Source: Bradyrhizobium sp. ORS 278 (GTDB taxonomy: Bacteria; Pseudomonadota; Alphaproteobacteria; Rhizobiales; Xanthobacteraceae). Taken from it: a stretch of DNA of 64,000 bases. This document shows positions 1 to 64,000 of the stretch, one piece after another. The DNA is taken from assembly GCF_000026145.1 (NCBI RefSeq), contig NC_009445.1:4898001-4962000 (forward strand), written 5' to 3'. A program made the position numbers and the translations under genes. The notes beneath the pieces were generated by a model that searched no databases, had not been told where the DNA came from, and was given only the letters and a program-made list of their open reading frames with translations. Positions within the stretch are counted from its first letter, which is position 1. Every line of letters starts with the position of its first letter.

Positions 1-9
1 ATGGATTGA

Positions 10-333
10 ATGGCCCGCTCGCCCGATCTGCTGTTCCGCGCGCTGGCCGATCCGACGCGGCGCGCCATCTTCGAGGGTCTGTGCCGCCACGGCGAGCAGA
101 CTGTCGGCGCGCTCACCGCCAAGGCCGGCGTGTCGCAGCCGGCGGTGTCGAAACATCTCAGCCAGCTGAAGCAGGCCGGCCTGGTGCGCGAGCGCCACGA
201 GGGCCGCCTGACGCATTATCGCGCGCAGCCGAAAGCGCTCGCGCCCCTGCTCGACTGGACCAGCCGCATGGCCGCGTTCTGGGAGAGCCGGTTCGACGAC
301 CTGGAAACCCTGCTGAACAGGATGGATCAATGA
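10..333 (+). CDS. ArsR-family winged-helix transcriptional repressor
   Basis: A 107-residue protein with the compact ArsR/SmtB winged-helix fold. The N-terminus reads LFRALADPTRRAIFEGLC, the usual first helix of this family, and the recognition helix lies in VSQPAVSKHLSQLKQAGLV (about residues 41-59). The cysteine pair of metal-sensing members is absent, so this belongs to the metal-independent branch that is usually paired with an AHSA1/SRPBCC gene. Its stop overlaps the next start as ATGA, so the two are translationally coupled. It probably autoregulates the operon; the inducer is unknown. The start follows directly after a TGA at 7-9, and what lies further upstream is outside the window. 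Confidence 0.9.
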   Translation: MARSPDLLFRALADPTRRAIFEGLCRHGEQTVGALTAKAGVSQPAVSKHLSQLKQAGLVRERHEGRLTHYRAQPKALAPLLDWTSRMAAFWESRFDDLETLLNRMDQ

Positions 334-737
334 GCTCTTCATCCGAAACGCGCACCGTCGTCGTCGAGCGCGAGTTCGCGCATCCGCCCGAAAAGCTCTG
401 GCGCGCGCTGACGCAGCCGCATCTCATCGCCGAGTGGCTGATGGCCAATGACTTCGTACCGGCCATCGATCATCGCTTCCAGCTGAAGGCGGACTGGGGC
501 GTCGTGGATTGCCAGGTCCGGACCATCGAGCCGAACAAAGCGCTGTCCTACAGCTGGGCCGCGCTCGGCCTCGACAGCGTCGTCACCTGGACGCTGACGC
601 CGACCGCGTCAGGGACGCATCTGCGCATGGAGCAGACCGGCTTCGCCGCCGACCAGACCCGCGCCTATCAGGGCGCGCGCTATGGCTGGCCGAAATTCTT
701 CGACGGCCTGGAGCAGACCTTGGCGCGGCTCGACTGA
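330..737 (+). CDS. SRPBCC (AHSA1/activator of Hsp90 ATPase-like) protein
   Basis: A 135-residue protein of the START/SRPBCC superfamily, AHSA1-like branch. The family start is visible as VVVEREFAHPPEKLWRALT, followed by WLM near residue 35, and the C-terminal helix carries GWPKFFDGLEQTL. These proteins form a deep hydrophobic pocket and are thought to bind small lipophilic ligands; few have a known reaction. The ATG overlaps the stop of the ArsR gene, the classic ArsR/SRPBCC pair. The gene follows the 107-residue regulator with no room for a separate promoter. Ligand and physiological role cannot be read from the sequence. Confidence 0.88.
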   Translation: MSSSSETRTVVVEREFAHPPEKLWRALTQPHLIAEWLMANDFVPAIDHRFQLKADWGVVDCQVRTIEPNKALSYSWAALGLDSVVTWTLTPTASGTHLRMEQTGFAADQTRAYQGARYGWPKFFDGLEQTLARLD

Positions 738-760
738 GCCGCACCCGCAAAGAACTCCGC

Positions 761-869
761 CGTCATTCCGGGGCGACGCGCGCAGCGCGACGGGCCAGGA
801 GTCCATGGGGCCACGCAACTGTCGCGCGATGGAGTCCGGGATCGTGCTTCGCACGCCCCCGGAATGACG
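761..869. repeat. Intergenic palindromic element, 13-bp perfect ends
   Basis: Between the SRPBCC gene and the small membrane-protein gene, CGTCATTCCGGGG (761-773) and its exact reverse complement CCCCGGAATGACG (857-869) enclose about 80 bases. The layout resembles the short dispersed palindromes common between genes in Bradyrhizobium-type genomes. The transcript could fold into a long hairpin. A matching CGTCATTCCGG half is seen again near 1880-1890. Confidence 0.65.
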
Positions 870-919
870 GAGGTGAGATATCGCGTTTTCATCGGCATTG
901 TCATCAGGGGGAGGAACAG

Positions 920-1141
920 ATGAACTGGAGCACCACGATCCGGCAGCTGCATCGCTGGGTCTCGATCGCTTTCACGCTCGGCGTCATCGCCAATATCGCG
1001 GTGATGACGCAGACCCCGCAGCCCGCCACATGGATCGGGCTACTGGCGCTGCTTCCCCTGATCGTTCTTCTGGCGACCGGGCTTTACATGTTTGTGCTGC
1101 CGTACGTCACACGACTGCGCAGTTCGCAACACGACGGATGA
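920..1141 (+). CDS. Small two-helix membrane protein, function unknown
   Basis: A 73-residue protein that begins MNWSTTIRQLHRWVS and contains two hydrophobic stretches, about residues 14-28 and 38-60, so it is probably an inner-membrane protein with two spans. A strong ribosome site (GGGGGAGGAACAG) precedes the ATG directly. The His/Trp near the first helix and the layout recall small membrane proteins that accompany ArsR/SRPBCC pairs, but I do not recognise a named family. It is separated from the SRPBCC gene by 182 bases holding the palindromic element, so cotranscription is possible but not certain. Confidence 0.6.
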   Translation: MNWSTTIRQLHRWVSIAFTLGVIANIAVMTQTPQPATWIGLLALLPLIVLLATGLYMFVLPYVTRLRSSQHDG

Positions 1142-1168
1142 TGACGAAGCACGAGCGGCAATGGCGCC

Positions 1169-1213
1169 GTGCCCACCGTTTTGTTCACGCGCTTGCGGAT
1201 CGACGGTGGGCAC
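1169..1213. repeat. Inverted repeat between convergent genes
   Basis: GTGCCCACCGT (1169-1179) and ACGGTGGGCAC (1203-1213) are exact reverse complements around a 23-base loop. A further GCCCACC copy lies at 1242-1248. The site sits between the convergent small membrane-protein gene and the cupin gene and could form a hairpin in transcripts from either side. There is no T-tract, so a simple intrinsic terminator is not shown. Confidence 0.5.
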
Positions 1214-1289
1214 GCTGCCGCCGCGCTGCGGCGGCCGCTTTGCCCACCCTACGAAACGGAACAGGTTAGAGTCGCGGCGCGCATCAGGA

Positions 1290-1691
1290 TCACGCGCGGG
1301 CGCGATACTGCGCGTCGCTGACATGCTCGAACCAGTCGGCGGTCTTGCCGTCGAACTGCTCGGTGATGGCGATGTGCGACAGCGCGGTCGTCGCCGTCGC
1401 GCCGTGCCAATGCCGCTCACCGGGCTCGAACCTCACGACATCGCCGGGCCGGATCTCCTCGATCGGGCCACCGTCACGCTGCACCCAGCCAAGGCCGGAC
1501 GTCACGATCAGGACCTGTCCCAGCGGATGGCTGTGCCACGCGGTGCGCGCCCCCGGCTCGAAGGTGACGAGCCCGCCCCGGGCGCGCGCCGGCTCAGCCA
1601 CCTCGAACAGCGGATCGGTGCGCACCGCCCCGGTGAAATGATCGGGGGCGCCTCTGCCGGAGGGCCGCGACCCGCTGCGCTTGATGTCCAT
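1290..1691 (-). CDS. Single-domain cupin, mandelonitrile lyase-like
   Basis: A 133-residue cupin. The metal-binding motif 1 is [19 protein letters not shown], with [12 protein letters not shown] as the first ligand cluster, and motif 2 is [17 protein letters not shown]. This arrangement matches small manganese cupins annotated as (R)-mandelonitrile lyase/carboxymuconolactone-type proteins; the true substrate is not shown. I chose the ATG at 1691 because GAGAGA lies six bases upstream; an in-frame start 12 codons earlier lacks this. It is a single gene on the minus strand and converges on the small membrane-protein gene. Confidence 0.82.
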
Positions 1692-1891
1692 GTCGTCTCT
1701 CTCATTGCGTTCGCTCTGATCGCACACGGGCTCTCTCTCGAGAGACGCCGCCGCTGATCATTCGCTGCAGTCTACGACGCCGGCCTGCGCACGATAAGAC
1801 ATGCGGAGGAGGACAGTTTTCTGAATTTCACGCAGCGACGGGCAGGATCATCTCGCGCGTCCCGCAAGTCTCGGTCATTCGTCATTCCGGA

Positions 1892-1963
1892 GACAGTGCA
1901 CGAAACGACCAAATTAGTTTTGTGCACTGTCACCGAATTGCTTTGTGCACTGTCACCGAATTG
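1892..1963. repeat. Tandem 23-bp repeat with an inverted third copy
   Basis: A 22-base unit containing TTGTGCACTGTCACCGAATT occurs twice with a 23-base period (from about 1919 and 1942). The core GTGCACTGTC is also present inverted as GACAGTGCAC at 1892-1901, giving a perfect 10-bp stem with 1922-1931. The block lies downstream of the secreted unknown protein on the minus strand. The multiple end-like repeats recall the terminal binding sites of IS21-type elements, but no transposase is present; this is inference. Confidence 0.6.
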
Positions 1964-1973
1964 GAATTGCCGT

Positions 1974-2570
1974 TCAGGTGGCCGCCAGCCCAATCCTGTC
2001 GACATTGCGCCATTGTCCACCGACCTTCCGATAGACGACAGCGGACCAATCGGCCTCTAGCGGAAGCCTCGCGACGCCACGAGCCGATCGGTACCAGCCC
2101 AATCGCATATGTGTGACCACGAAGATCGCCGTACGATAGTTCTCGCTGAACACTGGAAACGAATACTTCCGCTGGCGAATGAACGCGGCCTTGTCAGTGC
2201 CGGCTTCGAAGGCAGCGAGGCGCTGGCTTTCCATATCCTTGGCCTCGGCCGCATGACAGAGCATCTCTTCGGTGCGTGGCTTGAGAACCTGAAACGCATT
2301 GGTCCCGGAATAGGGAGCAGACAGCGAGGCGTGCAATCTTATGCCGAGGTGTTTGCGAGCAATATCCTCGGGGATGGGATAGTCATCCCAATCCGCTGAC
2401 AGCTCGCATCGCTCTGCAGGCGGATCTTCGGCAAGTACGCTCACGAAAAGAAGCTCGGCTTCGGCAACAAGCCGGTCCCGGGCGCGATCATCCGCGCTCG
2501 CAACGTCCTGCAGCAGAGCCAAACTCCCCAGCAGGCCTGCAAACCAGACAGAGCGACGCCAGACCAACAT
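1974..2570 (-). CDS. Exported protein of unknown function
   Basis: A 198-residue protein with a Sec-type signal peptide: WRR, a hydrophobic stretch FAGLLGSLALL, and a probable cut near ASA-DD (residue 26). The mature part has two cysteines and no motif that I recognise. It starts 48 bases after the stop of gor on the same strand, so it may be the last gene of the rpiA run, though the conservation of this position cannot be judged here. The reading frame is clean and the signal peptide supports a real gene. No function is proposed. Confidence 0.65.
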   Translation of the reverse strand: MLVWRRSVWFAGLLGSLALLQDVASADDRARDRLVAEAELLFVSVLAEDPPAERCELSADWDDYPIPEDIARKHLGIRLHASLSAPYSGTNAFQVLKPRTEEMLCHAAEAKDMESQRLAAFEAGTDKAAFIRQRKYSFPVFSENYRTAIFVVTHMRLGWYRSARGVARLPLEADWSAVVYRKVGGQWRNVDRIGLAAT

Positions 2571-2618
2571 CCAACCCCCACCTTTTCAAGACGGGTCGCG
2601 ACCGTCCCCTGCCGGCCC

Positions 2619-4004
2619 CTACTCCGCGGCCTGCCTCACATGCCGCTCGGTCACGGTGCGCATCGTCACCAGTTCCTCGGCGGCGGACGGATGCAGCGCG
2701 ATCGTCGCGTCGAAATCGGCCTTGGTCGCCTTCATCTTGATAGCGATGGCCACCGCCTGGGTGATCTCGGCCGCGGTGTCGCCGACGATATGGCAGCCGA
2801 GCACGCGATCGCTCGCGCCGTCGACGACGAGCTTCATCAGCACGCGGGTGTCGCGGCCGGACATCGTCGCCTTGATCGGACGGAACGTGGACTTGTAGAT
2901 GTCGACCCGGTCGTGCAGCTCGCGCGCCTGGGTTTCCGTCAGCCCAACGGTGCCGACTTCAGGCTGGCAGAACACCGCGGTTGGAATGTCGGCGTGGTCG
3001 ACCCGCACGGTCTTGCCGCCGAACACGGTGTCGGCGAAGGCATGGCCCTCGCGGATCGCCACCGGCGTCAGGTTGAAGCGATGGGTGACGTCGCCGATCG
3101 CGTAGATGCTCGGCACCGAGCTCTGCGAGAACGCGTCGACCGCGATGCCGCCATTGCGCGGATTGATCGCGACGCCCGCCTTCTCCAGGCCGAGATTGGC
3201 GACCGCCGGATGGCGGCCGATCGCGAACATCACCTTGTCGGAGGCGATGCTGGAGCCGTTCGACAGATGCGTCGTGTAGTCCTTGCCGTGCTTGTCGACG
3301 CTCGCCACCGTGCAGCCGGTCAGGATGGTGATGCCTTCCTTCTCCATCTCGCTGCGGACATGCTTGCGGACGTCCTCGTCGAAGCCGCGCAGGATGTTGT
3401 CGCCGCGATAGACCACGGTGACGTCGGAGCCGAAATTGGCGAAGATGCAGGCGAATTCCAGCGCGATGTAGCCGCCGCCCTGGATCACGATGCGGCGCGG
3501 CAGCTCGTCAAGGTGAAACGCCTCGTTGGAGGAGATGACGTGCTCGATGCCGGGAATCGGCGTGCCATGGTTGGGCGCGCCGCCGGTCGCGATCAGGATG
3601 TATTTCGCACGCACCGTCTCGCCGTTGGCGAGCCGCACGGTGTGGGCGTCCTCCAGCACGGCGCGGGTCTTGACGATCCTGGCGCCCGACTTCTCGACAT
3701 TGGCGGCGTAGGCTGCCTCGAGCCGCGCGATCTCCTTGTCCTTGTTGGCGATCAGCGTCGACCAGTCGAACGTCGCGGTCGGGATCGTCCAGCCGAAGCC
3801 GGCGGCGTCAGCGATCTCCTGGCGGACATGCGAGCCGATCACGAACAGCTTCTTGGGCACGCAGCCGCGAATCACGCAGGTGCCGCCCATGCGGTATTCC
3901 TCGGCGACCATGACGCGGGCGCCATAGCCGGCCGCGATCCGGGCGGCGCGCACGCCACCCGAGCCGCCGCCGATCACGAACAGGTCGACATCGAATTCAG
4001 CCAT
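2619..4004 (-). CDS. gor: Glutathione-disulfide reductase
   Basis: A 461-residue class I pyridine-nucleotide disulfide oxidoreductase, the expected length. It reduces oxidised glutathione with NADPH in the cytoplasm. The FAD fold begins IGGGSGGVRAAR (residues 11-22). The redox-active disulfide is CVIRGC (43-48), and a second dinucleotide fold shows QGGGYIALEFA. The C-terminal catalytic histidine is in HPSAAEE (His438). The CVIRGCVPKK form fits glutathione reductase of alphaproteobacteria better than lipoamide or mercuric reductase. It lies 34 bases after the DUF2059 gene and two genes after rpiA on the same strand, which ties NADPH supply through the pentose phosphate route to its use. Confidence 0.95.
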   Translation of the reverse strand: MAEFDVDLFVIGGGSGGVRAARIAAGYGARVMVAEEYRMGGTCVIRGCVPKKLFVIGSHVRQEIADAAGFGWTIPTATFDWSTLIANKDKEIARLEAAYAANVEKSGARIVKTRAVLEDAHTVRLANGETVRAKYILIATGGAPNHGTPIPGIEHVISSNEAFHLDELPRRIVIQGGGYIALEFACIFANFGSDVTVVYRGDNILRGFDEDVRKHVRSEMEKEGITILTGCTVASVDKHGKDYTTHLSNGSSIASDKVMFAIGRHPAVANLGLEKAGVAINPRNGGIAVDAFSQSSVPSIYAIGDVTHRFNLTPVAIREGHAFADTVFGGKTVRVDHADIPTAVFCQPEVGTVGLTETQARELHDRVDIYKSTFRPIKATMSGRDTRVLMKLVVDGASDRVLGCHIVGDTAAEITQAVAIAIKMKATKADFDATIALHPSAAEELVTMRTVTERHVRQAAE

Positions 4005-4038
4005 GTGTCCTCCGAATCGACCTTTGCCGCCGCAAGCC

Positions 4039-4569
4039 TCAGATCGGCTTGTTGCGCTTGCGCATCTCGGCGCGGAACTGCGCGGTCACGGTCTCCGAGA
4101 ACTCCGCGGCCCATTGGTTGGTCGCCATCATGCTCATCTGGATCGCCTTCGGCTCGGCGTTCAGCAGCTTCTGGCCGAGCGGCGTCTTGTAGAACGCGAC
4201 CAGATTGGCGATCTCGGCGTCGGTGAACTCGTTGCAGTAGATCTGCGCCATTTTCTCGCCGATCTCCTTCTCCTTGCCGGCATAGGTCTGCGCGACGGAG
4301 ACGGCCACCTCGTCGAGGTCCTTCTGGTAGTTGAGGTTGGACTGCAGCAGCGCCTGCTTGGCCTGCTGCACGATGCCCGGAACGGCGTTGGCGTAGAGCG
4401 CGGAGGCGTTCTTCATCGCCAGAATCTCCTTGGCGCCGGCCATGCAGGCGGGCGAGGCCGGCTTCAGCGGCGCCGGGGCCTGGCCCTGCGCCTGCGCGGC
4501 AGCCGGGCTCGCCGAGGCCAGCGCCAGCACGATGCCGGCGGCCGGCAGGATTCTGAACACGCTCTTCAT
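4039..4569 (-). CDS. DUF2059 exported protein
   Basis: A 176-residue protein with a signal peptide (MKSVFRILPAAGIVLALASA, cut near AAAQA) and a DUF2059 helical domain. The domain is recognisable from the FTDAEIANLVAFYKTPLGQK region and the following alternating helices (about residues 125-165). The function of DUF2059 proteins is not established; they are periplasmic. It lies between rpiA (49 bases) and gor (34 bases) on the same strand, and I infer one operon. Two cysteines in the mature part, near residues 42 and 112, could form a disulfide. Confidence 0.85.
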   Translation of the reverse strand: MKSVFRILPAAGIVLALASASPAAAQAQGQAPAPLKPASPACMAGAKEILAMKNASALYANAVPGIVQQAKQALLQSNLNYQKDLDEVAVSVAQTYAGKEKEIGEKMAQIYCNEFTDAEIANLVAFYKTPLGQKLLNAEPKAIQMSMMATNQWAAEFSETVTAQFRAEMRKRNKPI

Positions 4570-4618
4570 TCCAAGTCTCCTGTGAGATTGCGTCCCTGAG
4601 TTGCAGGTCTTTCTGCGC

Positions 4619-5311
4619 TCAAGGCCGCTGGATAACGCGAATTCCCTGTGCGCCTGCCAGGATCGCCGTGCTGCCGAGGCCGATGAACAGCCCGTGCTCG
4701 ACCACGCCCGGAATTGCGCTCAAAAAGCTCGCCAGGCGCGGGGGATCCTCGATCTCCCCCAGGCGAACGTCGACAATCCAGTGGCCACCATCGGTGACGA
4801 AAACGTGGCCATCTGCGGACTTGCGCAAGCTCATCGGCCCAGCCACGCCAGCCTTGGTGAAGGCGTCGGCGATCTCGCGCTGCGTGGCCGCGATCCCGAA
4901 CGGGACCACCTCGATCGGCAGCGGGAAGCGGCCGAGCCGCGCGACCCATTTGCTGTCGTCGGCGATCACGATCATGCGATTCGAGGCGCTGGCGACGATC
5001 TTCTCGCGCAACAGCGCGCCGCCGCCGCCCTTGATCAGGTCGAGCGCCGGATTGATCTCGTCGGCGCCGTCGATGGTGATATCGAGACGGTCGATCTCGT
5101 CGAGCGTGGTGAGCGGCACGCCGCAAGCTTCGGCCTGCGCCCGCGTCGCCTCGGAGGTCGGAACGCCCACCACCTTGAGGCCGGCGCGCACCTTCTCGCC
5201 CAGCAGATCGACGAAATGCTTGGCGGTCGAGCCGGTGCCGAGGCCGAGCTTCATGCCGCTCTCGACTTCTTCCAGCGCACGCGCCGCCGCCTGCCGCTTC
5301 AATGCATCCAT
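4619..5311 (-). CDS. rpiA: Ribose-5-phosphate isomerase A
   Basis: Interconverts ribose 5-phosphate and ribulose 5-phosphate in the non-oxidative pentose phosphate pathway. The phosphate-binding signature GLGTGSTA is near residue 25, the catalytic DGADEI motif lies mid-protein, and [11 protein letters not shown] follows. With the ATG at 5311 the protein has 230 residues, normal for the family; an in-frame TTG four codons earlier is less likely. It is first in a minus-strand run rpiA, DUF2059, gor, unknown, and divergent from gph, another sugar-phosphate enzyme, so the 182-base gap at 5312-5493 must hold both promoters. Confidence 0.95.
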
Positions 5312-5493
5312 ATCGACCAACAACCTGCCCCCAACCTGCCCCTTGGAGCCGAGGCCCCTGGGAAGGGGGCCGAAAGCCGGCGCATATCTAGCGATGTTTT
5401 GACGCGGGGCCTAGCTCTCAGCGGTCACGAAATCGGACAAAAAGCCCGCGCCGGCCCCTTGCAGGGGCGCGAGCCTGCCGCTAGCCAATACCG

Positions 5494-6180
5494 ATGGCCA
5501 TCTCCAGCACGATCGTCTTCGATCTCGACGGCACCCTGGTCGACACGGCGCCGGATCTCATCAACGCGCTCAATCACATCCTGCAGCGCGAAGGGTTGCG
5601 GCCGCTGCCGCTCGCCTCGGCGCGCAAGATGATCGGGCACGGCGCGCGCAAGCTGCTCGAGCGCGGACTCGAGGCGGAAGGCCGCTTCGCCAGCCCCGCC
5701 GAGATGGAACAGCTCACCGCCGATTTCATCGGCTTCTACGCCGAGAACATCGCCGTCGAATCGCGCCCCTTCGAGGGGCTGGAGGCCGCGCTCGACGAAC
5801 TGGCGGGCCGCGGCTGCCAGTTCGCGGTGTGCACCAACAAGCTGGAATGGCTGTCCAAGCGGCTGCTCGACCAGCTTGGCCTGTCCTCCCGCTTCGCCGC
5901 GATCTGCGGCGCCGACACGTTCGGCGTCGCCAAGCCGGACCCGGCGATCCTGCGCCAGACCATTGCGCAGGCGGGCGGCGAGCTCGGCGCGGCGATCATG
6001 GTCGGCGACGCCGGAACCGATGTCGGAGCCGCGCGCCGCGCCGGCGTGCCGGTGATCGGCTGCACCTTTGGCTACACGGATGTGCCGATCGCGGAGCTCA
6101 ATCCGGACCACCTGATCGACCATATGCGCGAGCTGCCGGCGGCGGTGGCGACGCTGGCTCCCTCCCTCAAGGTCGGCTGA
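5494..6180 (+). CDS. gph: Phosphoglycolate phosphatase (HAD family)
   Basis: A 228-residue HAD-superfamily hydrolase. The nucleophile motif is FDLDGTLVDT (Asp10, Asp12). Motif II is CTNK, and the last motif is GDAGTDVGAAR, with a Lys in VAKPDP. A helical cap lies between motifs I and II, as in subclass IA phosphatases. It most likely dephosphorylates 2-phosphoglycolate, made by Rubisco oxygenation or DNA repair; close relatives act on other small phosphates, so the substrate is inferred. It diverges from rpiA. Confidence 0.88.
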   Translation: MAISSTIVFDLDGTLVDTAPDLINALNHILQREGLRPLPLASARKMIGHGARKLLERGLEAEGRFASPAEMEQLTADFIGFYAENIAVESRPFEGLEAALDELAGRGCQFAVCTNKLEWLSKRLLDQLGLSSRFAAICGADTFGVAKPDPAILRQTIAQAGGELGAAIMVGDAGTDVGAARRAGVPVIGCTFGYTDVPIAELNPDHLIDHMRELPAAVATLAPSLKVG

Positions 6181-6453
6181 GCGGCATCCTGTTGCCGCTC
6201 GTGAGCGGCTGCGGCCGCACTCTCCAGGACGGCGAACGGCCCGATTGCCACTCCTGGCGGCAGACCTGGACCGCTTGCGTTCCGACTGCCGGATGTGGGT
6301 CTAACTCCCTGTCCTGGCAATAAAAAGCAATACGTCCGGAACGCGAACGTTCTGTTGAGAATAGGGTTGACCACAGTTGCGCCGCCGTTCTGACGCTCCT
6401 ATGGTCGCGCTCGGATTGCGGCGGATGGCCGCAGGTCGTGTGGGGCGGACATC

Positions 6454-6954
6454 ATGATTCGGCGTGTCATCGCAATCGCGGTTGCGGGAGCTGGCGTGGC
6501 CGGCTGTTCGTCCTTCTCCATGGACAGCTTCAAGATGTCGCCGCCCAAGGTCCCCGTGCAGCTCGAATCGGTGCCGCCAGGCGCCGACGCCAAGACCTCG
6601 CTCGGGCCGGGCTGCAAGACGCCCTGCACCGTCTCGGTGCCGGCGCCCGACGCCGGTTTCAGCGTGACCTTCACGATGGACAAATATCTGCCGGCGACCA
6701 TCCCGGTGCAGGTGATCCGCAACTCCGGCGACTTCAACAGCTCGTCGTCCGTGTTGATGGATCCGAGCCCCGTCGTGGCCGAGTTGCAACTCGCCCCGGG
6801 CGCATCGACGCCGAAGGCCGTGAAGCACATGCGGCCGAAGAAGCCCAAGCTGCCGAAGGCCGCCGCCGCGCCGGCCGCGGCGCCTGCTGCTCCGCCCGCA
6901 ACGACCGGGTCGGCGGCGTTCCCCGCTCCGGTTCCGGGTGCCGCGCGGCAATAG
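6454..6954 (+). CDS. PEGA-like lipoprotein
   Basis: A 166-residue lipoprotein. The N-terminus has MIRR, a hydrophobic core and a lipobox AGVAGC (Cys18). A short PEGA-like beta domain follows, seen as the pattern of SVPPGADAKTS, GCKTPCTVSVPAP and a GYLP-like KYLPATIPV (about residues 38-95). The C-terminal 40 residues are rich in Ala, Pro and Lys (KPKLPKAAAAPAAAPA), probably a flexible linker that reaches toward peptidoglycan. PEGA domains are common in surface and envelope proteins, but their ligands are rarely known. No partner is evident; the next gene is moaA, 162 bases on. Confidence 0.7.
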   Translation: MIRRVIAIAVAGAGVAGCSSFSMDSFKMSPPKVPVQLESVPPGADAKTSLGPGCKTPCTVSVPAPDAGFSVTFTMDKYLPATIPVQVIRNSGDFNSSSSVLMDPSPVVAELQLAPGASTPKAVKHMRPKKPKLPKAAAAPAAAPAAPPATTGSAAFPAPVPGAARQ

Positions 6955-7049
6955 TCGCGGCGCGCGCGGCGTGCAATGCAGCAACGACGGCTTGCGCTGC
7001 ACGATTGTGAGCCGGGCCGATCATGATTAGATTGCCTGGATAGACATCC

Positions 7050-7070
7050 GGCCGCGCGCCTCGCGCGGCC
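7050..7070. other. Hairpin upstream of moaA
   Basis: GGCCGCGCG (7050-7058) pairs perfectly with CGCGCGGCC (7062-7070) around a 3-base loop. It lies 96 bases after the lipoprotein stop and 46 bases before the moaA start. It lacks a T-tract. It could mark the end of the lipoprotein transcript or sit in the moaA leader. It is too short to be a molybdenum-cofactor riboswitch. Confidence 0.4.
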
Positions 7071-7116
7071 GCCGCGTGGCATCGCTGCTACGTGCCGCCA
7101 GCCGCCAAGGCCATCC

Positions 7117-8148
7117 ATGACTGTTGAGACGTCTGAAGACACCGCCCTGACGCGCCCGATGACCGACCCGTTCGGCCGTCGCATCAGCTATCTGCGCGTC
7201 TCCGTGACCGACCGCTGCGACCTCCGCTGCTTCTACTGCATGTCCGAGGACATGACGTTCCTGCCGAAAGCGGACCTGCTGACGCTGGAGGAGCTCGACC
7301 GGCTGTGCTCGGCCTTCATCCACAAGGGCGTGAAGAAGCTCAGGCTCACCGGCGGCGAGCCGCTGGTCCGGCGCAACGTCATGGGCCTGGTGCGCTCGCT
7401 GTCGCGGCATCTGAAGAGCGGCGCGCTCAACGAGCTGACGATGACGACCAACGCGACGCAGCTCGCGAAATATGCCGCCGAGCTCGCCGATTGCGGCGTT
7501 CGCCGCATCAACGTCTCGCTCGACACGCTCGATCCCGACAAGTTCCGCGCCATCACCCGCTGGGGCGATCTCGACCGCGTGCTCGCGGGCATCGAGGCCG
7601 CGCGCGACGCTGGCCTGAAGGTGAAGATCAACGCGGTGGCGCTGAAGAACATGAACGAGGACGAGATCCCGCAGCTGATCGACTGGGCGCATGGCAAGGG
7701 CATGGCGCTGACCTTGATCGAGGTGATGCCGATGGGCGAGATCGGCGAAGGCCGCATCGACCAGTATCTGCCGCTGTCGCTGCTGCGCGCGCGGCTGTCG
7801 CAGCAGTACACGATGACCGATCTCGACGAGACCACAGGCGGCCCCGCCCGCTACGTCCGCGTCGCCGAGACCGGCGGCACGATCGGCTTCATCACGCCGA
7901 TGACGCATAATTTCTGCGAGAGCTGCAACCGCGTGCGCGTCACCTGCACCGGCACCCTGCACACCTGCCTCGGCCACGAGGACGCCTCCGATCTGCGCAA
8001 ACCCTTACGCGCCTCGGCCAGCGACGAGCAACTGAGCGACGCGATCGACCGCGCCATCGGCCTGAAGCCGAAGGGCCACGACTTCATCATCGACCGCCGC
8101 CACAACCGCCCGAGCGTCAGCCGGCACATGAGCGTGACCGGCGGCTGA
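7117..8148 (+). CDS. moaA: GTP 3',8-cyclase (molybdenum cofactor biosynthesis)
   Basis: A 343-residue radical SAM enzyme that starts molybdopterin synthesis by rearranging GTP with MoaC. The N-terminal 4Fe-4S site is CDLRCFYC (Cys34, 38, 41), followed by the glycine-rich LTGGEPL. The second, C-terminal cluster is [11 protein letters not shown] with a further CTGTLHTC segment. The protein ends in SVTGG; the free C-terminal Gly-Gly is needed for activity in this family. An alternative start at MTDPFGRR (7159) would remove a non-conserved 14 residues. The next gene begins three bases after the stop, so they are probably cotranscribed. Confidence 0.96.
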
Positions 8149-8151
8149 TCC

Positions 8152-8832
8152 GTGCTCCCCTGGACGCTGATCGACACCGCTGATGTGCCCGGCGGCGGCG
8201 AGCCGCTGCGGCTGATGCAGCGCGGCCGCGACTTCTCGATCAAGCTCGGCTCGAACGAGCTGATGAGCAGCCGTCTCTACGGCTCGGAGGAGGCGCTGGC
8301 GACCTTGAGCTGCGCGCGGCTGAAGGACCGCCCTGCCCCGCATCTGCTGATCGGCGGTCTCGGCATGGGTTTCACCTTGCGCGCGGCGCTGAAGGTGCTG
8401 GGTCCGCAGGCGCGCGTCACGGTGGCCGAGCTCGTCCCGGCCGTGATCGCCTGGGCGCGCGGGCCGATGGCCGAATTGTCCGGCGACAGTCTCACTGATC
8501 CACGCGTCGACATCCGCGAGGGCGACGTCGTGAAGCTGATCGCGGCCGCCCGTGGCAGCTATGATGCGATCCTGCTCGATGTCGACAACGGCCCGCAGGG
8601 CCTGACGCGGGAGTCCAACGACGCGCTGTATGATCCCTCCGGCCTGCGCACGGCTTTCACGGCGCTACGCCCCGGCGGCGTGCTCGCGGTGTGGTCGTCG
8701 CATCCCGACGATCGCTTCGCGCCGCGCCTGCGCAAGGCCGGCTTCGCTGCCGAGGAGATCAAGATCCGCGCCACCGGCCGCGGTGGCGGCGGCGCCCGTC
8801 ACGTGATCTGGATCGCGACCCGACCGGCGTGA
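8152..8832 (+). CDS. Spermidine synthase-fold (SAM-binding) protein
   Basis: A 226-residue Rossmann-fold protein resembling the spermine/spermidine synthase family. It has LLIGGLGMGFTLRAAL (SAM-site-like glycine loop, about residues 65-80), VAELVPAVIAWAR and the DAILLDVDNGPQGL motif near residue 140. It lacks the usual N-terminal beta-hairpin domain of full spermidine synthases (about 285 residues), so polyamine synthesis is not assured. It starts with GTG three bases after moaA, and I infer cotranscription. The aminopropyl acceptor or methyl acceptor is unknown. Confidence 0.75.
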   Translation: MLPWTLIDTADVPGGGEPLRLMQRGRDFSIKLGSNELMSSRLYGSEEALATLSCARLKDRPAPHLLIGGLGMGFTLRAALKVLGPQARVTVAELVPAVIAWARGPMAELSGDSLTDPRVDIREGDVVKLIAAARGSYDAILLDVDNGPQGLTRESNDALYDPSGLRTAFTALRPGGVLAVWSSHPDDRFAPRLRKAGFAAEEIKIRATGRGGGGARHVIWIATRPA

Positions 8833-8972
8833 GCGCATCCGCGCGCCGGACGGCAGCGCCGCGACCCGCTTGCACCCGCTGCAGTTGAGTTCTCAAAGAC
8901 GCCTGTTAAGCTTAAGCTTGCGACGTTCATTTCAGCTCTTTTCGACCCGCTTTGTCTCCAGGACTCATTGGC

Positions 8973-10814
8973 ATGACCGTCGACCTTTTGAAGGACACCA
9001 AGACCTATCCGCGGATGACGCGCTGGTTCAATCCGCTGCTGCTCGCCAAGCTGCTCAACAACGTCGTCACCTCGGCGCAGTTCGGCCAGTATGCCGATCG
9101 TCGCCTGATGGTCGCCGCGCTCGACACGGTGTCGCCCGAGGAGCACATGCGGCGCGCGACCGCGTTCGCGCGCAGCCTCAGTCCGACGACGAAGGGGCCG
9201 GTCTGGATCGACTTCGTCGCCGATCTCGGCGACGGCTTCGACAGCACCTATGCGGTGGCCTGCCTGCTCGGCCGCGAGAGCCTCGATGTCGGCAGCGGTC
9301 TTCTGCCGCGCGGCGAGATGTTGATCATGGGCGGCGACGAGGTCTATCCGCTCGCCAATGCGCAGACCTACCGCAATCAGCTGCGCAAGCCCTATCAATG
9401 GGCCTCGCCCGACCACGACAAGACGGACGACGATGGCGTTCCCCTGTTCGCGATCCCCGGAAACCATGATTGGTATGACGGGCTGGTGCAGTTCCTGGCC
9501 TATTTCACCCGGCCGACGCCGACCCATTTCGGCTCGTGGCGGACGCAGCAGAAGCGCAGCTATTTCGCGATCCAGCTTACCGAGAGCTGGTGGCTCTGGG
9601 CGATGGATATCCAGCTTGCCGACGACATGGACCAGCCGCAGGCGGACTACTTCAAGCTCATCGCCCAGTCGGACCAGCTCAAGCCTGGCTCGAAGATCAT
9701 CCTCTGCACCGCGGAGCCGGGCTGGCTCTACACCGACACCAACATGAGATCCTGGGGGATCGTCGACTACGTCCTGAGCATTGCCAGAAGGGCGGACAAG
9801 GCGCTGACGATCCCGCTGCTCTTGTCCGGCGACACGCATCACTACAGCCGCTATCACGCCGAGGACGGCACGCAGTTCGTGACGTCGGGCGGCGGCGGCG
9901 CCTTCCTGCACCCGACGCATCAATTGGAGACGAATGTCAGCGTGCGCTGGACCGGCACGAAGGTGCCGCTGACGCTGGCCGGCAAGGATGGCGGCAAGGA
10001 GCCTGCGGCCTACCCGTCGATGCAGATCAGCCGCGATCTGCTCTGGCGCAATCTGTGGTTCGCACTCACCAACTGGGATTTCTCGATCTTTCTGGGGCTG
10101 GTGTATTTCGTCGTCGGTGTCCTGGTCGGCCTGCGCAGCGAGCCCGACATCTACATCCTCGTGGCGCTCGCCTTCGGCGCCGGCATCATCGGCTACACGA
10201 CGCGGCAGGAGCACGTGTCGCTCAAGGACATCTTCCACAAATGGCGCCGCCGGCGCATCAAGCCGGACGAGTTCGACGAGCTCGCCAACGAAAATCTCTG
10301 GCTGCAATTCCGGAAGGCCATGATCGTCGTCGGCACGAGCCTGATCCATGTCGCCGCTCATGTCGGCACGGCGCTTACGGCGGCGATCTTGTGGGCGCGC
10401 ATCAATGGTGATCTCTTTCCATTCGGCCATCCCTGGTACAGCGTCTGGATCTGGCTCGGCCTGCTCGCGGCCGAGATGGGCGTCGTCGGCGCCGTGCTCG
10501 GCAGCAGCTATTTCGGCTTCAACATCCTCATCACCTGCCGCTGGCTGCGCATGAACCGCAACGACGCCTTCAGCGCGCTGCGCATCGGCCGCTACAACAA
10601 CTTCCTCCGGCTGCGCATCGAGGGGGACGAGGTCCGGGTCCATGCCATCGGCCTGGATCGTGTGCCGGAGCGCCACGAGTGGCGGGACAATCCGAACTAC
10701 CGCGAAGGCCGGCCGCAGGAGCCGCGCTTCGTGCCCGCCGACCCGTTGAAACCGCATCTGATCGAGACGTTCGTGGTCTCCGGCAAAGCGGGACCGGCCA
10801 TGCGCCCGACCTAG
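8973..10814 (+). CDS. Membrane-bound metallophosphoesterase
   Basis: A 613-residue protein with an N-terminal calcineurin-like phosphoesterase part and a C-terminal membrane part. Metal-site motifs are GGDEVYP (about residue 115), PGNHDWYDG (about 165) and SGDTHHYSRY (about 285). From about residue 360 there are four or more hydrophobic segments (for example FLGLVYFVVGVLVGL and IYILVALAFGAGIIGY), then a soluble tail. I chose the ATG at 8973, which has AGGA nine bases upstream; an earlier TTG would add seven residues. Its substrate is unknown. Its stop overlaps the opposite-strand stop of the next gene in the tetramer CTAG (10811-10814). Confidence 0.82.
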   Translation: MTVDLLKDTKTYPRMTRWFNPLLLAKLLNNVVTSAQFGQYADRRLMVAALDTVSPEEHMRRATAFARSLSPTTKGPVWIDFVADLGDGFDSTYAVACLLGRESLDVGSGLLPRGEMLIMGGDEVYPLANAQTYRNQLRKPYQWASPDHDKTDDDGVPLFAIPGNHDWYDGLVQFLAYFTRPTPTHFGSWRTQQKRSYFAIQLTESWWLWAMDIQLADDMDQPQADYFKLIAQSDQLKPGSKIILCTAEPGWLYTDTNMRSWGIVDYVLSIARRADKALTIPLLLSGDTHHYSRYHAEDGTQFVTSGGGGAFLHPTHQLETNVSVRWTGTKVPLTLAGKDGGKEPAAYPSMQISRDLLWRNLWFALTNWDFSIFLGLVYFVVGVLVGLRSEPDIYILVALAFGAGIIGYTTRQEHVSLKDIFHKWRRRRIKPDEFDELANENLWLQFRKAMIVVGTSLIHVAAHVGTALTAAILWARINGDLFPFGHPWYSVWIWLGLLAAEMGVVGAVLGSSYFGFNILITCRWLRMNRNDAFSALRIGRYNNFLRLRIEGDEVRVHAIGLDRVPERHEWRDNPNYREGRPQEPRFVPADPLKPHLIETFVVSGKAGPAMRPT

Positions 10815-11593
10815 CGGGTCGCTCCGGATTGCGACATCGTCGAGCGCCGCCGCGCCGGCTTGCGGTCCTCAGCGCAGCCGAAGCCGCATTCCTGCGCTCT
10901 GGAGAAGCCGGGCGCGTCCTTCACGTCGGTGTAAAAGATCCAGCCCGTTATGCCGTTGGCGCATCTGAGCTGGAGCCACTGCTGGTCGTCGTCCTCCGGG
11001 CCGGCCGCCGGCTCGCCGCCGACCTCTGTCGACGCGTCGAACAGGTCCTGATAGCCCCGATAGACCTCGGTGCCGACGCGCATCAGAAAGAAGCCCTCCG
11101 CTCCCGGACCGACCGCAGACCACCGGTCGCCAGCCTTCAACGTCACCTTGACGTGCTCGTCCTTCGGCAATCTCGGCAGATCGGACGAGTAATCGCGTGT
11201 GAGCTGATACGTCCTGATCCGGGTAAACGTCACGAAGCTCAATCGGTCCGCATTCACTCGTTTGGTGTTCCAAGGATGATAGGTCGCACCTCTCCTGAGC
11301 AGGCAGGATACTGATTTCGGCGCTCCGATCTCAGGCCGCGTTCGGATGGTGAGCGTGATGTCATTGTTCACGGTGAAACCGTCGGGCCATTCGTGGCCCC
11401 AGAAGTCGTTCCTGAACCACACAGCCGGATCGTAGGTGGCCGGACCAGCGCGGCCGGTCTGCGCCCGATCCGGCGGCGTCGCCGCCGCGATGGCCGGCCG
11501 TTCGACACCTTGCGCGCTGGCGAGGCAACCGCCGAGAGTGGCGGCCAGAATGAGGACAGCTACCGGCTTCAGAATGCGTCTTCTCCTGCTCAT
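10811..11593 (-). CDS. Lipoprotein with an SH3-like C-terminal region
   Basis: About 260 residues from the ATG at 11593. It has a positively charged start (MSRRRRILK), a hydrophobic core and a lipobox TLGGC, so it should be lipidated. The C-terminal third has patterns of bacterial SH3-like domains, for example GDRWSAVGPGAEGFFLM and WLQLRCANGITGWIFY, which would fit cell-wall binding; this is a weak match. The frame stays open for 88 codons upstream (to 11857), but the lipoprotein signal argues for the internal start. It converges on the metallophosphoesterase with a four-base stop overlap. Confidence 0.6.
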   Translation of the reverse strand: MSRRRRILKPVAVLILAATLGGCLASAQGVERPAIAAATPPDRAQTGRAGPATYDPAVWFRNDFWGHEWPDGFTVNNDITLTIRTRPEIGAPKSVSCLLRRGATYHPWNTKRVNADRLSFVTFTRIRTYQLTRDYSSDLPRLPKDEHVKVTLKAGDRWSAVGPGAEGFFLMRVGTEVYRGYQDLFDASTEVGGEPAAGPEDDDQQWLQLRCANGITGWIFYTDVKDAPGFSRAQECGFGCAEDRKPARRRSTMSQSGATR

Positions 11594-11969
11594 GAACGCC
11601 CTTCGCTCCTCTGCGCGCGCCTTGTCACGCGGCCAGGTCTCCAGCTCTGCCGTGGACAACGGACCATGGCATGAGCCGATGAGGGACGCCATCGTCTGCC
11701 CGCCACGAAGAGCCTCGCGCCGCGACATCAGGAGTTCAGTCGATTCACGGCAGAGGCGCATCGCGTCGTCATAACCTGACGAGGTGGCGCGTCCATCGCG
11801 ACGGACGGTGCATCGCATCAACATGCAGCTTTTCCGGCAGGCCGGAACCGCCGCCACGCGAGCGAGTTGCTCAGCCGCGGAGAGGACCGCGTGGTGCTAG
11901 CGATGTTCGCTCACCGCGCCGTCCTCCTTTCGACAGCAACTGGACTCAGAACTGGATGGAGAGACGACA

Positions 11970-12239
11970 ATGAAAGCTTCCCTTCTTCTTGCCAGCGCAC
12001 TGATCATCGGATCCAGCGCAGCGGCCTTCGCCGACGAATACTACGTCGTGCAGGGCCCGAGCCATCGCTGCACCATCACCACGACCCGCCCGGCCGACCG
12101 CGAGGTCGTCACCCAGATCGGACCGATGGCGTTCACCAGCCGCGTCGAGGCCGAGGACCGCATCAAGCAGACCAAGGTCTGCGAGGACGAAGGCACCGTC
12201 GGCAGCAGCAGCACGACCACGGTCATCAAGGAAAAGTAA
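11970..12239 (+). CDS. Small exported protein, function unknown
   Basis: An 89-residue protein with a clear signal peptide (MKASLLLASALIIGSSAAAFA, cut before DEYYVV). Only about 68 residues remain after export, with two cysteines that could pair. A strong GGAGAGA ribosome site is placed before the ATG. The short mature domain (YYVVQGPSHRCTITTTRP) resembles small periplasmic proteins often seen in Bradyrhizobium-type genomes, but no function is known. The gene ends in a run of Ser/Thr and KEK. A strong hairpin follows at 12289-12322, so it is probably a monocistronic transcript. Confidence 0.7.
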   Translation: MKASLLLASALIIGSSAAAFADEYYVVQGPSHRCTITTTRPADREVVTQIGPMAFTSRVEAEDRIKQTKVCEDEGTVGSSSTTTVIKEK

Positions 12240-12251
12240 GCGTCCATCTCG

Positions 12252-12287
12252 CTCGCTTGTCCGCGAGATCTCGCTTGTCAGCGAGAT
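12252..12287. repeat. Two tandem 18-bp palindromic units
   Basis: CTCGCTTGTCCGCGAGAT (12252-12269) is followed directly by CTCGCTTGTCAGCGAGAT (12270-12287), with one mismatch. Each copy can fold on itself through CTCGC/GCGAG. They lie between the small exported-protein stop and the strong hairpin, so the 3' end of that transcript would carry three consecutive stems. Confidence 0.6.
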
Positions 12288-12288
12288 G

Positions 12289-12322
12289 AAGGGTCGTGCT
12301 CATGATCGTGAGCACGGCCCTT
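12289..12322 (+). terminator. Strong hairpin, probable terminator
   Basis: AAGGGTCGTGCTCA (12289-12302) pairs with TGAGCACGGCCCTT (12309-12322), 14 pairs with one G-U, around a six-base loop. It lies 50 bases after the stop of the small exported-protein gene. The T-tract after it is weak (TTCCGCTTAT), so termination is likely but not certain. Confidence 0.6.
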
Positions 12323-12443
12323 CCGCTTATGCGGTCCGATGCGGCTCTTCGGCCACGGCCCGCGGCGTTGAGACCTGCTCGCAGCAGCGGCCGTTGCGTT
12401 CCGACGCCGGGTTGGGTACTCCGCAGGCCCAGGTGAAGGACTC

Positions 12444-13334
12444 ATGCATTCGCAATCGCTCAAGCTGGCCGCTGGCAGCCTCGTGGTCGGGACGCTCGTC
12501 CTCGGCCTGAAGTTCTTCGCCTATTGGATCACCGGCTCGGTGGCGCTGTACTCGGACGCGCTGGAGAGCATCGTCAACGTCGTCACGGCCGGCGTGGCAC
12601 TGCTCGCGGTGCGCATCGCCGCGAAGCCGGCCGACGCCAACCACCCCTTCGGCCACCACAAGGTCGAGTATTTCAGCGCCGTCATCGAAGGCGTGATGAT
12701 CGTGGTCGCGGCGCTGCTGATCGTCCACGAGGCCTATGGCAACCTGTTCGCGCCGCGGCCGTTCTCGGCCCCGACCGAGGGCCTCGCCGTCAATGGTCTC
12801 GCGAGCGCGATCAATGCGGTCTGGTGCTGGCTGCTGATCACCCGCGGCAAGCGGCTGCGCTCGCCGGCGCTGGTCGCGGACGGCCGCCACCTCCTGACGG
12901 ACGTCGTGTCCTCAGGCGGCGTCGTGGTCGGTCTCGTGCTCGCCGTCATGCTCCAACTGCCGATTCTCGATCCGGCCCTGGCCCTGCTGGTCGCCGTCAA
13001 CATCCTCTGGTCGGGCTGGCAGGTGCTCAAGGAGTCGACCGGCGGGCTGATGGACGAAGCGGTCCCCGAGTCCACGCTGTCGCGCATCCGCCAGATCATC
13101 GGCCAGCATGCCGACGGCGCGCTGGAGGCGCATGACGTCCGCACCCGTCATGCCGGCAAGATGACCTTCATCGAGTTTCACCTCGTCGTGCCCGGCGAGA
13201 TGTCGGTCAACGCGGCCCACGAGATCTGCGACCGCATCGAGGCCGCGCTGCGCGAGGACGACGAGCACAGCTGGATCACCATCCATGTCGAGCCCGAGAA
13301 CAAGGCCAAGCATTCGGGCGTGGTCGTGCTCTAG
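12444..13334 (+). CDS. Cation diffusion facilitator (CDF) metal exporter
   Basis: A 296-residue inner-membrane transporter of the CDF family, which exports divalent cations such as Zn, Fe, Co or Mn against protons. About six membrane spans fill residues 8-200. TM2 holds YSDALESIVNV, followed by the family loop HPFGHHKVEYFSA. TM5 holds the HxxxD pair in GRHLLTDVVSSGG. The C-terminal cytoplasmic domain (about residues 205-290) has the dimerising fold with THAGKMTFIEFHLVVPG-like strands. The metal cannot be set from sequence. GGTGAAGGACTC precedes the ATG. It converges on the small DUF gene after 15 bases. Confidence 0.9.
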   Translation: MHSQSLKLAAGSLVVGTLVLGLKFFAYWITGSVALYSDALESIVNVVTAGVALLAVRIAAKPADANHPFGHHKVEYFSAVIEGVMIVVAALLIVHEAYGNLFAPRPFSAPTEGLAVNGLASAINAVWCWLLITRGKRLRSPALVADGRHLLTDVVSSGGVVVGLVLAVMLQLPILDPALALLVAVNILWSGWQVLKESTGGLMDEAVPESTLSRIRQIIGQHADGALEAHDVRTRHAGKMTFIEFHLVVPGEMSVNAAHEICDRIEAALREDDEHSWITIHVEPENKAKHSGVVVL

Positions 13335-13349
13335 CGCCGCGCCCAGGGG

Positions 13350-13586
13350 TCAGTCCTGAAGGGCATATTGCTTCGACAGATGATCGCCGATCTGGACCAG
13401 CATGGCGACGCACTCGGGATAGCCGGGCTTGGCGATGGTGTCCTGATCGGCACTGGCGCGAAACTCCCAGGATTTGCCGTCACGAACGATCGAGATGCGG
13501 ATGCCCTCGGCGTAGTCCTTGTGAGCCTTCAGCTCGGCCACGGCCATCGCAATCAGTTCGGCTTCGGTCTTGCTCGGCTTGGTCAT
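13350..13586 (-). CDS. Small conserved-looking hypothetical protein
   Basis: A 78-residue protein from the ATG at 13586 (an in-frame start seven codons earlier exists). It is acidic to neutral, with no signal peptide or membrane span. It looks like an alpha-beta domain, with an N-terminal helix (TEAELIAMAVAELKAH), strands RISIVRDGKSWEFRAS and a C-terminal helix ending SKQYALQD. I do not recognise the family. It converges on the CDF exporter after 15 bases. Confidence 0.55.
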   Translation of the reverse strand: MTKPSKTEAELIAMAVAELKAHKDYAEGIRISIVRDGKSWEFRASADQDTIAKPGYPECVAMLVQIGDHLSKQYALQD

Positions 13587-14128
13587 CCCGGTTGATCCCC
13601 GCGTCAAACGTCCAGGACGACGCTTTTAGCCAGCTTGCCGCCCAACGCCAACATCCTCCTGCCGCCGCATCACGCCACACGCCACGGCTGAAGCGGACGA
13701 GTGGATCCTTCGGAACCGTCGTCAAAGTGCCGGCCGGCCAGCCCGGACGCCACCGAGGCCCAAGGGAGGTCCGGCACCCGCCTGCCTGCTTCTGCGGCAA
13801 CGCAAACCGCGCCGGCCGCGACCGCCCGGATCGGGGTTTATCGAACGCGGCCAGACTGTTGCCGAGCCGTCAATGTGTCCATTTTCCGATTGACGGCAGG
13901 ACGGCGCGCTGAAATGGTGCCCACGCTTTCAGGCCCCGCGCGGCCGATGGGCGCCCGCCCATCACCCAAGCGCCGAACCAAGAGCCGAAGGCGATCGAGG
14001 GGGAGGACGTCTCGTTGCATTCGCTTCAAGCGCGCCGTCGTGACGACATGCACGTTTTGCGTGATCGCGGGACCATGCCTTCCGAAAGCTTGGGCGTGCT
14101 GTCCTGACCGGCACCCGCAGCGGAGAGA
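13587..14128. other. 542-base intergenic stretch before the TRAP operon
   Basis: No credible gene is seen; open frames here lack ribosome sites and recognisable products. The stretch holds an inverted repeat, GCCGTCAAT (13866-13874) and ATTGACGGC (13889-13897), around 14 bases. The end GTGTCCATTTTCCGATTGAC recalls insertion-sequence ends, but no transposase is present. The promoter of the TRAP permease genes must lie here. Confidence 0.5.
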
Positions 14129-14671
14129 ATGATGCGCCCCTTGTTGGCAATTAGTACGGCCATCGATCAGCTGAACGAAAAGATCGGCTACGTTTGCAAT
14201 CTCCTGGTGCTCCTGGCCTGCCTGGTCAGCGCGATCAACGCGATGATCCGGTACGCCTTCAGCTATTCGTCGAACGGCTGGCTGGAATTGCAGTGGTACA
14301 TGTTCGCCCTGCTGGTGATGTTCGGCGCCTCCTACACGTTCCGCCGCAACGAGCATGTCCGGGTGGAGCTGCTCTATCTCTATCTGTCCGAACGCGGCCA
14401 GCTCTGGCTCGACCTGATCGGCACCCTGTTCTTCCTGATCCCGACCTGCCTGCTGCTGGCCTATCTGTCCTGGCCGTTCTTCATGCAGTCCTATTCGATC
14501 AACGAGATGTCCGGCAATGCCGGCGGCCTGTTGCGCTGGCCGGTCAAATTCGCAATCCCCGCCGGCTTCGTGATGCTGGCGCTGCAGGGCCTTTCCGAGG
14601 TGATCAAGCGCGCGGCGGCGCTGCAGGGTTATGTGACGATCGACGCGAAATATGAGAGGCCGACGCAATGA
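14129..14671 (+). CDS. TRAP transporter small permease (DctQ)
   Basis: A 180-residue DctQ-family subunit, the normal length, with four membrane spans (about residues 18-40, 53-72, 92-115 and 130-155). It pairs with the large permease to import an organic acid using the sodium or proton gradient, fed by a periplasmic binding protein. The loop SSNGWLELQWYMFALLVMFG with FRRNEHVRVELLY is typical of the family. GGAGAGA precedes the ATG, and the stop overlaps the large permease start (ATGA). No binding-protein gene adjoins; two candidates lie 8 kb downstream on the other strand. Confidence 0.92.
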   Translation: MMRPLLAISTAIDQLNEKIGYVCNLLVLLACLVSAINAMIRYAFSYSSNGWLELQWYMFALLVMFGASYTFRRNEHVRVELLYLYLSERGQLWLDLIGTLFFLIPTCLLLAYLSWPFFMQSYSINEMSGNAGGLLRWPVKFAIPAGFVMLALQGLSEVIKRAAALQGYVTIDAKYERPTQ

Positions 14672-16269
14672 TTACGCTGGAGATGATGCCGCCGCTGATG
14701 TTCGGCGGCCTTGTCGTGGCGATGCTGATCGGCTTCCCGGTGGCGTTCACGCTCGCCGCCGTCGGCCTGTCGTTCGGCTTCCTCGCCATCCATCTGGGCT
14801 TCTTCGACCTCAACTTCCTGCAGGCGATCCCGGGCCGCATCTTCGGCAGCGTGCTCGCCAACGACCTCCTGCTCGCGATCCCGTTCTTCACCTTCATGGG
14901 CGCGATCCTGGAGAGATGCGGGCTTGCGGAGGACATGCTGGATTCCATGGGCCAGCTGTTCGGCCCGATCCGCGGCGGCCTCGGCTACTCCGTCATCATC
15001 GTCGGCTTCATCCTCGGCGCCATCACCGGCACGGTGGCGGCGCAGGTCATCGCCATGGCGATGATCTCGATGCCGGTCATGATGCGCTACGGCTACAACA
15101 TGCGCTACATCACCGGCGTGCTCGCGGCCTCCGGCACGATCACGCAACTGGTCCCGCCGTCGCTGGTGCTGATCGTGCTGGCCGACCAGCTCGGCAAGTC
15201 GGTCGGCGACATGTATCTCGGCGCCTGGGGCCCCTCGATCTTCCAGGTCGTTCTGTTCGCCGGCTACACCTTCGTTCTAGGCCTCATCAAGCCGAACCAC
15301 TTGCCGCCCGTACCGAAAGAGGCACGCACCTTGACCGGCTGGGCGTTGTGGAAGAAGTGCCTGATGGGCATCATCCCCTCCGCCGTCCTGATCTTCGTGG
15401 TGCTTGGCACCATGATGATGGGCCTGGCCACCCCGACCGAAGCCGGCGCCATGGGTGCGGTCGGCGCCATCGTGCTGGCGGTGATCCACCACAAGGAGTT
15501 CACCAAGAAGGACCGCAGCGTCCTGATCGTGGGCGTGGTCGCGGCCGGCGTCGGCACCATCGTGGCGATGCTCTTCACCGAGAACGTCGTGTTCAAGCTG
15601 GCGTTTGCGATCACCTATCTCGCGGTCGCCTGGCTTGGCATCCGCGCTGTGGCCATCCCCGACCTGCGCGACCTGATCAAGCAGGGCTACGAGACCACCA
15701 TGCGGATCACCTGCATGGTGACCTTCATCCTGATCGGCTCGACCTGCTTCTCGGTGGTGTTCCAGGGCGTGTCCGGCGGCGAGTGGCTGGAGCACCTCTT
15801 GACGTCCCTGCCCGGCGGCGTCTGGGGCTTCCTCATCTTCATCAACGTCTTCATCTTCTTCCTGGCCTTCTTCCTCGACTTCTTCGAGATCGCCTTCATC
15901 ATCCTGCCGATGATCGCGCCGATCGCGCAGAAGATCCTGGCCCCGGTGGTCGGGCCCGAGGCAGCGCTGATCTGGTTCGGCGTGATGCTGTGCGTGAACA
16001 TGCAGACCTCGTTCCTGCATCCGCCGTTCGGCTTCGCGCTGTTCTATCTGCGCGGCGTGGCGCCGAAGGAAGTGAAGAGCTCCGACATCTACTGGGGCGC
16101 GATGCCGTGGATCGGCCTGCAGGCGATCATGGTGCTGCTGGTGATCGCCTTCCCGGTCACGGTCACCGGCCTGCTCGACAAGCCGGTCCAGGTCGACCTC
16201 GACAAGGTCAAGATCGAGGTGCCGCAGATCGAGCTGCCGCCGCTGGACTTCGGCCAGCCGAAGCAATAA
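14668..16269 (+). CDS. TRAP transporter large permease (DctM)
   Basis: A 533-residue DctM-family inner-membrane protein, longer than the usual 425-430. The extra length is an insertion of about 90-100 residues in the middle (around residues 220-330), with further hydrophobic segments; this long form is known from the subgroup whose binding proteins bind 2-oxo acids. The opening IGFPVAFTLAAVGLSFG and the LDFFEIAFIILPMIAPI region are family hallmarks. The C-terminal tail is charged. The gene overlaps the small permease by four bases. It converges on the histidine kinase gene after 12 bases. Confidence 0.92.
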   Translation: MITLEMMPPLMFGGLVVAMLIGFPVAFTLAAVGLSFGFLAIHLGFFDLNFLQAIPGRIFGSVLANDLLLAIPFFTFMGAILERCGLAEDMLDSMGQLFGPIRGGLGYSVIIVGFILGAITGTVAAQVIAMAMISMPVMMRYGYNMRYITGVLAASGTITQLVPPSLVLIVLADQLGKSVGDMYLGAWGPSIFQVVLFAGYTFVLGLIKPNHLPPVPKEARTLTGWALWKKCLMGIIPSAVLIFVVLGTMMMGLATPTEAGAMGAVGAIVLAVIHHKEFTKKDRSVLIVGVVAAGVGTIVAMLFTENVVFKLAFAITYLAVAWLGIRAVAIPDLRDLIKQGYETTMRITCMVTFILIGSTCFSVVFQGVSGGEWLEHLLTSLPGGVWGFLIFINVFIFFLAFFLDFFEIAFIILPMIAPIAQKILAPVVGPEAALIWFGVMLCVNMQTSFLHPPFGFALFYLRGVAPKEVKSSDIYWGAMPWIGLQAIMVLLVIAFPVTVTGLLDKPVQVDLDKVKIEVPQIELPPLDFGQPKQ

Positions 16270-16281
16270 CGGCCGGCCGCT

Positions 16282-17619
16282 CTAGGCGGCGGCCGAAGGT
16301 GCCGGAGCGGGCCTGAAGCGCAGCGAGAACTCGGTGCCCCCGCCCGCGAGGTCGCCCACCATGATGCTGGCGCCGTGATCCTCGATCACGGCGCGGACAA
16401 TCGACAGGCCGAGCCCGGCCCCCTCGGTGTCGCGGGTGTCGCCGCGCCAGAACCGCTGGAAGATGAAGCCCCGCTCAGACGGCCGGATGCCGGGGCCGCG
16501 GTCGCGGACCCAGACCGCGCCGCCGGCGCCGATCTCGACCTCCACCGATGTGCGCGGCGCGGTGTACTTGATCGCATTCTCGGCCAGATTGAAAATCGCC
16601 CGCTCCAGCATGACGGCGTTGCCGTGCACATGGACCGGCGTGTCCGCCCCCTTCAGCGCGATGTCCTTGCCTTGCGCCAGCGCGAACGGCGCGATCGCGG
16701 CGACCACCTCGGTGCAAACCGCGTGCAGGTCGGCAATCTCGTCGGGATCGAGCGCCAGCGTGTCGAGCTCGGCGATCTCGAGCAGCTGGTGCACGATCCG
16801 GCTCATCCGCGCGATGTCGGCGAGCAGTTCGGCGCGTCCCGCGGACTGGCCTTTGGTCTCGATCCGCGTGCGCAACACGGCGAGCGGCGTGCGCAGCTGA
16901 TGGGCGGCATCGGCGGTGAACTGTCGCTGCATGCGGAAGCCGTCCTCCAGGCGGTCGAGCGCCTGGTTGACCGCGAGCACCAGCGGCCGGATCTCCGCCG
17001 GCAGCGCATCCGTCGGCAGCCGGATGTCGGTGCGCGCCGGCCCGATGCGGCTCGCCTCCTGCGAGGCGCGCAGCAGCGGCGCCAGCGCACGGCGGAAGAT
17101 CACGATATCGATGGCCAGCAGCGAGAGCAGAATCGGGATCGTGATCCAGCCGACGCGACGGAAGAAATTCGCGGCGATGTCGTCCGTGATGACGTCGCGA
17201 TGGGCGAGGTCCTCGGCGACCTCGACGCGCAGAACCCGATCGCTGATCGTACGGGTCACCCGCGCGCCCGACATGCTGCCGGCCGACGATGCGCCGGCCG
17301 GCAGAATGGCGCTGCCATCGGCGCGCGATGAAAACAGAACCTGCCCGCTCGCGTCGCGGACATCGTATTCGTAACGGCCATAGGCGGCGGAGTAGAGATC
17401 GCGTTGGCTCTGCGTCAGGTTGAGCTGGAGCGTACCGTCGGCAGCCTGAGCGAGACGCTCGCTGAGCGCATCGGCCTGATCCTGCATGGCGTCGCGATGG
17501 AGATGGTCGATTTCCGAGGTCAGTAGCCAGAACAGCACCAGCGGCAGGAACACCGCGGCGATCGCGACCGCCACGATATGCAACAGCACGATGCGCGAGA
17601 GCAGCGACTTGACGTGCAC
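16282..17619 (-). CDS. Sensor histidine kinase (partner of the adjacent OmpR-type regulator)
   Basis: A 445-residue inner-membrane kinase. TM1 is about residues 8-34, a periplasmic sensor follows, and TM2 is about 157-175. A short linker with the HAMP-like EIRPLVLAVNQALDRLEDGF leads to the phosphorylated His240 in FTADAAHQLRTPLAVL. The ATPase part has NLAENAIKYT, VRDRGPGI and GAGLGLSIV. It belongs to the TctE/QseC/PmrB type. The gene starts two bases after the response-regulator stop, so they are one unit. The divergent RND efflux operon is the likely target; the stimulus, perhaps a metal, is inferred. Confidence 0.9.
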   Translation of the reverse strand: MHVKSLLSRIVLLHIVAVAIAAVFLPLVLFWLLTSEIDHLHRDAMQDQADALSERLAQAADGTLQLNLTQSQRDLYSAAYGRYEYDVRDASGQVLFSSRADGSAILPAGASSAGSMSGARVTRTISDRVLRVEVAEDLAHRDVITDDIAANFFRRVGWITIPILLSLLAIDIVIFRRALAPLLRASQEASRIGPARTDIRLPTDALPAEIRPLVLAVNQALDRLEDGFRMQRQFTADAAHQLRTPLAVLRTRIETKGQSAGRAELLADIARMSRIVHQLLEIAELDTLALDPDEIADLHAVCTEVVAAIAPFALAQGKDIALKGADTPVHVHGNAVMLERAIFNLAENAIKYTAPRTSVEVEIGAGGAVWVRDRGPGIRPSERGFIFQRFWRGDTRDTEGAGLGLSIVRAVIEDHGASIMVGDLAGGGTEFSLRFRPAPAPSAAA

Positions 17620-17621
17620 GC

Positions 17622-18296
17622 TCAGGTCTCCGCGGCCATCATGTAACCGACGCCGCGGATCGTATGGATCACGACGGTCGCGCCATACTCTGCAAGCTGC
17701 TTGCGCAGCCGCGACACGTAGACCTCGACGGCGTTGGAGCCGACCTCGCCGGTGAGGCCGAAGATGTGATCCTCGACGGCCTTCTTCGGCACCACCCGCC
17801 CCTGCCGCCGCAGCAGGATCTCCAGCACCGAGAGCTCGCGGGCCGACAGCGTGCGCGGCGCACCGCCCACGAAGGTCTGCCGGCTCTCGGTGTCGTAGAC
17901 GAGATTGCCGAGCTCGAGCGAGCGGCCGAGCAGCTGTCCGGGACGGCGCAGGATCGCCTGCAGCCGCGCCACCAGCTCTTCCAGCGCGAACGGCTTGACG
18001 AGGTAGTCATCGGCGCCGCTGCGCAGGCCGCCCACCCGGTCCTGCAGTCCGCCGCGCGCGGTGAGAACGATGACAGGCAGCGGATCGCCGCGGCGACGCA
18101 GCTCGGTCAGCACCGACAAGCCGTCCTCATCGGGGAGGCCGAGATCGAGAATCATCGCGGCATAGCTGATGTCGTTGAGCGCATCGCGCGCGTCGGCGGC
18201 CGAGCTCACGGTGTCGACCTGATAGAAGGCGCTGGCGAGCCCCTGCGACAGCAGCTTGGACAGCTCGTTGTTGTCTTCGACGACCAGCAGACGCAT
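17622..18296 (-). CDS. OmpR-family response regulator
   Basis: A 224-residue regulator from the ATG at 18296; the frame is open further upstream, but MRLLVVEDNNELSKLL is the standard receiver start. The receiver has the acidic pair Glu7/Asp8, the phosphoacceptor Asp51 in ILDLGLPDEDG and the Lys in VKPF. A winged helix with SARELSVLEILLRRQGRVV, SNAVEVYVSRLRKQL and the closing HTIRGVGYMM fills the C-terminal 95 residues. It is transcribed with the kinase and divergently from the RND adaptor gene 211 bases away, which suggests control of both promoters. Confidence 0.93.
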   Translation of the reverse strand: MRLLVVEDNNELSKLLSQGLASAFYQVDTVSSAADARDALNDISYAAMILDLGLPDEDGLSVLTELRRRGDPLPVIVLTARGGLQDRVGGLRSGADDYLVKPFALEELVARLQAILRRPGQLLGRSLELGNLVYDTESRQTFVGGAPRTLSARELSVLEILLRRQGRVVPKKAVEDHIFGLTGEVGSNAVEVYVSRLRKQLAEYGATVVIHTIRGVGYMMAAET

Positions 18297-18404
18297 GCAG
18301 CTCACGTTCAGATGATGGAGGCGCGATCGTGCGCCCGTGCGCGCCACGATGCCCGACCGCACCCGCGCGTGGCAAGCCCGGCCGAAGGAGGACAGCATCG
18401 GCCC

Positions 18405-18421
18405 TGTAAGGCTGGTGTCAG
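18405..18421. promoter_or_regulatory. Candidate response-regulator direct repeat
   Basis: TGTAAG (18405-18410) and TGTCAG (18416-18421) form a direct repeat with an 11-base period, the usual spacing of OmpR-family dimer sites. It lies midway in the divergent gap between the response regulator (start 18296) and the RND adaptor (start 18508). The site is a prediction from spacing only. Confidence 0.4.
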
Positions 18422-18507
18422 CCAACTCTGCTATCGCCAGTTCCGGCGGGGGCTCCGCCAGACAGGATCGCCATTCATTTGCGTGCACGTGAATACCGGA
18501 CATCGCC

Positions 18508-19710
18508 GTGGCTCCATCTCCGATCAAATTCATGGCTCTCATCGCGGCGCCCGCCGCTCTCCTTGCTGGCGCATGGCTTGCGATGCGCCCCGAAGCGGCT
18601 GTCGCGACCAAACCCGCAGAGGTCCAAGCGCCGCCCGCCGTCAACGCCGCCGAGCAGACCGTCGAGCTGACCCCTCACCAGGTCGAGGCGCTCAAGGTCG
18701 AGACCGTCGGGCTGCACGCCTTTCGGGTGGTCAGAAACACCGTCGGCTCGATCGACTTCAATCAGAACATGCTGGTGCAGGCGTTTACGCCGAATGCAGG
18801 CAAGATCGTCGATACGTTCTTCAACGTCGGCGACGAGGTCAAACGCGGCGAGGCGCTGTTCACGATCGACAGTCCCGACCTGTTGCAGGCGGAATCGAGC
18901 CTGCTCGCGGCGGCCGGCGTGCTCGAATTGCAGACGCGCACCCTCGCGCGCGTGCAGCAGTTGCTCAAGGCCGGCGGCGGCGCGCAGAAGGACGTCGACC
19001 AGGCGACATCGGATCAGCAGACCGCCGACGGCAACTACAAGGCCGCGCGCGACGCCGTGCGCATCTTCGGCAAGACCGACGCCGAGATCGACCGGATTCT
19101 GGCGCAGCGCAAGGTCGATTCGATCCTGATCGTGCGCTCGCCGATCTCGGGCCGCATCATCGCGCGCAACGCCGCACCCGGCATCTATGCCCAGCCCGGC
19201 ACGTCGCCCGCGCCCTACACGCTCGCCGATCTCTCCACAATGTGGATGGTCGCCAATGTGATCGAGACCGACGCGCCGGCCTACCGGCTCGATCAGCCGG
19301 TCGAGGTCACCGTGCCGGCCTATCCCGGCGAGATCTTCCGGGGACGGGTGACGACGCTCGGGCTGAACATCGATCCGACGACGCACCGCCAGCTGGTTCG
19401 CTCGGTCATCGACGATCCCGCGCACAAGCTGCGCGCGGGCATGCTGGCGAGCTTCAGCATCGAGACCGAGGCGCCACGCGCCTCGCCCGCGGTCCCCGCC
19501 GAGGCGCTGGTGCGCGAAGGCGACGGCAGCATGACCGTCTGGGTCACGACCGACGGCAAGCGCTTCGTCCGCCGCGCCGTCACCGTGGGCCTGACTCAGG
19601 ACGGCTGGCGGCAGATCCTGACAGGACTCGCCGCCGGCGAGCAGGTCGCAACCACAGGCGCGATCTTCCTCAGCAACGCCTTCGCCAACGCCGCGTCCGG
19701 CGCGTCTTAG
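18508..19710 (+). CDS. RND efflux periplasmic adaptor (CzcB-like)
   Basis: A 400-residue membrane-fusion protein of an RND heavy-metal-type pump. An N-terminal anchor (MALIAAPAALLAGAWLAM) is followed by the lipoyl/barrel-sandwich half AFTPNAGKIVDTFFNVGDEVKRG, a helical hairpin (about residues 130-205), the second lipoyl half SPISGRIIARNAAPG, and a beta-barrel with VEVTVPAYPGEIFRG. It links the inner-membrane pump to the outer-membrane channel. I use the GTG start at 18508; an in-frame ATG at 18532 is an alternative. It begins the efflux operon (adaptor, pump, channel) and diverges from the two-component genes. Confidence 0.9.
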   Translation: MAPSPIKFMALIAAPAALLAGAWLAMRPEAAVATKPAEVQAPPAVNAAEQTVELTPHQVEALKVETVGLHAFRVVRNTVGSIDFNQNMLVQAFTPNAGKIVDTFFNVGDEVKRGEALFTIDSPDLLQAESSLLAAAGVLELQTRTLARVQQLLKAGGGAQKDVDQATSDQQTADGNYKAARDAVRIFGKTDAEIDRILAQRKVDSILIVRSPISGRIIARNAAPGIYAQPGTSPAPYTLADLSTMWMVANVIETDAPAYRLDQPVEVTVPAYPGEIFRGRVTTLGLNIDPTTHRQLVRSVIDDPAHKLRAGMLASFSIETEAPRASPAVPAEALVREGDGSMTVWVTTDGKRFVRRAVTVGLTQDGWRQILTGLAAGEQVATTGAIFLSNAFANAASGAS

Positions 19711-19762
19711 AATCTCTCATCAGCCGGGCGACCCGGCTCCGCCACGCGTTCGGTCGATCATC

Positions 19763-22700
19763 TTGGTCAAGAGCCTCATCCAGTTCGGTCTCACGCGCAG
19801 CGCCATCGTCGTTCTGGGGCTGCTCGTGTTCTGCGCCGCCGGCGTCGCCGCCTTCGTCAGGCTGAACATCGAGGCCTATCCCAACCCCGCGCCGGTAATC
19901 CTGGAGATCACGGCGCAGGCGCCGGGCCTGTCCGCCGAGGAGATGGAGAAGTACTACACGATCCCGATGGAGGTCGGCCTCTATCCGACGCCGGGCGTCG
20001 TCAACATCCGCTCGACCTCGTTCTACGGCCTCTCCTTCGTGCGCGTGACCTTCAAATACGGCGTCGACTATTACTTTGCGCTGACCCAGGCCGCCAACAG
20101 CATCCAGCAGAACATCCAGCTGCCCGGCAATCTGGTCCCCACCATCCAGCAGTCGAGCCTGGTCGGCGAGATCTACCGCTACCGGCTGATAGGCCCACCG
20201 AATTTCGGCCTGACCAACCTGCGCACCTTGCAGGATTACGTCGTGACGCGGCGGCTGATGACCATCCCCGGCGTCGTGCAGATCAATTCCTGGGGCGGCA
20301 CCACCAAGCAGTTCAACGTCGATGCCGATCTGCAGAAGCTCGAATCCTACAACATCACGGTGCCGCAGCTGGTGACCGCGCTCGGCAATGCCAACGTCAA
20401 TGTCGGCGGCCGCGAGATCACCATCGGCCAGCAATCGGTCAACATCCGCGGCATCGGGCTGATCGATTCCGGCGGCGCCGACGACATCACCAAGGGCGAT
20501 CGTATCGCCGACATCGAGAATATCGTGCTGACGCAGTCGGGCGGCCTGCCGATCCAGATCAAGGACGTCGCCAAGGTCTCGGTTGGCTACGTGCCGCGGC
20601 TCGGCATTGCCGGCAAGGACGGAGACGACGACATCGCCGCCGCGATCGTGGTGATGGGGCGCACCCAGCACACCAACGACATCATCCCCAAGGTGCAGGC
20701 CGAGGTCGCCAAGATCAATGCCGACGGCACGCTGCCGGCGGGCGTCCGTGTCGTGCCGTATTACGATCGCAGCTCCCTGGTTGGCGTCACCACGCACACC
20801 GTGCTGCACAATCTCGTGTTCGGCTGCCTGCTGGTGTTCGCGATCCAATGGATCTTTCTCGGCGATCTGCGCAGCGCGCTGATCGTCAGCGCCAACATTC
20901 CGTTCGCGCTGTTCTTCGCCATCATCATCCTGGTGCTGCGCGACGAGGATGCCAACCTGCTCTCGCTCGGCGCTGTCGATTTCGGCATCATCGTCGACTC
21001 CGCGGTCATCATGATGGAGAACGTGTTTCGCAATCTGCAGTCGTCGCCGGAGGCGCGGCAGGTGACGCTGCAGCGCCTCTCGGAGGGCTATTGGGGCACT
21101 GATCCCACCGTCGCCACCCACGGTCATCCGGCCGCGATCCGCTGGAGCGAGCGGCTGCGCATGATCTTCGTCAGCGCGCTGCAGGTCGACAAGGCGGTGT
21201 TCTTCACCGCCGCGATCACGGTGACGGCGTTCGTGCCGCTGTTCACGATGCAGGGCGTCGAGGGCCAGATCTTCGGCCCAATGGCGCGGACCTATGGCTA
21301 CGCGCTGGCCGGCGCCCTGCTCGCGACCTTCACCGTCACGCCCGTGCTAGCGGCGCTGCTGCTGCCGCGGCATGTCGAGGAGGTCGAGACGGTGATCGTG
21401 CGCGCGCTGCGGCGCGTCTATACACCGGTCCTGCGATGGGCGCTGGCTCATGTCCGGCTCACCGTCGCCGGCGGCCTCGTCTTTCTCGCGCTCGGCGCGC
21501 TGGCGGCGAGCCAGCTCGGCAGCGAATTCCTGCCGGCGCTCGAGGAAGGCAATTTCTGGATCCGCGCCGCGATGCCCCCGACGATCTCGCTCGAAGCCGG
21601 CACCGAGGCGACGCGCAAGATGCGCGAGATCCTGCTGCGCCATCCCGAGATCATCACCGTGGTGTCGCAGCACGGCCGTCCCGACAATGGCAGCGACGCC
21701 TCGCCGTTCTCCAATGTCGAGCTGTTCGCGCCGATCAAGCCGTTCGACGAATGGCCTGAAGGCCTGACCAAGGAGAAGCTGACCGAGCAGCTGCAGCAGG
21801 AGTTCGCGGCCGAGCTGCCCGGCATCAGCTTCAACTTCTCGCAGTACATCCAGGACAATGTCGAGGAGGCGCTGTCGGGCGTGAAGGGCGCGAACTCGGT
21901 CAAGGTGATCGGCCCGAATCTCGAGGTGCTCGAGCAGATCGGCTCGCGGGTCATGGAAGAGATGACGAGGGTGCGCGGCGTCGCCGATCTCGGCATCTTC
22001 CATCTGGTCGGCCAGCCCAATCTGAACATCAAGGTCAATCGCGAGAAGGCGGCGCGCTACGGTCTCAACACCGGCGACGTCACCACCGTGATCCAGGCGG
22101 CGCTCGCCGGCACCAATGCGACGACGGTGCTCGAAGGCGATCGCTCATTCGCGGTGTCCGTGCGGCTCGATGCCAGGTTCCGCAGGAGCATCGACGCGGT
22201 GAAGGACATCAAGGTCGCCTACGCGACGCCGTCCGGCGCCAACGCTTACATTCCGCTGTCGGAGCTCGCCGACATTTCGCTCGATACCGGCGCGCTGTTT
22301 ATCTATCGCGAGCTCAGCCAGCGCTACATCCCGATCAAGTTCAGCGTGCGCGGCCGCGATCTCGGCAGCACCGTCAAGGAGGCGCAGGAGCGTGTCGCCC
22401 AGGCGGTTCAACCGCCCGCCGGCTATCGCATCGTCTGGTCGGGCGAGTTCGACAATCTGGAAGCGGCCAAGGCGAGGCTTTTGATCGTGGTGCCGATCAC
22501 GCTGCTCCTGATCTTCGTGCTGCTCTACAGCCTGTTCAACTCGCTGCGCGACAGCCTGCTGGCGCTGGCCGGCATTCCCTTCGCGATCGCCGGCGGCCTG
22601 ATCGCGCTGTGGCTCGCCGGGCTCGCCTTCTCGATCTCGGCCGCGATCGGCTTCATCTCGCTGTTCGGCGTGGCCGTGATGGACGGCATCCTCAACATCA

Positions 22701-23014
22701 CCTATTTCCGCGAGCTGCGCGCCACCGGCGTGAGCGTCGCGGAAGCGGTGTTTCGCGGCTCGGAGCAGCGCATGCGGCCGATGCTGATGACCGCTTTGTC
22801 GGCCGGCGTCGGCCTGTTTCCGGCCGCGCTTTCGCACGGCATCGGCAGCCAGGTGCAGCGGCCGCTGGCCACCGTGGTCGTCGGCGGCATGTTCATCGGG
22901 CCGCTGCTGCTCCTGATCGTCGCGCCGGCGCTACGCCGCATCTTCCTGGCGCACGACCATACGATGGCCCCGGTCGATGACGGCACCACGGCCTCTCCCG
23001 AGCCCGCGGAATAG
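19763..23014 (+). CDS. RND efflux permease, heavy-metal (CzcA/CusA) type
   Basis: A 1083-residue inner-membrane proton-driven pump with the RND layout: TM1 at residues 12-31, a large periplasmic domain, TM2-6, a second periplasmic domain and TM7-12. TM4 contains AVDFGIIVDSAVIMMENVF, close to the DFG...D(G/S)A...EN signature of metal exporters and unlike the paired Asp of drug exporters. A heavy-metal or related cation is the likely substrate; the metal cannot be chosen from sequence alone. No ATG is available: the frame begins with TTG at 19763, 52 bases after the adaptor stop. The outer-membrane channel follows 10 bases later. Confidence 0.9.
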   Translation: MVKSLIQFGLTRSAIVVLGLLVFCAAGVAAFVRLNIEAYPNPAPVILEITAQAPGLSAEEMEKYYTIPMEVGLYPTPGVVNIRSTSFYGLSFVRVTFKYGVDYYFALTQAANSIQQNIQLPGNLVPTIQQSSLVGEIYRYRLIGPPNFGLTNLRTLQDYVVTRRLMTIPGVVQINSWGGTTKQFNVDADLQKLESYNITVPQLVTALGNANVNVGGREITIGQQSVNIRGIGLIDSGGADDITKGDRIADIENIVLTQSGGLPIQIKDVAKVSVGYVPRLGIAGKDGDDDIAAAIVVMGRTQHTNDIIPKVQAEVAKINADGTLPAGVRVVPYYDRSSLVGVTTHTVLHNLVFGCLLVFAIQWIFLGDLRSALIVSANIPFALFFAIIILVLRDEDANLLSLGAVDFGIIVDSAVIMMENVFRNLQSSPEARQVTLQRLSEGYWGTDPTVATHGHPAAIRWSERLRMIFVSALQVDKAVFFTAAITVTAFVPLFTMQGVEGQIFGPMARTYGYALAGALLATFTVTPVLAALLLPRHVEEVETVIVRALRRVYTPVLRWALAHVRLTVAGGLVFLALGALAASQLGSEFLPALEEGNFWIRAAMPPTISLEAGTEATRKMREILLRHPEIITVVSQHGRPDNGSDASPFSNVELFAPIKPFDEWPEGLTKEKLTEQLQQEFAAELPGISFNFSQYIQDNVEEALSGVKGANSVKVIGPNLEVLEQIGSRVMEEMTRVRGVADLGIFHLVGQPNLNIKVNREKAARYGLNTGDVTTVIQAALAGTNATTVLEGDRSFAVSVRLDARFRRSIDAVKDIKVAYATPSGANAYIPLSELADISLDTGALFIYRELSQRYIPIKFSVRGRDLGSTVKEAQERVAQAVQPPAGYRIVWSGEFDNLEAAKARLLIVVPITLLLIFVLLYSLFNSLRDSLLALAGIPFAIAGGLIALWLAGLAFSISAAIGFISLFGVAVMDGILNITYFRELRATGVSVAEAVFRGSEQRMRPMLMTALSAGVGLFPAALSHGIGSQVQRPLATVVVGGMFIGPLLLLIVAPALRRIFLAHDHTMAPVDDGTTASPEPAE

Positions 23015-23024
23015 GAGCCGGCCG

Positions 23025-24596
23025 ATGCAGCAGCATGATCGTGTCCCATCCCGCGGCTTGCGTACCGCGCACTTTTGTCTGGCGCTGGCGCTCGCGATCG
23101 CCGCGAGCGGCTGCGCGGTCGGTCCGGATTTCATCACCCCCGCGCCGCCGGCCGTCGGCGGATATACGCGGGAGCCGTTGGCGTCGCCCGCGGTCGACCG
23201 CTCCGGTCCGCGTGTCCCGGCGCAGCATTTCGAGGCGGGAGCGGATGTGCCGGCGCGCTGGTGGGCGGCGTTCCGCTCGGCCCCGCTCAACACGCTGATC
23301 CGCCGATCCGTGGCACACAACCCGACGCTCGACGCCGCCGATGCCGCGATCCGCATCGCAGCCGCAAACGCGCTGGCCCAGCGCGGGCTGTTCTATCCCC
23401 AGCTCGGCGCGAACTACACGGCCGCCGACCAGCAGACCTCGAACATGGGCACGCAGCAGGGACCGGCCGATCCCGCGCAGTCGCGCTACACGCTGCACAC
23501 CGCCCAGCTCACCATCAGCTTCGTGCCTGATCTGTGGGGCCAGAACTTGCGCAGCGTGGAAAACCTGGAGGCGCAGGCCGAGCAGGCGCAATTCCAGCTT
23601 GAGGCGGCCTATCTGACGCTGACGGCCAACGTCGTCACGGCGGCGATCCAGGAGGCCTCGCTGCGCGGCCAGATCGCAGCGACCGAGCGCATCATCAAAA
23701 TCGAGCGCGACATCCTCGGCATCCTCCAGAAGCAATTGCAGGCCGGCCAGGCCGCGCAGGTCGACGTGCTGACGCAGCAGACCGCGCTGGCGCAGGTGGA
23801 GCAGACCTTGCCGCCGCTGCAGAAGCAGCTCGCGATCCAGCGGGACCTGCTGACGGCGCTCGCCGGCCAGTTCTCCGCCGACGAGATCACCGAGCGGTTC
23901 GACCTGCAGCATCTCGCTTTGACACGCAATTTGCCGATCAGCCTGCCCGCGACACTGGTGGCGCAGCGGCCCGACGTGCGTGCGACTGAGGCCAATCTGC
24001 ACGCGGCCAGCGCGCTGGTCGGCGTGGCAATCGCGGCGCGGCTGCCCAACATCACGCTGTCGGCCAATCCCGGATCGAGCGCCTTCAAGGCGGCGGAGCT
24101 GTTCACGCCGGGCACGCTGTTCTACACCGTCGCGGGCAGCGCCACCGCGACGGTGTTCGACGGCCTCACGCTGTATCATCGGCAGAAAGCGGCGGAGGCC
24201 GGGCTCGACCAGGCCGGCGCGCTGTACCGCCAGGCCGTGATCACGGCGCTGCAGAACGTCGCCGACAGCCTGCGCAGCCTGCAGGCGGACGCGCGCGCGG
24301 TGCAGGCCGCCATCAAGGCCGAGGACAGCGCTCGCGCCACACTCGACATCGTCCAGAAACAGCTGAGCCTCGGGCAGGTCAGCCAGGTCACGGTGCTCAA
24401 CGCGCAGCAGGCTTATCTCAACACGGCGATCGCCCGCGTCCAGGCCGAGGCGGCGCGATTGACCGATACCGCGGCGCTGTTCATGGCGCTCGGCGGCGGA
24501 TGGCCCGCCGCCTGCACCACGCCGGTGTGGCGCGACTGCGTGATGAGCGACGGCCGCCGCGATGGCCTGCGAACGGCGGACGCCGACGCGAGATGA
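23025..24596 (+). CDS. Outer-membrane efflux lipoprotein (NodT/CzcC-type channel)
   Basis: A 523-residue TolC-like outer-membrane factor with a lipoprotein signal (AIAASGC, about Cys28). The sequence shows GCAVGPDFITP, the usual start of this family, and two repeated helical/beta halves with long coiled segments (residues 100-270 and 310-490). It completes a three-part efflux pump that spans both membranes. AGGAG lies just before the ATG at 23025; an in-frame start inside the pump gene was rejected. The last 20 residues are polar and Arg-rich. It converges on the TRAP binding-protein gene after 33 bases. Confidence 0.9.
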   Translation: MQQHDRVPSRGLRTAHFCLALALAIAASGCAVGPDFITPAPPAVGGYTREPLASPAVDRSGPRVPAQHFEAGADVPARWWAAFRSAPLNTLIRRSVAHNPTLDAADAAIRIAAANALAQRGLFYPQLGANYTAADQQTSNMGTQQGPADPAQSRYTLHTAQLTISFVPDLWGQNLRSVENLEAQAEQAQFQLEAAYLTLTANVVTAAIQEASLRGQIAATERIIKIERDILGILQKQLQAGQAAQVDVLTQQTALAQVEQTLPPLQKQLAIQRDLLTALAGQFSADEITERFDLQHLALTRNLPISLPATLVAQRPDVRATEANLHAASALVGVAIAARLPNITLSANPGSSAFKAAELFTPGTLFYTVAGSATATVFDGLTLYHRQKAAEAGLDQAGALYRQAVITALQNVADSLRSLQADARAVQAAIKAEDSARATLDIVQKQLSLGQVSQVTVLNAQQAYLNTAIARVQAEAARLTDTAALFMALGGGWPAACTTPVWRDCVMSDGRRDGLRTADADAR

Positions 24597-24629
24597 TCGG
24601 CCGGCACGCCGCGCGCGCCGCCCATCGTC

Positions 24630-25718
24630 TCAGCTCTGTGAGCGCCTTGCCATGAAGTTGTCGTAGCCGACCTCGGCGACCTGGAACCAGGAATAGCCGG
24701 CGCCGGAATAGGCGGTCAGCGACTCCAGCGCCTTTTTGAAGTTGGGATTGGTGGCGGCGACCTCGGCGTGCAGCTCCTTGGCCGCCTTGAACGAGGCCTC
24801 CATCACCGGCGCCGGGAATGGATGCAGCTTGGCGCCGCCGGCGATCAGCTTGCGCAGCGCCAGCGGGTTGGCGGAATCGTACTTCGCCATCATCCAGTTG
24901 TTGGCGAAGTGGCCGGCCTGCTCGAGAAGCTTCTGATAGTGTTTTGGCAGCGCGTTCCACTTCTCCAGGTTGATCATCGCGAGCAGCATCGGCCCGCCCT
25001 CCCACCAGCCAGGGAAGTAGTAGTGCGGCGCGACCTTGAACAGGCCGAGCTTCTCGTCGTCATACGGTCCCACCCATTCGGCGGCGTCGATCGTGCCCTT
25101 CTCCAGCGCCGGGTAGATGTCGCCGCCGGCGAGCTGCTGCGGCACGCAGCCGAGCTTCTGCATCACGCGGCCGGCAAAGCCGCCGATGCGGAATTTCAGG
25201 CCGTTGAGATCGTCGACGCTGTTGACCTCCTTGCGGAACCAGCCGCCCATCTGGCAGCCGGTGTTACCGGCCAGCAGCGAGGTGACGTTGTAGCTCTTGT
25301 AGAACTCGTTGAGGATCTCCTTGCCGCCGCCCATCAGGTACCAGGCCTGGTTGATGCGCATGTTCGGACCGAAGGGGACCGAGGAGCCGAAGGTGAAGGT
25401 CGGGTCCTTGCCGAAGTAGTAGTAGGACGCGGTGTGGCCCATTTCGACGGTGCCGTTCTGCACGGCGTCGAGCACCTGCAGGCCGGGCACGATCTCGCCG
25501 GCGGCGAAGGTCTGGATCTGGAATTTGTTGTCGGTGGCCTCGCCGACCATCTTGGCCATCATCTCGGCGCCGCCGTGCAACGTATCGAGTGTCTTCGGCC
25601 AGCTCGTGGTCATGCGCCATTTGATCTCGGGCATCGATTGCGCGATCGCGGGTGCTGCGATCGCGGCGGCGCCGGCCGCGCCGAGCCCGGTGACCTTGAT
25701 GAAGTCTCTCCGCTTCAT
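24630..25718 (-). CDS. TRAP transporter substrate-binding protein (DctP), Tat-exported
   Basis: A 362-residue periplasmic binding protein. The twin-arginine signal MKRRDFIKVTGLGAAG is cut near AIAQS. The mature part has KWRMTTSWPKTLDTLHGGA, the ligand-binding FRIGGFAGRVMQKLG region and [15 protein letters not shown], found in the binding proteins that take up 2-oxo acids and related compounds (TakP-like). The ATG at 25718 has AAGGA just upstream; upstream in-frame codons are not needed. It is a paralogue of the next gene, and the pair is transcribed toward the efflux operon. The ligand is inferred, not shown. Confidence 0.92.
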   Translation of the reverse strand: MKRRDFIKVTGLGAAGAAAIAAPAIAQSMPEIKWRMTTSWPKTLDTLHGGAEMMAKMVGEATDNKFQIQTFAAGEIVPGLQVLDAVQNGTVEMGHTASYYYFGKDPTFTFGSSVPFGPNMRINQAWYLMGGGKEILNEFYKSYNVTSLLAGNTGCQMGGWFRKEVNSVDDLNGLKFRIGGFAGRVMQKLGCVPQQLAGGDIYPALEKGTIDAAEWVGPYDDEKLGLFKVAPHYYFPGWWEGGPMLLAMINLEKWNALPKHYQKLLEQAGHFANNWMMAKYDSANPLALRKLIAGGAKLHPFPAPVMEASFKAAKELHAEVAATNPNFKKALESLTAYSGAGYSWFQVAEVGYDNFMARRSQS

Positions 25719-25843
25719 AGTCCTTCCCTCTCTCGGGTGATGTGTTCGTTTCCTTAAGGGCGGCCTTCTTCTGAGGCCTGCGGTTCCAGTGTGGATCAAA
25801 CTGCGCGGAAGTGCCATTGCGAAACGATGTCGCAACGCAATGC

Positions 25844-25873
25844 AAAAAGCCCGGCCTCTTGCGAGGCCGGGCT
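25844..25873 (-). terminator. Intrinsic terminator after the second TRAP binding-protein gene
   Basis: AGCCCGGCCTC (25848-25858) pairs with GAGGCCGGGCT (25863-25873) around a four-base loop. Read on the minus strand the stem is followed by a run of five T. It lies 30 bases beyond the stop codon at 25904, so it ends that transcript before the next paralogue. Confidence 0.85.
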
Positions 25874-25903
25874 CCGGGTTATCCGCCGATCGAAAGCTTG
25901 CAA

Positions 25904-28301
<2,398 letters not shown>

Positions 28302-28433
28302 GGCGCGTCTCCTGAATGAGCTCAGAACGCGCCACATCATCGCGTCCTATCCTGTTGAGCGGACGCAATCTTCCGTCGTTGCCGAAAAGATCGCGCCAGC
28401 CTCCTGTTGCGCTGCTTCATAATGAAGGTCAGC

Positions 28434-28880
28434 TCAAAACGCCACCATGGTTCCGATGTCGGAGGCGTTCTCGACAGGCGCATCCTCGGCCTGCTCCTTG
28501 GCCGCCTCGTAATTGAGCTCGATCATCACGCCGTTGGGGTCGCGCACGAAGATCTGCCACAGCTCGCCGCCCGGCACCTGCCGCGCCTCGAACGGCATGC
28601 TTTTCGCGGCAAGCCGCGCCTTCATGCCGGCGAAGCCGCGGCTAACGAAGGCCACGTGGTGGACGACGCCGGAGTCCGGCTTCTGCGTCTCTTCCGTTGC
28701 CGAGATGTCGACGAGATGCACAACCGGCCGGCCCTCGCTGTACATCCAGGCGCCGGGGAAGGCGAAGTTCGGCCGCGCCCCGTTCTCCAGCCCGAGCACG
28801 TCCTCATAGAAGCGCACGGTCTCCGGGAGGTTGCGGGTCCGGATGTTGAAATGATCGAGCACGCCGACGCTGACGCCCAT
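28434..28880 (-). CDS. VOC-family (glyoxalase/dioxygenase-fold) protein
   Basis: A 148-residue protein with the two beta-alpha-beta-beta-beta modules of the vicinal oxygen chelate fold. It has VLDHFNIRTRNLPETVRFYE at the start, HLVDISA with a metal ligand, VHHVAFVSRGF, and DPNGVMIELNY with the Glu ligand. The ligand set fits a metal-dependent enzyme, but the reaction is unknown. I chose the ATG at 28880, with GGGAG seven bases upstream, over a GTG three codons earlier. It diverges from the beta-hydroxyacid dehydrogenase gene. Confidence 0.85.
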   Translation of the reverse strand: MGVSVGVLDHFNIRTRNLPETVRFYEDVLGLENGARPNFAFPGAWMYSEGRPVVHLVDISATEETQKPDSGVVHHVAFVSRGFAGMKARLAAKSMPFEARQVPGGELWQIFVRDPNGVMIELNYEAAKEQAEDAPVENASDIGTMVAF

Positions 28881-29143
28881 GTGAGACACTCCCTGGCTGG
28901 TTCGTTGGTCTTACCGATTTTGTTGCCGGATGACAGCTTTGCAAGCCATCGTGACCACGTCTCTTTAGCATGGCGGGGCGCCTGCGCATCCGTCACGAAG
29001 CCGTTGCCCCCGTCTCGCAAGCCGTTATGGTGCGGCGTCCAGCAGCCCGCCGCGCCCCTGCGCCGGATGCTGAGGTGTTCCATTCAAGAACAGCCCGGCC
29101 CGATCGAGGCCGTCGGCAGAACCCCAAGGGCAAGGTAGCTCAC

Positions 29144-30013
29144 ATGGCTAAAGTCGCTTTCATCGGTCTCGGCGTCATGGGTTTCCCCATGGCGGGACAT
29201 CTCGTGAAGAAGGGTGGTCACGAGGTGACGGTGTACAACCGCACCGCGGCCAAGGCGAAGGAATGGGCCGACAAGTTCGGCGGCAAGACAGCTCCGACGC
29301 CTAAGCAGGCCGCCGAGGGCCAGGATTTCGTGATGTGCTGCGTCGGCAACGACAACGATCTGCGCTCGGTGACGATCGGTCCCGACGGCGCCTTCGGCGG
29401 CATGACCAAGGGCGCAACATTCGTCGACCACACCACGGCGTCAGCTGAAGTGGCACGCGAGCTCGACGCCGCAGCCACCAAGGCTGGCTTCAAATTCGTC
29501 GATGCGCCGGTGTCGGGCGGCCAGGCCGGCGCCGAGAACGGCGTGCTCACCGTCATGTGCGGCGGCACCCAGGACGCCTATGCCGGCGCCGAGCCGGTGA
29601 TCGCGGCTTATGCGCGCATGTGCAAGCTGCTCGGGCCGGCCGGCTCAGGCCAGCTGACCAAGATGGTCAACCAGATCTGCATCGCCGGCCTCGTGCAGGG
29701 CCTCTCCGAAGGCATCCACTTCGCCAAGAAGTCGGGCCTCGACGTCCCCGCCGTCATCGAGACCATCTCCAAGGGTGCCGCGCAGTCCTGGCAGATGGAG
29801 AACCGCTACAAGACCATGAACGACGGCAAATACGATTTTGGTTTCGCTGTCGAATGGATGCGGAAGGACCTGTCGATCTGCCTCAACGAAGCCCGTCGCA
29901 ACGGCGCCCATTTGCCGGTGACCGCGCTGGTCGACCAGTTCTACTCCGAAGTCGAGAAGCTCGGCGGCAAGCGCTGGGACACGTCGAGCCTGCTGGCGCG
30001 GCTGGAGAAGTGA
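29144..30013 (+). CDS. Beta-hydroxyacid dehydrogenase (3-hydroxyisobutyrate/tartronate semialdehyde reductase family)
   Basis: A 289-residue NAD(P)-dependent oxidoreductase. The Rossmann motif is FIGLGVMGFPMAGHL, the substrate signature is VDAPVSGGQAGAENG, and the catalytic lysine sits in GQLTKMVNQI. This family includes 3-hydroxyisobutyrate dehydrogenase, tartronate semialdehyde reductase (GarR/GlxR) and succinic semialdehyde reductases; the sequence does not decide among them. The start is the ATG at 29144; an upstream open stretch in frame looks non-coding. A strong terminator for the opposite strand lies just beyond its stop. Confidence 0.9.
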   Translation: MAKVAFIGLGVMGFPMAGHLVKKGGHEVTVYNRTAAKAKEWADKFGGKTAPTPKQAAEGQDFVMCCVGNDNDLRSVTIGPDGAFGGMTKGATFVDHTTASAEVARELDAAATKAGFKFVDAPVSGGQAGAENGVLTVMCGGTQDAYAGAEPVIAAYARMCKLLGPAGSGQLTKMVNQICIAGLVQGLSEGIHFAKKSGLDVPAVIETISKGAAQSWQMENRYKTMNDGKYDFGFAVEWMRKDLSICLNEARRNGAHLPVTALVDQFYSEVEKLGGKRWDTSSLLARLEK

Positions 30014-30037
30014 GCCGGCACGGGCCGCCGAGATCGG

Positions 30038-30069
30038 AAAACGATGGCCGCCGCTTGCGGCGGCCATCG
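30038..30069 (-). terminator. Intrinsic terminator of the collar-protein gene
   Basis: CGATGGCCGCCGC (30042-30054) and GCGGCGGCCATCG (30057-30069) pair perfectly over 13 bases. On the minus strand the stem is followed by TTTTCCG. It lies 11 bases beyond the stop codon at 30081, so it ends transcription of the tail-collar gene; the stem could also slow transcripts of the dehydrogenase from the other side. Confidence 0.85.
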
Positions 30070-30080
30070 GGTCCATTCCG

Positions 30081-31730
30081 CTACTTGAAGCGGATGATGT
30101 AGTCGACGTTGATGTTGACAGGCCGCGACTCCGCGTCGCCCCCCGCGACGATCTGGTGGGAGTGGTTGCCGGCAACCGTCGAGGCAGTGGTGTTCGGATT
30201 GTTCTCGGCGAGATCCCAGCCTGCGACGACGTCGATCGTGTGGGTGTCGGTGGGGATGCCCGTCACCTGATGGGTGTGATCGCCGATCGGTGTCGTCGTG
30301 AAGGGTGTGATCGGCTGGCAGGTGGTCGACTGCGCCTGGATGGCGCCCACTTTCGCCTGGCCCGCCCCCATGACGAAGTAGCCCCTGAGGTCGGGCAGGT
30401 AGAAGTTGAGATTGTCCTGCCCGAAGGTGGCCCCGATCACCTTGTAGAGCGCGGCATAGGTTGGGTCGTTCTTCTTGAGCTTTTGCCCGACGCAGGGCAG
30501 CCAGCCATCGGCCAGCAAAGAGGTCAGGTTGTCGATCGAGGTAACGTCACCGCCATAGGCCGTGACCGAGCCGATCGGCGGCGCATCGGGAATGACGTCA
30601 TTGGCGATGAACCAGTCGAGATAGATGTTGACCGGCCGCGTCTCCTTGTCGCCGCCGGTGACGCTATGGGTGTGGGCGCCCGCCTTCGTAGTGTTCGTCC
30701 AGTCGTCGGTCCATTCCATGGTGTTGTAGGCTGCGGGACCTGAGGCGCCATAGGCGGCATGGTGATCATTGGCGGGCACCAGGGCCTGAGCGTGGGTGTG
30801 GTCACCGGTGGCCGCGACGCTGATGGGGATGACGCCGTTGGCGGTCGAGTAATGCTGGGCTGAGCCCACCGCATCTCCCGTATTGCCGCCGCCCAGCAGC
30901 GCATAGCGAATGGACGCATTGGGGTCGCGGCCGGTGCCGTGGCTGGTGCCGCGCAAAAACTGCCCGCGCAGATCAGGCACGTTGAACACCGAGACCCCGT
31001 CGCCGCCGAAGTTCGAGCCGAGCGTGTTGGCGAAGGCCGGACTGCTCGCACTGATCGCCTGCGGCATGCCATTGCAGTAGATCCAGCCTGTGGGGCTCTG
31101 CGTGGCGAGGCTCGCGCCGAACGCGGCAATTGCGCCGGCCGGCGTCTGCGCGGCGGCCGGCGCGGCGCTCGCCCGGATCACCCAATAGAGCGCCGCATTG
31201 ACCGGCAGCGTCGCCGGGTCCCCGCCAGACATGGTGTGGAAGTGACCGCCCGCCGCCCCGATCGTCACCGTGGTGGACCATCGCGCCATGCTGTCGGTGC
31301 TGCCGCTCCACACCTCATGCATGTTGGTGTCGAGATGCTGATAGGCATGGAAATGATCGCCATCCTGCGCGAGAACCCAGGGATTGGTCGGAAGGGCGGT
31401 CGCACCCGCCTGAAGCGATCCGACGGCATTGCCCGTCGCGCCCCCTGGAGCGGCCGCGGTCCGCGTCCCAGCGTCGGGGTCAATGGTAGCGGTCGCCGTC
31501 GTCCCCCGCACGAATCGTCCCGTGAGGTTCGGAACGTTGAAATTGCCGCCTGATCCGCCGTGAGCGTTGCCGATCGCCGTATAGAGAGCGGCATATTGCG
31601 AGGTTGCATAGGATGAGCCGTCGCACGGCAGCCAGCCGGCGGCGATCAAGGCCGATCTAACAGTAGAGACCGAGAGATCTCCTGCGAACATACAAACAAA
31701 ACCAATGGGAAGATTGCTCGTTGAAGCCAT
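30081..31730 (-). CDS. Phage tail-collar-domain protein, three fused collar domains
   Basis: A 549-residue protein built from three copies of a phage tail collar (MdpB-type) module, about residues 7-186, 196-377 and 383-549. Each copy has a GW-x-x-C-x-G turn (32-38, 215-221, 409-415), a (V/L)P(N/D)L(T/R)G-x-F block (66-73, 251-258, 445-452) and a closing GGD...PVN element (169-178, 359-368, 530-539). Each also has two H-x-H pairs: 126/128 and 163/165; 311/313 and 353/355; 485/487 and 523/525. No signal peptide is seen, and no phage genes lie nearby. I use the ATG at 31730 (GGAGAAG upstream). The role is unknown; tail fibre, injection-system or adhesin parts are possible. Confidence 0.88.
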   Translation of the reverse strand: MASTSNLPIGFVCMFAGDLSVSTVRSALIAAGWLPCDGSSYATSQYAALYTAIGNAHGGSGGNFNVPNLTGRFVRGTTATATIDPDAGTRTAAAPGGATGNAVGSLQAGATALPTNPWVLAQDGDHFHAYQHLDTNMHEVWSGSTDSMARWSTTVTIGAAGGHFHTMSGGDPATLPVNAALYWVIRASAAPAAAQTPAGAIAAFGASLATQSPTGWIYCNGMPQAISASSPAFANTLGSNFGGDGVSVFNVPDLRGQFLRGTSHGTGRDPNASIRYALLGGGNTGDAVGSAQHYSTANGVIPISVAATGDHTHAQALVPANDHHAAYGASGPAAYNTMEWTDDWTNTTKAGAHTHSVTGGDKETRPVNIYLDWFIANDVIPDAPPIGSVTAYGGDVTSIDNLTSLLADGWLPCVGQKLKKNDPTYAALYKVIGATFGQDNLNFYLPDLRGYFVMGAGQAKVGAIQAQSTTCQPITPFTTTPIGDHTHQVTGIPTDTHTIDVVAGWDLAENNPNTTASTVAGNHSHQIVAGGDAESRPVNINVDYIIRFK

Positions 31731-32198
31731 TGCCACTTCTCCATAAGAATTGAGGAAAAATATCTGAGTAATTGTCGTCGCCTAAATTGGTAACGGCACG
31801 GGAAAACAATCAAAAATTGTGATTCATGGGAAGCCGCTACTTGTAGAACGGAAAACACTTTGTTTTTACAACCCTTGATTGATGTTGTGTGAGATGTGCG
31901 GCTTGACTTTGCCACCGGAGACGCTGCCCGCGGTTCCCGCGACGGGCTCTAACACCACGCAGCAGACGTGTCGGCACGCGCGCCACAGCCAGCAATTGTG
32001 CGCTCATGCGACTCCCTGTAATTTTCTGCGATCGATAATCGTTCGCAGTATAGGTGGGTAAGACGCTCCCCAAGGAGCGTCAAAATAGTAATGTTATAAC
32101 GTTACATAATTTGGCAGATCGGCTAACTGTCGTCCTGGTCATCGGGAACATGAGGGGACGCGGAGGCCGGCTGGCCGGTCACCGTGGTGGGAGTCGAA
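31731..32198. other. 468-base intergenic region, AT-rich, with several dyads
   Basis: Between the divergent collar and receptor genes. AT-rich near 31740-31820 and 32085-32115, and no gene is supported. Dyads seen: GCGATCGAT/ATCGTTCGC at 32028-32046, the hairpin GACGCTCC/GGAGCGTC at 32062-32081, and the palindrome at 32088-32105, described separately. Promoters of both flanking genes must lie here. Confidence 0.6.
32088..32105 (+). promoter_or_regulatory. Zur-type operator candidate upstream of the TonB receptor
   Basis: GTAATGTTATAACGTTAC is an 18-base palindrome with one mismatched pair and a TGTTATAAC core. This form resembles the operators of the zinc-uptake regulator Zur in Alpha- and Gammaproteobacteria. 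It ends 93 bases before the receptor ATG (32199), in the place expected for an operator near the promoter. It differs from Irr and Fur boxes of rhizobia. The assignment rests on similarity to known consensus shapes only. Confidence 0.5.
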
Positions 32199-34577
32199 AT
32201 GAGCGCGGGGGATTTCTGGGGTTCAGTGTCGTTGGCGGGTGTGGTGGTGGCGGGTTTCGCAACGATGACCCCTGCCAAAGCGCAGGACAGGCGGGCCGCA
32301 AGCGACACCTTGCTTCCCGACGTGACGGTCGAAGCGCCGCGCCGATCGCCGGCAGCCCGCCGAACGCCATCGTCGGCACAGACTGTCCCTCCAACGGCGC
32401 GGACAGCGCCGCGGCGCGCGACGACGGCATCGCAGGCGGCTGGTCCGTCCGCTCCCTCCTCCGTCTCGGCCGGAACGCCGCTCAACAGCAACACCGTCCC
32501 GGCGGCCGGCAGCCGGCTCGGCCTCACGGCGCGCGAGGTGCCCGCGGCGGTCGAGGTGGTCGGTAGCGAGACGCTGCGCGAGCAGGGCTACCACACGACG
32601 GTCGATGCGGTGAAAGGCGCGAGCGGCGTGAGCGCCGGCGATGCGCCGAACGACGTCGGCTATGCGATGCGTGGATTCCAGGGCAACCAGGTCAACGTGC
32701 TCTACAACGGCATCAACATCGGACCGACCGGTTTCACCGCGCTGACGATGGAGACCTTCAATCTCGACCGCGTCGAGTTTCTCAAGGGCCCCTCCTCCCT
32801 GAGTTCGGGCCAGGGCGCCGTGGGCGGCACCATCAATTTCGTCACCAAGACCCCGCACACCGGGCCGGTGCAGAACGAGGCCTTCGTCGGCTTCGACCAG
32901 CGCGGCAGCTTTCGCAGCGGCTTCGGCTCCGGCGGCAGCACGAGCGTGCAAGAGCTCGACTATCGCTTCGACATCAGCCGGACCAAGGAAGTCGGCTTCA
33001 TCGCCGACACCGAGTTCAAGAATGTCCACGTGTCCGGCCAGTTGAACTACCGCCTGTCCGACAGCTTCCGGACCTTCGTGGCCGCCGAGTTCAAGGACTA
33101 CAAGGCCAAGCCCTATGAAGGCACGCCGCTGGTGCCGGCAGCCGACAGCGGCACCAATGCGACCGCCGGCATCGTCTCGGGCAGCAAGATATCCGCCTAC
33201 AACGGCAGCACTCTCGACGCCGTCACGATCGACCGCCGTACGCTGTCGACCAATTACAATGTGGTCGACGGTCACAAGACGATCAAGGAGTCGTGGGTCC
33301 GCAGCGGCTTCGAATGGGACCTGAACAATGCGGTTACCCTGCGGAGCCAAATCTACAACTACAATGCCAGCCGCGACTGGTACAACAACGAGGTCTCGGC
33401 GTTCAATGCGGACACCAATGTGGTCGACCGCGAGCGCTTCTTCGTCCACCACAACCATGACATCCTCGGCAACCTCACCGACGTGACGTGGAACGGAAGC
33501 ATCTTCGGCCTCGCCAACCGCCTCATTGGCTTGGTCGAGAGCTCACATACCGACTTCACGCGGCCCGGCGCGGCGAATTTCTTTCACGACACGGTGCCGC
33601 TCGTCGGGTTCGACCGAGGCGTGTTCGGCAGTCTCACAACGCAAATGCAGACAGCCACCATCGACAGCGTCGCATTCAACCTCGAGGACCGGCTGAAGCT
33701 GACCGACACCTTCGCCCTCGTCGGCGGCCTCCGCTACAATCCATTCACGCTCGATCGCAATTCAACCGACATGAACGGCGTGGTGAAAAACGGATTCCCC
33801 TATTCGAAGAGCTGGCAGCCGGTCACCGGCCGCATCGGATATACCTGGGAAGCGCTGCCGGGCACGACCTTCTACAGCCAATATGCAACGGCGACCGATA
33901 TCTCGGCGGACAGCATCTTTCTGCTGAGCCCAACGCAGAACCTCACGCTCTCGGACTCCCGCAGCTACGAAACCGGCGTCAAGCAGCTCACCTGGAACGG
34001 CCGCGCCGAATGGACCTTCTCGGCGTTCGACATCGCGCGCCACAACGTCTACAGCGCCCAGGCCGGCCAGCAACTCAATTTCGCCGGCAAGGTGAGGTCG
34101 CAGGGCGTCGAGCTCGCCGCCGCCGTGCGGCCGACGCCGGAGAGCAAGCTATGGGGTAACGTCGCCTATGTCCGCGCGCGCTACGCCGACTATGATCTCG
34201 CCGGCGGCGGCTCCTTCTCCGGCCACACGCCGCCGAACATCCCCGCCGTGATCGTCAATGGCGGCGGCTCCTACCGCTTCCTCAATCCCGCCTGGTGGCC
34301 GGTCGAGCTCGGCTTCTCAGTGCGCCATGTCGGCGACCGCTGGAGCACCGATGCCAACACCGTGAAGCTGCTCGCCTACACCACCGCGGACCTGTTCGCC
34401 TTCATCGACCTGCCGAAGGTGCCGCTGTTCGCCACCGCAACCAGCACCCGTCTCGCCTTTCGCGTCCGCAACGTCACCGACAGGCGCTACGCTGCCTGGA
34501 GCGATCCGTTCTATCCCGACCAGATCTTCCTCGGCGCGCCCCGCACCTACGAGGTCGAAGCCTCGTTCAAATTCTGA
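32199..34577 (+). CDS. TonB-dependent outer-membrane receptor (siderophore-receptor type)
   Basis: A 792-residue receptor that imports a metal complex across the outer membrane using TonB energy. The signal peptide is cut after PAKAQ, followed by a Pro/Ala/Arg-rich stretch. The plug (about residues 100-235) has REVPAAVEVVGSETLREQGY and FLKGPSSLSSGQGAVGGTIN, typical of the siderophore-receptor subfamily. The barrel ends in VEASFKF with a C-terminal Phe. GGGAG lies before the ATG at 32199; a GTG 15 bases upstream is an alternative. The PepSY gene follows six bases later. The metal or ligand is unknown; the Zur-like site makes zinc plausible. Confidence 0.92.
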   Translation: MSAGDFWGSVSLAGVVVAGFATMTPAKAQDRRAASDTLLPDVTVEAPRRSPAARRTPSSAQTVPPTARTAPRRATTASQAAGPSAPSSVSAGTPLNSNTVPAAGSRLGLTAREVPAAVEVVGSETLREQGYHTTVDAVKGASGVSAGDAPNDVGYAMRGFQGNQVNVLYNGINIGPTGFTALTMETFNLDRVEFLKGPSSLSSGQGAVGGTINFVTKTPHTGPVQNEAFVGFDQRGSFRSGFGSGGSTSVQELDYRFDISRTKEVGFIADTEFKNVHVSGQLNYRLSDSFRTFVAAEFKDYKAKPYEGTPLVPAADSGTNATAGIVSGSKISAYNGSTLDAVTIDRRTLSTNYNVVDGHKTIKESWVRSGFEWDLNNAVTLRSQIYNYNASRDWYNNEVSAFNADTNVVDRERFFVHHNHDILGNLTDVTWNGSIFGLANRLIGLVESSHTDFTRPGAANFFHDTVPLVGFDRGVFGSLTTQMQTATIDSVAFNLEDRLKLTDTFALVGGLRYNPFTLDRNSTDMNGVVKNGFPYSKSWQPVTGRIGYTWEALPGTTFYSQYATATDISADSIFLLSPTQNLTLSDSRSYETGVKQLTWNGRAEWTFSAFDIARHNVYSAQAGQQLNFAGKVRSQGVELAAAVRPTPESKLWGNVAYVRARYADYDLAGGGSFSGHTPPNIPAVIVNGGGSYRFLNPAWWPVELGFSVRHVGDRWSTDANTVKLLAYTTADLFAFIDLPKVPLFATATSTRLAFRVRNVTDRRYAAWSDPFYPDQIFLGAPRTYEVEASFKF

Positions 34578-34583
34578 GGCGGC

Positions 34584-36026
34584 ATGATCCGGGCGCTGAT
34601 CCCCACGCATCGCTGGCTCAGCATTCCCCTGGCTCCGCTGTTCGTGCTGTGGTTCGCCACCGGCATCGTGATGCACTTCGTGCCGTTTCCGGCACAGACC
34701 GAGAGCGAGCGCTTCGCAGGCCTCGCGGCGCTCGATCTGGCGACGTCGCTCCACAGTCCGGCGGACGCCGTCGGCGTGAGCGGCGTCGATCACCCCCGCA
34801 GGATCCGGCTTTGGCAGCGCGCGGATGGGCCCGTTTATGTGATCTCCGCGGCCGACCGGAACGTGGCCATTCATGCCGACACGCTGGCAGCGGCCGATAT
34901 CGGCGACAGCGATCTCGCGCTGTCCATCGCCCGCGTAACGGCACAGCAGCGGGGGTTCCGCGCCGACAAGGCCGCGGTCGCCGCGCACGACGATTATGAT
35001 CAATGGACGGTGCCGAACCGGTTCGATGCGCATCGGCCGCTCTACCGCATCGCGCTGAACGATGCCGACGCGACTGACCTCTATGTCTCCGCGCGGACCG
35101 GCGAGGTGGTGCTCGACACGACCGGCTTCGAACGCCGCTGGAATTATCTCGGCAGCGTCGTGCACTGGATCTATCCGACAGTGCTGCGCAAGGACTGGGC
35201 CGCATGGAACGTGACGGTGTGGTGGCTGTCCCTCGCGGCCGTCATGGCCGCTGTGACCGGCGCCCTGCTCGGGCCCCTCAGGCTGCGGCTCCGCAAGGCA
35301 CGACCCGTCTTGCGCTACCGCGGCTGGCACCTGTGGCATCATTGGATGGGCCTCGTCTGCATGCAATTCGTGCTGACCTGGATGGTCAGCGGCTGGCTGT
35401 CGATGGATCACGGCCGGCTGTTTGCGACCGGCCTGCTCACGCGCGTCGAGGATGCCATCCTTGTCGGCGCCGTGGATTGGACGCAGCTCTCGGCTGCCCC
35501 CGCAGTGACCGGCGAGGTCCGCGAGATCGAATGGTTCGCATTCGGCGGGCGACTGCATCAACGCACGCGCCGCGCACTGCGCCAGCAGCAGATCTCGATG
35601 CGCGACGGCCCGTCCTGGCACGTCGTCGGCCGCTTCCTGCAGCCCGCCGAGATCAATGCCGTGGCGGTCCGGCTGCGCGGCGACTGCGCGCGATCGATCG
35701 AGGTCGAGCCCGGCGACGACTATCCGTTTGCATCGGATGTGCCAGGCGCACCGATCCATCGCGTCGTCTGCGGCGACACCTGGTACCACGTCGATGCCGC
35801 CTCGGGCGCGGCGCTGGAGAAGCTCGATCCGTCGCGACGCGCCTATCGCTGGCTCTACCAGGCGCTGCACACGCTCGACTTTCCGACGCTGCTCGCGCAC
35901 GCCACGCTGCGCACGCTCCTCATCGTCGGCCTGTGCATCACGGGCTTTGTCTTCAGTGTCACCGGCCTCGTGATCGGCTGGCGGCGGCTCCGCGCGGCAG
36001 GCCTCGCGCCGCGCCACAATGGTTAA
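34584..36026 (+). CDS. PepSY-domain inner-membrane protein
   Basis: A 480-residue PepSY-associated transmembrane protein. The N-terminal helix includes the Thr-His-Arg-Trp (THRWLSIPLAPLFVLWFATG) start of this family, and periplasmic PepSY repeats lie about residues 40-190 and 300-420. A core of helices has VVHWIYPTVL, WHLWHHWMGL and a C-terminal pair near residue 445. Such proteins sit beside siderophore or metal receptors; some act as ferric-chelate reductases. Conserved His residues in WHLWHHW could bind heme. It is six bases after the receptor gene, so the two form a unit. Confidence 0.85.
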   Translation: MIRALIPTHRWLSIPLAPLFVLWFATGIVMHFVPFPAQTESERFAGLAALDLATSLHSPADAVGVSGVDHPRRIRLWQRADGPVYVISAADRNVAIHADTLAAADIGDSDLALSIARVTAQQRGFRADKAAVAAHDDYDQWTVPNRFDAHRPLYRIALNDADATDLYVSARTGEVVLDTTGFERRWNYLGSVVHWIYPTVLRKDWAAWNVTVWWLSLAAVMAAVTGALLGPLRLRLRKARPVLRYRGWHLWHHWMGLVCMQFVLTWMVSGWLSMDHGRLFATGLLTRVEDAILVGAVDWTQLSAAPAVTGEVREIEWFAFGGRLHQRTRRALRQQQISMRDGPSWHVVGRFLQPAEINAVAVRLRGDCARSIEVEPGDDYPFASDVPGAPIHRVVCGDTWYHVDAASGAALEKLDPSRRAYRWLYQALHTLDFPTLLAHATLRTLLIVGLCITGFVFSVTGLVIGWRRLRAAGLAPRHNG

Positions 36027-36028
36027 TT

Positions 36029-36067
36029 TTAACGCGCGGTTAACGCAAATTTTTCGTTGTCTATAAT
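36029..36067 (+). promoter_or_regulatory. CtrA-type box over a promoter upstream of the kinase
   Basis: TTAACGCGCGGTTAAC (36029-36044) matches the CtrA recognition form TTAA-N7-TTAAC exactly. Seventeen bases after its right half lies TATAAT (36062-36067), so the box covers the -35 position, as in promoters that CtrA activates. It lies about 80 bases before the kinase start. This is a prediction from motif and spacing. Confidence 0.65.
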
Positions 36068-36099
36068 CCGTCTTAAGGATTTGGAGCCAGTTATAGACG

Positions 36100-36153
36100 A
36101 TGCAGAAAGCAGCCCGTGCGGCCCCGGGCAGGATTTGTGTTGTTGATGAGTAA
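36100..36153 (+). CDS. Possible 17-residue leader peptide overlapping the kinase start
   Basis: A short frame begins ATG at 36100 and reads MQKAARAAPGRICVVDE before TAA at 36151-36153. The kinase ATG (36146) lies inside it in another frame, eight bases before the stop. A GGAG lies 13 bases upstream of the leader start, and the kinase start has only a weak, distant ribosome site. This fits translational coupling but may be chance. Confidence 0.35.
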   Translation: MQKAARAAPGRICVVDE

Positions 36154-37744
36154 ACCCGCGGAAAAGCCCGAGATCGTCGAGCTTCCGGCCGATGCGCCGG
36201 CGCTCGCGCCGGTCAGCCAGCGCCGGGCGGCGCAGCAGCGGGTGCGCGAGGCGCGCGACCGGTTAACGTCGACATCGGGAACGCGGCCGGCCTTCGACCG
36301 CGAGCTGCTGCGCCAATATGCGCAGACCCGCATCTCCGCCTCCTACATCGTGATGCTGCTGGTCGTCGCGACCGGCATGATGCTGAGCGTCTGGCTGCAC
36401 GCGGTCGCCGCGGGCGCCTGGACGCTCGGCGTGCTCTGCATCCACGCCGCGATCGTGCGCAACTGCTCGAACTTCCTGGCCGACCAGCCATCGCTGGCGG
36501 CGACGCGGCGCTGGCGGACCCGCTTCGTGCTGCTCGACCTGCTCTACGGCGTGTGCTGGATGGCGATCCTGATCCACCCCGCGCTGGCGGAGGTGTCGGG
36601 CACGCTGATGATGTTCCTGATGCTGCTGGTCATCGCCGTGTCCAGCATGCTCGCAGCGAACCTGCCAGTGGCAGCCGTCGCGGTGACCGCGCCGGTGACG
36701 GTCGCGATCACGCTGAGCCTCGCGCTGTCGGGCACGTTCGACAATTATCTGCTTGCCGGATTTGCCGTCGCGGCCGAAGGCTATTTCGTGCTGCTCGCGC
36801 ATCAGCTGCATTCGACCACGCTGGCCACGCTCGAGGCGCGCGCCGAGAAGGATGCGCTGATCGGCGAGCTCGAGCAGGCCAAGGCGATCTCCGACGAGGC
36901 ACGCTACCGCGCCGAAGCGGCCAATGTCGCCAAATCGCGCTTCCTCGCCCAGATGAGCCACGAGCTGCGCACGCCGCTGAACGCCATTCTCGGCTTCTCC
37001 GAGGTGATGAAGAGCGAGATCTTCGGCGCCCATGCGGTGCCGGTCTACAAGGAATACTCGGCCGACATCCACAATTCCGGCGTCCACCTGCTCAATTTGA
37101 TCAACGAGATCCTCGACCTCTCGCGCATCGAGGCCGGCCGCTACGAGCTTAACGAGGAAGCGGTGGCGCTGGTGCATGTGATCGCGGACTGCCATCATCT
37201 GCTCAAGCTGCGCGCCTCGAGCCGCGGCATCACCATCCACGAGGTGTTCGAGCAGAAAATGCCGCGTCTGTGGGCCGACGAGCGCGCGATCCGCCAGGTC
37301 GTGCTGAACCTGCTGTCCAACGCCATCAAGTTCACGCCGCAGGGCGGCGAGATCTGGCTGAAGGCGGGCTGGACGGCGTCCGGCGGGCAATATCTCAGCG
37401 TCAAGGACACCGGCTCCGGCATCCCGGAGAACGAGATCCCGATCGTGCTCGCCTCGTTCGGCCAGGGCTCGAATTCGATCAAGTCAGCCGAACAAGGCGC
37501 GGGCCTGGGGCTTCCGATCGCCAAGAACCTGATCGAGATGCATGGCGGCACGTTCACGCTGAAATCGAAGGTCCGCATCGGCACCGAGGTGATCGTCACC
37601 TTCCCGCCCGAGCGCGTGATGTCGGCGCTGGCGCCGCTGTCCGACGAGGCGCCGCCGCTGCAACCGGATCCTGCCACCGCGCCCGCTCAGGAGAAGCGGC
37701 GGCTGCTGCGCAAACCGATCATGAATGCCGGAACGGGACTGTGA
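36146..37744 (+). CDS. Membrane histidine kinase of the DivJ/PleC/PdhS type
   Basis: A 532-residue kinase with no periplasmic sensor. Residues 60-225 hold about six hydrophobic helices, followed by a coiled linker (THSTTLATLEARAEKDALIGEL region, about residues 222-262). The phosphorylated His272 lies in FLAQMSHELRTPLNAILGFS; the following FSEVM and DIHNSGVHLLNLINEI are the traits of the DivJ/PleC/PdhS group, which acts on DivK in alphaproteobacteria. ATPase motifs are NLLSNAIKFT, DTGSGI and GAGLGLPIA. The tail (505-532) is charged and basic. It is transcribed from the CtrA-type promoter; the target DivK is inferred. Confidence 0.9.
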   Translation: MSKPAEKPEIVELPADAPALAPVSQRRAAQQRVREARDRLTSTSGTRPAFDRELLRQYAQTRISASYIVMLLVVATGMMLSVWLHAVAAGAWTLGVLCIHAAIVRNCSNFLADQPSLAATRRWRTRFVLLDLLYGVCWMAILIHPALAEVSGTLMMFLMLLVIAVSSMLAANLPVAAVAVTAPVTVAITLSLALSGTFDNYLLAGFAVAAEGYFVLLAHQLHSTTLATLEARAEKDALIGELEQAKAISDEARYRAEAANVAKSRFLAQMSHELRTPLNAILGFSEVMKSEIFGAHAVPVYKEYSADIHNSGVHLLNLINEILDLSRIEAGRYELNEEAVALVHVIADCHHLLKLRASSRGITIHEVFEQKMPRLWADERAIRQVVLNLLSNAIKFTPQGGEIWLKAGWTASGGQYLSVKDTGSGIPENEIPIVLASFGQGSNSIKSAEQGAGLGLPIAKNLIEMHGGTFTLKSKVRIGTEVIVTFPPERVMSALAPLSDEAPPLQPDPATAPAQEKRRLLRKPIMNAGTGL

Positions 37745-37791
37745 GATGATTGACCTTGCAAAGCCGGACCAGAACCTTTTCAACTCGCGGC

Positions 37792-37989
37792 ATGAGCCAG
37801 GATTCCCCCTGCATTGCCGTCTGCTTGATCGACCCCAAGACGAAGCTGTGCTTCGGCTGCGGCCGCACGCTGCCGGAGATTGCGCGCTGGGGACGCATGT
37901 CGCGCGACGAGCGGCTCGCCGTGATGGACGGGCTGCCCCTGCGCATGCACGACGCCGGATTGCCCGCGATGGCGCGCAAGCGCGACTGA
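37792..37989 (+). CDS. DUF1289 small Cys-rich protein
   Basis: A 65-residue protein with the DUF1289 pattern: Cys7 and Cys11 in SPCIAVC, then Cys20 and Cys23 in CFGCGRT, followed by EIARWGRMSRDERLAVM. The four cysteines probably bind a metal, likely zinc or an Fe-S cluster; the role of the family is unknown. The ATG at 37792 follows the kinase stop by 47 bases, and a TTG-started extension was not preferred. The aspartic protease gene follows 28 bases later on the same strand. Confidence 0.85.
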   Translation: MSQDSPCIAVCLIDPKTKLCFGCGRTLPEIARWGRMSRDERLAVMDGLPLRMHDAGLPAMARKRD

Positions 37990-38017
37990 GCGACTCCTGC
38001 CACATCGGAGGCAAGGC

Positions 38018-38554
38018 ATGAACAAGGTCGCCTTGGTTCTCCTCACGATGGTGGTCACCGCGAGCGCCGTGATCGTCTACAAGGATCCCGAGCAGGCGGC
38101 GCTGGCCAGCGACACCGTCTCGAGCATGCTCCGCAGCCGCGCCTTCAGGGCCAAAGCGGGTCCGCCGACCAACGCGGTCGAGATCGAGCGCACGCGGGGC
38201 GGCGAGTTCGCGCTGCGCGCCAAGATCAACGGCGTCGCCGCGCCGATGGTGGTCGACACCGGCGCCACCTCGGTGGTGCTGACCTGGGAGACGGCCAAGG
38301 CCGCGGGCCTGCCGCTCGAGCTGCTCGACTACGATGTCGACGTCGAGACCGCAGGCGGTCATACCAAGGCGGCGCGGCTGACGCTGGATCGGCTCGCGAT
38401 CGGCAAGCTGGTGGAGCGCTCAGTGCCCGCGCTGGTCGTGCCCCACGGCCAGATGAAGACCAATCTGCTCGGCATGAGCTTCCTCGACCGTCTGGAACGC
38501 TGGGAGGTGCGCTCCGACCGGCTGATGCTGCACGGCTATCCCGAGCGCAGCTGA
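38018..38554 (+). CDS. Retropepsin-like aspartic protease (TIGR02281 family)
   Basis: A 178-residue protein with an N-terminal hydrophobic anchor or signal (residues 3-20) and a single retroviral-type aspartic protease domain. The catalytic element is VVDTGATSVVL (Asp80), followed by the psi-like loop and NLLGMSFLDRL near residue 150. Such enzymes dimerise to form a full active site in the periplasm or membrane; the substrate is unknown. GGAGGCA lies before the ATG at 38018. It follows the DUF1289 gene. Confidence 0.87.
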   Translation: MNKVALVLLTMVVTASAVIVYKDPEQAALASDTVSSMLRSRAFRAKAGPPTNAVEIERTRGGEFALRAKINGVAAPMVVDTGATSVVLTWETAKAAGLPLELLDYDVDVETAGGHTKAARLTLDRLAIGKLVERSVPALVVPHGQMKTNLLGMSFLDRLERWEVRSDRLMLHGYPERS

Positions 38555-38611
38555 GCAGGCATTGCTCTGCGCCGCTTGTGCGAGCGGCTCGTCTCGGCCT
38601 AGGCTCCCGCC

Positions 38612-39637
38612 ATGGCCGACGCCCCGCCCCCGCAATTGATCAAGCTTGCGCTCAACGAGACTCCCTTCGGCCCCTCGCCCGCCGCCGTCGCGGCCATCCA
38701 GGCCGATCTCGCCGGGCTCGCCCGCTACACCGGACACGAGGTCGACGACCTCACGGCTGCGATTGCCGCGCGCGAGAACATCGCAGCCGACCAGATCGTG
38801 CTCGGCGAGAACCTCAACGTGCTCGGGCTCTACCTGTCCGCCCAGGGCGGACCCGGTGGCACCTTCGTCTACTCCGAGCCGGGCTACACGGCGCTGGTCG
38901 ACGCGGTGGCGCCGGCCGGCGGCCGCGTGATCGGCGTAGCGCTGAACGCCGCGCTGGAGAATGACTTGCCGGCCCTTGCGGCCGTGGTCGACAGCAACAC
39001 CCGCGCAGTCTATCTGGTCAATCCGCACAATCCCTCGGGAACGGCGAGCGACGCCGCGCAATTCATCGCAGCGGTTCGCGCATTGGCGTCGCGCACGCTC
39101 GTCATCGTCGACGAGGCGTATCTGGAGTTCCTGCCTGATTTCGCCGAACGTACGGTTACGCCGCTGCTGCGCGAGGGCGCGAACGTCGCGGTGTTCCGAA
39201 CATTTTCCAAGATCTACGGCCTTGCCGGTCTGGCCATCGGGTACACCTTGGCGCCGAAGCCGTTGGCCGCAGCGCTGAAGCAGATGGGCATCGGTGCCTT
39301 CTTCGGCCTGAGCCGGCTCAGTCTCGTCGCTGCCACCGCGAGCCTCGGCGATCTTGATTACGTCGCGTCCGTGCGCGGCAAAGTGGCGGCCGAGCGCGAG
39401 GCGTGGCACGCGCTGCTGCGCGAGCGCAAGCGGCGCTTCAGCGCCTCACGGGCGAACTTCGTGTTCTTCGATTGCGGCCGGCCACATCAGGAAGCGGCCG
39501 CGGCGCTCGCGGCCCGCGGCATCAGCATCGGCCGCGCGCAGCCGGGCTTTGCGACATGGCTACGCATCTCGATCGGGCTGCCCGAGGAGAATGCGATCGC
39601 GCGGCAGGCCGTGGCGGAGCTGCTGCCGGCGAACTGA
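38612..39637 (+). CDS. Histidinol-phosphate aminotransferase-like class I/II aminotransferase
   Basis: A 341-residue PLP enzyme resembling HisC. The substrate start is LALNETPFGPSP, the pyridoxal-phosphate motifs are NPHNPSGT and DEAYLEF, and Lys200 in FRTFSKIYGLAGLAIGY binds the cofactor. A second hisC is usual in these genomes; whether this copy makes histidinol phosphate or acts on other aromatic or branched amino acids is not clear. It ends five bases before the dusA stop on the opposite strand. Confidence 0.88.
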   Translation: MADAPPPQLIKLALNETPFGPSPAAVAAIQADLAGLARYTGHEVDDLTAAIAARENIAADQIVLGENLNVLGLYLSAQGGPGGTFVYSEPGYTALVDAVAPAGGRVIGVALNAALENDLPALAAVVDSNTRAVYLVNPHNPSGTASDAAQFIAAVRALASRTLVIVDEAYLEFLPDFAERTVTPLLREGANVAVFRTFSKIYGLAGLAIGYTLAPKPLAAALKQMGIGAFFGLSRLSLVAATASLGDLDYVASVRGKVAAEREAWHALLRERKRRFSASRANFVFFDCGRPHQEAAAALAARGISIGRAQPGFATWLRISIGLPEENAIARQAVAELLPAN

Positions 39638-39642
39638 CCGGA

Positions 39643-40662
39643 TCAGGCCAGCGCGACGGAAGGCGCGCGCTCCTCGATCATCGCCACGGCCTCGCGCAAC
39701 ACCTCGATGCCTGCGTCAGGCTTGACGCCGCGCTCGGCGAGATGGCGGCGGAACGCGCGCGCGCCGGGCACGGCATGATACGCTCCGACGAGATGCCGCG
39801 TGATCGCGTGCAGCCGCATGCCCTGCGCGACTTGGCGCTCGATATAGGGCTCGAGCGCAGCCAGCGCGTCCTTCATGCTCCGCTGTGGCCCCGCCTCGCC
39901 GAACAGCACGGGATCGACGTCGAGCAATCGCCACGGCTCCTGATAGGCCGCGCGCCCGAGCATCACGCCATCGACATGCGCGAGATGATCCTGCGCCGCT
40001 TCGATGCTGGTGATGCCGCCATTGATGATGACCGGCACCCGCGGCAGCCGCGCCTTCAGCCGGTACACCCTGTCATAGTCGAGCGGCGGGATGTCGCGGT
40101 TCTCCTTCGGCGACAGCCCGTTCAGCCAGGCCTTGCGCGCATGCACGATCAGCGCGTCAGCGCCTGCATCGACCACGGCATCCGCCAATGCATCGAGCGC
40201 GACCTCCGGATCCTGATCATCGATGCCGATGCGGCACTTCACCGTGACCGGAATTGTCACCACGCGCTTCATCGCCGCGACGCAGGCCGCGACCAGCGCC
40301 GGCTCCGCCATCAGGCAGGCGCCGAAGCGGCCATCCTTCACCCGGTCCGACGGACAGCCGACATTGAGGTTGATTTCGTCATAACCGAAATCCTCGCCGA
40401 TCCGGGCCGAGGTCGCGAGGTCGGCCGGATCAGAACCGCCGAGCTGCAGCGCCACCGGATGCTCGCTCCGATCGAAGCCGAGCAACCGCGTCCGGTCGCC
40501 ATGAATGACGGCACCCGTCGTGACCATCTCGGTGTAAAGCAGAGCCCGGCGCGACAGCAGCCGATGGAACACGCGGCAGTGCCGGTCTGTCCAATCCATC
40601 ATCGGCGCCACGGCGAAGCGCCAAGCTCCTGATTTACCTATTTCGTCTGATATTTCAGCCAT
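39643..40662 (-). CDS. dusA: tRNA-dihydrouridine synthase A
   Basis: A 339-residue flavin enzyme that reduces uridine at positions 20 and 20a of tRNA. The core is a TIM barrel with RFAVAPMMDWTDRHCR at the start, the catalytic Cys103 in NLNVGCPSDRV, and GADALIVHARKAWLNGLSPKENR, which is specific to the DusA branch. A helical C-terminal domain (about residues 265-335) binds the tRNA. I use the ATG at 40662; the open frame extends upstream to about 40809 without a recognisable sequence. Confidence 0.93.
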   Translation of the reverse strand: MAEISDEIGKSGAWRFAVAPMMDWTDRHCRVFHRLLSRRALLYTEMVTTGAVIHGDRTRLLGFDRSEHPVALQLGGSDPADLATSARIGEDFGYDEINLNVGCPSDRVKDGRFGACLMAEPALVAACVAAMKRVVTIPVTVKCRIGIDDQDPEVALDALADAVVDAGADALIVHARKAWLNGLSPKENRDIPPLDYDRVYRLKARLPRVPVIINGGITSIEAAQDHLAHVDGVMLGRAAYQEPWRLLDVDPVLFGEAGPQRSMKDALAALEPYIERQVAQGMRLHAITRHLVGAYHAVPGARAFRRHLAERGVKPDAGIEVLREAVAMIEERAPSVALA

Positions 40663-41045
40663 TTCGATGTCGTGCAGCAGGCATCCGATTCCCGCCTGTT
40701 TACACCGATTTCCGCCTTTTCGGACCGCTTTTTCGCTTCGCAGTACAACAATGCTGTAGCGCCGGGATCGATGTTGCACGCATATCTGTGCCTCCACGCT
40801 CTCCGGCACCGCGGCGTGTCCCGGCCGTTCGAGAAGGGCCTCAACGTTCGGTAAGTTGCAGCCGTTTCAAGCCGTCGCTCATGGTTGAGCCTAAAGCGCT
40901 ACAAGCAGGCGCCTGTGTCATGGCAACGCCGGAGATCGCGAGCAGCCCACCAATGATCAGTCTTGGCCGGGAGGAACTCACGTCCGGCTTCCGAGTTGCG
41001 TCGCAGCGAACTTAGCTCGCACGGGCTGACCCTGGAGTTCGATGA
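40663..41045. other. 383-base intergenic region before the polysaccharide locus
   Basis: No gene, RNA or repeat that I can support. Divergent promoters for dusA and the exostosin-like gene must lie here. Open frames in the region look non-coding. Confidence 0.5.
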
Positions 41046-42080
41046 ATGAAGCTCGTCTGGCACGCCGATAATCTTCTGGAAGTCGATTGGCTGCGCGAGA
41101 TTCTTGGCGATCTCATTGATGACGAGTGCGTTGACCTCGATCTGACTTGCTTCGACGACAACTGTATTCATGTCGTCAGCAGCAACTGGCAGCCCTTGCC
41201 CACCTACGAAGCCTATTTCCAGGAGTGCCGGCGGAGATGCCGGAACCTGATTCTGCTCCACACCAGCGACGAATGGTTCTCCGGAGGCTATGCACTGTAC
41301 CGGCATTTTGACGCCGTCATTCGCAACTTCGCGACTGGCCTTGCGCGCCAGGAGGGTATTTGGACCATCCCGGAAGGGTATGCCAACGGCACCCGGACCG
41401 GCACCGCGCTACGCCCCGCGACCGAGCGTCGCCATGTCTGGTCGTTCACCGGCGAGATCAAATCGTCCCGCGCCGACATGGCTGCCGCCCTTGCCAGGCT
41501 GACGCCCCACTTTCTCACCGGAACCGCGTCCATTTACAACGCGAACGGAAAGAAGCTGCGCAAGACGGAGTTCGACGACCTCCTCGAGACCACGGTGTTT
41601 TCACCATGCCCGATGGGCAACGCCATCCTGGAAACGTGGCGCCTGTACGAGAGCCTCGAACTCGGATGCATCCCGCTCGTCGAGACGCGCTGGTCCCTGG
41701 ACTATTTCACCTCGCTGCTCGGACCACACCCGATCCCATCTTTCCGCAGTTGGGAGGCGGCATGTCGCTATGCCGAGCTCATGCTGCAGGACAGTTCGGC
41801 CTTGCTGCGTAAGCAGTCCGAGATCATCGCGTGGTGGAGGGCCAAGAAGATGGCCGTCCACAGCGAGCTTCGCCAGGCGGTGACCGGCCCCTCGCGGCAC
41901 GCGGCGCTGCAGAGGTTTGGCGCCCTCGCCCGCAACCGCCACCCGCCTCTCCACGAGCCCTTGCGCCTGCTGGAGCTCCTCCGCCATCAGAGTGGCGCCA
42001 GCCTGATGCGCCGGATCAGGCGTCCCGCGGGCCCGATCAGACGCATCGCCCGCGAGAGCCTGCGCAATCTGCGCGCCTGA
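41046..42080 (+). CDS. Exostosin-like glycosyltransferase
   Basis: A 344-residue protein that begins MKLVWHADNLLEVDWL. It has the C-terminal exostosin signature region FSPCPMGNAILETWRLYESLELGCIPLVE (about residues 190-220), where a Glu-rich loop holds the nucleotide sugar in GT47-type enzymes. The N-terminal half (LILLHTSDEWFSGGYALYRH) fits the same family. It probably adds one sugar during repeat-unit assembly; the sugar is unknown. The rest of the tail is Arg-rich. It converges on the Wzx-like flippase gene with two bases between their stop codons. Confidence 0.65.
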   Translation: MKLVWHADNLLEVDWLREILGDLIDDECVDLDLTCFDDNCIHVVSSNWQPLPTYEAYFQECRRRCRNLILLHTSDEWFSGGYALYRHFDAVIRNFATGLARQEGIWTIPEGYANGTRTGTALRPATERRHVWSFTGEIKSSRADMAAALARLTPHFLTGTASIYNANGKKLRKTEFDDLLETTVFSPCPMGNAILETWRLYESLELGCIPLVETRWSLDYFTSLLGPHPIPSFRSWEAACRYAELMLQDSSALLRKQSEIIAWWRAKKMAVHSELRQAVTGPSRHAALQRFGALARNRHPPLHEPLRLLELLRHQSGASLMRRIRRPAGPIRRIARESLRNLRA

Positions 42081-42082
42081 GC

Positions 42083-43501
42083 TCACGGGACCAAGCGCGC
42101 TCGCTCTTGCATCTTGGTCGTCTCGAGCGGCCGGTGCAACGCGCGGATGACCGAATACAGGGTTTGCGCGTAGAGCAGAGATCCAACGCCATAGGCGACC
42201 ACATAGGCCACGATGAACGTGTCTGTTGTCCAGTTGAGCACGACCATCAGCACGCTGATCACCACCATGACCGCAAGCGTGAGACATGAGCGACGAGCGA
42301 GCTCCTCAAATCGTCCGATTCCGATCAAGACGATCTGACACGTCGTCTGGACGAGCATGAACGCGAACATCGCGCAGATCGCAATCCGCATGACGGGCGA
42401 GACGATCCCGGCATGGTTGAGGATGACGCCGAAAATCTGCTCGCCGAACCCCGCAATCGCGATGATTCCCGCCAGCATCGGCAGCAGCCCGATCAAGACG
42501 CCTTTCGCGGTCGCGCGCATCAGGCCGACGGCATCCGCATGGTGCATCGCCCGGGTCTGCTGCGGAAGAACGGATTCCGCGCCGATCAGATAGCTCAGGA
42601 CCGCAAACCGCGTGACCTTGTAGAACATGTCGAAGGTGACGACGGCCGCTGCATCACGCGATGCAGCGAGCAGATAATAAGGAAAGACGCCGATGACGAA
42701 ATCGGATAGTGAGAGCAGCACGGTGGCGCCGACCCCGCGGATTTCCGCGCGCAGCAGCGTAAGACCCCTGCGCAGCGCACCTTTCCGCGGCGCAAAGCCG
42801 TGAATGCGAGCGAGCCAGAGCAATGCGCAGATCGCCACACTCCAGACGCCCAGGCTGATCGCGCTGTACGACTCGAATGACAGACCAGTCAGCATCGCCA
42901 GCGTCACGGCCAGCGATGCCAGGCGGCGGACCAGATCGACGGCCTCGGTCCAGAAGAATCCGTCGCGCGCGTTGATGGCCACCCGAAGCGCCATTCGCGG
43001 CAGCGCGCAGACCGCGCCGGCAAAGATCAGAAGATATGGGACCGCGTAGATGCCGACCTGAAGGATGCCGGACATCAGCGCAAGTCCCAACACCAGGATG
43101 GCCACGAGTCCGACCGCGATGTAGAGCGTGACGATCGTGACCACCAGATCCTGATCGTCAGGGGTTGCGGCGCGTGCACCGGATTCCGCGAGATAGTGCG
43201 ACCTGAGCTTGAAGAATGTCAGTCCGGTGATACCGAGATCGCTCTGGACGACCAGCGCTGCCACCGCGAGCAGGCTCGCAATGACCGCATAGGATTCGAT
43301 CCCGATTGACCGCACGAGCACATAGGCCAGCAGGAAGTTCGTGACGGCGTTCAGCGCGGAGTTGGCCCCCTTCAGCGCGACGAGCCCAAACGCACCGTTC
43401 GATAATCGCAGAAGCCGATGCAAGAGCGCGCTGCGATCGGCTGCAATGGAACTCCCGCTGCTCTCGCCGCTGACGAGCACCTCATCACTGCTTGTCGTCA
43501 T
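42083..43501 (-). CDS. Wzx-like polysaccharide flippase
   Basis: A 472-residue inner-membrane protein with about 12-14 hydrophobic helices, including LKGANSALNAVTNFLLAYV at the start, as in the oligosaccharide flippases of the MATE-like MVF/PST group. It should flip the lipid-linked repeat unit. The ATG overlaps the stop of the Wzy-like gene by four bases (43498-43501), so Wzz, Wzy and Wzx form one transcript. The N-terminal 25 residues are polar, as usual. The sequence identity of such flippases is low, so the name rests on fold and context. Confidence 0.8.
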   Translation of the reverse strand: MTTSSDEVLVSGESSGSSIAADRSALLHRLLRLSNGAFGLVALKGANSALNAVTNFLLAYVLVRSIGIESYAVIASLLAVAALVVQSDLGITGLTFFKLRSHYLAESGARAATPDDQDLVVTIVTLYIAVGLVAILVLGLALMSGILQVGIYAVPYLLIFAGAVCALPRMALRVAINARDGFFWTEAVDLVRRLASLAVTLAMLTGLSFESYSAISLGVWSVAICALLWLARIHGFAPRKGALRRGLTLLRAEIRGVGATVLLSLSDFVIGVFPYYLLAASRDAAAVVTFDMFYKVTRFAVLSYLIGAESVLPQQTRAMHHADAVGLMRATAKGVLIGLLPMLAGIIAIAGFGEQIFGVILNHAGIVSPVMRIAICAMFAFMLVQTTCQIVLIGIGRFEELARRSCLTLAVMVVISVLMVVLNWTTDTFIVAYVVAYGVGSLLYAQTLYSVIRALHRPLETTKMQERARLVP

Positions 43502-44781
43502 CGGCTGACAATCATCTCGTTTCGCAGGTCCGGCGCGATCCTGCTTGCCGTCTCGGATACGGCTTTGGAATTCTCATTGATCTGATCGTTGCCGAGCCAG
43601 GCCACCAGTGCGGCCAGCTGCATCAGGACTGACGGGTTGAGGAGATAGCCGCCGAGAAAGAGATAGGTGTAGCCGACGGCAAACCGGACACCGCGAGGCC
43701 CGCGGCCGATCGTCAAATACAGCAGCCGTGAATAGAGCACGGCTCCGAGCAGTCCGTACTCATAGATGACCTTCCCCCAGGTCGGATCGAACGCATAGAA
43801 TGACAGCAGACGGAACTCCTCCTGAACGGTTCCGGGCCCACGACCGATGAGAAACGTGGCGTCGGTTGCGAACACCACGCCTCGCAGCACCCGAAACATC
43901 GAGATGAACCGCGCCCATCCGCTCGACTGCGTGTCGGAAAACTCACCAAGGCGTCTTGTGAACGCGTCCAGTGAGAGAACATCGCCGAAGGCGATCACGA
44001 TCAAGCCGAGCACGACTGCGACGACGAACAGCCGCATATGACCGTGACGCACGAAATAGAACGGCAGGAACAGCGCCAGCATCGTGAGGCCGGTCCCTGA
44101 ATAGCTGCACAGCAGACCGGCTGCCAGCAGCGCCATGCGCGAGGCCCTCGCCGCCAGCGTCAGCTCGGCCACCAGGGCGATGGCCAGGAACTGGCAGAAG
44201 AAGGACGGCTCCAGGAAGACGACCCCATTGCTCTTGTACACCGGCGACGACCAATAGAGCGGGATCAGAGAATTGTAGCCCGACACCGTGACGCTGTCCG
44301 GCAGGTGCTTGTCCAGGAAGAACGCAACATCAGCGCCCACGGCAAACTGCCCGAGGAACTGCGCGATGCCGACGGCCGCGCCGATGCAGCCGACGGTCGA
44401 GAGCAGGCGCAGGATCCTGTCGTAAGGCATCCCGGTCGCAACACAGCGGAACACCAGAGGCGCCTGCGCCACCACAAGGAAGCCGAGTGACAGCGCCGAG
44501 ACGTGCGAACTCGGCGACAGCGCTGTGCTGACGGCCCCAAGAATGACGAAGAGCGCGTACCAGGCAAATGCGCTCGTATTGATCTCGAGCCGGCCTGCGA
44601 TGAACCCCACCGCGGTCACTGCAGGGAAGATCAGAAGGTTCAACGGATAGAGGCCGCCCGTGCCGGGCAGCGCGATCTTCTGAAGGGCAACCGATGAAAG
44701 CAGCGCGATCGCGCAGATCGCGAAGACGGATTGCGCGTCGGAGCGGGCTGCGGGAGCAACCGATGTGAGCGTCATGACCAT
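43498..44781 (-). CDS. O-antigen/EPS polymerase-like membrane protein (Wzy)
   Basis: A 427-residue polytopic membrane protein with about 10-12 helices and a large periplasmic loop (around residues 160-200, PDSVTVSGYNSLIPLYWSS), as in Wzy/WaaL-type polymerases. It probably polymerises the repeat units on the periplasmic side. I use the ATG at 44781, which has AAGG upstream; an ATG six bases later is equally possible. It follows the Wzz-like gene after 28 bases and overlaps the flippase gene. Wzy proteins diverge widely, so context carries most weight. Confidence 0.75.
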   Translation of the reverse strand: MVMTLTSVAPAARSDAQSVFAICAIALLSSVALQKIALPGTGGLYPLNLLIFPAVTAVGFIAGRLEINTSAFAWYALFVILGAVSTALSPSSHVSALSLGFLVVAQAPLVFRCVATGMPYDRILRLLSTVGCIGAAVGIAQFLGQFAVGADVAFFLDKHLPDSVTVSGYNSLIPLYWSSPVYKSNGVVFLEPSFFCQFLAIALVAELTLAARASRMALLAAGLLCSYSGTGLTMLALFLPFYFVRHGHMRLFVVAVVLGLIVIAFGDVLSLDAFTRRLGEFSDTQSSGWARFISMFRVLRGVVFATDATFLIGRGPGTVQEEFRLLSFYAFDPTWGKVIYEYGLLGAVLYSRLLYLTIGRGPRGVRFAVGYTYLFLGGYLLNPSVLMQLAALVAWLGNDQINENSKAVSETASRIAPDLRNEMIVSR

Positions 44782-44809
44782 CGACCTTCGCCGGAACGGG
44801 CGGCGCGCG

Positions 44810-46270
44810 TCACGCGAGTGGCGCCTGCCTGCGCAGCCGGTAGTCCGCCATGGCCGGCGACGGGCTCCAGCCGCCCTGCTCGGCGTCGATGTCGTCGTCG
44901 AAGCGTTCCTCCCGCTCGGCATAGAGCCGGCGCTCCCAAGCCCGACGACGTCGAACACGAATGGCTTCGAGCATCACGCAGGTGGCGGCGCCTCCCACCA
45001 GACCGATGACCCCTCCCAAAGCGAGGAAGAGCGGCTTCGGTGGAAACACCGGCTCTGTCGGACTCGTGGCGGATTGGGCGATTTTGACGTTGGACAGCTT
45101 TTCGCTCGCATCCCAATCCGCATTCAGCTGGGCTTCCGCCGCACGACCGACATGCGCTTCCATCACTTTCGAGACCTGATCGAGCTGATCCTTGAGACGG
45201 TTGAATTCAGCGGCGATCGATGAGAGCTCGCTCAGCTTGCGGCCGACATCCGCAACCGACTCCGTCTGCGCCTTCTCCAGCGAACGCAAGCCGACGATCT
45301 CCGAATTGAGGTTGACCAGCGATTGCGCGGTCTCCTGGAACACGCGCACCAGCAATAGCGGCGATTCGTTCGCCGGCACCTTGTTGGAATCCGTCAACGC
45401 ATCCGAATTGCCGCCCGGCACATTCTGCTTTGGCCCCGTAATCTCGCTCGGCAAAGAGATCCGACGTCGAAGCTGGGTCAGCGTGTTCTGGAACGTCGCG
45501 GCTTGGGCCTCCTTCTCCGCAATCGCACCGCGCGTTTTTTCCAGCGCCGCGGTAGCGTTGTCGCGGCGTGCGAGCGCAAGCTCGATCTCCTGCCCCACCG
45601 AATAGGTCGAATGCTGGGCCGCAAATGCGCTGAGCTCCGCCGACGCGCGCTTGTACTCGTCGAGATAACGTGACGCCTGTTGTCGGAAAAAGGCGGGCGC
45701 CGCCGCATTTCCGCTCAGATCGGCCTGCCGCTGCAGGAAGTCACGGACAACGAGCGTCAGGAACTGCTCTGCGACCTTCGGATCCTCGTGCCGGAAGGTG
45801 AGAGAGAGAATCTGAGAATCCTTTTCAAGCGTGACAGCGAGCCGCTTCTTGACCTTCGACAACGCTCGATCAGCATCCGTGCGTGCATCATCCGATCGTT
45901 CCCGCCAGAACGGCGCGGTGATTTTTGAAACCCTGTCGATCCACTCGGGCGGAATGACGGTTCGCCATGCAGCCGGCTGCTTCTGATCGGGGAACAATCG
46001 CGCGGCGCCGAATTCGCTGATCGCCTGTCGAAGCACATCCTCGCTGTTAATGATGTAGATCTGAGAATTCAGCTGATAGCGCAGCGTGTCGGGAAATTGC
46101 GATTGCTGCCGTTGCGCCCGATCGAGCGTGGTCATCAACAGCGCTTCCGACTGATACAGCGGCGTGACCGTCATGGTGAACGCCGTGACGCCAGCCACGA
46201 TCAGGATGAAGACCGTCAGGAAAGCGAGCTTTCGATCCCACACGATCTTCCCAAGTGCGTTGAACGACAT
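44810..46270 (-). CDS. Chain-length determinant (Wzz/PCP-type) protein
   Basis: A 486-residue polysaccharide co-polymerase. TM1 is about residues 14-35 and TM2 about residues 415-440 (FLALGGVIGLVGGAA), with a large, helix-rich periplasmic domain between them, including coiled coils near residues 200-290. A cytoplasmic tail of about 45 residues is charged, but the usual BY-kinase domain is absent. The ATG at 46270 follows GAGG. It leads the minus-strand run Wzz, Wzy, Wzx and diverges from the GH26-like gene. Confidence 0.85.
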   Translation of the reverse strand: MSFNALGKIVWDRKLAFLTVFILIVAGVTAFTMTVTPLYQSEALLMTTLDRAQRQQSQFPDTLRYQLNSQIYIINSEDVLRQAISEFGAARLFPDQKQPAAWRTVIPPEWIDRVSKITAPFWRERSDDARTDADRALSKVKKRLAVTLEKDSQILSLTFRHEDPKVAEQFLTLVVRDFLQRQADLSGNAAAPAFFRQQASRYLDEYKRASAELSAFAAQHSTYSVGQEIELALARRDNATAALEKTRGAIAEKEAQAATFQNTLTQLRRRISLPSEITGPKQNVPGGNSDALTDSNKVPANESPLLLVRVFQETAQSLVNLNSEIVGLRSLEKAQTESVADVGRKLSELSSIAAEFNRLKDQLDQVSKVMEAHVGRAAEAQLNADWDASEKLSNVKIAQSATSPTEPVFPPKPLFLALGGVIGLVGGAATCVMLEAIRVRRRRAWERRLYAEREERFDDDIDAEQGGWSPSPAMADYRLRRQAPLA

Positions 46271-46428
46271 GCGGGCCTCGCTGTTGTTGGAGTCTGGGCG
46301 GGGTGCGATCAGGCATGTGGCAAGTGCGAAATGATGGCTTGGTTCCAAACCGATTGCGCACGCCTTGTTGAAATCGGGCCGGATGGCTCGCTTCGGACCG
46401 TGCCGCAAATGAAGGGATCGGACACGTG

Positions 46429-47349
46429 ATGCCGCCACGCTCCTCGCTCGCGATTCTGCTGTTGCTATGCTCTACCGTTGCCTGCTTCGCGGGCAATTCC
46501 GCACTGGGCGCCTATGTCGGGAATGATCTGTCCGAATTGAAGAGGTTCGAGACCTGGCTTGGCCGCCCAGTCGATCAGATCGTCGCTCACACTGGCCGGG
46601 CCAACTGGAAGGACTGGGTCGACAGTGTGCGGTGGTCCATCGGCCTATGGTCACCGCTCGACAAACCGATCTGCTGGACCATTCCGCTGTTTGCCGACCG
46701 TGGCTCGCTGTCGGACGCTGCGGCCGGAACCTACCAGGACCATTACGAACAGGCGGCCCGCATGCTGGCGCAAACACGCCCCCGTGACGTCGTCATCTAT
46801 GTGCGGATGGGAGAAGAGTTCAACGGCGACTGGATGCCATGGGCCGCCGCGGGACATGAGCAGGACTTCATCCGAGCCTATCGCAACTTCGTCAAGGCGT
46901 TCCGCTCGGTGTCCGGCCGGTTTCGTTTCGAATGGAACGTCAACGTTCGCGAAACCCGCATGAACGCCGCGGATGCCTATCCCGGAAATGACTACGTCGA
47001 TGTGATCGGAATGGACTTCTATTACAATACCAAGTGGAACCCGACCGATCCCGACAAGGCATGGACCGAGATGGTCGAGGGCCCCTACGGACTGAAATGG
47101 CTGGAAGACTTCGCGGCCGCGCATGGCAAGCCGACGGCCTACCCCGAGTGGGGTGTCAATTCCGACACTGCGGGGCCTTACATCGCGAGAGCAGCGCAAT
47201 GGTTTGCTGACCATCATGTGCTGTATCAGAGCGTCTGGAACTCGAATGATGCGTTTCCGGGCAAGCTGAGCGACGGCCGATATCCAGCAGCCGCGACCGC
47301 CTATATCCGGGCATTTGGAGCCGCGGCAGCCCCGCAGCACTTTCCCTAG
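46429..47349 (+). CDS. Secreted glycoside hydrolase, GH26-like
   Basis: A 306-residue protein with a Sec signal (residues 1-22, LLLLCSTVACFAG) and a barrel domain of the beta-mannanase/GH26 type. The acid/base Glu sits in VRMGEEFNGDWMPWA (about residue 130), and the nucleophile is probably the Glu in YPEWGVNSD (about residue 240). It probably trims or depolymerises the polymer in the periplasm or outside the cell. A GTG three bases before the ATG is an alternative start. Its stop overlaps the opposite-strand stop of the ExoA-like gene (CTAG). Confidence 0.8.
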   Translation: MPPRSSLAILLLLCSTVACFAGNSALGAYVGNDLSELKRFETWLGRPVDQIVAHTGRANWKDWVDSVRWSIGLWSPLDKPICWTIPLFADRGSLSDAAAGTYQDHYEQAARMLAQTRPRDVVIYVRMGEEFNGDWMPWAAAGHEQDFIRAYRNFVKAFRSVSGRFRFEWNVNVRETRMNAADAYPGNDYVDVIGMDFYYNTKWNPTDPDKAWTEMVEGPYGLKWLEDFAAAHGKPTAYPEWGVNSDTAGPYIARAAQWFADHHVLYQSVWNSNDAFPGKLSDGRYPAAATAYIRAFGAAAAPQHFP

Positions 47350-48359
47350 GGAGCCGCCCGTTCGGACACCGCCACTGGCGGCGACCTTGAAAATCGCGCT
47401 CGCAGGATGCGATGACTGAAGCCGATCGCCCAGCTGTGATGCATGATCATGGCGGCAGGGCCGGCTGTGCAGCCGGCGAGATCGCGGTTGCTGACGGCAA
47501 GCCAGCCACCGGCGACGAGACACGCGGTGATATACAGCAGCGACGGCGCAACAAACAGCCAACTGACGCTGATGGCCAATGCAGGTCCCATCAGGTTCAT
47601 TCCCAGCACACCCAATGGCAGCACCTGCCGGATCTTGGGCCGCTGGCGGTGCTTGATCATGGTTTTCGCGCGGCCGGAGCCGTGGTTGAAATACTGACGC
47701 GCGAGCGAGCTGAAAGTGCTGCGCGGAAAGTAGGTGACGGCAAGCTCCGCGGATAGCCAGATCTTCGCGCCGGCATTCCGGAACCTGACGTCGAGCTCCG
47801 CGTCCTCGTTATGCGTGAAGCTTTCGTCATAGCCGCCGACGGCAAGGAATGACCTCCGCAGAAACGCAGCATGATGTCCATGCTCGACATAACGGGACGT
47901 AGCCCCGACCCGATGCAACGCACCGCCGTTGCCCAAACGGCTGTTCTGCGCGGCGGCGATGCCGCGTTGGAGGACGCCTGATCCGCGCGTGCGCATGGGA
48001 ACCACGACCGATGCAGCATCACGCTCGCGCAGCTCCTCGACCAGGCCAACAACAAAGCCCTCCGGATATTCGGCGTGCGAATCCGCGCGGATGATGATCT
48101 CGGCGCGGGCCATGATGGCCCCCCGGTTCACGGCGGCGGATTGATAGCGCAGCGGATTGTGTTCCAGTCGGATTCGCCCATCGAGCGCGCCTAACTGGGT
48201 CACGATCGACACAGTGCGGTCCGTGCTGCCGCCGTCGAGCACGATCAGCTCGTAATCGACATGGTCCAGTCCGGCCGCCAGGGAGCGCAAGGCCCTCTCG
48301 ATGTATTTCTCCTCGTTCAATGTTGGAACGATGATAGAGACTGAGGGTTCAGCTGGCAT
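47346..48359 (-). CDS. Glycosyltransferase family 2, ExoA-like
   Basis: A GT2 enzyme of about 337 residues. The nucleotide-sugar site is SIIVPTLNEEKYIERALRS, with LDGGSTDRT and RADSHAEYP for metal binding, and ESFTHNEDAELDVRFR at the acceptor side. The C-terminal part has three hydrophobic helices (about residues 240-330), as in membrane-linked ExoA of succinoglycan assembly. I use the ATG at 48359, just upstream of MPAEPSVSIIV; an ATG at 48386 would add nine residues. It is transcribed away from the aldo/keto reductase gene. Confidence 0.87.
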   Translation of the reverse strand: MPAEPSVSIIVPTLNEEKYIERALRSLAAGLDHVDYELIVLDGGSTDRTVSIVTQLGALDGRIRLEHNPLRYQSAAVNRGAIMARAEIIIRADSHAEYPEGFVVGLVEELRERDAASVVVPMRTRGSGVLQRGIAAAQNSRLGNGGALHRVGATSRYVEHGHHAAFLRRSFLAVGGYDESFTHNEDAELDVRFRNAGAKIWLSAELAVTYFPRSTFSSLARQYFNHGSGRAKTMIKHRQRPKIRQVLPLGVLGMNLMGPALAISVSWLFVAPSLLYITACLVAGGWLAVSNRDLAGCTAGPAAMIMHHSWAIGFSHRILRARFSRSPPVAVSERAAP

Positions 48360-48473
48360 GGAACGATCCCGAAGCGGAACTGACATGAGTATGCGCAACG
48401 CGCACCGATGCGTCGTGTCCGCGGGACACGATGCTCTCGGCCCAATGCCGATCCGCCAGACCGGTTCCTATCA

Positions 48474-49319
48474 ATGACGACTCTCGACGTGACCGGACAG
48501 CGGCTTGGGCTGGGCTGCGCGCGACTGGGCTCTGTTCTTGGGCGCGATCGCGCCGATGCGCTCAGGCTCGTGCAGACTGCACTCGATCGAGGCATTCGCT
48601 TCTTCGACACCGCCGACATCTATGGACAGGGCGAGAGCGAACGGCTGCTTGGCGCAGCGCTCGACGGCCGGCGCAAGCAGGCGACCATCGTCACCAAGGC
48701 CGGACAGTATTTCCCGCTGTGGATGCGCGCAGCGCAGCCGCTCAAGAGCGTGATCGCGCCCCTGATCCGGCGGAGCGGCGGCGGACGCCAGCTCGTTGCG
48801 AAGATGCGCGACGCACCGCTGCCGCAAGATTTCACCGGCAGCTATCTGCGCGCCCGCATCGAGGCGAGCCTCGGCCGCCTCCGGACGGACTATGTCGACG
48901 TCATGCTGCTGCACAGCCCTTCCGAAGAAATCATCATCGACGGCGAGGCCATGGGCCATCTCGAGAGGATCAAGGCTGCAGGAAAGGCCGTCGCCATCGG
49001 CGTGTCCTGCGAAGACGTCGAATCGGCCATACTCGCGCTGAATGACCCGCGCATCGAAGCGGTCGAGCTCCCGCTCTGGCCGATGACCGACCGCACCGAT
49101 CTCTTTCTCCACCTGGCGCAACAACGCGGCATTCTCGTGATCGGTCGCGGACTGATGCGGGTCACCAGCCCGGACAACGACGCTAAACGATGGCGGGCCA
49201 TCCTGGCCGCGGCCCTGGCGCGGAGCGAGCTCGGCCGTCTGCTGATCGGCACAACCCGTGTGGCGCATCTACTCCAAGTGCTCGATGCCATTCAAGATCA
49301 GGATGAACCGTGTTCATAG
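48474..49319 (+). CDS. Aldo/keto reductase
   Basis: A 281-residue NAD(P)H-dependent AKR with a complete catalytic tetrad: Asp45 and Tyr50 in FFDTADIYGQG, Lys75 in IVTKAGQ and His147 in VMLLHSPS. It has a (beta/alpha)8 barrel and no signal peptide. The start at 48474 follows an upstream open stretch with no recognisable protein. The next gene, a GMC oxidoreductase, overlaps its end by ten bases, so both are translated from one message. In a polysaccharide locus, reduction of a keto sugar is a plausible role, but not shown. Confidence 0.85.
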   Translation: MTTLDVTGQRLGLGCARLGSVLGRDRADALRLVQTALDRGIRFFDTADIYGQGESERLLGAALDGRRKQATIVTKAGQYFPLWMRAAQPLKSVIAPLIRRSGGGRQLVAKMRDAPLPQDFTGSYLRARIEASLGRLRTDYVDVMLLHSPSEEIIIDGEAMGHLERIKAAGKAVAIGVSCEDVESAILALNDPRIEAVELPLWPMTDRTDLFLHLAQQRGILVIGRGLMRVTSPDNDAKRWRAILAAALARSELGRLLIGTTRVAHLLQVLDAIQDQDEPCS

Positions 49320-50983
49320 ATGGACGGCGAATCGCGGCAGGGACCACGCTGGACGCGGAGATCTGCATCATCGGCGGCGGTCCCGCAGGCATCGTGATCG
49401 CGCGCGAATTGCTGGCGACGTCGCGTTCGGTCATTCTGGTCGAGAGCGGCTCCTGGCGGCCAGATAAGCTGATCCAGGCGCTGAATGCCGCCGAGCTTGC
49501 CGCTGGCAGTCGTCATCCGCCCCCCGAGATGTACCGCGAAAGACGCTTCGGCGGATCATCGACGATCTGGGGTGGCCGCTGTGTCCCGCTGTCGCCCAGC
49601 GATTTCGAGCGCCGACCCTATGTCGCCAATAGCGGGTGGCCGATCTCCTACGACGAGCTCGCCCCGTTTTATGCAAGGGCCCTGACTTATTGCGAGGCCG
49701 GCGAGTTCGTATTCGATCCGGTTTGTCTCAAAGGTCCAGCCGATCTTGTCGAGGGACTCGAGGACGATGATATTTCGGTCGGTCTGGAGCGCTTCAGTCC
49801 GCCCACCAATTTCGGGCGCCGCTTCAAGGCTGATCTCGTCCGCTCGTCGCTGCACCGGATCCTGACCCAGACCACCGTCACGCGATTACAGACGGACAGT
49901 TCCGGTCGGCGGATCGCCGCGCTGGACTGTGCGACCGTTGCCGGCAATTCTTTCCGCATTCACGCGAAGACCATCGTCCTCGCAGCCGGCGGACTCGAGT
50001 CAGTGCGCCTTCTGGCGGCCTCCAACCAGGTGAATCCCGCGGGCCTCGCCAATTCGAGCGGCGCTCTCGGCCGCTACTACATGTCGCACCTGGAGGGCAC
50101 GCTCGGATGCCTGCAAGTCGCGAACGGCCGCCGGGTGGCGTGGAACTTCGCAAGAACATCCGATGGCATCTATGCGAAGCATCATTTGCGGTTGTCCGAG
50201 CCGGTGAAGAACCGTCATCAGCTGCGAAACATGATTTTCCGGCTGCATCACGCCAATCCGATGAACCCCGACCATCGCGATCCCGTGCTGTCGTTGATGT
50301 ACATCGCGAAGCGCTTCGTGCTTCCGGAATACCGGCGAAAGATCACCACCGTGGAGCTGGAGGCGCTCGATCGCCTGCCTCACGGAAGCACCCTCGCCGT
50401 TCGGCATGTCGCCAACATCGCCGGCAATCCGTGGCCGCTCGCGAAGTTTCTGGGCTCCTGGGTCTACAGGCGGCATGCGCGCTATCGGCGCGTCCCCTAT
50501 GTGGCGCTCCACTCGAAAACCGGCTGCTACCCGCTCGACTACAATGCCGAGCAGACGCCGCTTTATGACAGCAGGCTCTCGCTGACAGGCGAGACAGATC
50601 GGTTCGGAATGCCAAAGCTGCACATCGATTGGCGGGTCTGTCCAGGGGACATGGCCTCGATTGCGGCCAGCTATCGCGAGTTACAACGGGTGTTGGACCG
50701 GACCGGCGTCGCCAAAGTGCTGTTCGACGACGCCACCCTCAACGAGAGTGCCAGCCATCCGACCGCCGTGGGCGGCCATCATATCGGCACGGCACGGATG
50801 AGCGATGATCCGAGCCAGGGCGTCGTGAATTCGAACTGTCGAGCCCATGACGTCGATAATCTCTACATCGCCAGCAGCGCCGTGTTCCCAACCGGCGGCT
50901 CGGCGAATCCCACACTGACGATCGTCGCTCTCGCCATTCGACTGGCCGAGCACATGGCGTCCGAGATGCGGAGTTCCAGATGA
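49310..50983 (+). CDS. GMC-family FAD oxidoreductase
   Basis: A 557-residue flavoprotein of the glucose-methanol-choline family. The FAD-binding motif is ICIIGGGPAGIVIAREL (residues 18-34). The second region shows RRFGGSSTIWGGR (about residues 78-90), where an Asn/Ser element binds the flavin. The C-terminal part has GGHHIGTARM with the active-site His and SANPTLTIVALA. It starts with GTG at 49310, with AGGATGAACC upstream, inside the end of the aldo/keto reductase gene. The oxidised substrate is unknown. Its stop overlaps the next glycosyltransferase start. Confidence 0.88.
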   Translation: MFIDGRRIAAGTTLDAEICIIGGGPAGIVIARELLATSRSVILVESGSWRPDKLIQALNAAELAAGSRHPPPEMYRERRFGGSSTIWGGRCVPLSPSDFERRPYVANSGWPISYDELAPFYARALTYCEAGEFVFDPVCLKGPADLVEGLEDDDISVGLERFSPPTNFGRRFKADLVRSSLHRILTQTTVTRLQTDSSGRRIAALDCATVAGNSFRIHAKTIVLAAGGLESVRLLAASNQVNPAGLANSSGALGRYYMSHLEGTLGCLQVANGRRVAWNFARTSDGIYAKHHLRLSEPVKNRHQLRNMIFRLHHANPMNPDHRDPVLSLMYIAKRFVLPEYRRKITTVELEALDRLPHGSTLAVRHVANIAGNPWPLAKFLGSWVYRRHARYRRVPYVALHSKTGCYPLDYNAEQTPLYDSRLSLTGETDRFGMPKLHIDWRVCPGDMASIAASYRELQRVLDRTGVAKVLFDDATLNESASHPTAVGGHHIGTARMSDDPSQGVVNSNCRAHDVDNLYIASSAVFPTGGSANPTLTIVALAIRLAEHMASEMRSSR

Positions 50984-52239
50984 CGCCATCGATTCTCTGG
51001 CTGGCGCGAACGCTGCCGCTGCCGCTGAACGCCGGTGACCGGATCTACTCGGCGCACCTCGCCGGCGCGGTCGCGCGCCAAGGCAGCCGCGTCGTGTTCC
51101 TCGGTCTTGCGAACCCCGACGATCCGAGCGGCTCGCTGGACGAGCTCGAGCGTCGGGTCCAGTGGAAGCTCGTTCCCGGCGCGCCCAACCCCAAGCTGCT
51201 CGGTCTCGCTAGCCGACTGCCGATGGTCGGTGCTCGGTTCTGCACCAGGAGCTATCGGGATGCGATTACGCGCGAGCTCCGCGAAGCGGACTATGATGCC
51301 GTGGTGCTCGATCAGTACGGAATGAGCTGGGCGATCCGCCATGTCCGGAACATCGCACGCCGGCCGCCCATCCTGATCCACGTGTCGCACGACTTCGAGA
51401 CGCGCGTCACCGATCAGATCGCCCGTAACTTCGCTGGCGATCCCGTACGACGATTTCTGCTCAGGCAAAATGCACGCAAGACGGCCGTCGCCGAGACGGA
51501 TCTTGCCAGCGCGAGCCGGCTTCTCGTGACCTTGACCGATGAGGACCGTGCGTCGTTCGCGGCCATCAATCCCTCGCTGGGACACGTCGTCCTGCCACCA
51601 GGTCATGCGGGCCGCCGCGCGCCTCCGCGCGCCATCGACACGACGGTTCCCAGACGCGCGATCATCGTCGGTTCATTTAGCTGGATCGCCAAGCAGATCA
51701 ATCTCGAGCGCCTGCTGAGCGCGGCCGACGGAATATTCCCGCAAGCATCGATCGAATTGCATGTCGTCGGAATGGTCCCGGAACCTCTGCTATCCCGGCT
51801 GAGGCAGCGTTTTCCCTGGGTCGCATTCAAAGGCTACGTCGACGATCTCGGCGAGGAACTACGCAACGCGCGGCTCGCACTGGTGCCCGAGGAGATCGGC
51901 GGCGGCTTCAAGCTCAAGATCCTCGACTACATCTTCGCGCGCGTACCGGTTGCCGCTGTCGCATCCGCGCTCGGCGGTATTCCGGCGCGCCTGAAAGATC
52001 AATTTTTGATCGAAGATGACGTTGCGAAGCTTCTTCGGACGGTTGCCGACACGATCGATGACGTTGGCTGCCTAAATCGAATGCAGACTGGCGCATTCGA
52101 CATCGCCGATGGCCTGTTCGACTGGGATCTGAACGGACAACGCCTCCTCGATGGGCTCACGCAGGCTCTGCGGGAGCGTTCGCGCAAAGGCATCAGCAAC
52201 GCGCTGACCGGGCTTACGGAGCCGGCGCCTTCGATCTGA
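50980..52239 (+). CDS. Glycosyltransferase, GT4-like
   Basis: A 419-residue GT-B enzyme. The N-terminal half has LWLARTLPLPLNAGDRIYSA, typical of GT4-type transferases that take nucleotide sugars. The C-terminal half has IIVGSFSWIAKQINLERLL and the EEIGGGFKLKILDYI element (about residues 305-320), equivalent to the E-x7-E-like donor motif. The start overlaps the GMC gene by four bases (ATGA), so AKR, GMC and this gene form one unit. It should add a sugar to the lipid-linked repeat unit; the sugar is unknown. Confidence 0.84.
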   Translation: MTPSILWLARTLPLPLNAGDRIYSAHLAGAVARQGSRVVFLGLANPDDPSGSLDELERRVQWKLVPGAPNPKLLGLASRLPMVGARFCTRSYRDAITRELREADYDAVVLDQYGMSWAIRHVRNIARRPPILIHVSHDFETRVTDQIARNFAGDPVRRFLLRQNARKTAVAETDLASASRLLVTLTDEDRASFAAINPSLGHVVLPPGHAGRRAPPRAIDTTVPRRAIIVGSFSWIAKQINLERLLSAADGIFPQASIELHVVGMVPEPLLSRLRQRFPWVAFKGYVDDLGEELRNARLALVPEEIGGGFKLKILDYIFARVPVAAVASALGGIPARLKDQFLIEDDVAKLLRTVADTIDDVGCLNRMQTGAFDIADGLFDWDLNGQRLLDGLTQALRERSRKGISNALTGLTEPAPSI

Positions 52240-52474
52240 AGATACGACCTCAGCTCGCGTGTTCCAGCAGATCGCACGCGTACTTACAACTACACTTGAC
52301 TTCATCGATGCCGCGTTCCTCCTTGCAGCAATGAGGCCATTGCGTGACGATTTTCGGCCGACATCAAGATCATCAGGAACAACTGAGCAAATTAGAGAAA
52401 GATTGGAACGATACCCGGCAGAGGACTTTTGTTCGCGTTGCAACAACAAACAGCAGTGCGTTGGAGTCTGAGAT

Positions 52475-53158
52475 ATGGACGGAATGGCCAAGGCGACTGG
52501 TGCAGATGAACAATCGATCTATGTGTTCGTAACAGCAGATCGTCCGACTGGACTTACATCGAAGCGCGTCACGGACATCGTGCTCGCCCTCTGGGGCATC
52601 ATTCTCCTCGCCCCCCTCCTCCTCATCTGCTGCTTCGCAATCGCCTGCTTCTCTCCCGGTCCGGTGATGTTTCGTCACCGCCGCGTCGGCTTCAACGGCA
52701 AGTCGTTCGACTGTTTGAAATTCCGCACCATGGCGACCGATGCGTCGGAACGCCTGCGTCGGCATCTCGAGTCCGATCCGGCCGCGGCGGCCGAATGGCA
52801 GACGACGCGAAAGCTGCGCAAGGATCCCCGCGTCACGCCGATCGGCGCCCTCTTGCGAAAGTCCAGCCTGGACGAACTGCCGCAGCTCTTCAACGTCCTA
52901 AGGGGCGACATGAGCATCGTCGGACCGCGGCCGATCACCGAGGAGGAATTGGAGCGCTATTCCGATGCGGTTCACGCCTATTTCTCTTGCCGTCCGGGGA
53001 TCACCGGCCTCTGGCAGGTGAGTGGTCGCAGCACGACCACGTTTCAACGGCGCGTGGTCCTCGACAGCTACTATGCTCATAACTGGTCGATGATCCTCGA
53101 CGCGAAGATCATCATGGCGACGGTTCCGGCCGTGTGCTTCTCAAACACGGCCTATTAG
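52475..53158 (+). CDS. ExoY-like initiating sugar-phosphate transferase
   Basis: A 227-residue polyprenyl-phosphate hexose-1-phosphate transferase. The N-terminal helix is DIVLALWGIILLAPLLLICC (about residues 33-52). The catalytic part shows KFRTM, RKSSLDELPQLFNVLRGDMS and SIVGPRP. It loads the first sugar phosphate, probably galactose or glucose, on undecaprenyl phosphate, and so starts the repeat unit. It stands after a 235-base gap that must hold its promoter. Length and the missing N-terminal domain match ExoY rather than the longer WbaP type. Confidence 0.93.
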   Translation: MDGMAKATGADEQSIYVFVTADRPTGLTSKRVTDIVLALWGIILLAPLLLICCFAIACFSPGPVMFRHRRVGFNGKSFDCLKFRTMATDASERLRRHLESDPAAAAEWQTTRKLRKDPRVTPIGALLRKSSLDELPQLFNVLRGDMSIVGPRPITEEELERYSDAVHAYFSCRPGITGLWQVSGRSTTTFQRRVVLDSYYAHNWSMILDAKIIMATVPAVCFSNTAY

Positions 53159-53481
53159 CAGCCTCGAAGCCGCGGCCGGCCCCCCACGGCGGGCCTCGCG
53201 AATCGGCAAAATGATGCTAAATGTGGCGTCATGGTGATTGGAGGATGCGCAATACGTGTGCTCATCTTCCGGTCCGGTAGCATGTCGCGAGTTCCATTCG
53301 CGGCCAGACCTTGCCCCGCGTCAAAGCGGGACCTTGCATTTGATGCGACAGCTCACGCGATATGACGATAGTGTCATGGTCTCACTTGCGACCGGAGCAT
53401 TTCCGCCTTGAGCACGGCTTGCGTATCGACCACGAGCAGCGATCGCTGGACGTCCCCGATGCATTCACCCGGGACGCCGAG
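53159..53481. other. 323-base stretch between exoY-like gene and small membrane protein
   Basis: No gene is supported. A frame open from ATG 53362 runs into the small membrane-protein gene but lacks a ribosome site. A G/C-rich stretch, GGCCGGCCCCCCACGGCGGG, follows the exoY-like stop and could pair weakly; no T-tract is present. Confidence 0.45.
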
Positions 53482-53805
53482 ATGAGCTATCTGACGGCCG
53501 GGTTGGCATTGTCCGGAGCCGCGATCGGCTTCGCGTTCCGCTGGCACGCTCTCCTGCCCATCGTTGTCCTCGTCCCCCTAATCGTCATCATCTTCTCGGT
53601 GTCGCGCGGCTCGAGTTTCGAAACGACGGCAGTGGGTATCCTCATCGCTGAAGCCGGTCTCCAGGGCGGCTATGTGGTCGGATTGCTGTTGCGCCTGCTG
53701 GTGCCTTTGATCAAGCCTCGCTCGGTTGCGGCAGGTCCGCGCGAGACCCGGGCCGCGGGCAAGGACGACCAGCGGCACCCTGCGCCGCCTCCAAGCGGAG
53801 CGTGA
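53482..53805 (+). CDS. Small membrane protein after exoY, possibly ExoX-like
   Basis: A 107-residue protein from the ATG at 53482, with three hydrophobic segments (MSYLTAGLALSGAAIGFAF, LLPIVVLVPLIVIIFSV and a third around LIAEAGLQGGYVVGLLLRLL) and a polar, Pro-rich tail. Size, membrane content and position next to the ExoY-like gene resemble the ExoX-type repressors of exopolysaccharide synthesis in rhizobia, but the sequence match is too weak to assert. An upstream ATG at 53362 would add 40 residues without a ribosome site, so I did not use it. Confidence 0.5.
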   Translation: MSYLTAGLALSGAAIGFAFRWHALLPIVVLVPLIVIIFSVSRGSSFETTAVGILIAEAGLQGGYVVGLLLRLLVPLIKPRSVAAGPRETRAAGKDDQRHPAPPPSGA

Positions 53806-53841
53806 GTCGCTCGAGGCCGGCCCTGCACGGAAGGCAAAGGC

Positions 53842-54636
53842 TCATTTCCAGGCATAGAGCTTGAACTCTGGCGTGTCGGCTCCGCCTGGCTTGCGAAGAA
53901 CCCACAAATTATAGGCTGCGAGATCCCTCACGCCGATGGCATGGAGCAAGGTGTCGTATAAATAGGACGCGAGATAGAACGGAACAAAGAATTCGAGGTA
54001 GGAACTGCTGTTGTATCCGGGCAAATGATAGACGGTCTGGAAGCCCGACTTCTGTACCAGGTTACGAAATGCCGAGTAGTTGGTCCGATCGTAGTGCGCG
54101 GTGAAGCCCAGATGCTCGGCGGTCTCTCCCATGGATGTCGCCAGCAGCCGCTTCGAGGTGGCTTTCGGTAAGAGCCGGTTGGCGACGGCAAACGGGGCAT
54201 AGCGTCCGGGGAACTGCGCGATGAAATAGCCTCCGGGGCGCAGCGCCTCGAAGGCATTGTCAAGGAAGCGCTGGTTGTCGCTGAAATGCTCGATGCCGGA
54301 GCTGATCATCACCAGATCGATGGATTCGCGAGCGACCGGAATTCTCTCGACCGCATCGCACTCGATCCTCTCGTCGAGCAAAAGATTGTCGGCCATTTCT
54401 GCGCCGTCGATATCCACGCCGATCAGCTTGATTCCGTACCAGCTCTTGTAATGCAGCGGAAAGTGCCACTGCTTTCCCGCGCCGACGTCGAGCACCGTTC
54501 TGGTCTCCGGATGCGAGAGCAGGATGGCGCCGATCTTGTGGTAGGCGGCGAACACATTCGCCTCGTGATAGTGGTCAGGAGTGATCGCCCGCGAAAGGCG
54601 TCTGTTCAGCGCGAAGAACGAGCCTGAATGTCCCAC
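53842..54636 (-). CDS. Class I SAM-dependent methyltransferase
   Basis: A 264-residue protein with the SAM-binding fold. Motif I is TVLDVGAGKQWHF (about residues 49-61), the acidic end of strand 2 is IGVDIDG, and motif IV/post is SSGIEHFSDN. EALRPGGYFIAQFPGRY follows. The C-terminal half is aromatic-rich (YNSSSYLEFFVPFYLASYLYD). The start is GTG at 54636, with GGGAG six bases upstream; the longer frame is rejected. It probably methylates a sugar, lipid or protein group; the locus suggests the polysaccharide, by inference only. Confidence 0.78.
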   Translation of the reverse strand: MGHSGSFFALNRRLSRAITPDHYHEANVFAAYHKIGAILLSHPETRTVLDVGAGKQWHFPLHYKSWYGIKLIGVDIDGAEMADNLLLDERIECDAVERIPVARESIDLVMISSGIEHFSDNQRFLDNAFEALRPGGYFIAQFPGRYAPFAVANRLLPKATSKRLLATSMGETAEHLGFTAHYDRTNYSAFRNLVQKSGFQTVYHLPGYNSSSYLEFFVPFYLASYLYDTLLHAIGVRDLAAYNLWVLRKPGGADTPEFKLYAWK

Positions 54637-54831
54637 GTGAATCTCCCGTGATTGCTGATGCGGAACACTCAACGTCGGACGAGCCCGGATGCTCCGAAAA
54701 GAATGATGTTCGGCCGGGAATGTGTGATTCGTGTCTTCTCCCAACCGGGCAACGCTTCATCACGTTCGGCCCGACGTCCAAGCTGTCGGCGAGGTCTCAG
54801 CCCAAGCGACGACGGATCAGAGGCGACCAGG

Positions 54832-56079
54832 TCAGGCGTTCAGCCTGTCGATGTGGATCTGGCCGGCCTTCACCACCAGCGGGATGTGATCGCCCTGCCC
54901 GAGCAGACAGGAGATGTCGCGCAGCGGATTGCCATCGACGACGAGGAGATCGGCGATCGCGCCGGGCTGGATGCGGCCGAGCTTGCCGTCCATCCCCAGC
55001 ACCTCGGCGCCGATCATGGTGGCGCTGGCGATCGCCTCGCGGTTGCCGACAATCTCGGCGCGGATGCGGAACTCGTCGCTTTGCAGCCGCTGCGACGGGC
55101 CGAGAAGGTCGCTGCCATAGCCCATTTTGACGCCGGCTTCGCGATAGATCGACAGCGAGCGAAGGCCGGCGTCGCGCACGTCGGCGATCTTGGCGACGCT
55201 CTCCGGCGGCAGGCCGTATTGCGCGCCCTCGTTCGCGAGCGCCTCATAGGTAACGAGCGTCGGGATCACATAGACGCCGTGCTCGGCCATCAGCCGCGCG
55301 GTCGGCAGGTCGACGAGGTTGCCGTGCTCGATGGTGCGCACGCCGCAGCGCACCGCCCGCGCGATCGCCTCCGCGGTGTAGGCATGCGCCAGCACGTAGG
55401 TCCCCCGCCCCCTCGCCTCGGCGACGATGGCGCGGATCTCGTCCTCGGAATAGCCGAACGCGCCGACCGGATCGGTCGGCGACGCGACGCCGCCCGAGGC
55501 CATGATCTTGATCTGGTCGGCGCCCATCTGCAGCTCCTCGCGCACCGCCTTGCGCACGCCGTCGACACCGTCGGCCACGCGCGCCAGCGCGCCGACCCGG
55601 ACGCAGCACGGGCATGGCGCATTGTCGGAGAGAAAATCGGTGCGCGCGCGCATGTCGCCATGGCCGCCGGTCTGGCTCAGCGCGCGGCCGGAGACGAACA
55701 GCCGCGGGCCTTCGGTGAGGCCGGTGTCGACCGCCTGCTTCAGCGGATAGCCGGCGCCGCCGGCGTCGCGCACCGTCGTGAAGCCCCGCCGCAGCATGCC
55801 GCGCAGGATCAGTGCCGAGCGCAGGGTCACCAGCACGTTCGGCATCTGCACCTGCTGGGCCAGGTTGAGCTCGACAGCGATCGCATGCACATGCAGGTCG
55901 ATCAGTCCGGGCATCAGCGTCTTGCCCCTGAGGTCGATGGTCTGCCCCACCGCGGTCTGCAGCGGCTTGTCCGACACCTCCTTGATCAGCCCGTCCTCGA
56001 CCAGCACATGCGAGCCCTCGCGCAGCTCGGGCTGCAGCGGATCAAGCAGGGCGGCGTTCTGGAACAGGATCGTGGGCAT
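54832..56079 (-). CDS. Metal-dependent amidohydrolase (imidazolonepropionase/Xaa-Pro dipeptidase-like)
   Basis: A 415-residue amidohydrolase-superfamily enzyme. The first metal pair is LIDLHVHAI (about residues 60-66), the bridging Lys is in QIKIMASGG (about 190), and His ligands follow in LAHAYTAEAI and IEHGN. A catalytic Asp is in GYGSDLLG near residue 320. It hydrolyses a C-N bond in a peptide or cyclic amide; the substrate is unknown. It lies 123 bases after the fused TRAP permease on the same strand, so it may be the last gene of that operon or have its own start. Confidence 0.83.
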   Translation of the reverse strand: MPTILFQNAALLDPLQPELREGSHVLVEDGLIKEVSDKPLQTAVGQTIDLRGKTLMPGLIDLHVHAIAVELNLAQQVQMPNVLVTLRSALILRGMLRRGFTTVRDAGGAGYPLKQAVDTGLTEGPRLFVSGRALSQTGGHGDMRARTDFLSDNAPCPCCVRVGALARVADGVDGVRKAVREELQMGADQIKIMASGGVASPTDPVGAFGYSEDEIRAIVAEARGRGTYVLAHAYTAEAIARAVRCGVRTIEHGNLVDLPTARLMAEHGVYVIPTLVTYEALANEGAQYGLPPESVAKIADVRDAGLRSLSIYREAGVKMGYGSDLLGPSQRLQSDEFRIRAEIVGNREAIASATMIGAEVLGMDGKLGRIQPGAIADLLVVDGNPLRDISCLLGQGDHIPLVVKAGQIHIDRLNA

Positions 56080-56202
56080 CGGCGATTTCCTTGCGCGGGA
56101 CCAGGGGTCCTTCAGACGGTGTCACTTTGCGCCAGGATGCCCCGCGCCGCGGGCGCGGCGCAAGGCTGTGTGTTGCATGCGGCTGTGCCTCCGCCGCGCG
56201 GA

Positions 56203-58062
56203 TCAGAGAAATCCAATCGACAGCCACGGCACGAACGCGACGAGCAGCAGGCCGAGCACGAGCGCGCCGAGGTAGGGCCAGATCCGCGTCAGTCCGGCGT
56301 TGGGATCGATCTGCCCGATCGAGCACGCGGCGTAGTAGCCGAGGCCGAAGGGCGGCGCGAACAGGCCGATGCCCATGGCGAGGATGATCACCATCGCGTA
56401 GTGCACCTCATGCACGCCGAGCAGCTTGGCCGCCGGGAATAGCAACGGGCCAAACAGCACCATCGCCGGCAGGCCTTCGAGGATGCTGCCGAGCAGGATG
56501 AACACGGCGATCGAGATCAGCAGGAATCCGTATTTGCCGCCCGGGGCCGACACCATCATCGCCGCGAGCGCGTGCGAGAAGTTGGACTGCGTCAGCGCCC
56601 AGGCCATCGCGGTGGCCGCGCCGATGATGAACAGGATCGATCCCGACAACGCCGCGGTATGCACCAGCGCAGGATACAGCTTGCGCCAGTCGAAGCGGCG
56701 ATAGACGAGCAGACCGACCAGCACGGTGTAGGCGATGCCGATGGTCGAGACTTCGGTCGCGGTGGCGACGCCCTCGGTGACCGCGGTGCGGATCAGGATC
56801 GGTAGCAGCAGCGCCGGCAGTGCGGTGATCAGCGCGGCGCGGATCGTGGCCCAGGAGGGACGCTGCCGGACGATGCCTTCGGGCTCGACCATGCGGCGCT
56901 TGGCGACGATCGCGAGCGCCGCGGCCAGCACCAGGCCCGGCAGGATGCCGCCGGTGAACAGCGCGGAGATCGACACCCCGGCCACCGAGCCGATGATGAT
57001 CAGCACGATCGATGGCGGAATGGTCTCCGCCATGGCGCCGGAGGCCGCGAGCAGCGACACCAGCTCGCCGTCATGAATGCCGCGGCGCTTCATGTCGGGA
57101 AACAGCACCGGCGCGACCGCGGCCATGTCGGCCGTCTTGGCGCCGGAGATGCCGGACACCAGCAGGATCGCACCGAGCAGCACGTAGGACAGGCCGCCCC
57201 GGACATGGCCGACCAGCGAGACCAGGAAGCCCACCATGGCCGCGGCCATGCCGGTCATCACGATGAGGTGGCCGAGCAGGATGAACAAGGGGATTGCGAG
57301 CAGCACCAGCGATGAGACGCCCTCGTCGATGCGGCTGGTCACGACCTCGAGCGGCGCCGACGTCACCGTGAGCAGATAGGCGACCGTGGCGAGGCCGAAG
57401 CAGAACGCGATCGGCACGCCGGCGAGCACGGCCGCGCCGAGCAGGATCGCGAAGAAGACGATCAGATTCCAATTGCCGAGCGCCTTGAGCGCCGGCGCCG
57501 CACCCCACAACACGAGCGCGGTGGCCGCCAGGATCACGAGCGTGATCGCGATGTCGCGCGAGCCATGGCGGGCCATGCGCAGCAAGGCGGTGGCGAGCAT
57601 GAGACCGATGCCGACCGGCACCGCGCCGGCCCGCACGCTGTCGGGCAGGCCGAGCGCCGGCGTTTCCGCGAACGCCTGCCCGCTCGCATAGTCGATGGCG
57701 GGGTGCAGCAGGATCGCCAGGAACAGCGCCGGCGCCATCAGCGCCGCGCTCTCCAGCACCGCGCGGGTGCGCGGTCCGACGCGGTCGATCAATGCGGTCA
57801 TCCGCATGTGCTCGCCGCGGCTGAGCGCGAGCACCGCGCCCAGCATCGCGAGCCAGAGAAAGGTGATCGACGCGAGCTCATCGGCCCAGGTCAGCGGCCG
57901 GTTGAAGGCGAAACGCGCCGTCACGCCGGTGAACAGGATTCCGACTTCCGCGACCAGCGCGACGATCGCGGGAATCTCGATCAGCTTCGTCAGCACCCGT
58001 TCGAGGGTTTCGACGATGCCGTGCTTCGTGGGGGCAACCAGAGACGCGTCGACCGTGTTCAT
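56203..58062 (-). CDS. Fused TRAP transporter permease (DctQM)
   Basis: A 619-residue protein that combines the small and large TRAP permeases. Residues about 30-185 hold the DctQ part with four helices. Residues about 195-619 hold the DctM part, with GVPIAFCFGLATVAYLL at its start, the GAKTADMAAVAPVLFP core and GLFAPPFGLGYYA. Fused QM proteins are a known TRAP subtype. The ATG overlaps the binding-protein stop by four bases, so the two are coupled. It should import an organic acid or related solute. Confidence 0.92.
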   Translation of the reverse strand: MNTVDASLVAPTKHGIVETLERVLTKLIEIPAIVALVAEVGILFTGVTARFAFNRPLTWADELASITFLWLAMLGAVLALSRGEHMRMTALIDRVGPRTRAVLESAALMAPALFLAILLHPAIDYASGQAFAETPALGLPDSVRAGAVPVGIGLMLATALLRMARHGSRDIAITLVILAATALVLWGAAPALKALGNWNLIVFFAILLGAAVLAGVPIAFCFGLATVAYLLTVTSAPLEVVTSRIDEGVSSLVLLAIPLFILLGHLIVMTGMAAAMVGFLVSLVGHVRGGLSYVLLGAILLVSGISGAKTADMAAVAPVLFPDMKRRGIHDGELVSLLAASGAMAETIPPSIVLIIIGSVAGVSISALFTGGILPGLVLAAALAIVAKRRMVEPEGIVRQRPSWATIRAALITALPALLLPILIRTAVTEGVATATEVSTIGIAYTVLVGLLVYRRFDWRKLYPALVHTAALSGSILFIIGAATAMAWALTQSNFSHALAAMMVSAPGGKYGFLLISIAVFILLGSILEGLPAMVLFGPLLFPAAKLLGVHEVHYAMVIILAMGIGLFAPPFGLGYYAACSIGQIDPNAGLTRIWPYLGALVLGLLLVAFVPWLSIGFL

Positions 58063-59075
58063 CCGAGCTCTCCCACGTTCGACTGCAGGATCTTCCAGGC
58101 ATCCTCGCCGAACTTGCCGCGCCAGTCCTTGTAGAAGCTGGTCTTGCCGAGTGCGGTCCGGAACGCCTCCTTGTCGACATCGACGAAGGTGAAGCCCTTG
58201 GCGGCGAGGTCGGCGCGCAGGCTCTGGCTGAGCGCGGCGATGTCGGCCCGCTCGTCATCCGCCGACTTGCCGAACTCCTGCGTGACCAGCACCTGCAGGT
58301 CGGACGGCAGCTTGCCGAGGGCGGCGCGGTTGCCGAGGATCCAGTAGGCGTCCCAGACGTGGCTGGTCAGCGAGCAGTATTTCTGCACTTCGTAGAGCTT
58401 GGCGGTGGCGATGATCGGCAGCGGGTTCTCCTGGCCCTCGACCACCTTGGTCTGCAGCGAGGTGTAGACCTCGTTGAAATTGATCGGGGTCGGGCCGGCG
58501 CCGAGCGCCTGGAACAGGCTGGTCAGGATCGGCGCGGCCGGCACGCGGATCTTGAAGCTCTTGAGATCGTCCGGGGTCTTGATTTCGCGGGTCGACGAGG
58601 TGACCTGGCGGAAACCATTGTCCCACGGCTTGGAGAGCGCGATGGCGCCGGTCTTCTCGATATCCTTGCGGATGTGATCGCCGAGGCTGCCGTCCATCGC
58701 CTTCCAGACCTGGTCATAGGACGTGAAGGCGAAGCCGGTGTTGACGATGCCGGCGAGCGGCACGCGGGTGGCCAGCACCGAGCTCGAGATATTGATCGCA
58801 TCGACCGCGCCGACGCGGACCTGCGAGATCAGATCGGTGTCGGAGCCGAGCTGGTTGGCCGGGTAGATGTTGATCTCCAGCCGGCCGCCGCTCGCCTCCT
58901 TGATGCGATCGGCCGCCTCTCGCGCCCGCTTGTTGACCGGATGCGACGGATCCTGTCCGGTCGCGAGCTTCATCGTGAATTCGGCCGCCTTCGCGAAGCG
59001 CGAGGTGAAAGGCAGCACCGCGGCTCCCACCATCGCTCCCGCCATGAATCGCCGACGCGTCGTTCCCTTGCGCAT
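58059..59075 (-). CDS. TRAP transporter substrate-binding protein (DctP)
   Basis: A 338-residue periplasmic binding protein with a Tat-type signal (RRRFMAGAMVG, cut near AKAAEF). The mature protein has MKLATGQDPSHPVNKRARE, FAFTSYDQVWKAM and the conserved Arg-containing FKIRVPAAPILTSLFQALG that binds the substrate carboxylate in DctP proteins. Later, VVEGQENPLPIIATAKLYEVQKY is a family mark. The ATG at 59075 has GGAGG about seven bases upstream; an ATG two codons earlier sits too close to it. It is coupled to the fused permease. The carboxylate-binding Arg suggests an acid ligand. Confidence 0.93.
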   Translation of the reverse strand: MRKGTTRRRFMAGAMVGAAVLPFTSRFAKAAEFTMKLATGQDPSHPVNKRAREAADRIKEASGGRLEINIYPANQLGSDTDLISQVRVGAVDAINISSSVLATRVPLAGIVNTGFAFTSYDQVWKAMDGSLGDHIRKDIEKTGAIALSKPWDNGFRQVTSSTREIKTPDDLKSFKIRVPAAPILTSLFQALGAGPTPINFNEVYTSLQTKVVEGQENPLPIIATAKLYEVQKYCSLTSHVWDAYWILGNRAALGKLPSDLQVLVTQEFGKSADDERADIAALSQSLRADLAAKGFTFVDVDKEAFRTALGKTSFYKDWRGKFGEDAWKILQSNVGELG

Positions 59076-59106
59076 TCCCATCCCTCCAGTCTGAATTGTT
59101 GTTATG

Positions 59107-59128
59107 GCCGGCGCGTCCACGCGCCGGC
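59107..59128 (-). other. Hairpin between transketolase and TRAP genes
   Basis: GCCGGCGCG (59107-59115) pairs with CGCGCCGGC (59120-59128) around a four-base loop in the 77-base gap between the transketolase C-terminal gene and the binding-protein gene. There is no T-tract. It may protect the upstream message or set different levels for enzyme and transporter. Confidence 0.45.
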
Positions 59129-59152
59129 GTGTCGATGTCCGCGGCTGGTCCG

Positions 59153-60166
59153 CTATTTGAGCCAGCCCTTCACCTGCTTCACGACCTCCGACAGCGAGAT
59201 GCCGTAGCGGTCGTGCAGCGTCGGCAGCGCGCCGGCGTCGAGGAATTCGTCGGGCAGGCCGATCTGCCGGAACGGCACATGCACGCCTGCACGCATCAGC
59301 ACCCCGGCGACGGCCTCACCCAGCCCGCCGATCACCGTATGGTTCTCGGCGACGACGACGAGACGGCCGGAGCGGCCGGCCTCGCGCGCGATGGTCTCGG
59401 CGTCGAGGGGCTTGATCGTCGGCACGTGCAGCACCGCGACGTCGACGTGATCGTCGGACAAGGCCGTGGCTGCCTCCAGCGCGCGCATCGTCATCAGGCC
59501 GGAGGAGATGAACAGGACGTCGCGGCCGTCGCGCAGCAGCTTGGCCTTGCCGAGCTCGAACTTGTAGTCGTACTCGTCGAGCACCAGCGGCACCTGGCCG
59601 CGCAGCAGCCGCATGTAGACCGGGCCCTGATGAGCAGCCATTGCCGGCACCACCTGCGCGATCTCATGCGCGTCGCACGGATCGATCACCGTCATGTTCG
59701 GCATCGCGCGCATCAGCGCGAGATCCTCGGCCGCCTGGTGGCTCGGGCCGTAGCCGGAGGTCAGGCCTGGCAGCGCGCAGGCGATCTTCACGTTGCGATC
59801 TTCCTCGGCGATCGTCTGATGGATGAAGTCGTAGGCGCGGCGCGAGGCGAACACGGCATAGGTCGTGGTGAACGGCATGAAGCCTTCCGCCGCCAGGCCG
59901 GACGCCGCGCCGAACAACAGCTGCTCGGCCATGCCCATCTGGTAGGTGCGATCGGGGAACTCCTTCGCGAAGATGTGCAGGTCGGTGTATTTGCCGAGAT
60001 CGGCAGTCATGCCGACGACCTCGGGCCGGCTGCGCGCCAGCTCGACCAGCGCGTGGCCGAACGGCGCCGGCTTGGTGCGCTGGCCCTCGGAGGCGATCGA
60101 GGCGATCATCGCCGAGGTCGTCAGGCGCGGCTTGCTCAGATCCGGAGCGGGTCTCTTGGAAGTCAT
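59153..60166 (-). CDS. Transketolase-like protein, C-terminal subunit
   Basis: A 337-residue protein equal to the pyrimidine-binding and C-terminal domains of transketolase. It has RPEVVGMTADLGKYTDL, GMAEQLLFGAASGLAAEG (with the Glu that activates thiamine diphosphate), SGYGPSHQAAEDLALMR and a closing domain with VAENHTVIGGLGEAV. It should join with the N-terminal subunit to form the full active site. The ATG overlaps the preceding stop, so both subunits are coupled, as in known split transketolases. No sugar kinase is seen in the operon. Confidence 0.92.
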   Translation of the reverse strand: MTSKRPAPDLSKPRLTTSAMIASIASEGQRTKPAPFGHALVELARSRPEVVGMTADLGKYTDLHIFAKEFPDRTYQMGMAEQLLFGAASGLAAEGFMPFTTTYAVFASRRAYDFIHQTIAEEDRNVKIACALPGLTSGYGPSHQAAEDLALMRAMPNMTVIDPCDAHEIAQVVPAMAAHQGPVYMRLLRGQVPLVLDEYDYKFELGKAKLLRDGRDVLFISSGLMTMRALEAATALSDDHVDVAVLHVPTIKPLDAETIAREAGRSGRLVVVAENHTVIGGLGEAVAGVLMRAGVHVPFRQIGLPDEFLDAGALPTLHDRYGISLSEVVKQVKGWLK

Positions 60167-61014
60167 CACGGCCTCCCGGCGTCGAGTGCGGCAATCGCGA
60201 GCTGCCATTCATGCGGCTCGACGCGAATGAAATGGTTCTTCTCGCGTTGTTCGAGGAACGGCACGCCCTTGCCCATCAGCGTGTCCGCCACGATCATGCG
60301 CGGCTTCGGCTCGGGGTGGCTCTTGGCGGCGTCGAAGGCGGCCAGCACAGCATCGAGGTCGTTGCCGTCGATGCGCTGCACGAACCAGCCGAACGCCTCG
60401 AGCCTGTCGACCAGCGGCTCGAAGCCCATCACCTGGGTCGATGGGCCGTCGGCCTGCTGATTGTTGACGTCGACGATGCCGATGAGATTGTCGAGCTTGT
60501 AGTGGCTGGCCGACGAGATCGCCTCCCACACCGAGCCCTCATCGAGCTCGCCGTCCGAGAACAGCGTGTAGACGCGGGAGCTGGACTTCTTGCGCTTCAA
60601 CCCGAGACCCATGCCGACGGCGATGCTCAGGCCGAGCCCCAGCGAGCCGCCCGACATCTCCATGCCCGGCGTGTAGGACGCCATGCCCGACATCGGCAGC
60701 CGGCTATCATCGCTGCCATAAGTCTCGAGCTCGGCCTCTGGAACGATGCCGGCCTCGATCAGCGCGGCATACAGCGCGATCGCGTAGTGGCCGTTCGACA
60801 GCAGGAAGCGGTCGCGCTCCTCCCAATGGGGATCCTCGGGCCGGTAGCGCATGGCGTGGAAATAGGCCACCGCCAGCACGTCCGAGATGTCGAGGGCCTG
60901 GGCGATGTAGCCCTGCCCCTGCACCTCGCCCATGCGCAGCGCGTTGCGGCGGATGTTGTAGGCGCGCTGCGCCAGCGTCGGCGCGTTGGCGAGCCGATTG
61001 GTTGCGATGTCCAT
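60166..61014 (-). CDS. Transketolase-like protein, N-terminal subunit
   Basis: A 282-residue protein equal to the pyrophosphate-binding domain of transketolase. The thiamine-diphosphate motif runs SDGELDEGSVWEAISSAS to VDVNN (about residues 152-185). Other signs are GQGYIAQALDISDVLAVAYF, LSNGHYAIALYAAL and SGGSLGLGLSIAVGMGLG. Split transketolases are usually catabolic enzymes for unusual ketoses. It follows the SDR gene by 15 bases and overlaps the C-terminal subunit by one base. The substrate is not known. Confidence 0.93.
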   Translation of the reverse strand: MDIATNRLANAPTLAQRAYNIRRNALRMGEVQGQGYIAQALDISDVLAVAYFHAMRYRPEDPHWEERDRFLLSNGHYAIALYAALIEAGIVPEAELETYGSDDSRLPMSGMASYTPGMEMSGGSLGLGLSIAVGMGLGLKRKKSSSRVYTLFSDGELDEGSVWEAISSASHYKLDNLIGIVDVNNQQADGPSTQVMGFEPLVDRLEAFGWFVQRIDGNDLDAVLAAFDAAKSHPEPKPRMIVADTLMGKGVPFLEQREKNHFIRVEPHEWQLAIAALDAGRP

Positions 61015-61029
61015 CGTGTGAGACCTTGT

Positions 61030-61779
61030 TTAGTGGATCAGCATGCCGCCGTTGACATCGATCACCGCGCCCGTGACGTAGGCGGAGAGATCAGAGGCCA
61101 GGAAGGTGTAGATGCCGGCGACGTCCTCGGCGGTGCCGAGACGGTTGAGCGGAATGCCCTCGAGGATCTTGGCCTTCATCTCGTCGGTCAGCTTGCCGGC
61201 GGTGATATCGGTGCCGATCAGGCCCGGGGTGACGCAGTTGACGCGGATGCCGTCGATGCCGAACTCGCGCGCCATCGCCTTGGCAAGGCCGAGCACGCCG
61301 GCCTTGGCGGCCGAGTAATGCGGCCCGCCGAAGATGCCGCCGCCGCGCTGCGCCGAGACCGAGGACATGCAGGCGATCGAGCCCGATTTACGCGCGCGCA
61401 TGTGCGGGATCACCGCCTGCGACAGGAACAGCACGCCCTTGAGGTTGACGTTCTGGATGCGCTCCCAGTCTTCTTCTTTGATGTCGAGCAGCTTGACCGG
61501 CTGGGTGATGCCGGCATTGTTGATGAGGATGTCGATGACGCCGAACTGACGGATCGCCTGCGCCACCGCGTCGTTGCACGAGGTCTTGTCGGCGACGTTG
61601 CAGCCGAGCCCGATATGACCGTCGCCGAGCGAGGCCGCCGCCTCGGCCGCAGCCGCCGCATCGATGTCGAGGATCGCGACTTTCGCGCCTTCGGCGGCGA
61701 ACCGCCGCGCGGTCGCAAGTCCGATGCCGCGCTTCGAGGCCGCGCCCGAGATGATCGCCGTCTTGCCGCTGAGCAGCAT
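61030..61779 (-). CDS. Short-chain dehydrogenase/reductase
   Basis: A 249-residue classical SDR. The cofactor motif is ISGAASKRGIGLATAR, followed by NNAG near residue 90. The catalytic Ser lies in MSSVSA, and the pair Tyr/Lys lies in HYSAAKAG. Acidic residues after strand 2 (LDIDA) point to NAD(H). It is first in the operon (SDR, two transketolase subunits, TRAP genes), so it probably oxidises an imported polyol or hydroxyacid, or reduces its product. The ATG at 61779 has GGGAGGACC upstream; a longer frame was rejected. Confidence 0.92.
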   Translation of the reverse strand: MLLSGKTAIISGAASKRGIGLATARRFAAEGAKVAILDIDAAAAAEAAASLGDGHIGLGCNVADKTSCNDAVAQAIRQFGVIDILINNAGITQPVKLLDIKEEDWERIQNVNLKGVLFLSQAVIPHMRARKSGSIACMSSVSAQRGGGIFGGPHYSAAKAGVLGLAKAMAREFGIDGIRVNCVTPGLIGTDITAGKLTDEMKAKILEGIPLNRLGTAEDVAGIYTFLASDLSAYVTGAVIDVNGGMLIH

Positions 61780-61884
61780 GCTTGGTCCTCCCCAAAGTGT
61801 CGTTGTGTTGGGCTTAACCATGGCGGGCCGGACCGGCGGCGACAAACGCGCAGTTGTCATGGATAGATGAATCTGGTTCACTTA

Positions 61885-61906
61885 TGGAATGCTGTCGAAC
61901 ATTCCA
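61885..61906. promoter_or_regulatory. Inverted repeat over the LysR start codon
   Basis: TGGAATG (61885-61891) and CATTCCA (61900-61906) are perfect inverted 7-base arms with an eight-base spacer. The left arm contains the LysR start codon (ATG at 61889). The site could be an operator or RNA structure that limits LysR production; its spacing is typical of LysR dimer half sites. Confidence 0.45.
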
Positions 61907-62767
61907 ATCTCATCAATCAGGGCGTTTGAAGCCGCTGCGCGCACCGGATCCTTTCGCGACGCAGCAAATGAGCTTCACCTGACGCCCTCAGCCGTCAGTC
62001 ATGCCATCCGCAAGCTGGAGGCCACGTTGCGGACCGTGCTGTTCGAGCGCACGGCGCGCGCCGTCCACCTCACGCCGGCCGGCGAGAACCTGATGCGGCA
62101 TGCGGGCGCGGCCTTCGATCAGTTGCGCCGCGGATTGGAGGAGGTCGCGGCGCGCGGCCCGCAACTGGTGCGCGTCCATTCGGCACCGAGCTTCGCCGCG
62201 CAATGGCTGACGCCGAGGCTGGCGCAGTTTCTCGCCGCGCATCCGAAGCTGGAGGTGCGGCTGTCGGCCAATACCGACTACGCGCGGTTCAAGAACGACG
62301 ATTTCGACATCGACATCGTCTACGGCCAGCCGCACGCCGAAGGCGTCGAGATCATCCCGCTCGCCGAGGAGACGATCACGCCACTATGCTCGCCGGCCTT
62401 GGCCGCGACGATCAAGCGGCCGGCGGATCTGCTGGAGCGCACGCTGATCCGGTCCGACGTCAAGCAGATCCAGTGGCATCAATGGTTCGCCGCCAACGGC
62501 CTCGAAGCGCCGGCGCTGCACGGCATGCGCTTCGACCGCAGCTTCCTGGCGCTGGCGACAGCAGCCGAGGGTCTCGGCGTTGCCCTGGAGTCGACGTTGC
62601 TGGCCGAGCGCGAGCTGGCGTCGGGACGGTTGGTCGCGCCGCTCGCGGGCCGCTCCAATGATATCCGCTATGTCGGCCACAGGCTGGTCGTTCCACGCAC
62701 GCAGCATCAGCGCTCGGCGGTGCGTGCCTTCGCCGACTGGATCAGGTCGGAGCTGTCAGACGCGTAG
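61889..62767 (+). CDS. LysR-family regulator, GcvA-type
   Basis: A 292-residue LTTR. The helix-turn-helix is SSIRAFEAAARTGSFRDAA with LHLTPSAVSHAIRKLE (residues 8-47). The effector domain (about residues 90-290) starts VRVHSAPSFAAQWLTPRLAQF, as in the GcvA group. It is divergent from the SDR-transketolase-TRAP operon (start 61779) across 109 bases, so it probably controls that operon in response to its substrate. The ATG at 61889 sits inside an inverted repeat. The inducer is unknown. Confidence 0.92.
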   Translation: MLSNIPISSIRAFEAAARTGSFRDAANELHLTPSAVSHAIRKLEATLRTVLFERTARAVHLTPAGENLMRHAGAAFDQLRRGLEEVAARGPQLVRVHSAPSFAAQWLTPRLAQFLAAHPKLEVRLSANTDYARFKNDDFDIDIVYGQPHAEGVEIIPLAEETITPLCSPALAATIKRPADLLERTLIRSDVKQIQWHQWFAANGLEAPALHGMRFDRSFLALATAAEGLGVALESTLLAERELASGRLVAPLAGRSNDIRYVGHRLVVPRTQHQRSAVRAFADWIRSELSDA

Positions 62768-62785
62768 CTCGGTGCGAAGCTCCGG

Positions 62786-63412
62786 TCAGAACCGCGCGGC
62801 GATCTCCACGAGCCGACGATGCGCGCGCTCGCGCGCCGCGCCGGTGTGCGCGGCCGGCCCGCTGGTCGGACCGATCGCGACGAACGTGACGTCGCGCAGG
62901 CCCATGAAGCGCAGCGCCTCGCGCAGATAGGGCGTCGCGAGATCGGTCCGGCCGCGGCTCATGCCGGTCGAGAAATCACCGCCGCTCGAAAGGATCACCA
63001 GCGTCGGCCGGTCCTTCAACAACGGGAGATAGCCGCTGGCGGCATCGAAGCGAAAGGTGAGCCCGGGCTGGTTGATGATGTCGAGCCAGTGCTTGAGCTT
63101 GTAGGGAATGCCGAAATTCCACATCGGCGTCGAGATCAGCACCCGCTCGGCGAGATCGAGTCGCACCGCCATGCGCTCGGCGACGGCGAAGGCCGCGCGC
63201 TGAGCGTCGGTGAACGCGCGTCCGGCCATGCGCGCGTATTTCGCCTGCAGGATCTCGCCGTCGAACTCGGGAAGATGCTCCCGCCACAGGTTCATCTCGT
63301 CGATGTCGAAACCCGGCCGGGCCTGCCTGAAGCGGTCGAGAAAGACGCGTGAAGCCGCGCCGGATTCCGAATCCGCGCGCGGCGAGGCGGCGAGATGGAG
63401 CAGCTTGGGCAT
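62786..63412 (-). CDS. FMN-dependent NADH:quinone reductase/azoreductase
   Basis: A 208-residue flavodoxin-fold oxidoreductase of the AzoR family, close to the usual 200. FMN binding is seen in HLAASPRADSESGAASRVF (phosphate loop) and TPMWNFGIPYKLKHWLDII (about residues 93-113), and GGDFSTG near residue 145 completes the pocket. Such enzymes reduce quinones and azo dyes with NADH. It lies three bases after the isochorismatase-fold gene on the same strand, so the two are cotranscribed. Confidence 0.9.
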   Translation of the reverse strand: MPKLLHLAASPRADSESGAASRVFLDRFRQARPGFDIDEMNLWREHLPEFDGEILQAKYARMAGRAFTDAQRAAFAVAERMAVRLDLAERVLISTPMWNFGIPYKLKHWLDIINQPGLTFRFDAASGYLPLLKDRPTLVILSSGGDFSTGMSRGRTDLATPYLREALRFMGLRDVTFVAIGPTSGPAAHTGAARERAHRRLVEIAARF

Positions 63413-63415
63413 CCC

Positions 63416-64000
63416 CTACCCCAGCGCCTTGATGACGTCATCGGCCCGGGTGACGACCGACACGTTCTGCAAGGCGAAGTTGACCGACGCATTGTGCCAG
63501 TCCGCATTCATGGTCGAGCAGCAGTCCTCCGGCACCACCATGAAGTAGCCCTTGTCGGCGCCAGTGCGCGCGGTGTGCTCGACCGACATGTTGGTCCAGG
63601 CACCGGTGTTGATGATGATGTCGCGCCCGGTCGCCTTCAGGATGGTCTCGAGCCGTGTCCCCTCCCACGCGCTCATCCGCATCTTCTCGACCACGAAGTC
63701 GCCACTGCGCGGTTCGAGGCCGGCGACGGGCGCCGCGCCCCAGCTGCCTCTCACCATGGCCCTGCTGTCGACCAGCCCTTCGAACAGCGGCGCGTTCAGG
63801 GTCACGCCGGGCGCGCCCGGCTCGACCACGAACCACACATGGATGATGACGACGCCGCGCGCGCGCGCCACCTCGGCGAGCCGGCGGACGTTGTCGACGA
63901 CGCGCTGCTGCTTGGCATGTCCTGGCGCGCCGGAGTCGGCAAAGGCGCCGCCCTCCATGATGACGTCGTTCTGCAGGTCCTGGATGATCATGGCGCAGCG
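63416..64000 (-). CDS. Isochorismatase-fold hydrolase, 5' end beyond the window
   Basis: Partial. The frame continues without a stop to the window end, and the family start (DLQND) begins only about five residues after it, so a few residues are missing. The fold is clear from MIIQDLQNDV, VVIIHVWFV, a catalytic Lys in VVEKMRMSAW and TGAWTNMSVEHTART. In cysteine hydrolases of this family the middle of that last motif holds the nucleophile Cys (TNVCVE); here the codon at 63584-63586 is TCG, Ser. Isochorismatases proper also lack the Cys. It is cotranscribed with the azoreductase. Confidence 0.82.
   Translation of the reverse strand, partial: RCAMIIQDLQNDVIMEGGAFADSGAPGHAKQQRVVDNVRRLAEVARARGVVIIHVWFVVEPGAPGVTLNAPLFEGLVDSRAMVRGSWGAAPVAGLEPRSGDFVVEKMRMSAWEGTRLETILKATGRDIIINTGAWTNMSVEHTARTGADKGYFMVVPEDCCSTMNADWHNASVNFALQNVSVVTRADDVIKALG

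What the first reader, a model, noticed from the sequence alone, without database searches (positions are those of the whole stretch)
30081..31730. Isolated protein with three fused tail-collar domains and six His-x-His pairs
Each collar copy has the same landmarks and two H-x-H pairs, 37-42 residues apart in each copy. In phage T4 gp12, a trimer, His-x-His from three chains bind one metal. Three copies in one chain, with no phage neighbours, could fold as a single-chain pseudo-trimer with two stacked three-fold metal sites. The gene also has its own terminator and an AT-rich upstream region.
Basis: partly seen in the sequence, partly recalled or inferred. Interest (0 to 1): 0.7.

Follow-up and report, generated by a model that had tools for sequence, protein, structure and literature searches.

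The report
Three-in-one phage tail-tip protein
A bacterium carries a stand-alone gene in which three copies of a phage tail-tip module, normally three separate chains, are joined into one protein that probably folds as a lopsided single-chain trimer held by metal-binding histidines.

Summary
It holds three Pfam Collar domains (E 4e-46) and six His-x-His pairs, spaced 37, 42 and 38 residues within copies. It is the only collar gene found in its 7.46 Mb genome. Full-length relatives are rare: one in a MAG filed as cyanobacterial (66% identity) and two in Burkholderia arboris (54 and 53%). All six His-x-His are invariant in these four proteins, as is one further tip His per unit. The tips are conserved by position but differ between positions. 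In the tree the family sits among phage collar proteins. Independent support for a three-part unit: in a Pfam survey of 299 genomes the 150 listed hits form 47 single, 5 paired and 31 triple clusters and none larger. Gene triads keep three paralogue types; in 35 of 37 all three members share one His-x-His column. A virophage trio is a demonstrated 1:1:1 heterotrimer (PMC12724248). Two other lineages apparently fused three collars separately. A single-chain, asymmetric pseudo-trimer is the best reading. AlphaFold gave good collar cores but no reliable needle or tip (pTM 0.41), so the shared axis and metals remain unproven. New variant of a known kind.

The parts
30081..31730 (-). gene of the three-collar protein, 549 aa, including the stop codon
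31149..31730 (-). unit 1 (residues 1-194): collar, out-strand, tip, return strand
   Evidence: Pfam stretch 10-74; domain alignments; blocks of the collar core at mean pLDDT 69-90
30603..31148 (-). unit 2 (residues 195-376); the copy matched to T4 gp12 by phmmer (1ocy, E 1.5e-6)
30084..30602 (-). unit 3 (residues 377-549); lacks the DPDA...R segment of units 1 and 2
31347..31355 (-). unit 1, first His-x-His (residues 126-128)
31236..31244 (-). unit 1, second His-x-His (residues 163-165)
30792..30800 (-). unit 2, first His-x-His (residues 311-313)
30666..30674 (-). unit 2, second His-x-His (residues 353-355)
30270..30278 (-). unit 3, first His-x-His (residues 485-487)
30156..30164 (-). unit 3, second His-x-His (residues 523-525)
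31317..31319 (-). unit 1 tip His138, in a column that is His in all 12 domains of the family
30762..30764 (-). unit 2 tip His323, same spacing from the first His-x-His
30240..30242 (-). unit 3 tip His497, same spacing from the first His-x-His
30047..30061 (-). terminator-like stem-loop followed by TTTT, downstream of the gene
   Evidence: 3 found in the region, 1.4 expected by shuffling
31736..31742 (-). Shine-Dalgarno-like GGAGAAG, 5 bases before the ATG
   Evidence: read from the sequence
31731..31900 (-). AT-rich upstream region, 40% GC

Best explanation
The protein is a phage-type tail-tip (collar plus metal-pinned needle) trimer built from one chain. An ancestral one-collar protein, which works as a homotrimer in phages, was tripled and fused head to tail. 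The three units pack around one pseudo-threefold axis, because each unit starts and ends in the collar, so linkers of about 5-10 residues can pass from one unit to the next. The first His-x-His of the three units would hold one metal ion (six His) and the second His-x-His a second ion further along the needle. With the units fused, each tip was free to diverge, giving one asymmetric tip made of three different, conserved loops. It most likely acts as a stand-alone binder (lectin- or adhesin-like) of a constant ligand, probably a surface glycan such as LPS, as gp12, gp37 and the virophage heterotrimer do. Shown here: three homologous units, invariant His pattern in four proteins, phage-type ancestry, tip conservation, and the rule of three in related genes. 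Inferred: the single tripling event, the shared axis, metal binding, glycan binding, and release from the cell by an unknown route (no signal peptide seen by eye).
For: Three Collar domains in one intact frame. All six His-x-His invariant among four proteins; the other three share 66, 54 and 53% identity with the window protein; the sites fall in two columns common to the 12 domains. With a profile rich in phage relatives, the first His-x-His column aligns with the HKH of T4 gp12, and gp37 is matched too. Collar clusters in 299 genomes, 150 listed hits: 47 single, 5 paired, 31 triple, 0 larger; one of the five pairs turned out to be a frame with three collar matches and four stayed pairs. Triad members cluster by gene position in a tree of 123 domains: 23 changes against a shuffled mean of 58.8, 0 of 200 as low. 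In 35 of 37 triads all three members carry His-x-His at one column. Two-plus-one fusions (L034, L035, L038) and two other three-collar frames (L136, L137). Virophage trio: 1:1:1 heterotrimer by native PAGE and co-purification, binds Synechococcus (PMC12724248: abstract, passages and first part of Results). In gp37 the collar-type domain is made of both ends of the chain, with the needle as an insertion (PMC6957217 passages). Tip columns specific to position: 12 of 48 against 4 of 128 before the first His-x-His, Fisher p 4e-5. Collar cores and return strands at block-mean pLDDT 66-90; best PDB fold matches are gp12 and gp37.
Against: The structure model leaves the three cores without a confident mutual placement (pTM 0.41) and the needles and tips unresolved (His-x-His of units 1 and 3 below pLDDT 50, of unit 2 about 50-60); a second job with a two-row alignment failed (pLDDT 27.5). 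With a profile of the family's own domains the first His-x-His did not fall on the gp12 HKH, because these units have extra residues before it. The two other three-collar frames L136 and L137 have no His-x-His, so fusion and metal are not tied together. Four true gene pairs exist. In the tree the 12 units are not one clade: the phage protein L132 falls among them (0% of 200 bootstrap trees with one clade), so one tripling event is not shown. No neighbour is common to the host genomes. Phage frames with two collars in one chain exist (L057, L069), so tandem collars alone do not prove a pseudo-trimer.
Confidence: 0.62

Rival explanations
1. The chain is a homotrimer subunit: three 549-aa chains assemble, and unit 1 of one chain packs with unit 1 of the others, and so on, giving three separate metal-pinned heads joined by linkers.
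For: gp12 and gp37 are homotrimers (gp37; gp12: recalled). Two-collar phage chains occur, presumably as homotrimers: 4 of 91 collar-bearing frames had two profile hits, of which L057 and L069 look real and L068 and L128 look like one split domain.
Against: Does not explain why listed collar clusters stop at three, why 2+1 fusions occur, or why the three units keep different tips.
Confidence: 0.2
2. It is a detached phage part: a tail-fibre tip used by a prophage or tailocin elsewhere in the genome.
For: The family lies inside phage collar proteins in the tree, with L132, L080 and L119 nearest.
Against: No part that would attach to a baseplate precedes the first collar (it starts at residue 10). 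No other collar gene in the genome. None of 51 phage records with a hit covers 80% of the protein; viral-contig scans with the full protein found no relative. No phage gene was noticed beside the relatives (L004 and L005 read by eye; five L005 proteins and one L004 protein scanned).
Confidence: 0.08
3. It targets or assists a secreted enzyme or toxin, as a binding module that acts in trans.
For: In B. arboris two such genes flank a 1217-aa protein with two laminin-G-like domains and a PLD-like domain. Other collar genes sit by an RHS-repeat protein (L054) or TIG-repeat proteins (L029, L033, L042), or are fused to RTX-like repeats (L136, by eye).
Against: The window and the stretch held of L004 have no relative of the PLD protein; the rest of those genomes was not searched for it. 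Neighbours differ in every host.
Confidence: 0.1

Closest known systems
Phage T4 gp12 short tail fibre (PDB 1ocy, 5iv5)
   Same: Collar fold: 1ocy matched with E 1.5e-6 by the protein alone, 3.8e-16 by the domain profile and 7.3e-26 by the profile with phage relatives; in the last, His-x-His aligns with gp12 HKH; gp12 entries are the top fold-search hits.
   Different: gp12 has one collar per chain and hangs from a baseplate by a long shaft as a homotrimer (recalled); here three collars per chain and no shaft.
Phage T4 gp37 long tail fibre tip (PDB 2xgf)
   Same: Collar-type domain split by an inserted needle with His metal sites; matched at E 5.8e-10. That His-x-His lie on out-going and returning strands is partly recalled.
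   Different: gp37 has seven iron sites in a long needle (PMC6957217); here at most two His-x-His sites and a short tip.
Virophage DSLV2 tripartite tail (PMC12724248)
   Same: Three PF07484 units forming one trimer, shown biochemically.
   Different: Three genes there, one gene here; virus-borne there; the word 'metal' does not occur in that paper's text.
Bacterial collar triads annotated 'tail fiber protein' (microcystin-dependent-protein type; that name recalled)
   Same: Three units, three distinct types, one shared His-x-His column.
   Different: Separate clade (12 triad rows, 100/100), separate genes, one His-x-His column instead of two.
Single-collar phage protein in IMG/VR contig of L132
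   Same: Falls among the family's units in the tree; two His-x-His.
   Different: One collar in the 41.5 kb record, which may be a fragment, so presumably a homotrimer.

Membership tests
Pfam PF07484 Phage Tail Collar | match above the curated cut-off | tested here: met
   155.2 bits against 24, three stretches
T4 gp12-type short tail fibre | one collar per chain, homotrimer | tested here: not met
   three collars in one chain; oligomer itself not testable
T4 gp12-type short tail fibre | N-terminal shaft and baseplate attachment, phage gene context | tested here: not met
   first collar begins at residue 10; neighbours are metabolic, TonB receptor and PepSY genes
T4 gp12/gp37-type metal site | His-x-His from three units binding one ion | tested here: inconclusive
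   motif and columns conserved; aligned with gp12 HKH but not; model unusable in this part
Tripartite collar heterotrimer (virophage DSLV2) | three distinct PF07484 units in one assembly | tested here: inconclusive
   three distinct units present in one chain; assembly not shown
Tripartite collar heterotrimer (virophage DSLV2) | three consecutive genes | tested here: not met
   one uninterrupted frame
Bacterial collar triads (microcystin-dependent-protein type) | falls in the triad clade | tested here: not met
   the 12 triad rows in the tree are one side of a 100/100 branch, the 12 fused-family domains on the other

The most novel reading that the evidence does not exclude
A natural single-chain pseudo-trimer whose fusion let one tail-tip evolve three different, fixed tip loops around an axis with two six-His metal sites and a third, open three-His site (His138, His323, His497), so that the tip became a composite receptor pocket or even a catalytic metal site instead of a fast-changing phage receptor binder.
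Probability: 0.13. Interest if true: 0.85.

Novelty: new variant of a known kind. Interest (0 to 1): 0.62.

Why it matters
Phage tail tips of this kind are trimers, usually of identical chains, so every tip loop comes in three equal copies. A one-chain version breaks that symmetry and would be a test case for how homotrimers become asymmetric. The wider result, that bacterial collar genes in the survey occur mostly singly or in threes and that triad members keep three types, gives a direct prediction (1:1:1 heterotrimers) for a widespread group annotated only as 'tail fiber protein' in the records seen here.

Tried and rejected
Prophage or tailocin locus: rejected as unlikely, because none of the 19 window proteins scanned gives a named virion gene and the collar gene is the only one found in the genome.

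Fusion of a neighbouring triad of the common bacterial type: rejected, because the family lies among phage collars, away from the triads.

A viral carrier of the fused form: two scans of viral contigs with the full protein gave no relative (2 stretches; 42 stretches).

In its alignment the columns shared by all 42 rows lie in unit 2, so units 1 and 3 were covered essentially by L004 alone. Job 2, on L004 with two rows, was useless. The second structural aligner was not installed, and model coordinates are not in the Python box, so no His-His distance could be measured.

Synteny: the dehydrogenase next door is in 21 of 21 same-genus genomes, own included. The PepSY gene on the other side is in 17 of 21; by eye, where both lie on one contig in the other genomes they are at least 22 kb apart. 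So the collar gene lies at an edge of variable sequence. None of 10 other same-genus genomes matched the collar protein, though three (G024, G086, G105) have one other collar each. An exact empty site was not worked out.

Literature: searches listed no paper on three collar domains in one chain. That covers this open library only, and most listed papers were seen only as listings.

Changed after checking: the pLDDT of unit 2's His-x-His, the count of real two-collar phage frames, the disagreement, and the place of L132 are corrected in this version.

Full report
Observation. Window 30081-31730, minus strand, encodes a 549-aa protein with three Phage Tail Collar domains and six His-x-His pairs, two per unit, 37, 42 and 38 residues apart. 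It begins almost directly with a collar and has no shaft. By eye it has no signal peptide (no tool was used for that). It is the only collar gene found in a 7.46 Mb genome. Flanks scanned: TRAP solute-binding protein, P-loop NTPase, glyoxalase-type protein and 3-hydroxyisobutyrate-type dehydrogenase on one side; TonB receptor, PepSY protein and histidine kinase on the other.

Rarity. Full-length relatives: L004, a MAG contig labelled cyanobacterium (66% identity), and two genes in Burkholderia arboris, L005 (54 and 53% identity in the alignment). In the phylum, 2 of 398 genomes match at E up to 1e-15 (protein query): the own genome and one single collar (G427). In the order, 1 of 297 matches (profile, E up to 1e-25): the own genome. 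In the phylum of L004's genome, 2 of 292 match at E up to 1e-20: that genome and one single collar. In one search, 37 of 198 same-family genomes (own included) match at E up to 1e-3, but apart from the own gene only weakly (best E 7.8e-16). Of 51 phage records with a hit none covers 80% of the protein. The label of L004 may be a binning error.

Family anatomy. Across four proteins all six His-x-His are invariant. Aligning the 12 domains: both His-x-His columns are invariant, and so is one further His, ten residues after the first pair (His138, His323, His497). Between the two pairs lies the tip. Within a position the tip is somewhat more conserved than the part before the first pair (mean identity 0.61-0.67 against 0.54-0.57; the part after the second pair has 0.52-0.69). 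Between positions it is less alike (0.26-0.31 against 0.33-0.39 before and 0.35-0.47 after). Position-specific columns: 12 of 48 in the tip, 4 of 128 before the first pair, 5 of 28 after the second (Fisher p 4e-5 for tip against the part before, 5e-4 against both other parts). So the fused proteins hold three different, fixed tips, unlike what one expects of a phage receptor binder under an arms race (inference, from four proteins).

Ancestry. In a careful tree of 79 domains the 12 fused-family domains group with three viral collar proteins: L132 inside (97/84), L080 next (100/83), L119 outside (97/71, not starred). Twelve rows from four bacterial triads form a separate clade (100/100). L132 comes from a 41.5 kb virus record in which one collar was found and has two His-x-His. 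The simplest history is triplication and fusion of a one-collar phage-type protein, but because L132 falls among the units a single triplication is not shown.

Rule of three. A Pfam search of 299 genomes of the phylum found collars in 72. The 150 listed hits (listing cut) fall into 83 clusters: 47 single, 5 paired, 31 triple, none larger. The window's gene is one of the 31, and G022, G378 and G389 give two each. One pair proved to be a frame with three collar matches on closer look (L137); the other four stayed pairs. In 20 regions picked for several hits, 18 held three units and 2 held six; three of the 18 are two-plus-one fusions (L034, L035, L038). Of 18 further multi-hit regions, 16 held three genes and 2 a three-collar frame (L136, L137). 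Triad domains cluster by gene position: 23 changes against a shuffled mean of 58.8 (0 of 200 as low) in 41 triads, the fused ones included (a quick tree, 57 of 120 inner branches open). In L138, L140 and L143 the first two genes appear swapped in type. At one alignment column all three members carry His-x-His in 35 of 37 triads; the exceptions are L136 and L137. A phage record also has a triad (L059).

Precedent. The three consecutive collar proteins of virophage DSLV2 co-purify as a complex of about 55 kDa, look fibrous in negative stain and bind Synechococcus (PMC12724248: abstract, passages and first part of Results seen). In T4 gp37 the collar-type domain consists of residues 811-881 and 1010-1026, with the needle inserted between them, and seven irons line the needle (PMC6957217, passages). 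Six His-x-His in an Alteromonas phage fibre were read as potential iron sites (PMC11705849, passages). That gp12 binds zinc is recalled.

Link of the His-x-His to gp12. With the profile that contains 40 phage fragments the first His-x-His column falls on the HKH of 1ocy. With the profile of the family's own domains and two singles it does not, since the family has extra residues before the pair. The equivalence is therefore likely but not certain.

Structure. AlphaFold2 on the chain with 41 other rows gave mean pLDDT 59.5 and pTM 0.41. Blocks of the collar cores and of the return strands 181-186, 372-376 and 543-547 are at mean pLDDT 66-90. The His-x-His of units 1 and 3 lie in stretches below 50, those of unit 2 at roughly 50-60. 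Foldseek: T4 gp12 entries at E 2.7e-5 to 1.5e-4 and gp37 at 9.4e-4, with poor overall superposition (TM by query 0.18 or less). The collars are therefore confirmed by fold, and their mutual placement is not.

Mechanism and confidence. Single-chain pseudo-trimer: 0.62. Two metal sites, given that: about 0.7 (inference). Glycan or LPS binding as the role: about 0.4 (by analogy only). Export route: unknown.

Verdict. Real, well conserved in the four known copies, rare, and a new variant of a known kind.

Noticed in passing
L031, L032, L034, L035, L037, L038, L040, L044-L048, L145, L146, L150: Bacterial collar triads often lie near a lasso-peptide-like cassette: an asparagine-synthase-type cyclase in 15 of 40 collar regions, an HprK-related kinase in 12, a B2-like protein in 7. 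The NCBIfam match of the B2 protein tested is above its cut-off; those of the cyclases and kinase are below theirs. A paper search joining these terms listed 12 papers, none with 'phage tail collar'.
   Followed up: partly
L136 7568-9760: Another frame with three collar matches, without His-x-His, followed by repeats that read like RTX calcium-binding repeats (by eye), 730 aa.
   Followed up: partly
L137 6043-7068: A very divergent 341-aa frame with three partial collar matches and no His-x-His.
   Followed up: partly
L029, L033, L042: Collar triads beside large TIG/IPT-repeat proteins, two of them (L033, L042) with autotransporter barrels.
   Followed up: partly
L005 7986-15457: Two three-collar genes flank a 1217-aa protein with two laminin-G-like domains and a PLD-like domain; the second gene's frame has an N-terminal extension of unknown kind.
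   Followed up: partly
L132 2992-3582: A single-collar gene in a virus record, between genes that read like a prohead protease and a major capsid protein (by eye), an odd place for a tail protein.
   Followed up: no
L059 1719-3471: Phage contig with three adjacent collar genes of 195, 195 and 193 aa.
   Followed up: partly
L054 311-5803: A single collar gene directly behind an RHS-repeat protein in a genome of the phylum of G841.
   Followed up: no
42083-54744: Stretch of lower third-position GC (about 0.72-0.79) that includes a family 2 glycosyltransferase, possibly an acquired polysaccharide region.
   Followed up: no
L039, L040: Regions with six adjacent collar genes, that is two threes.
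   Followed up: no
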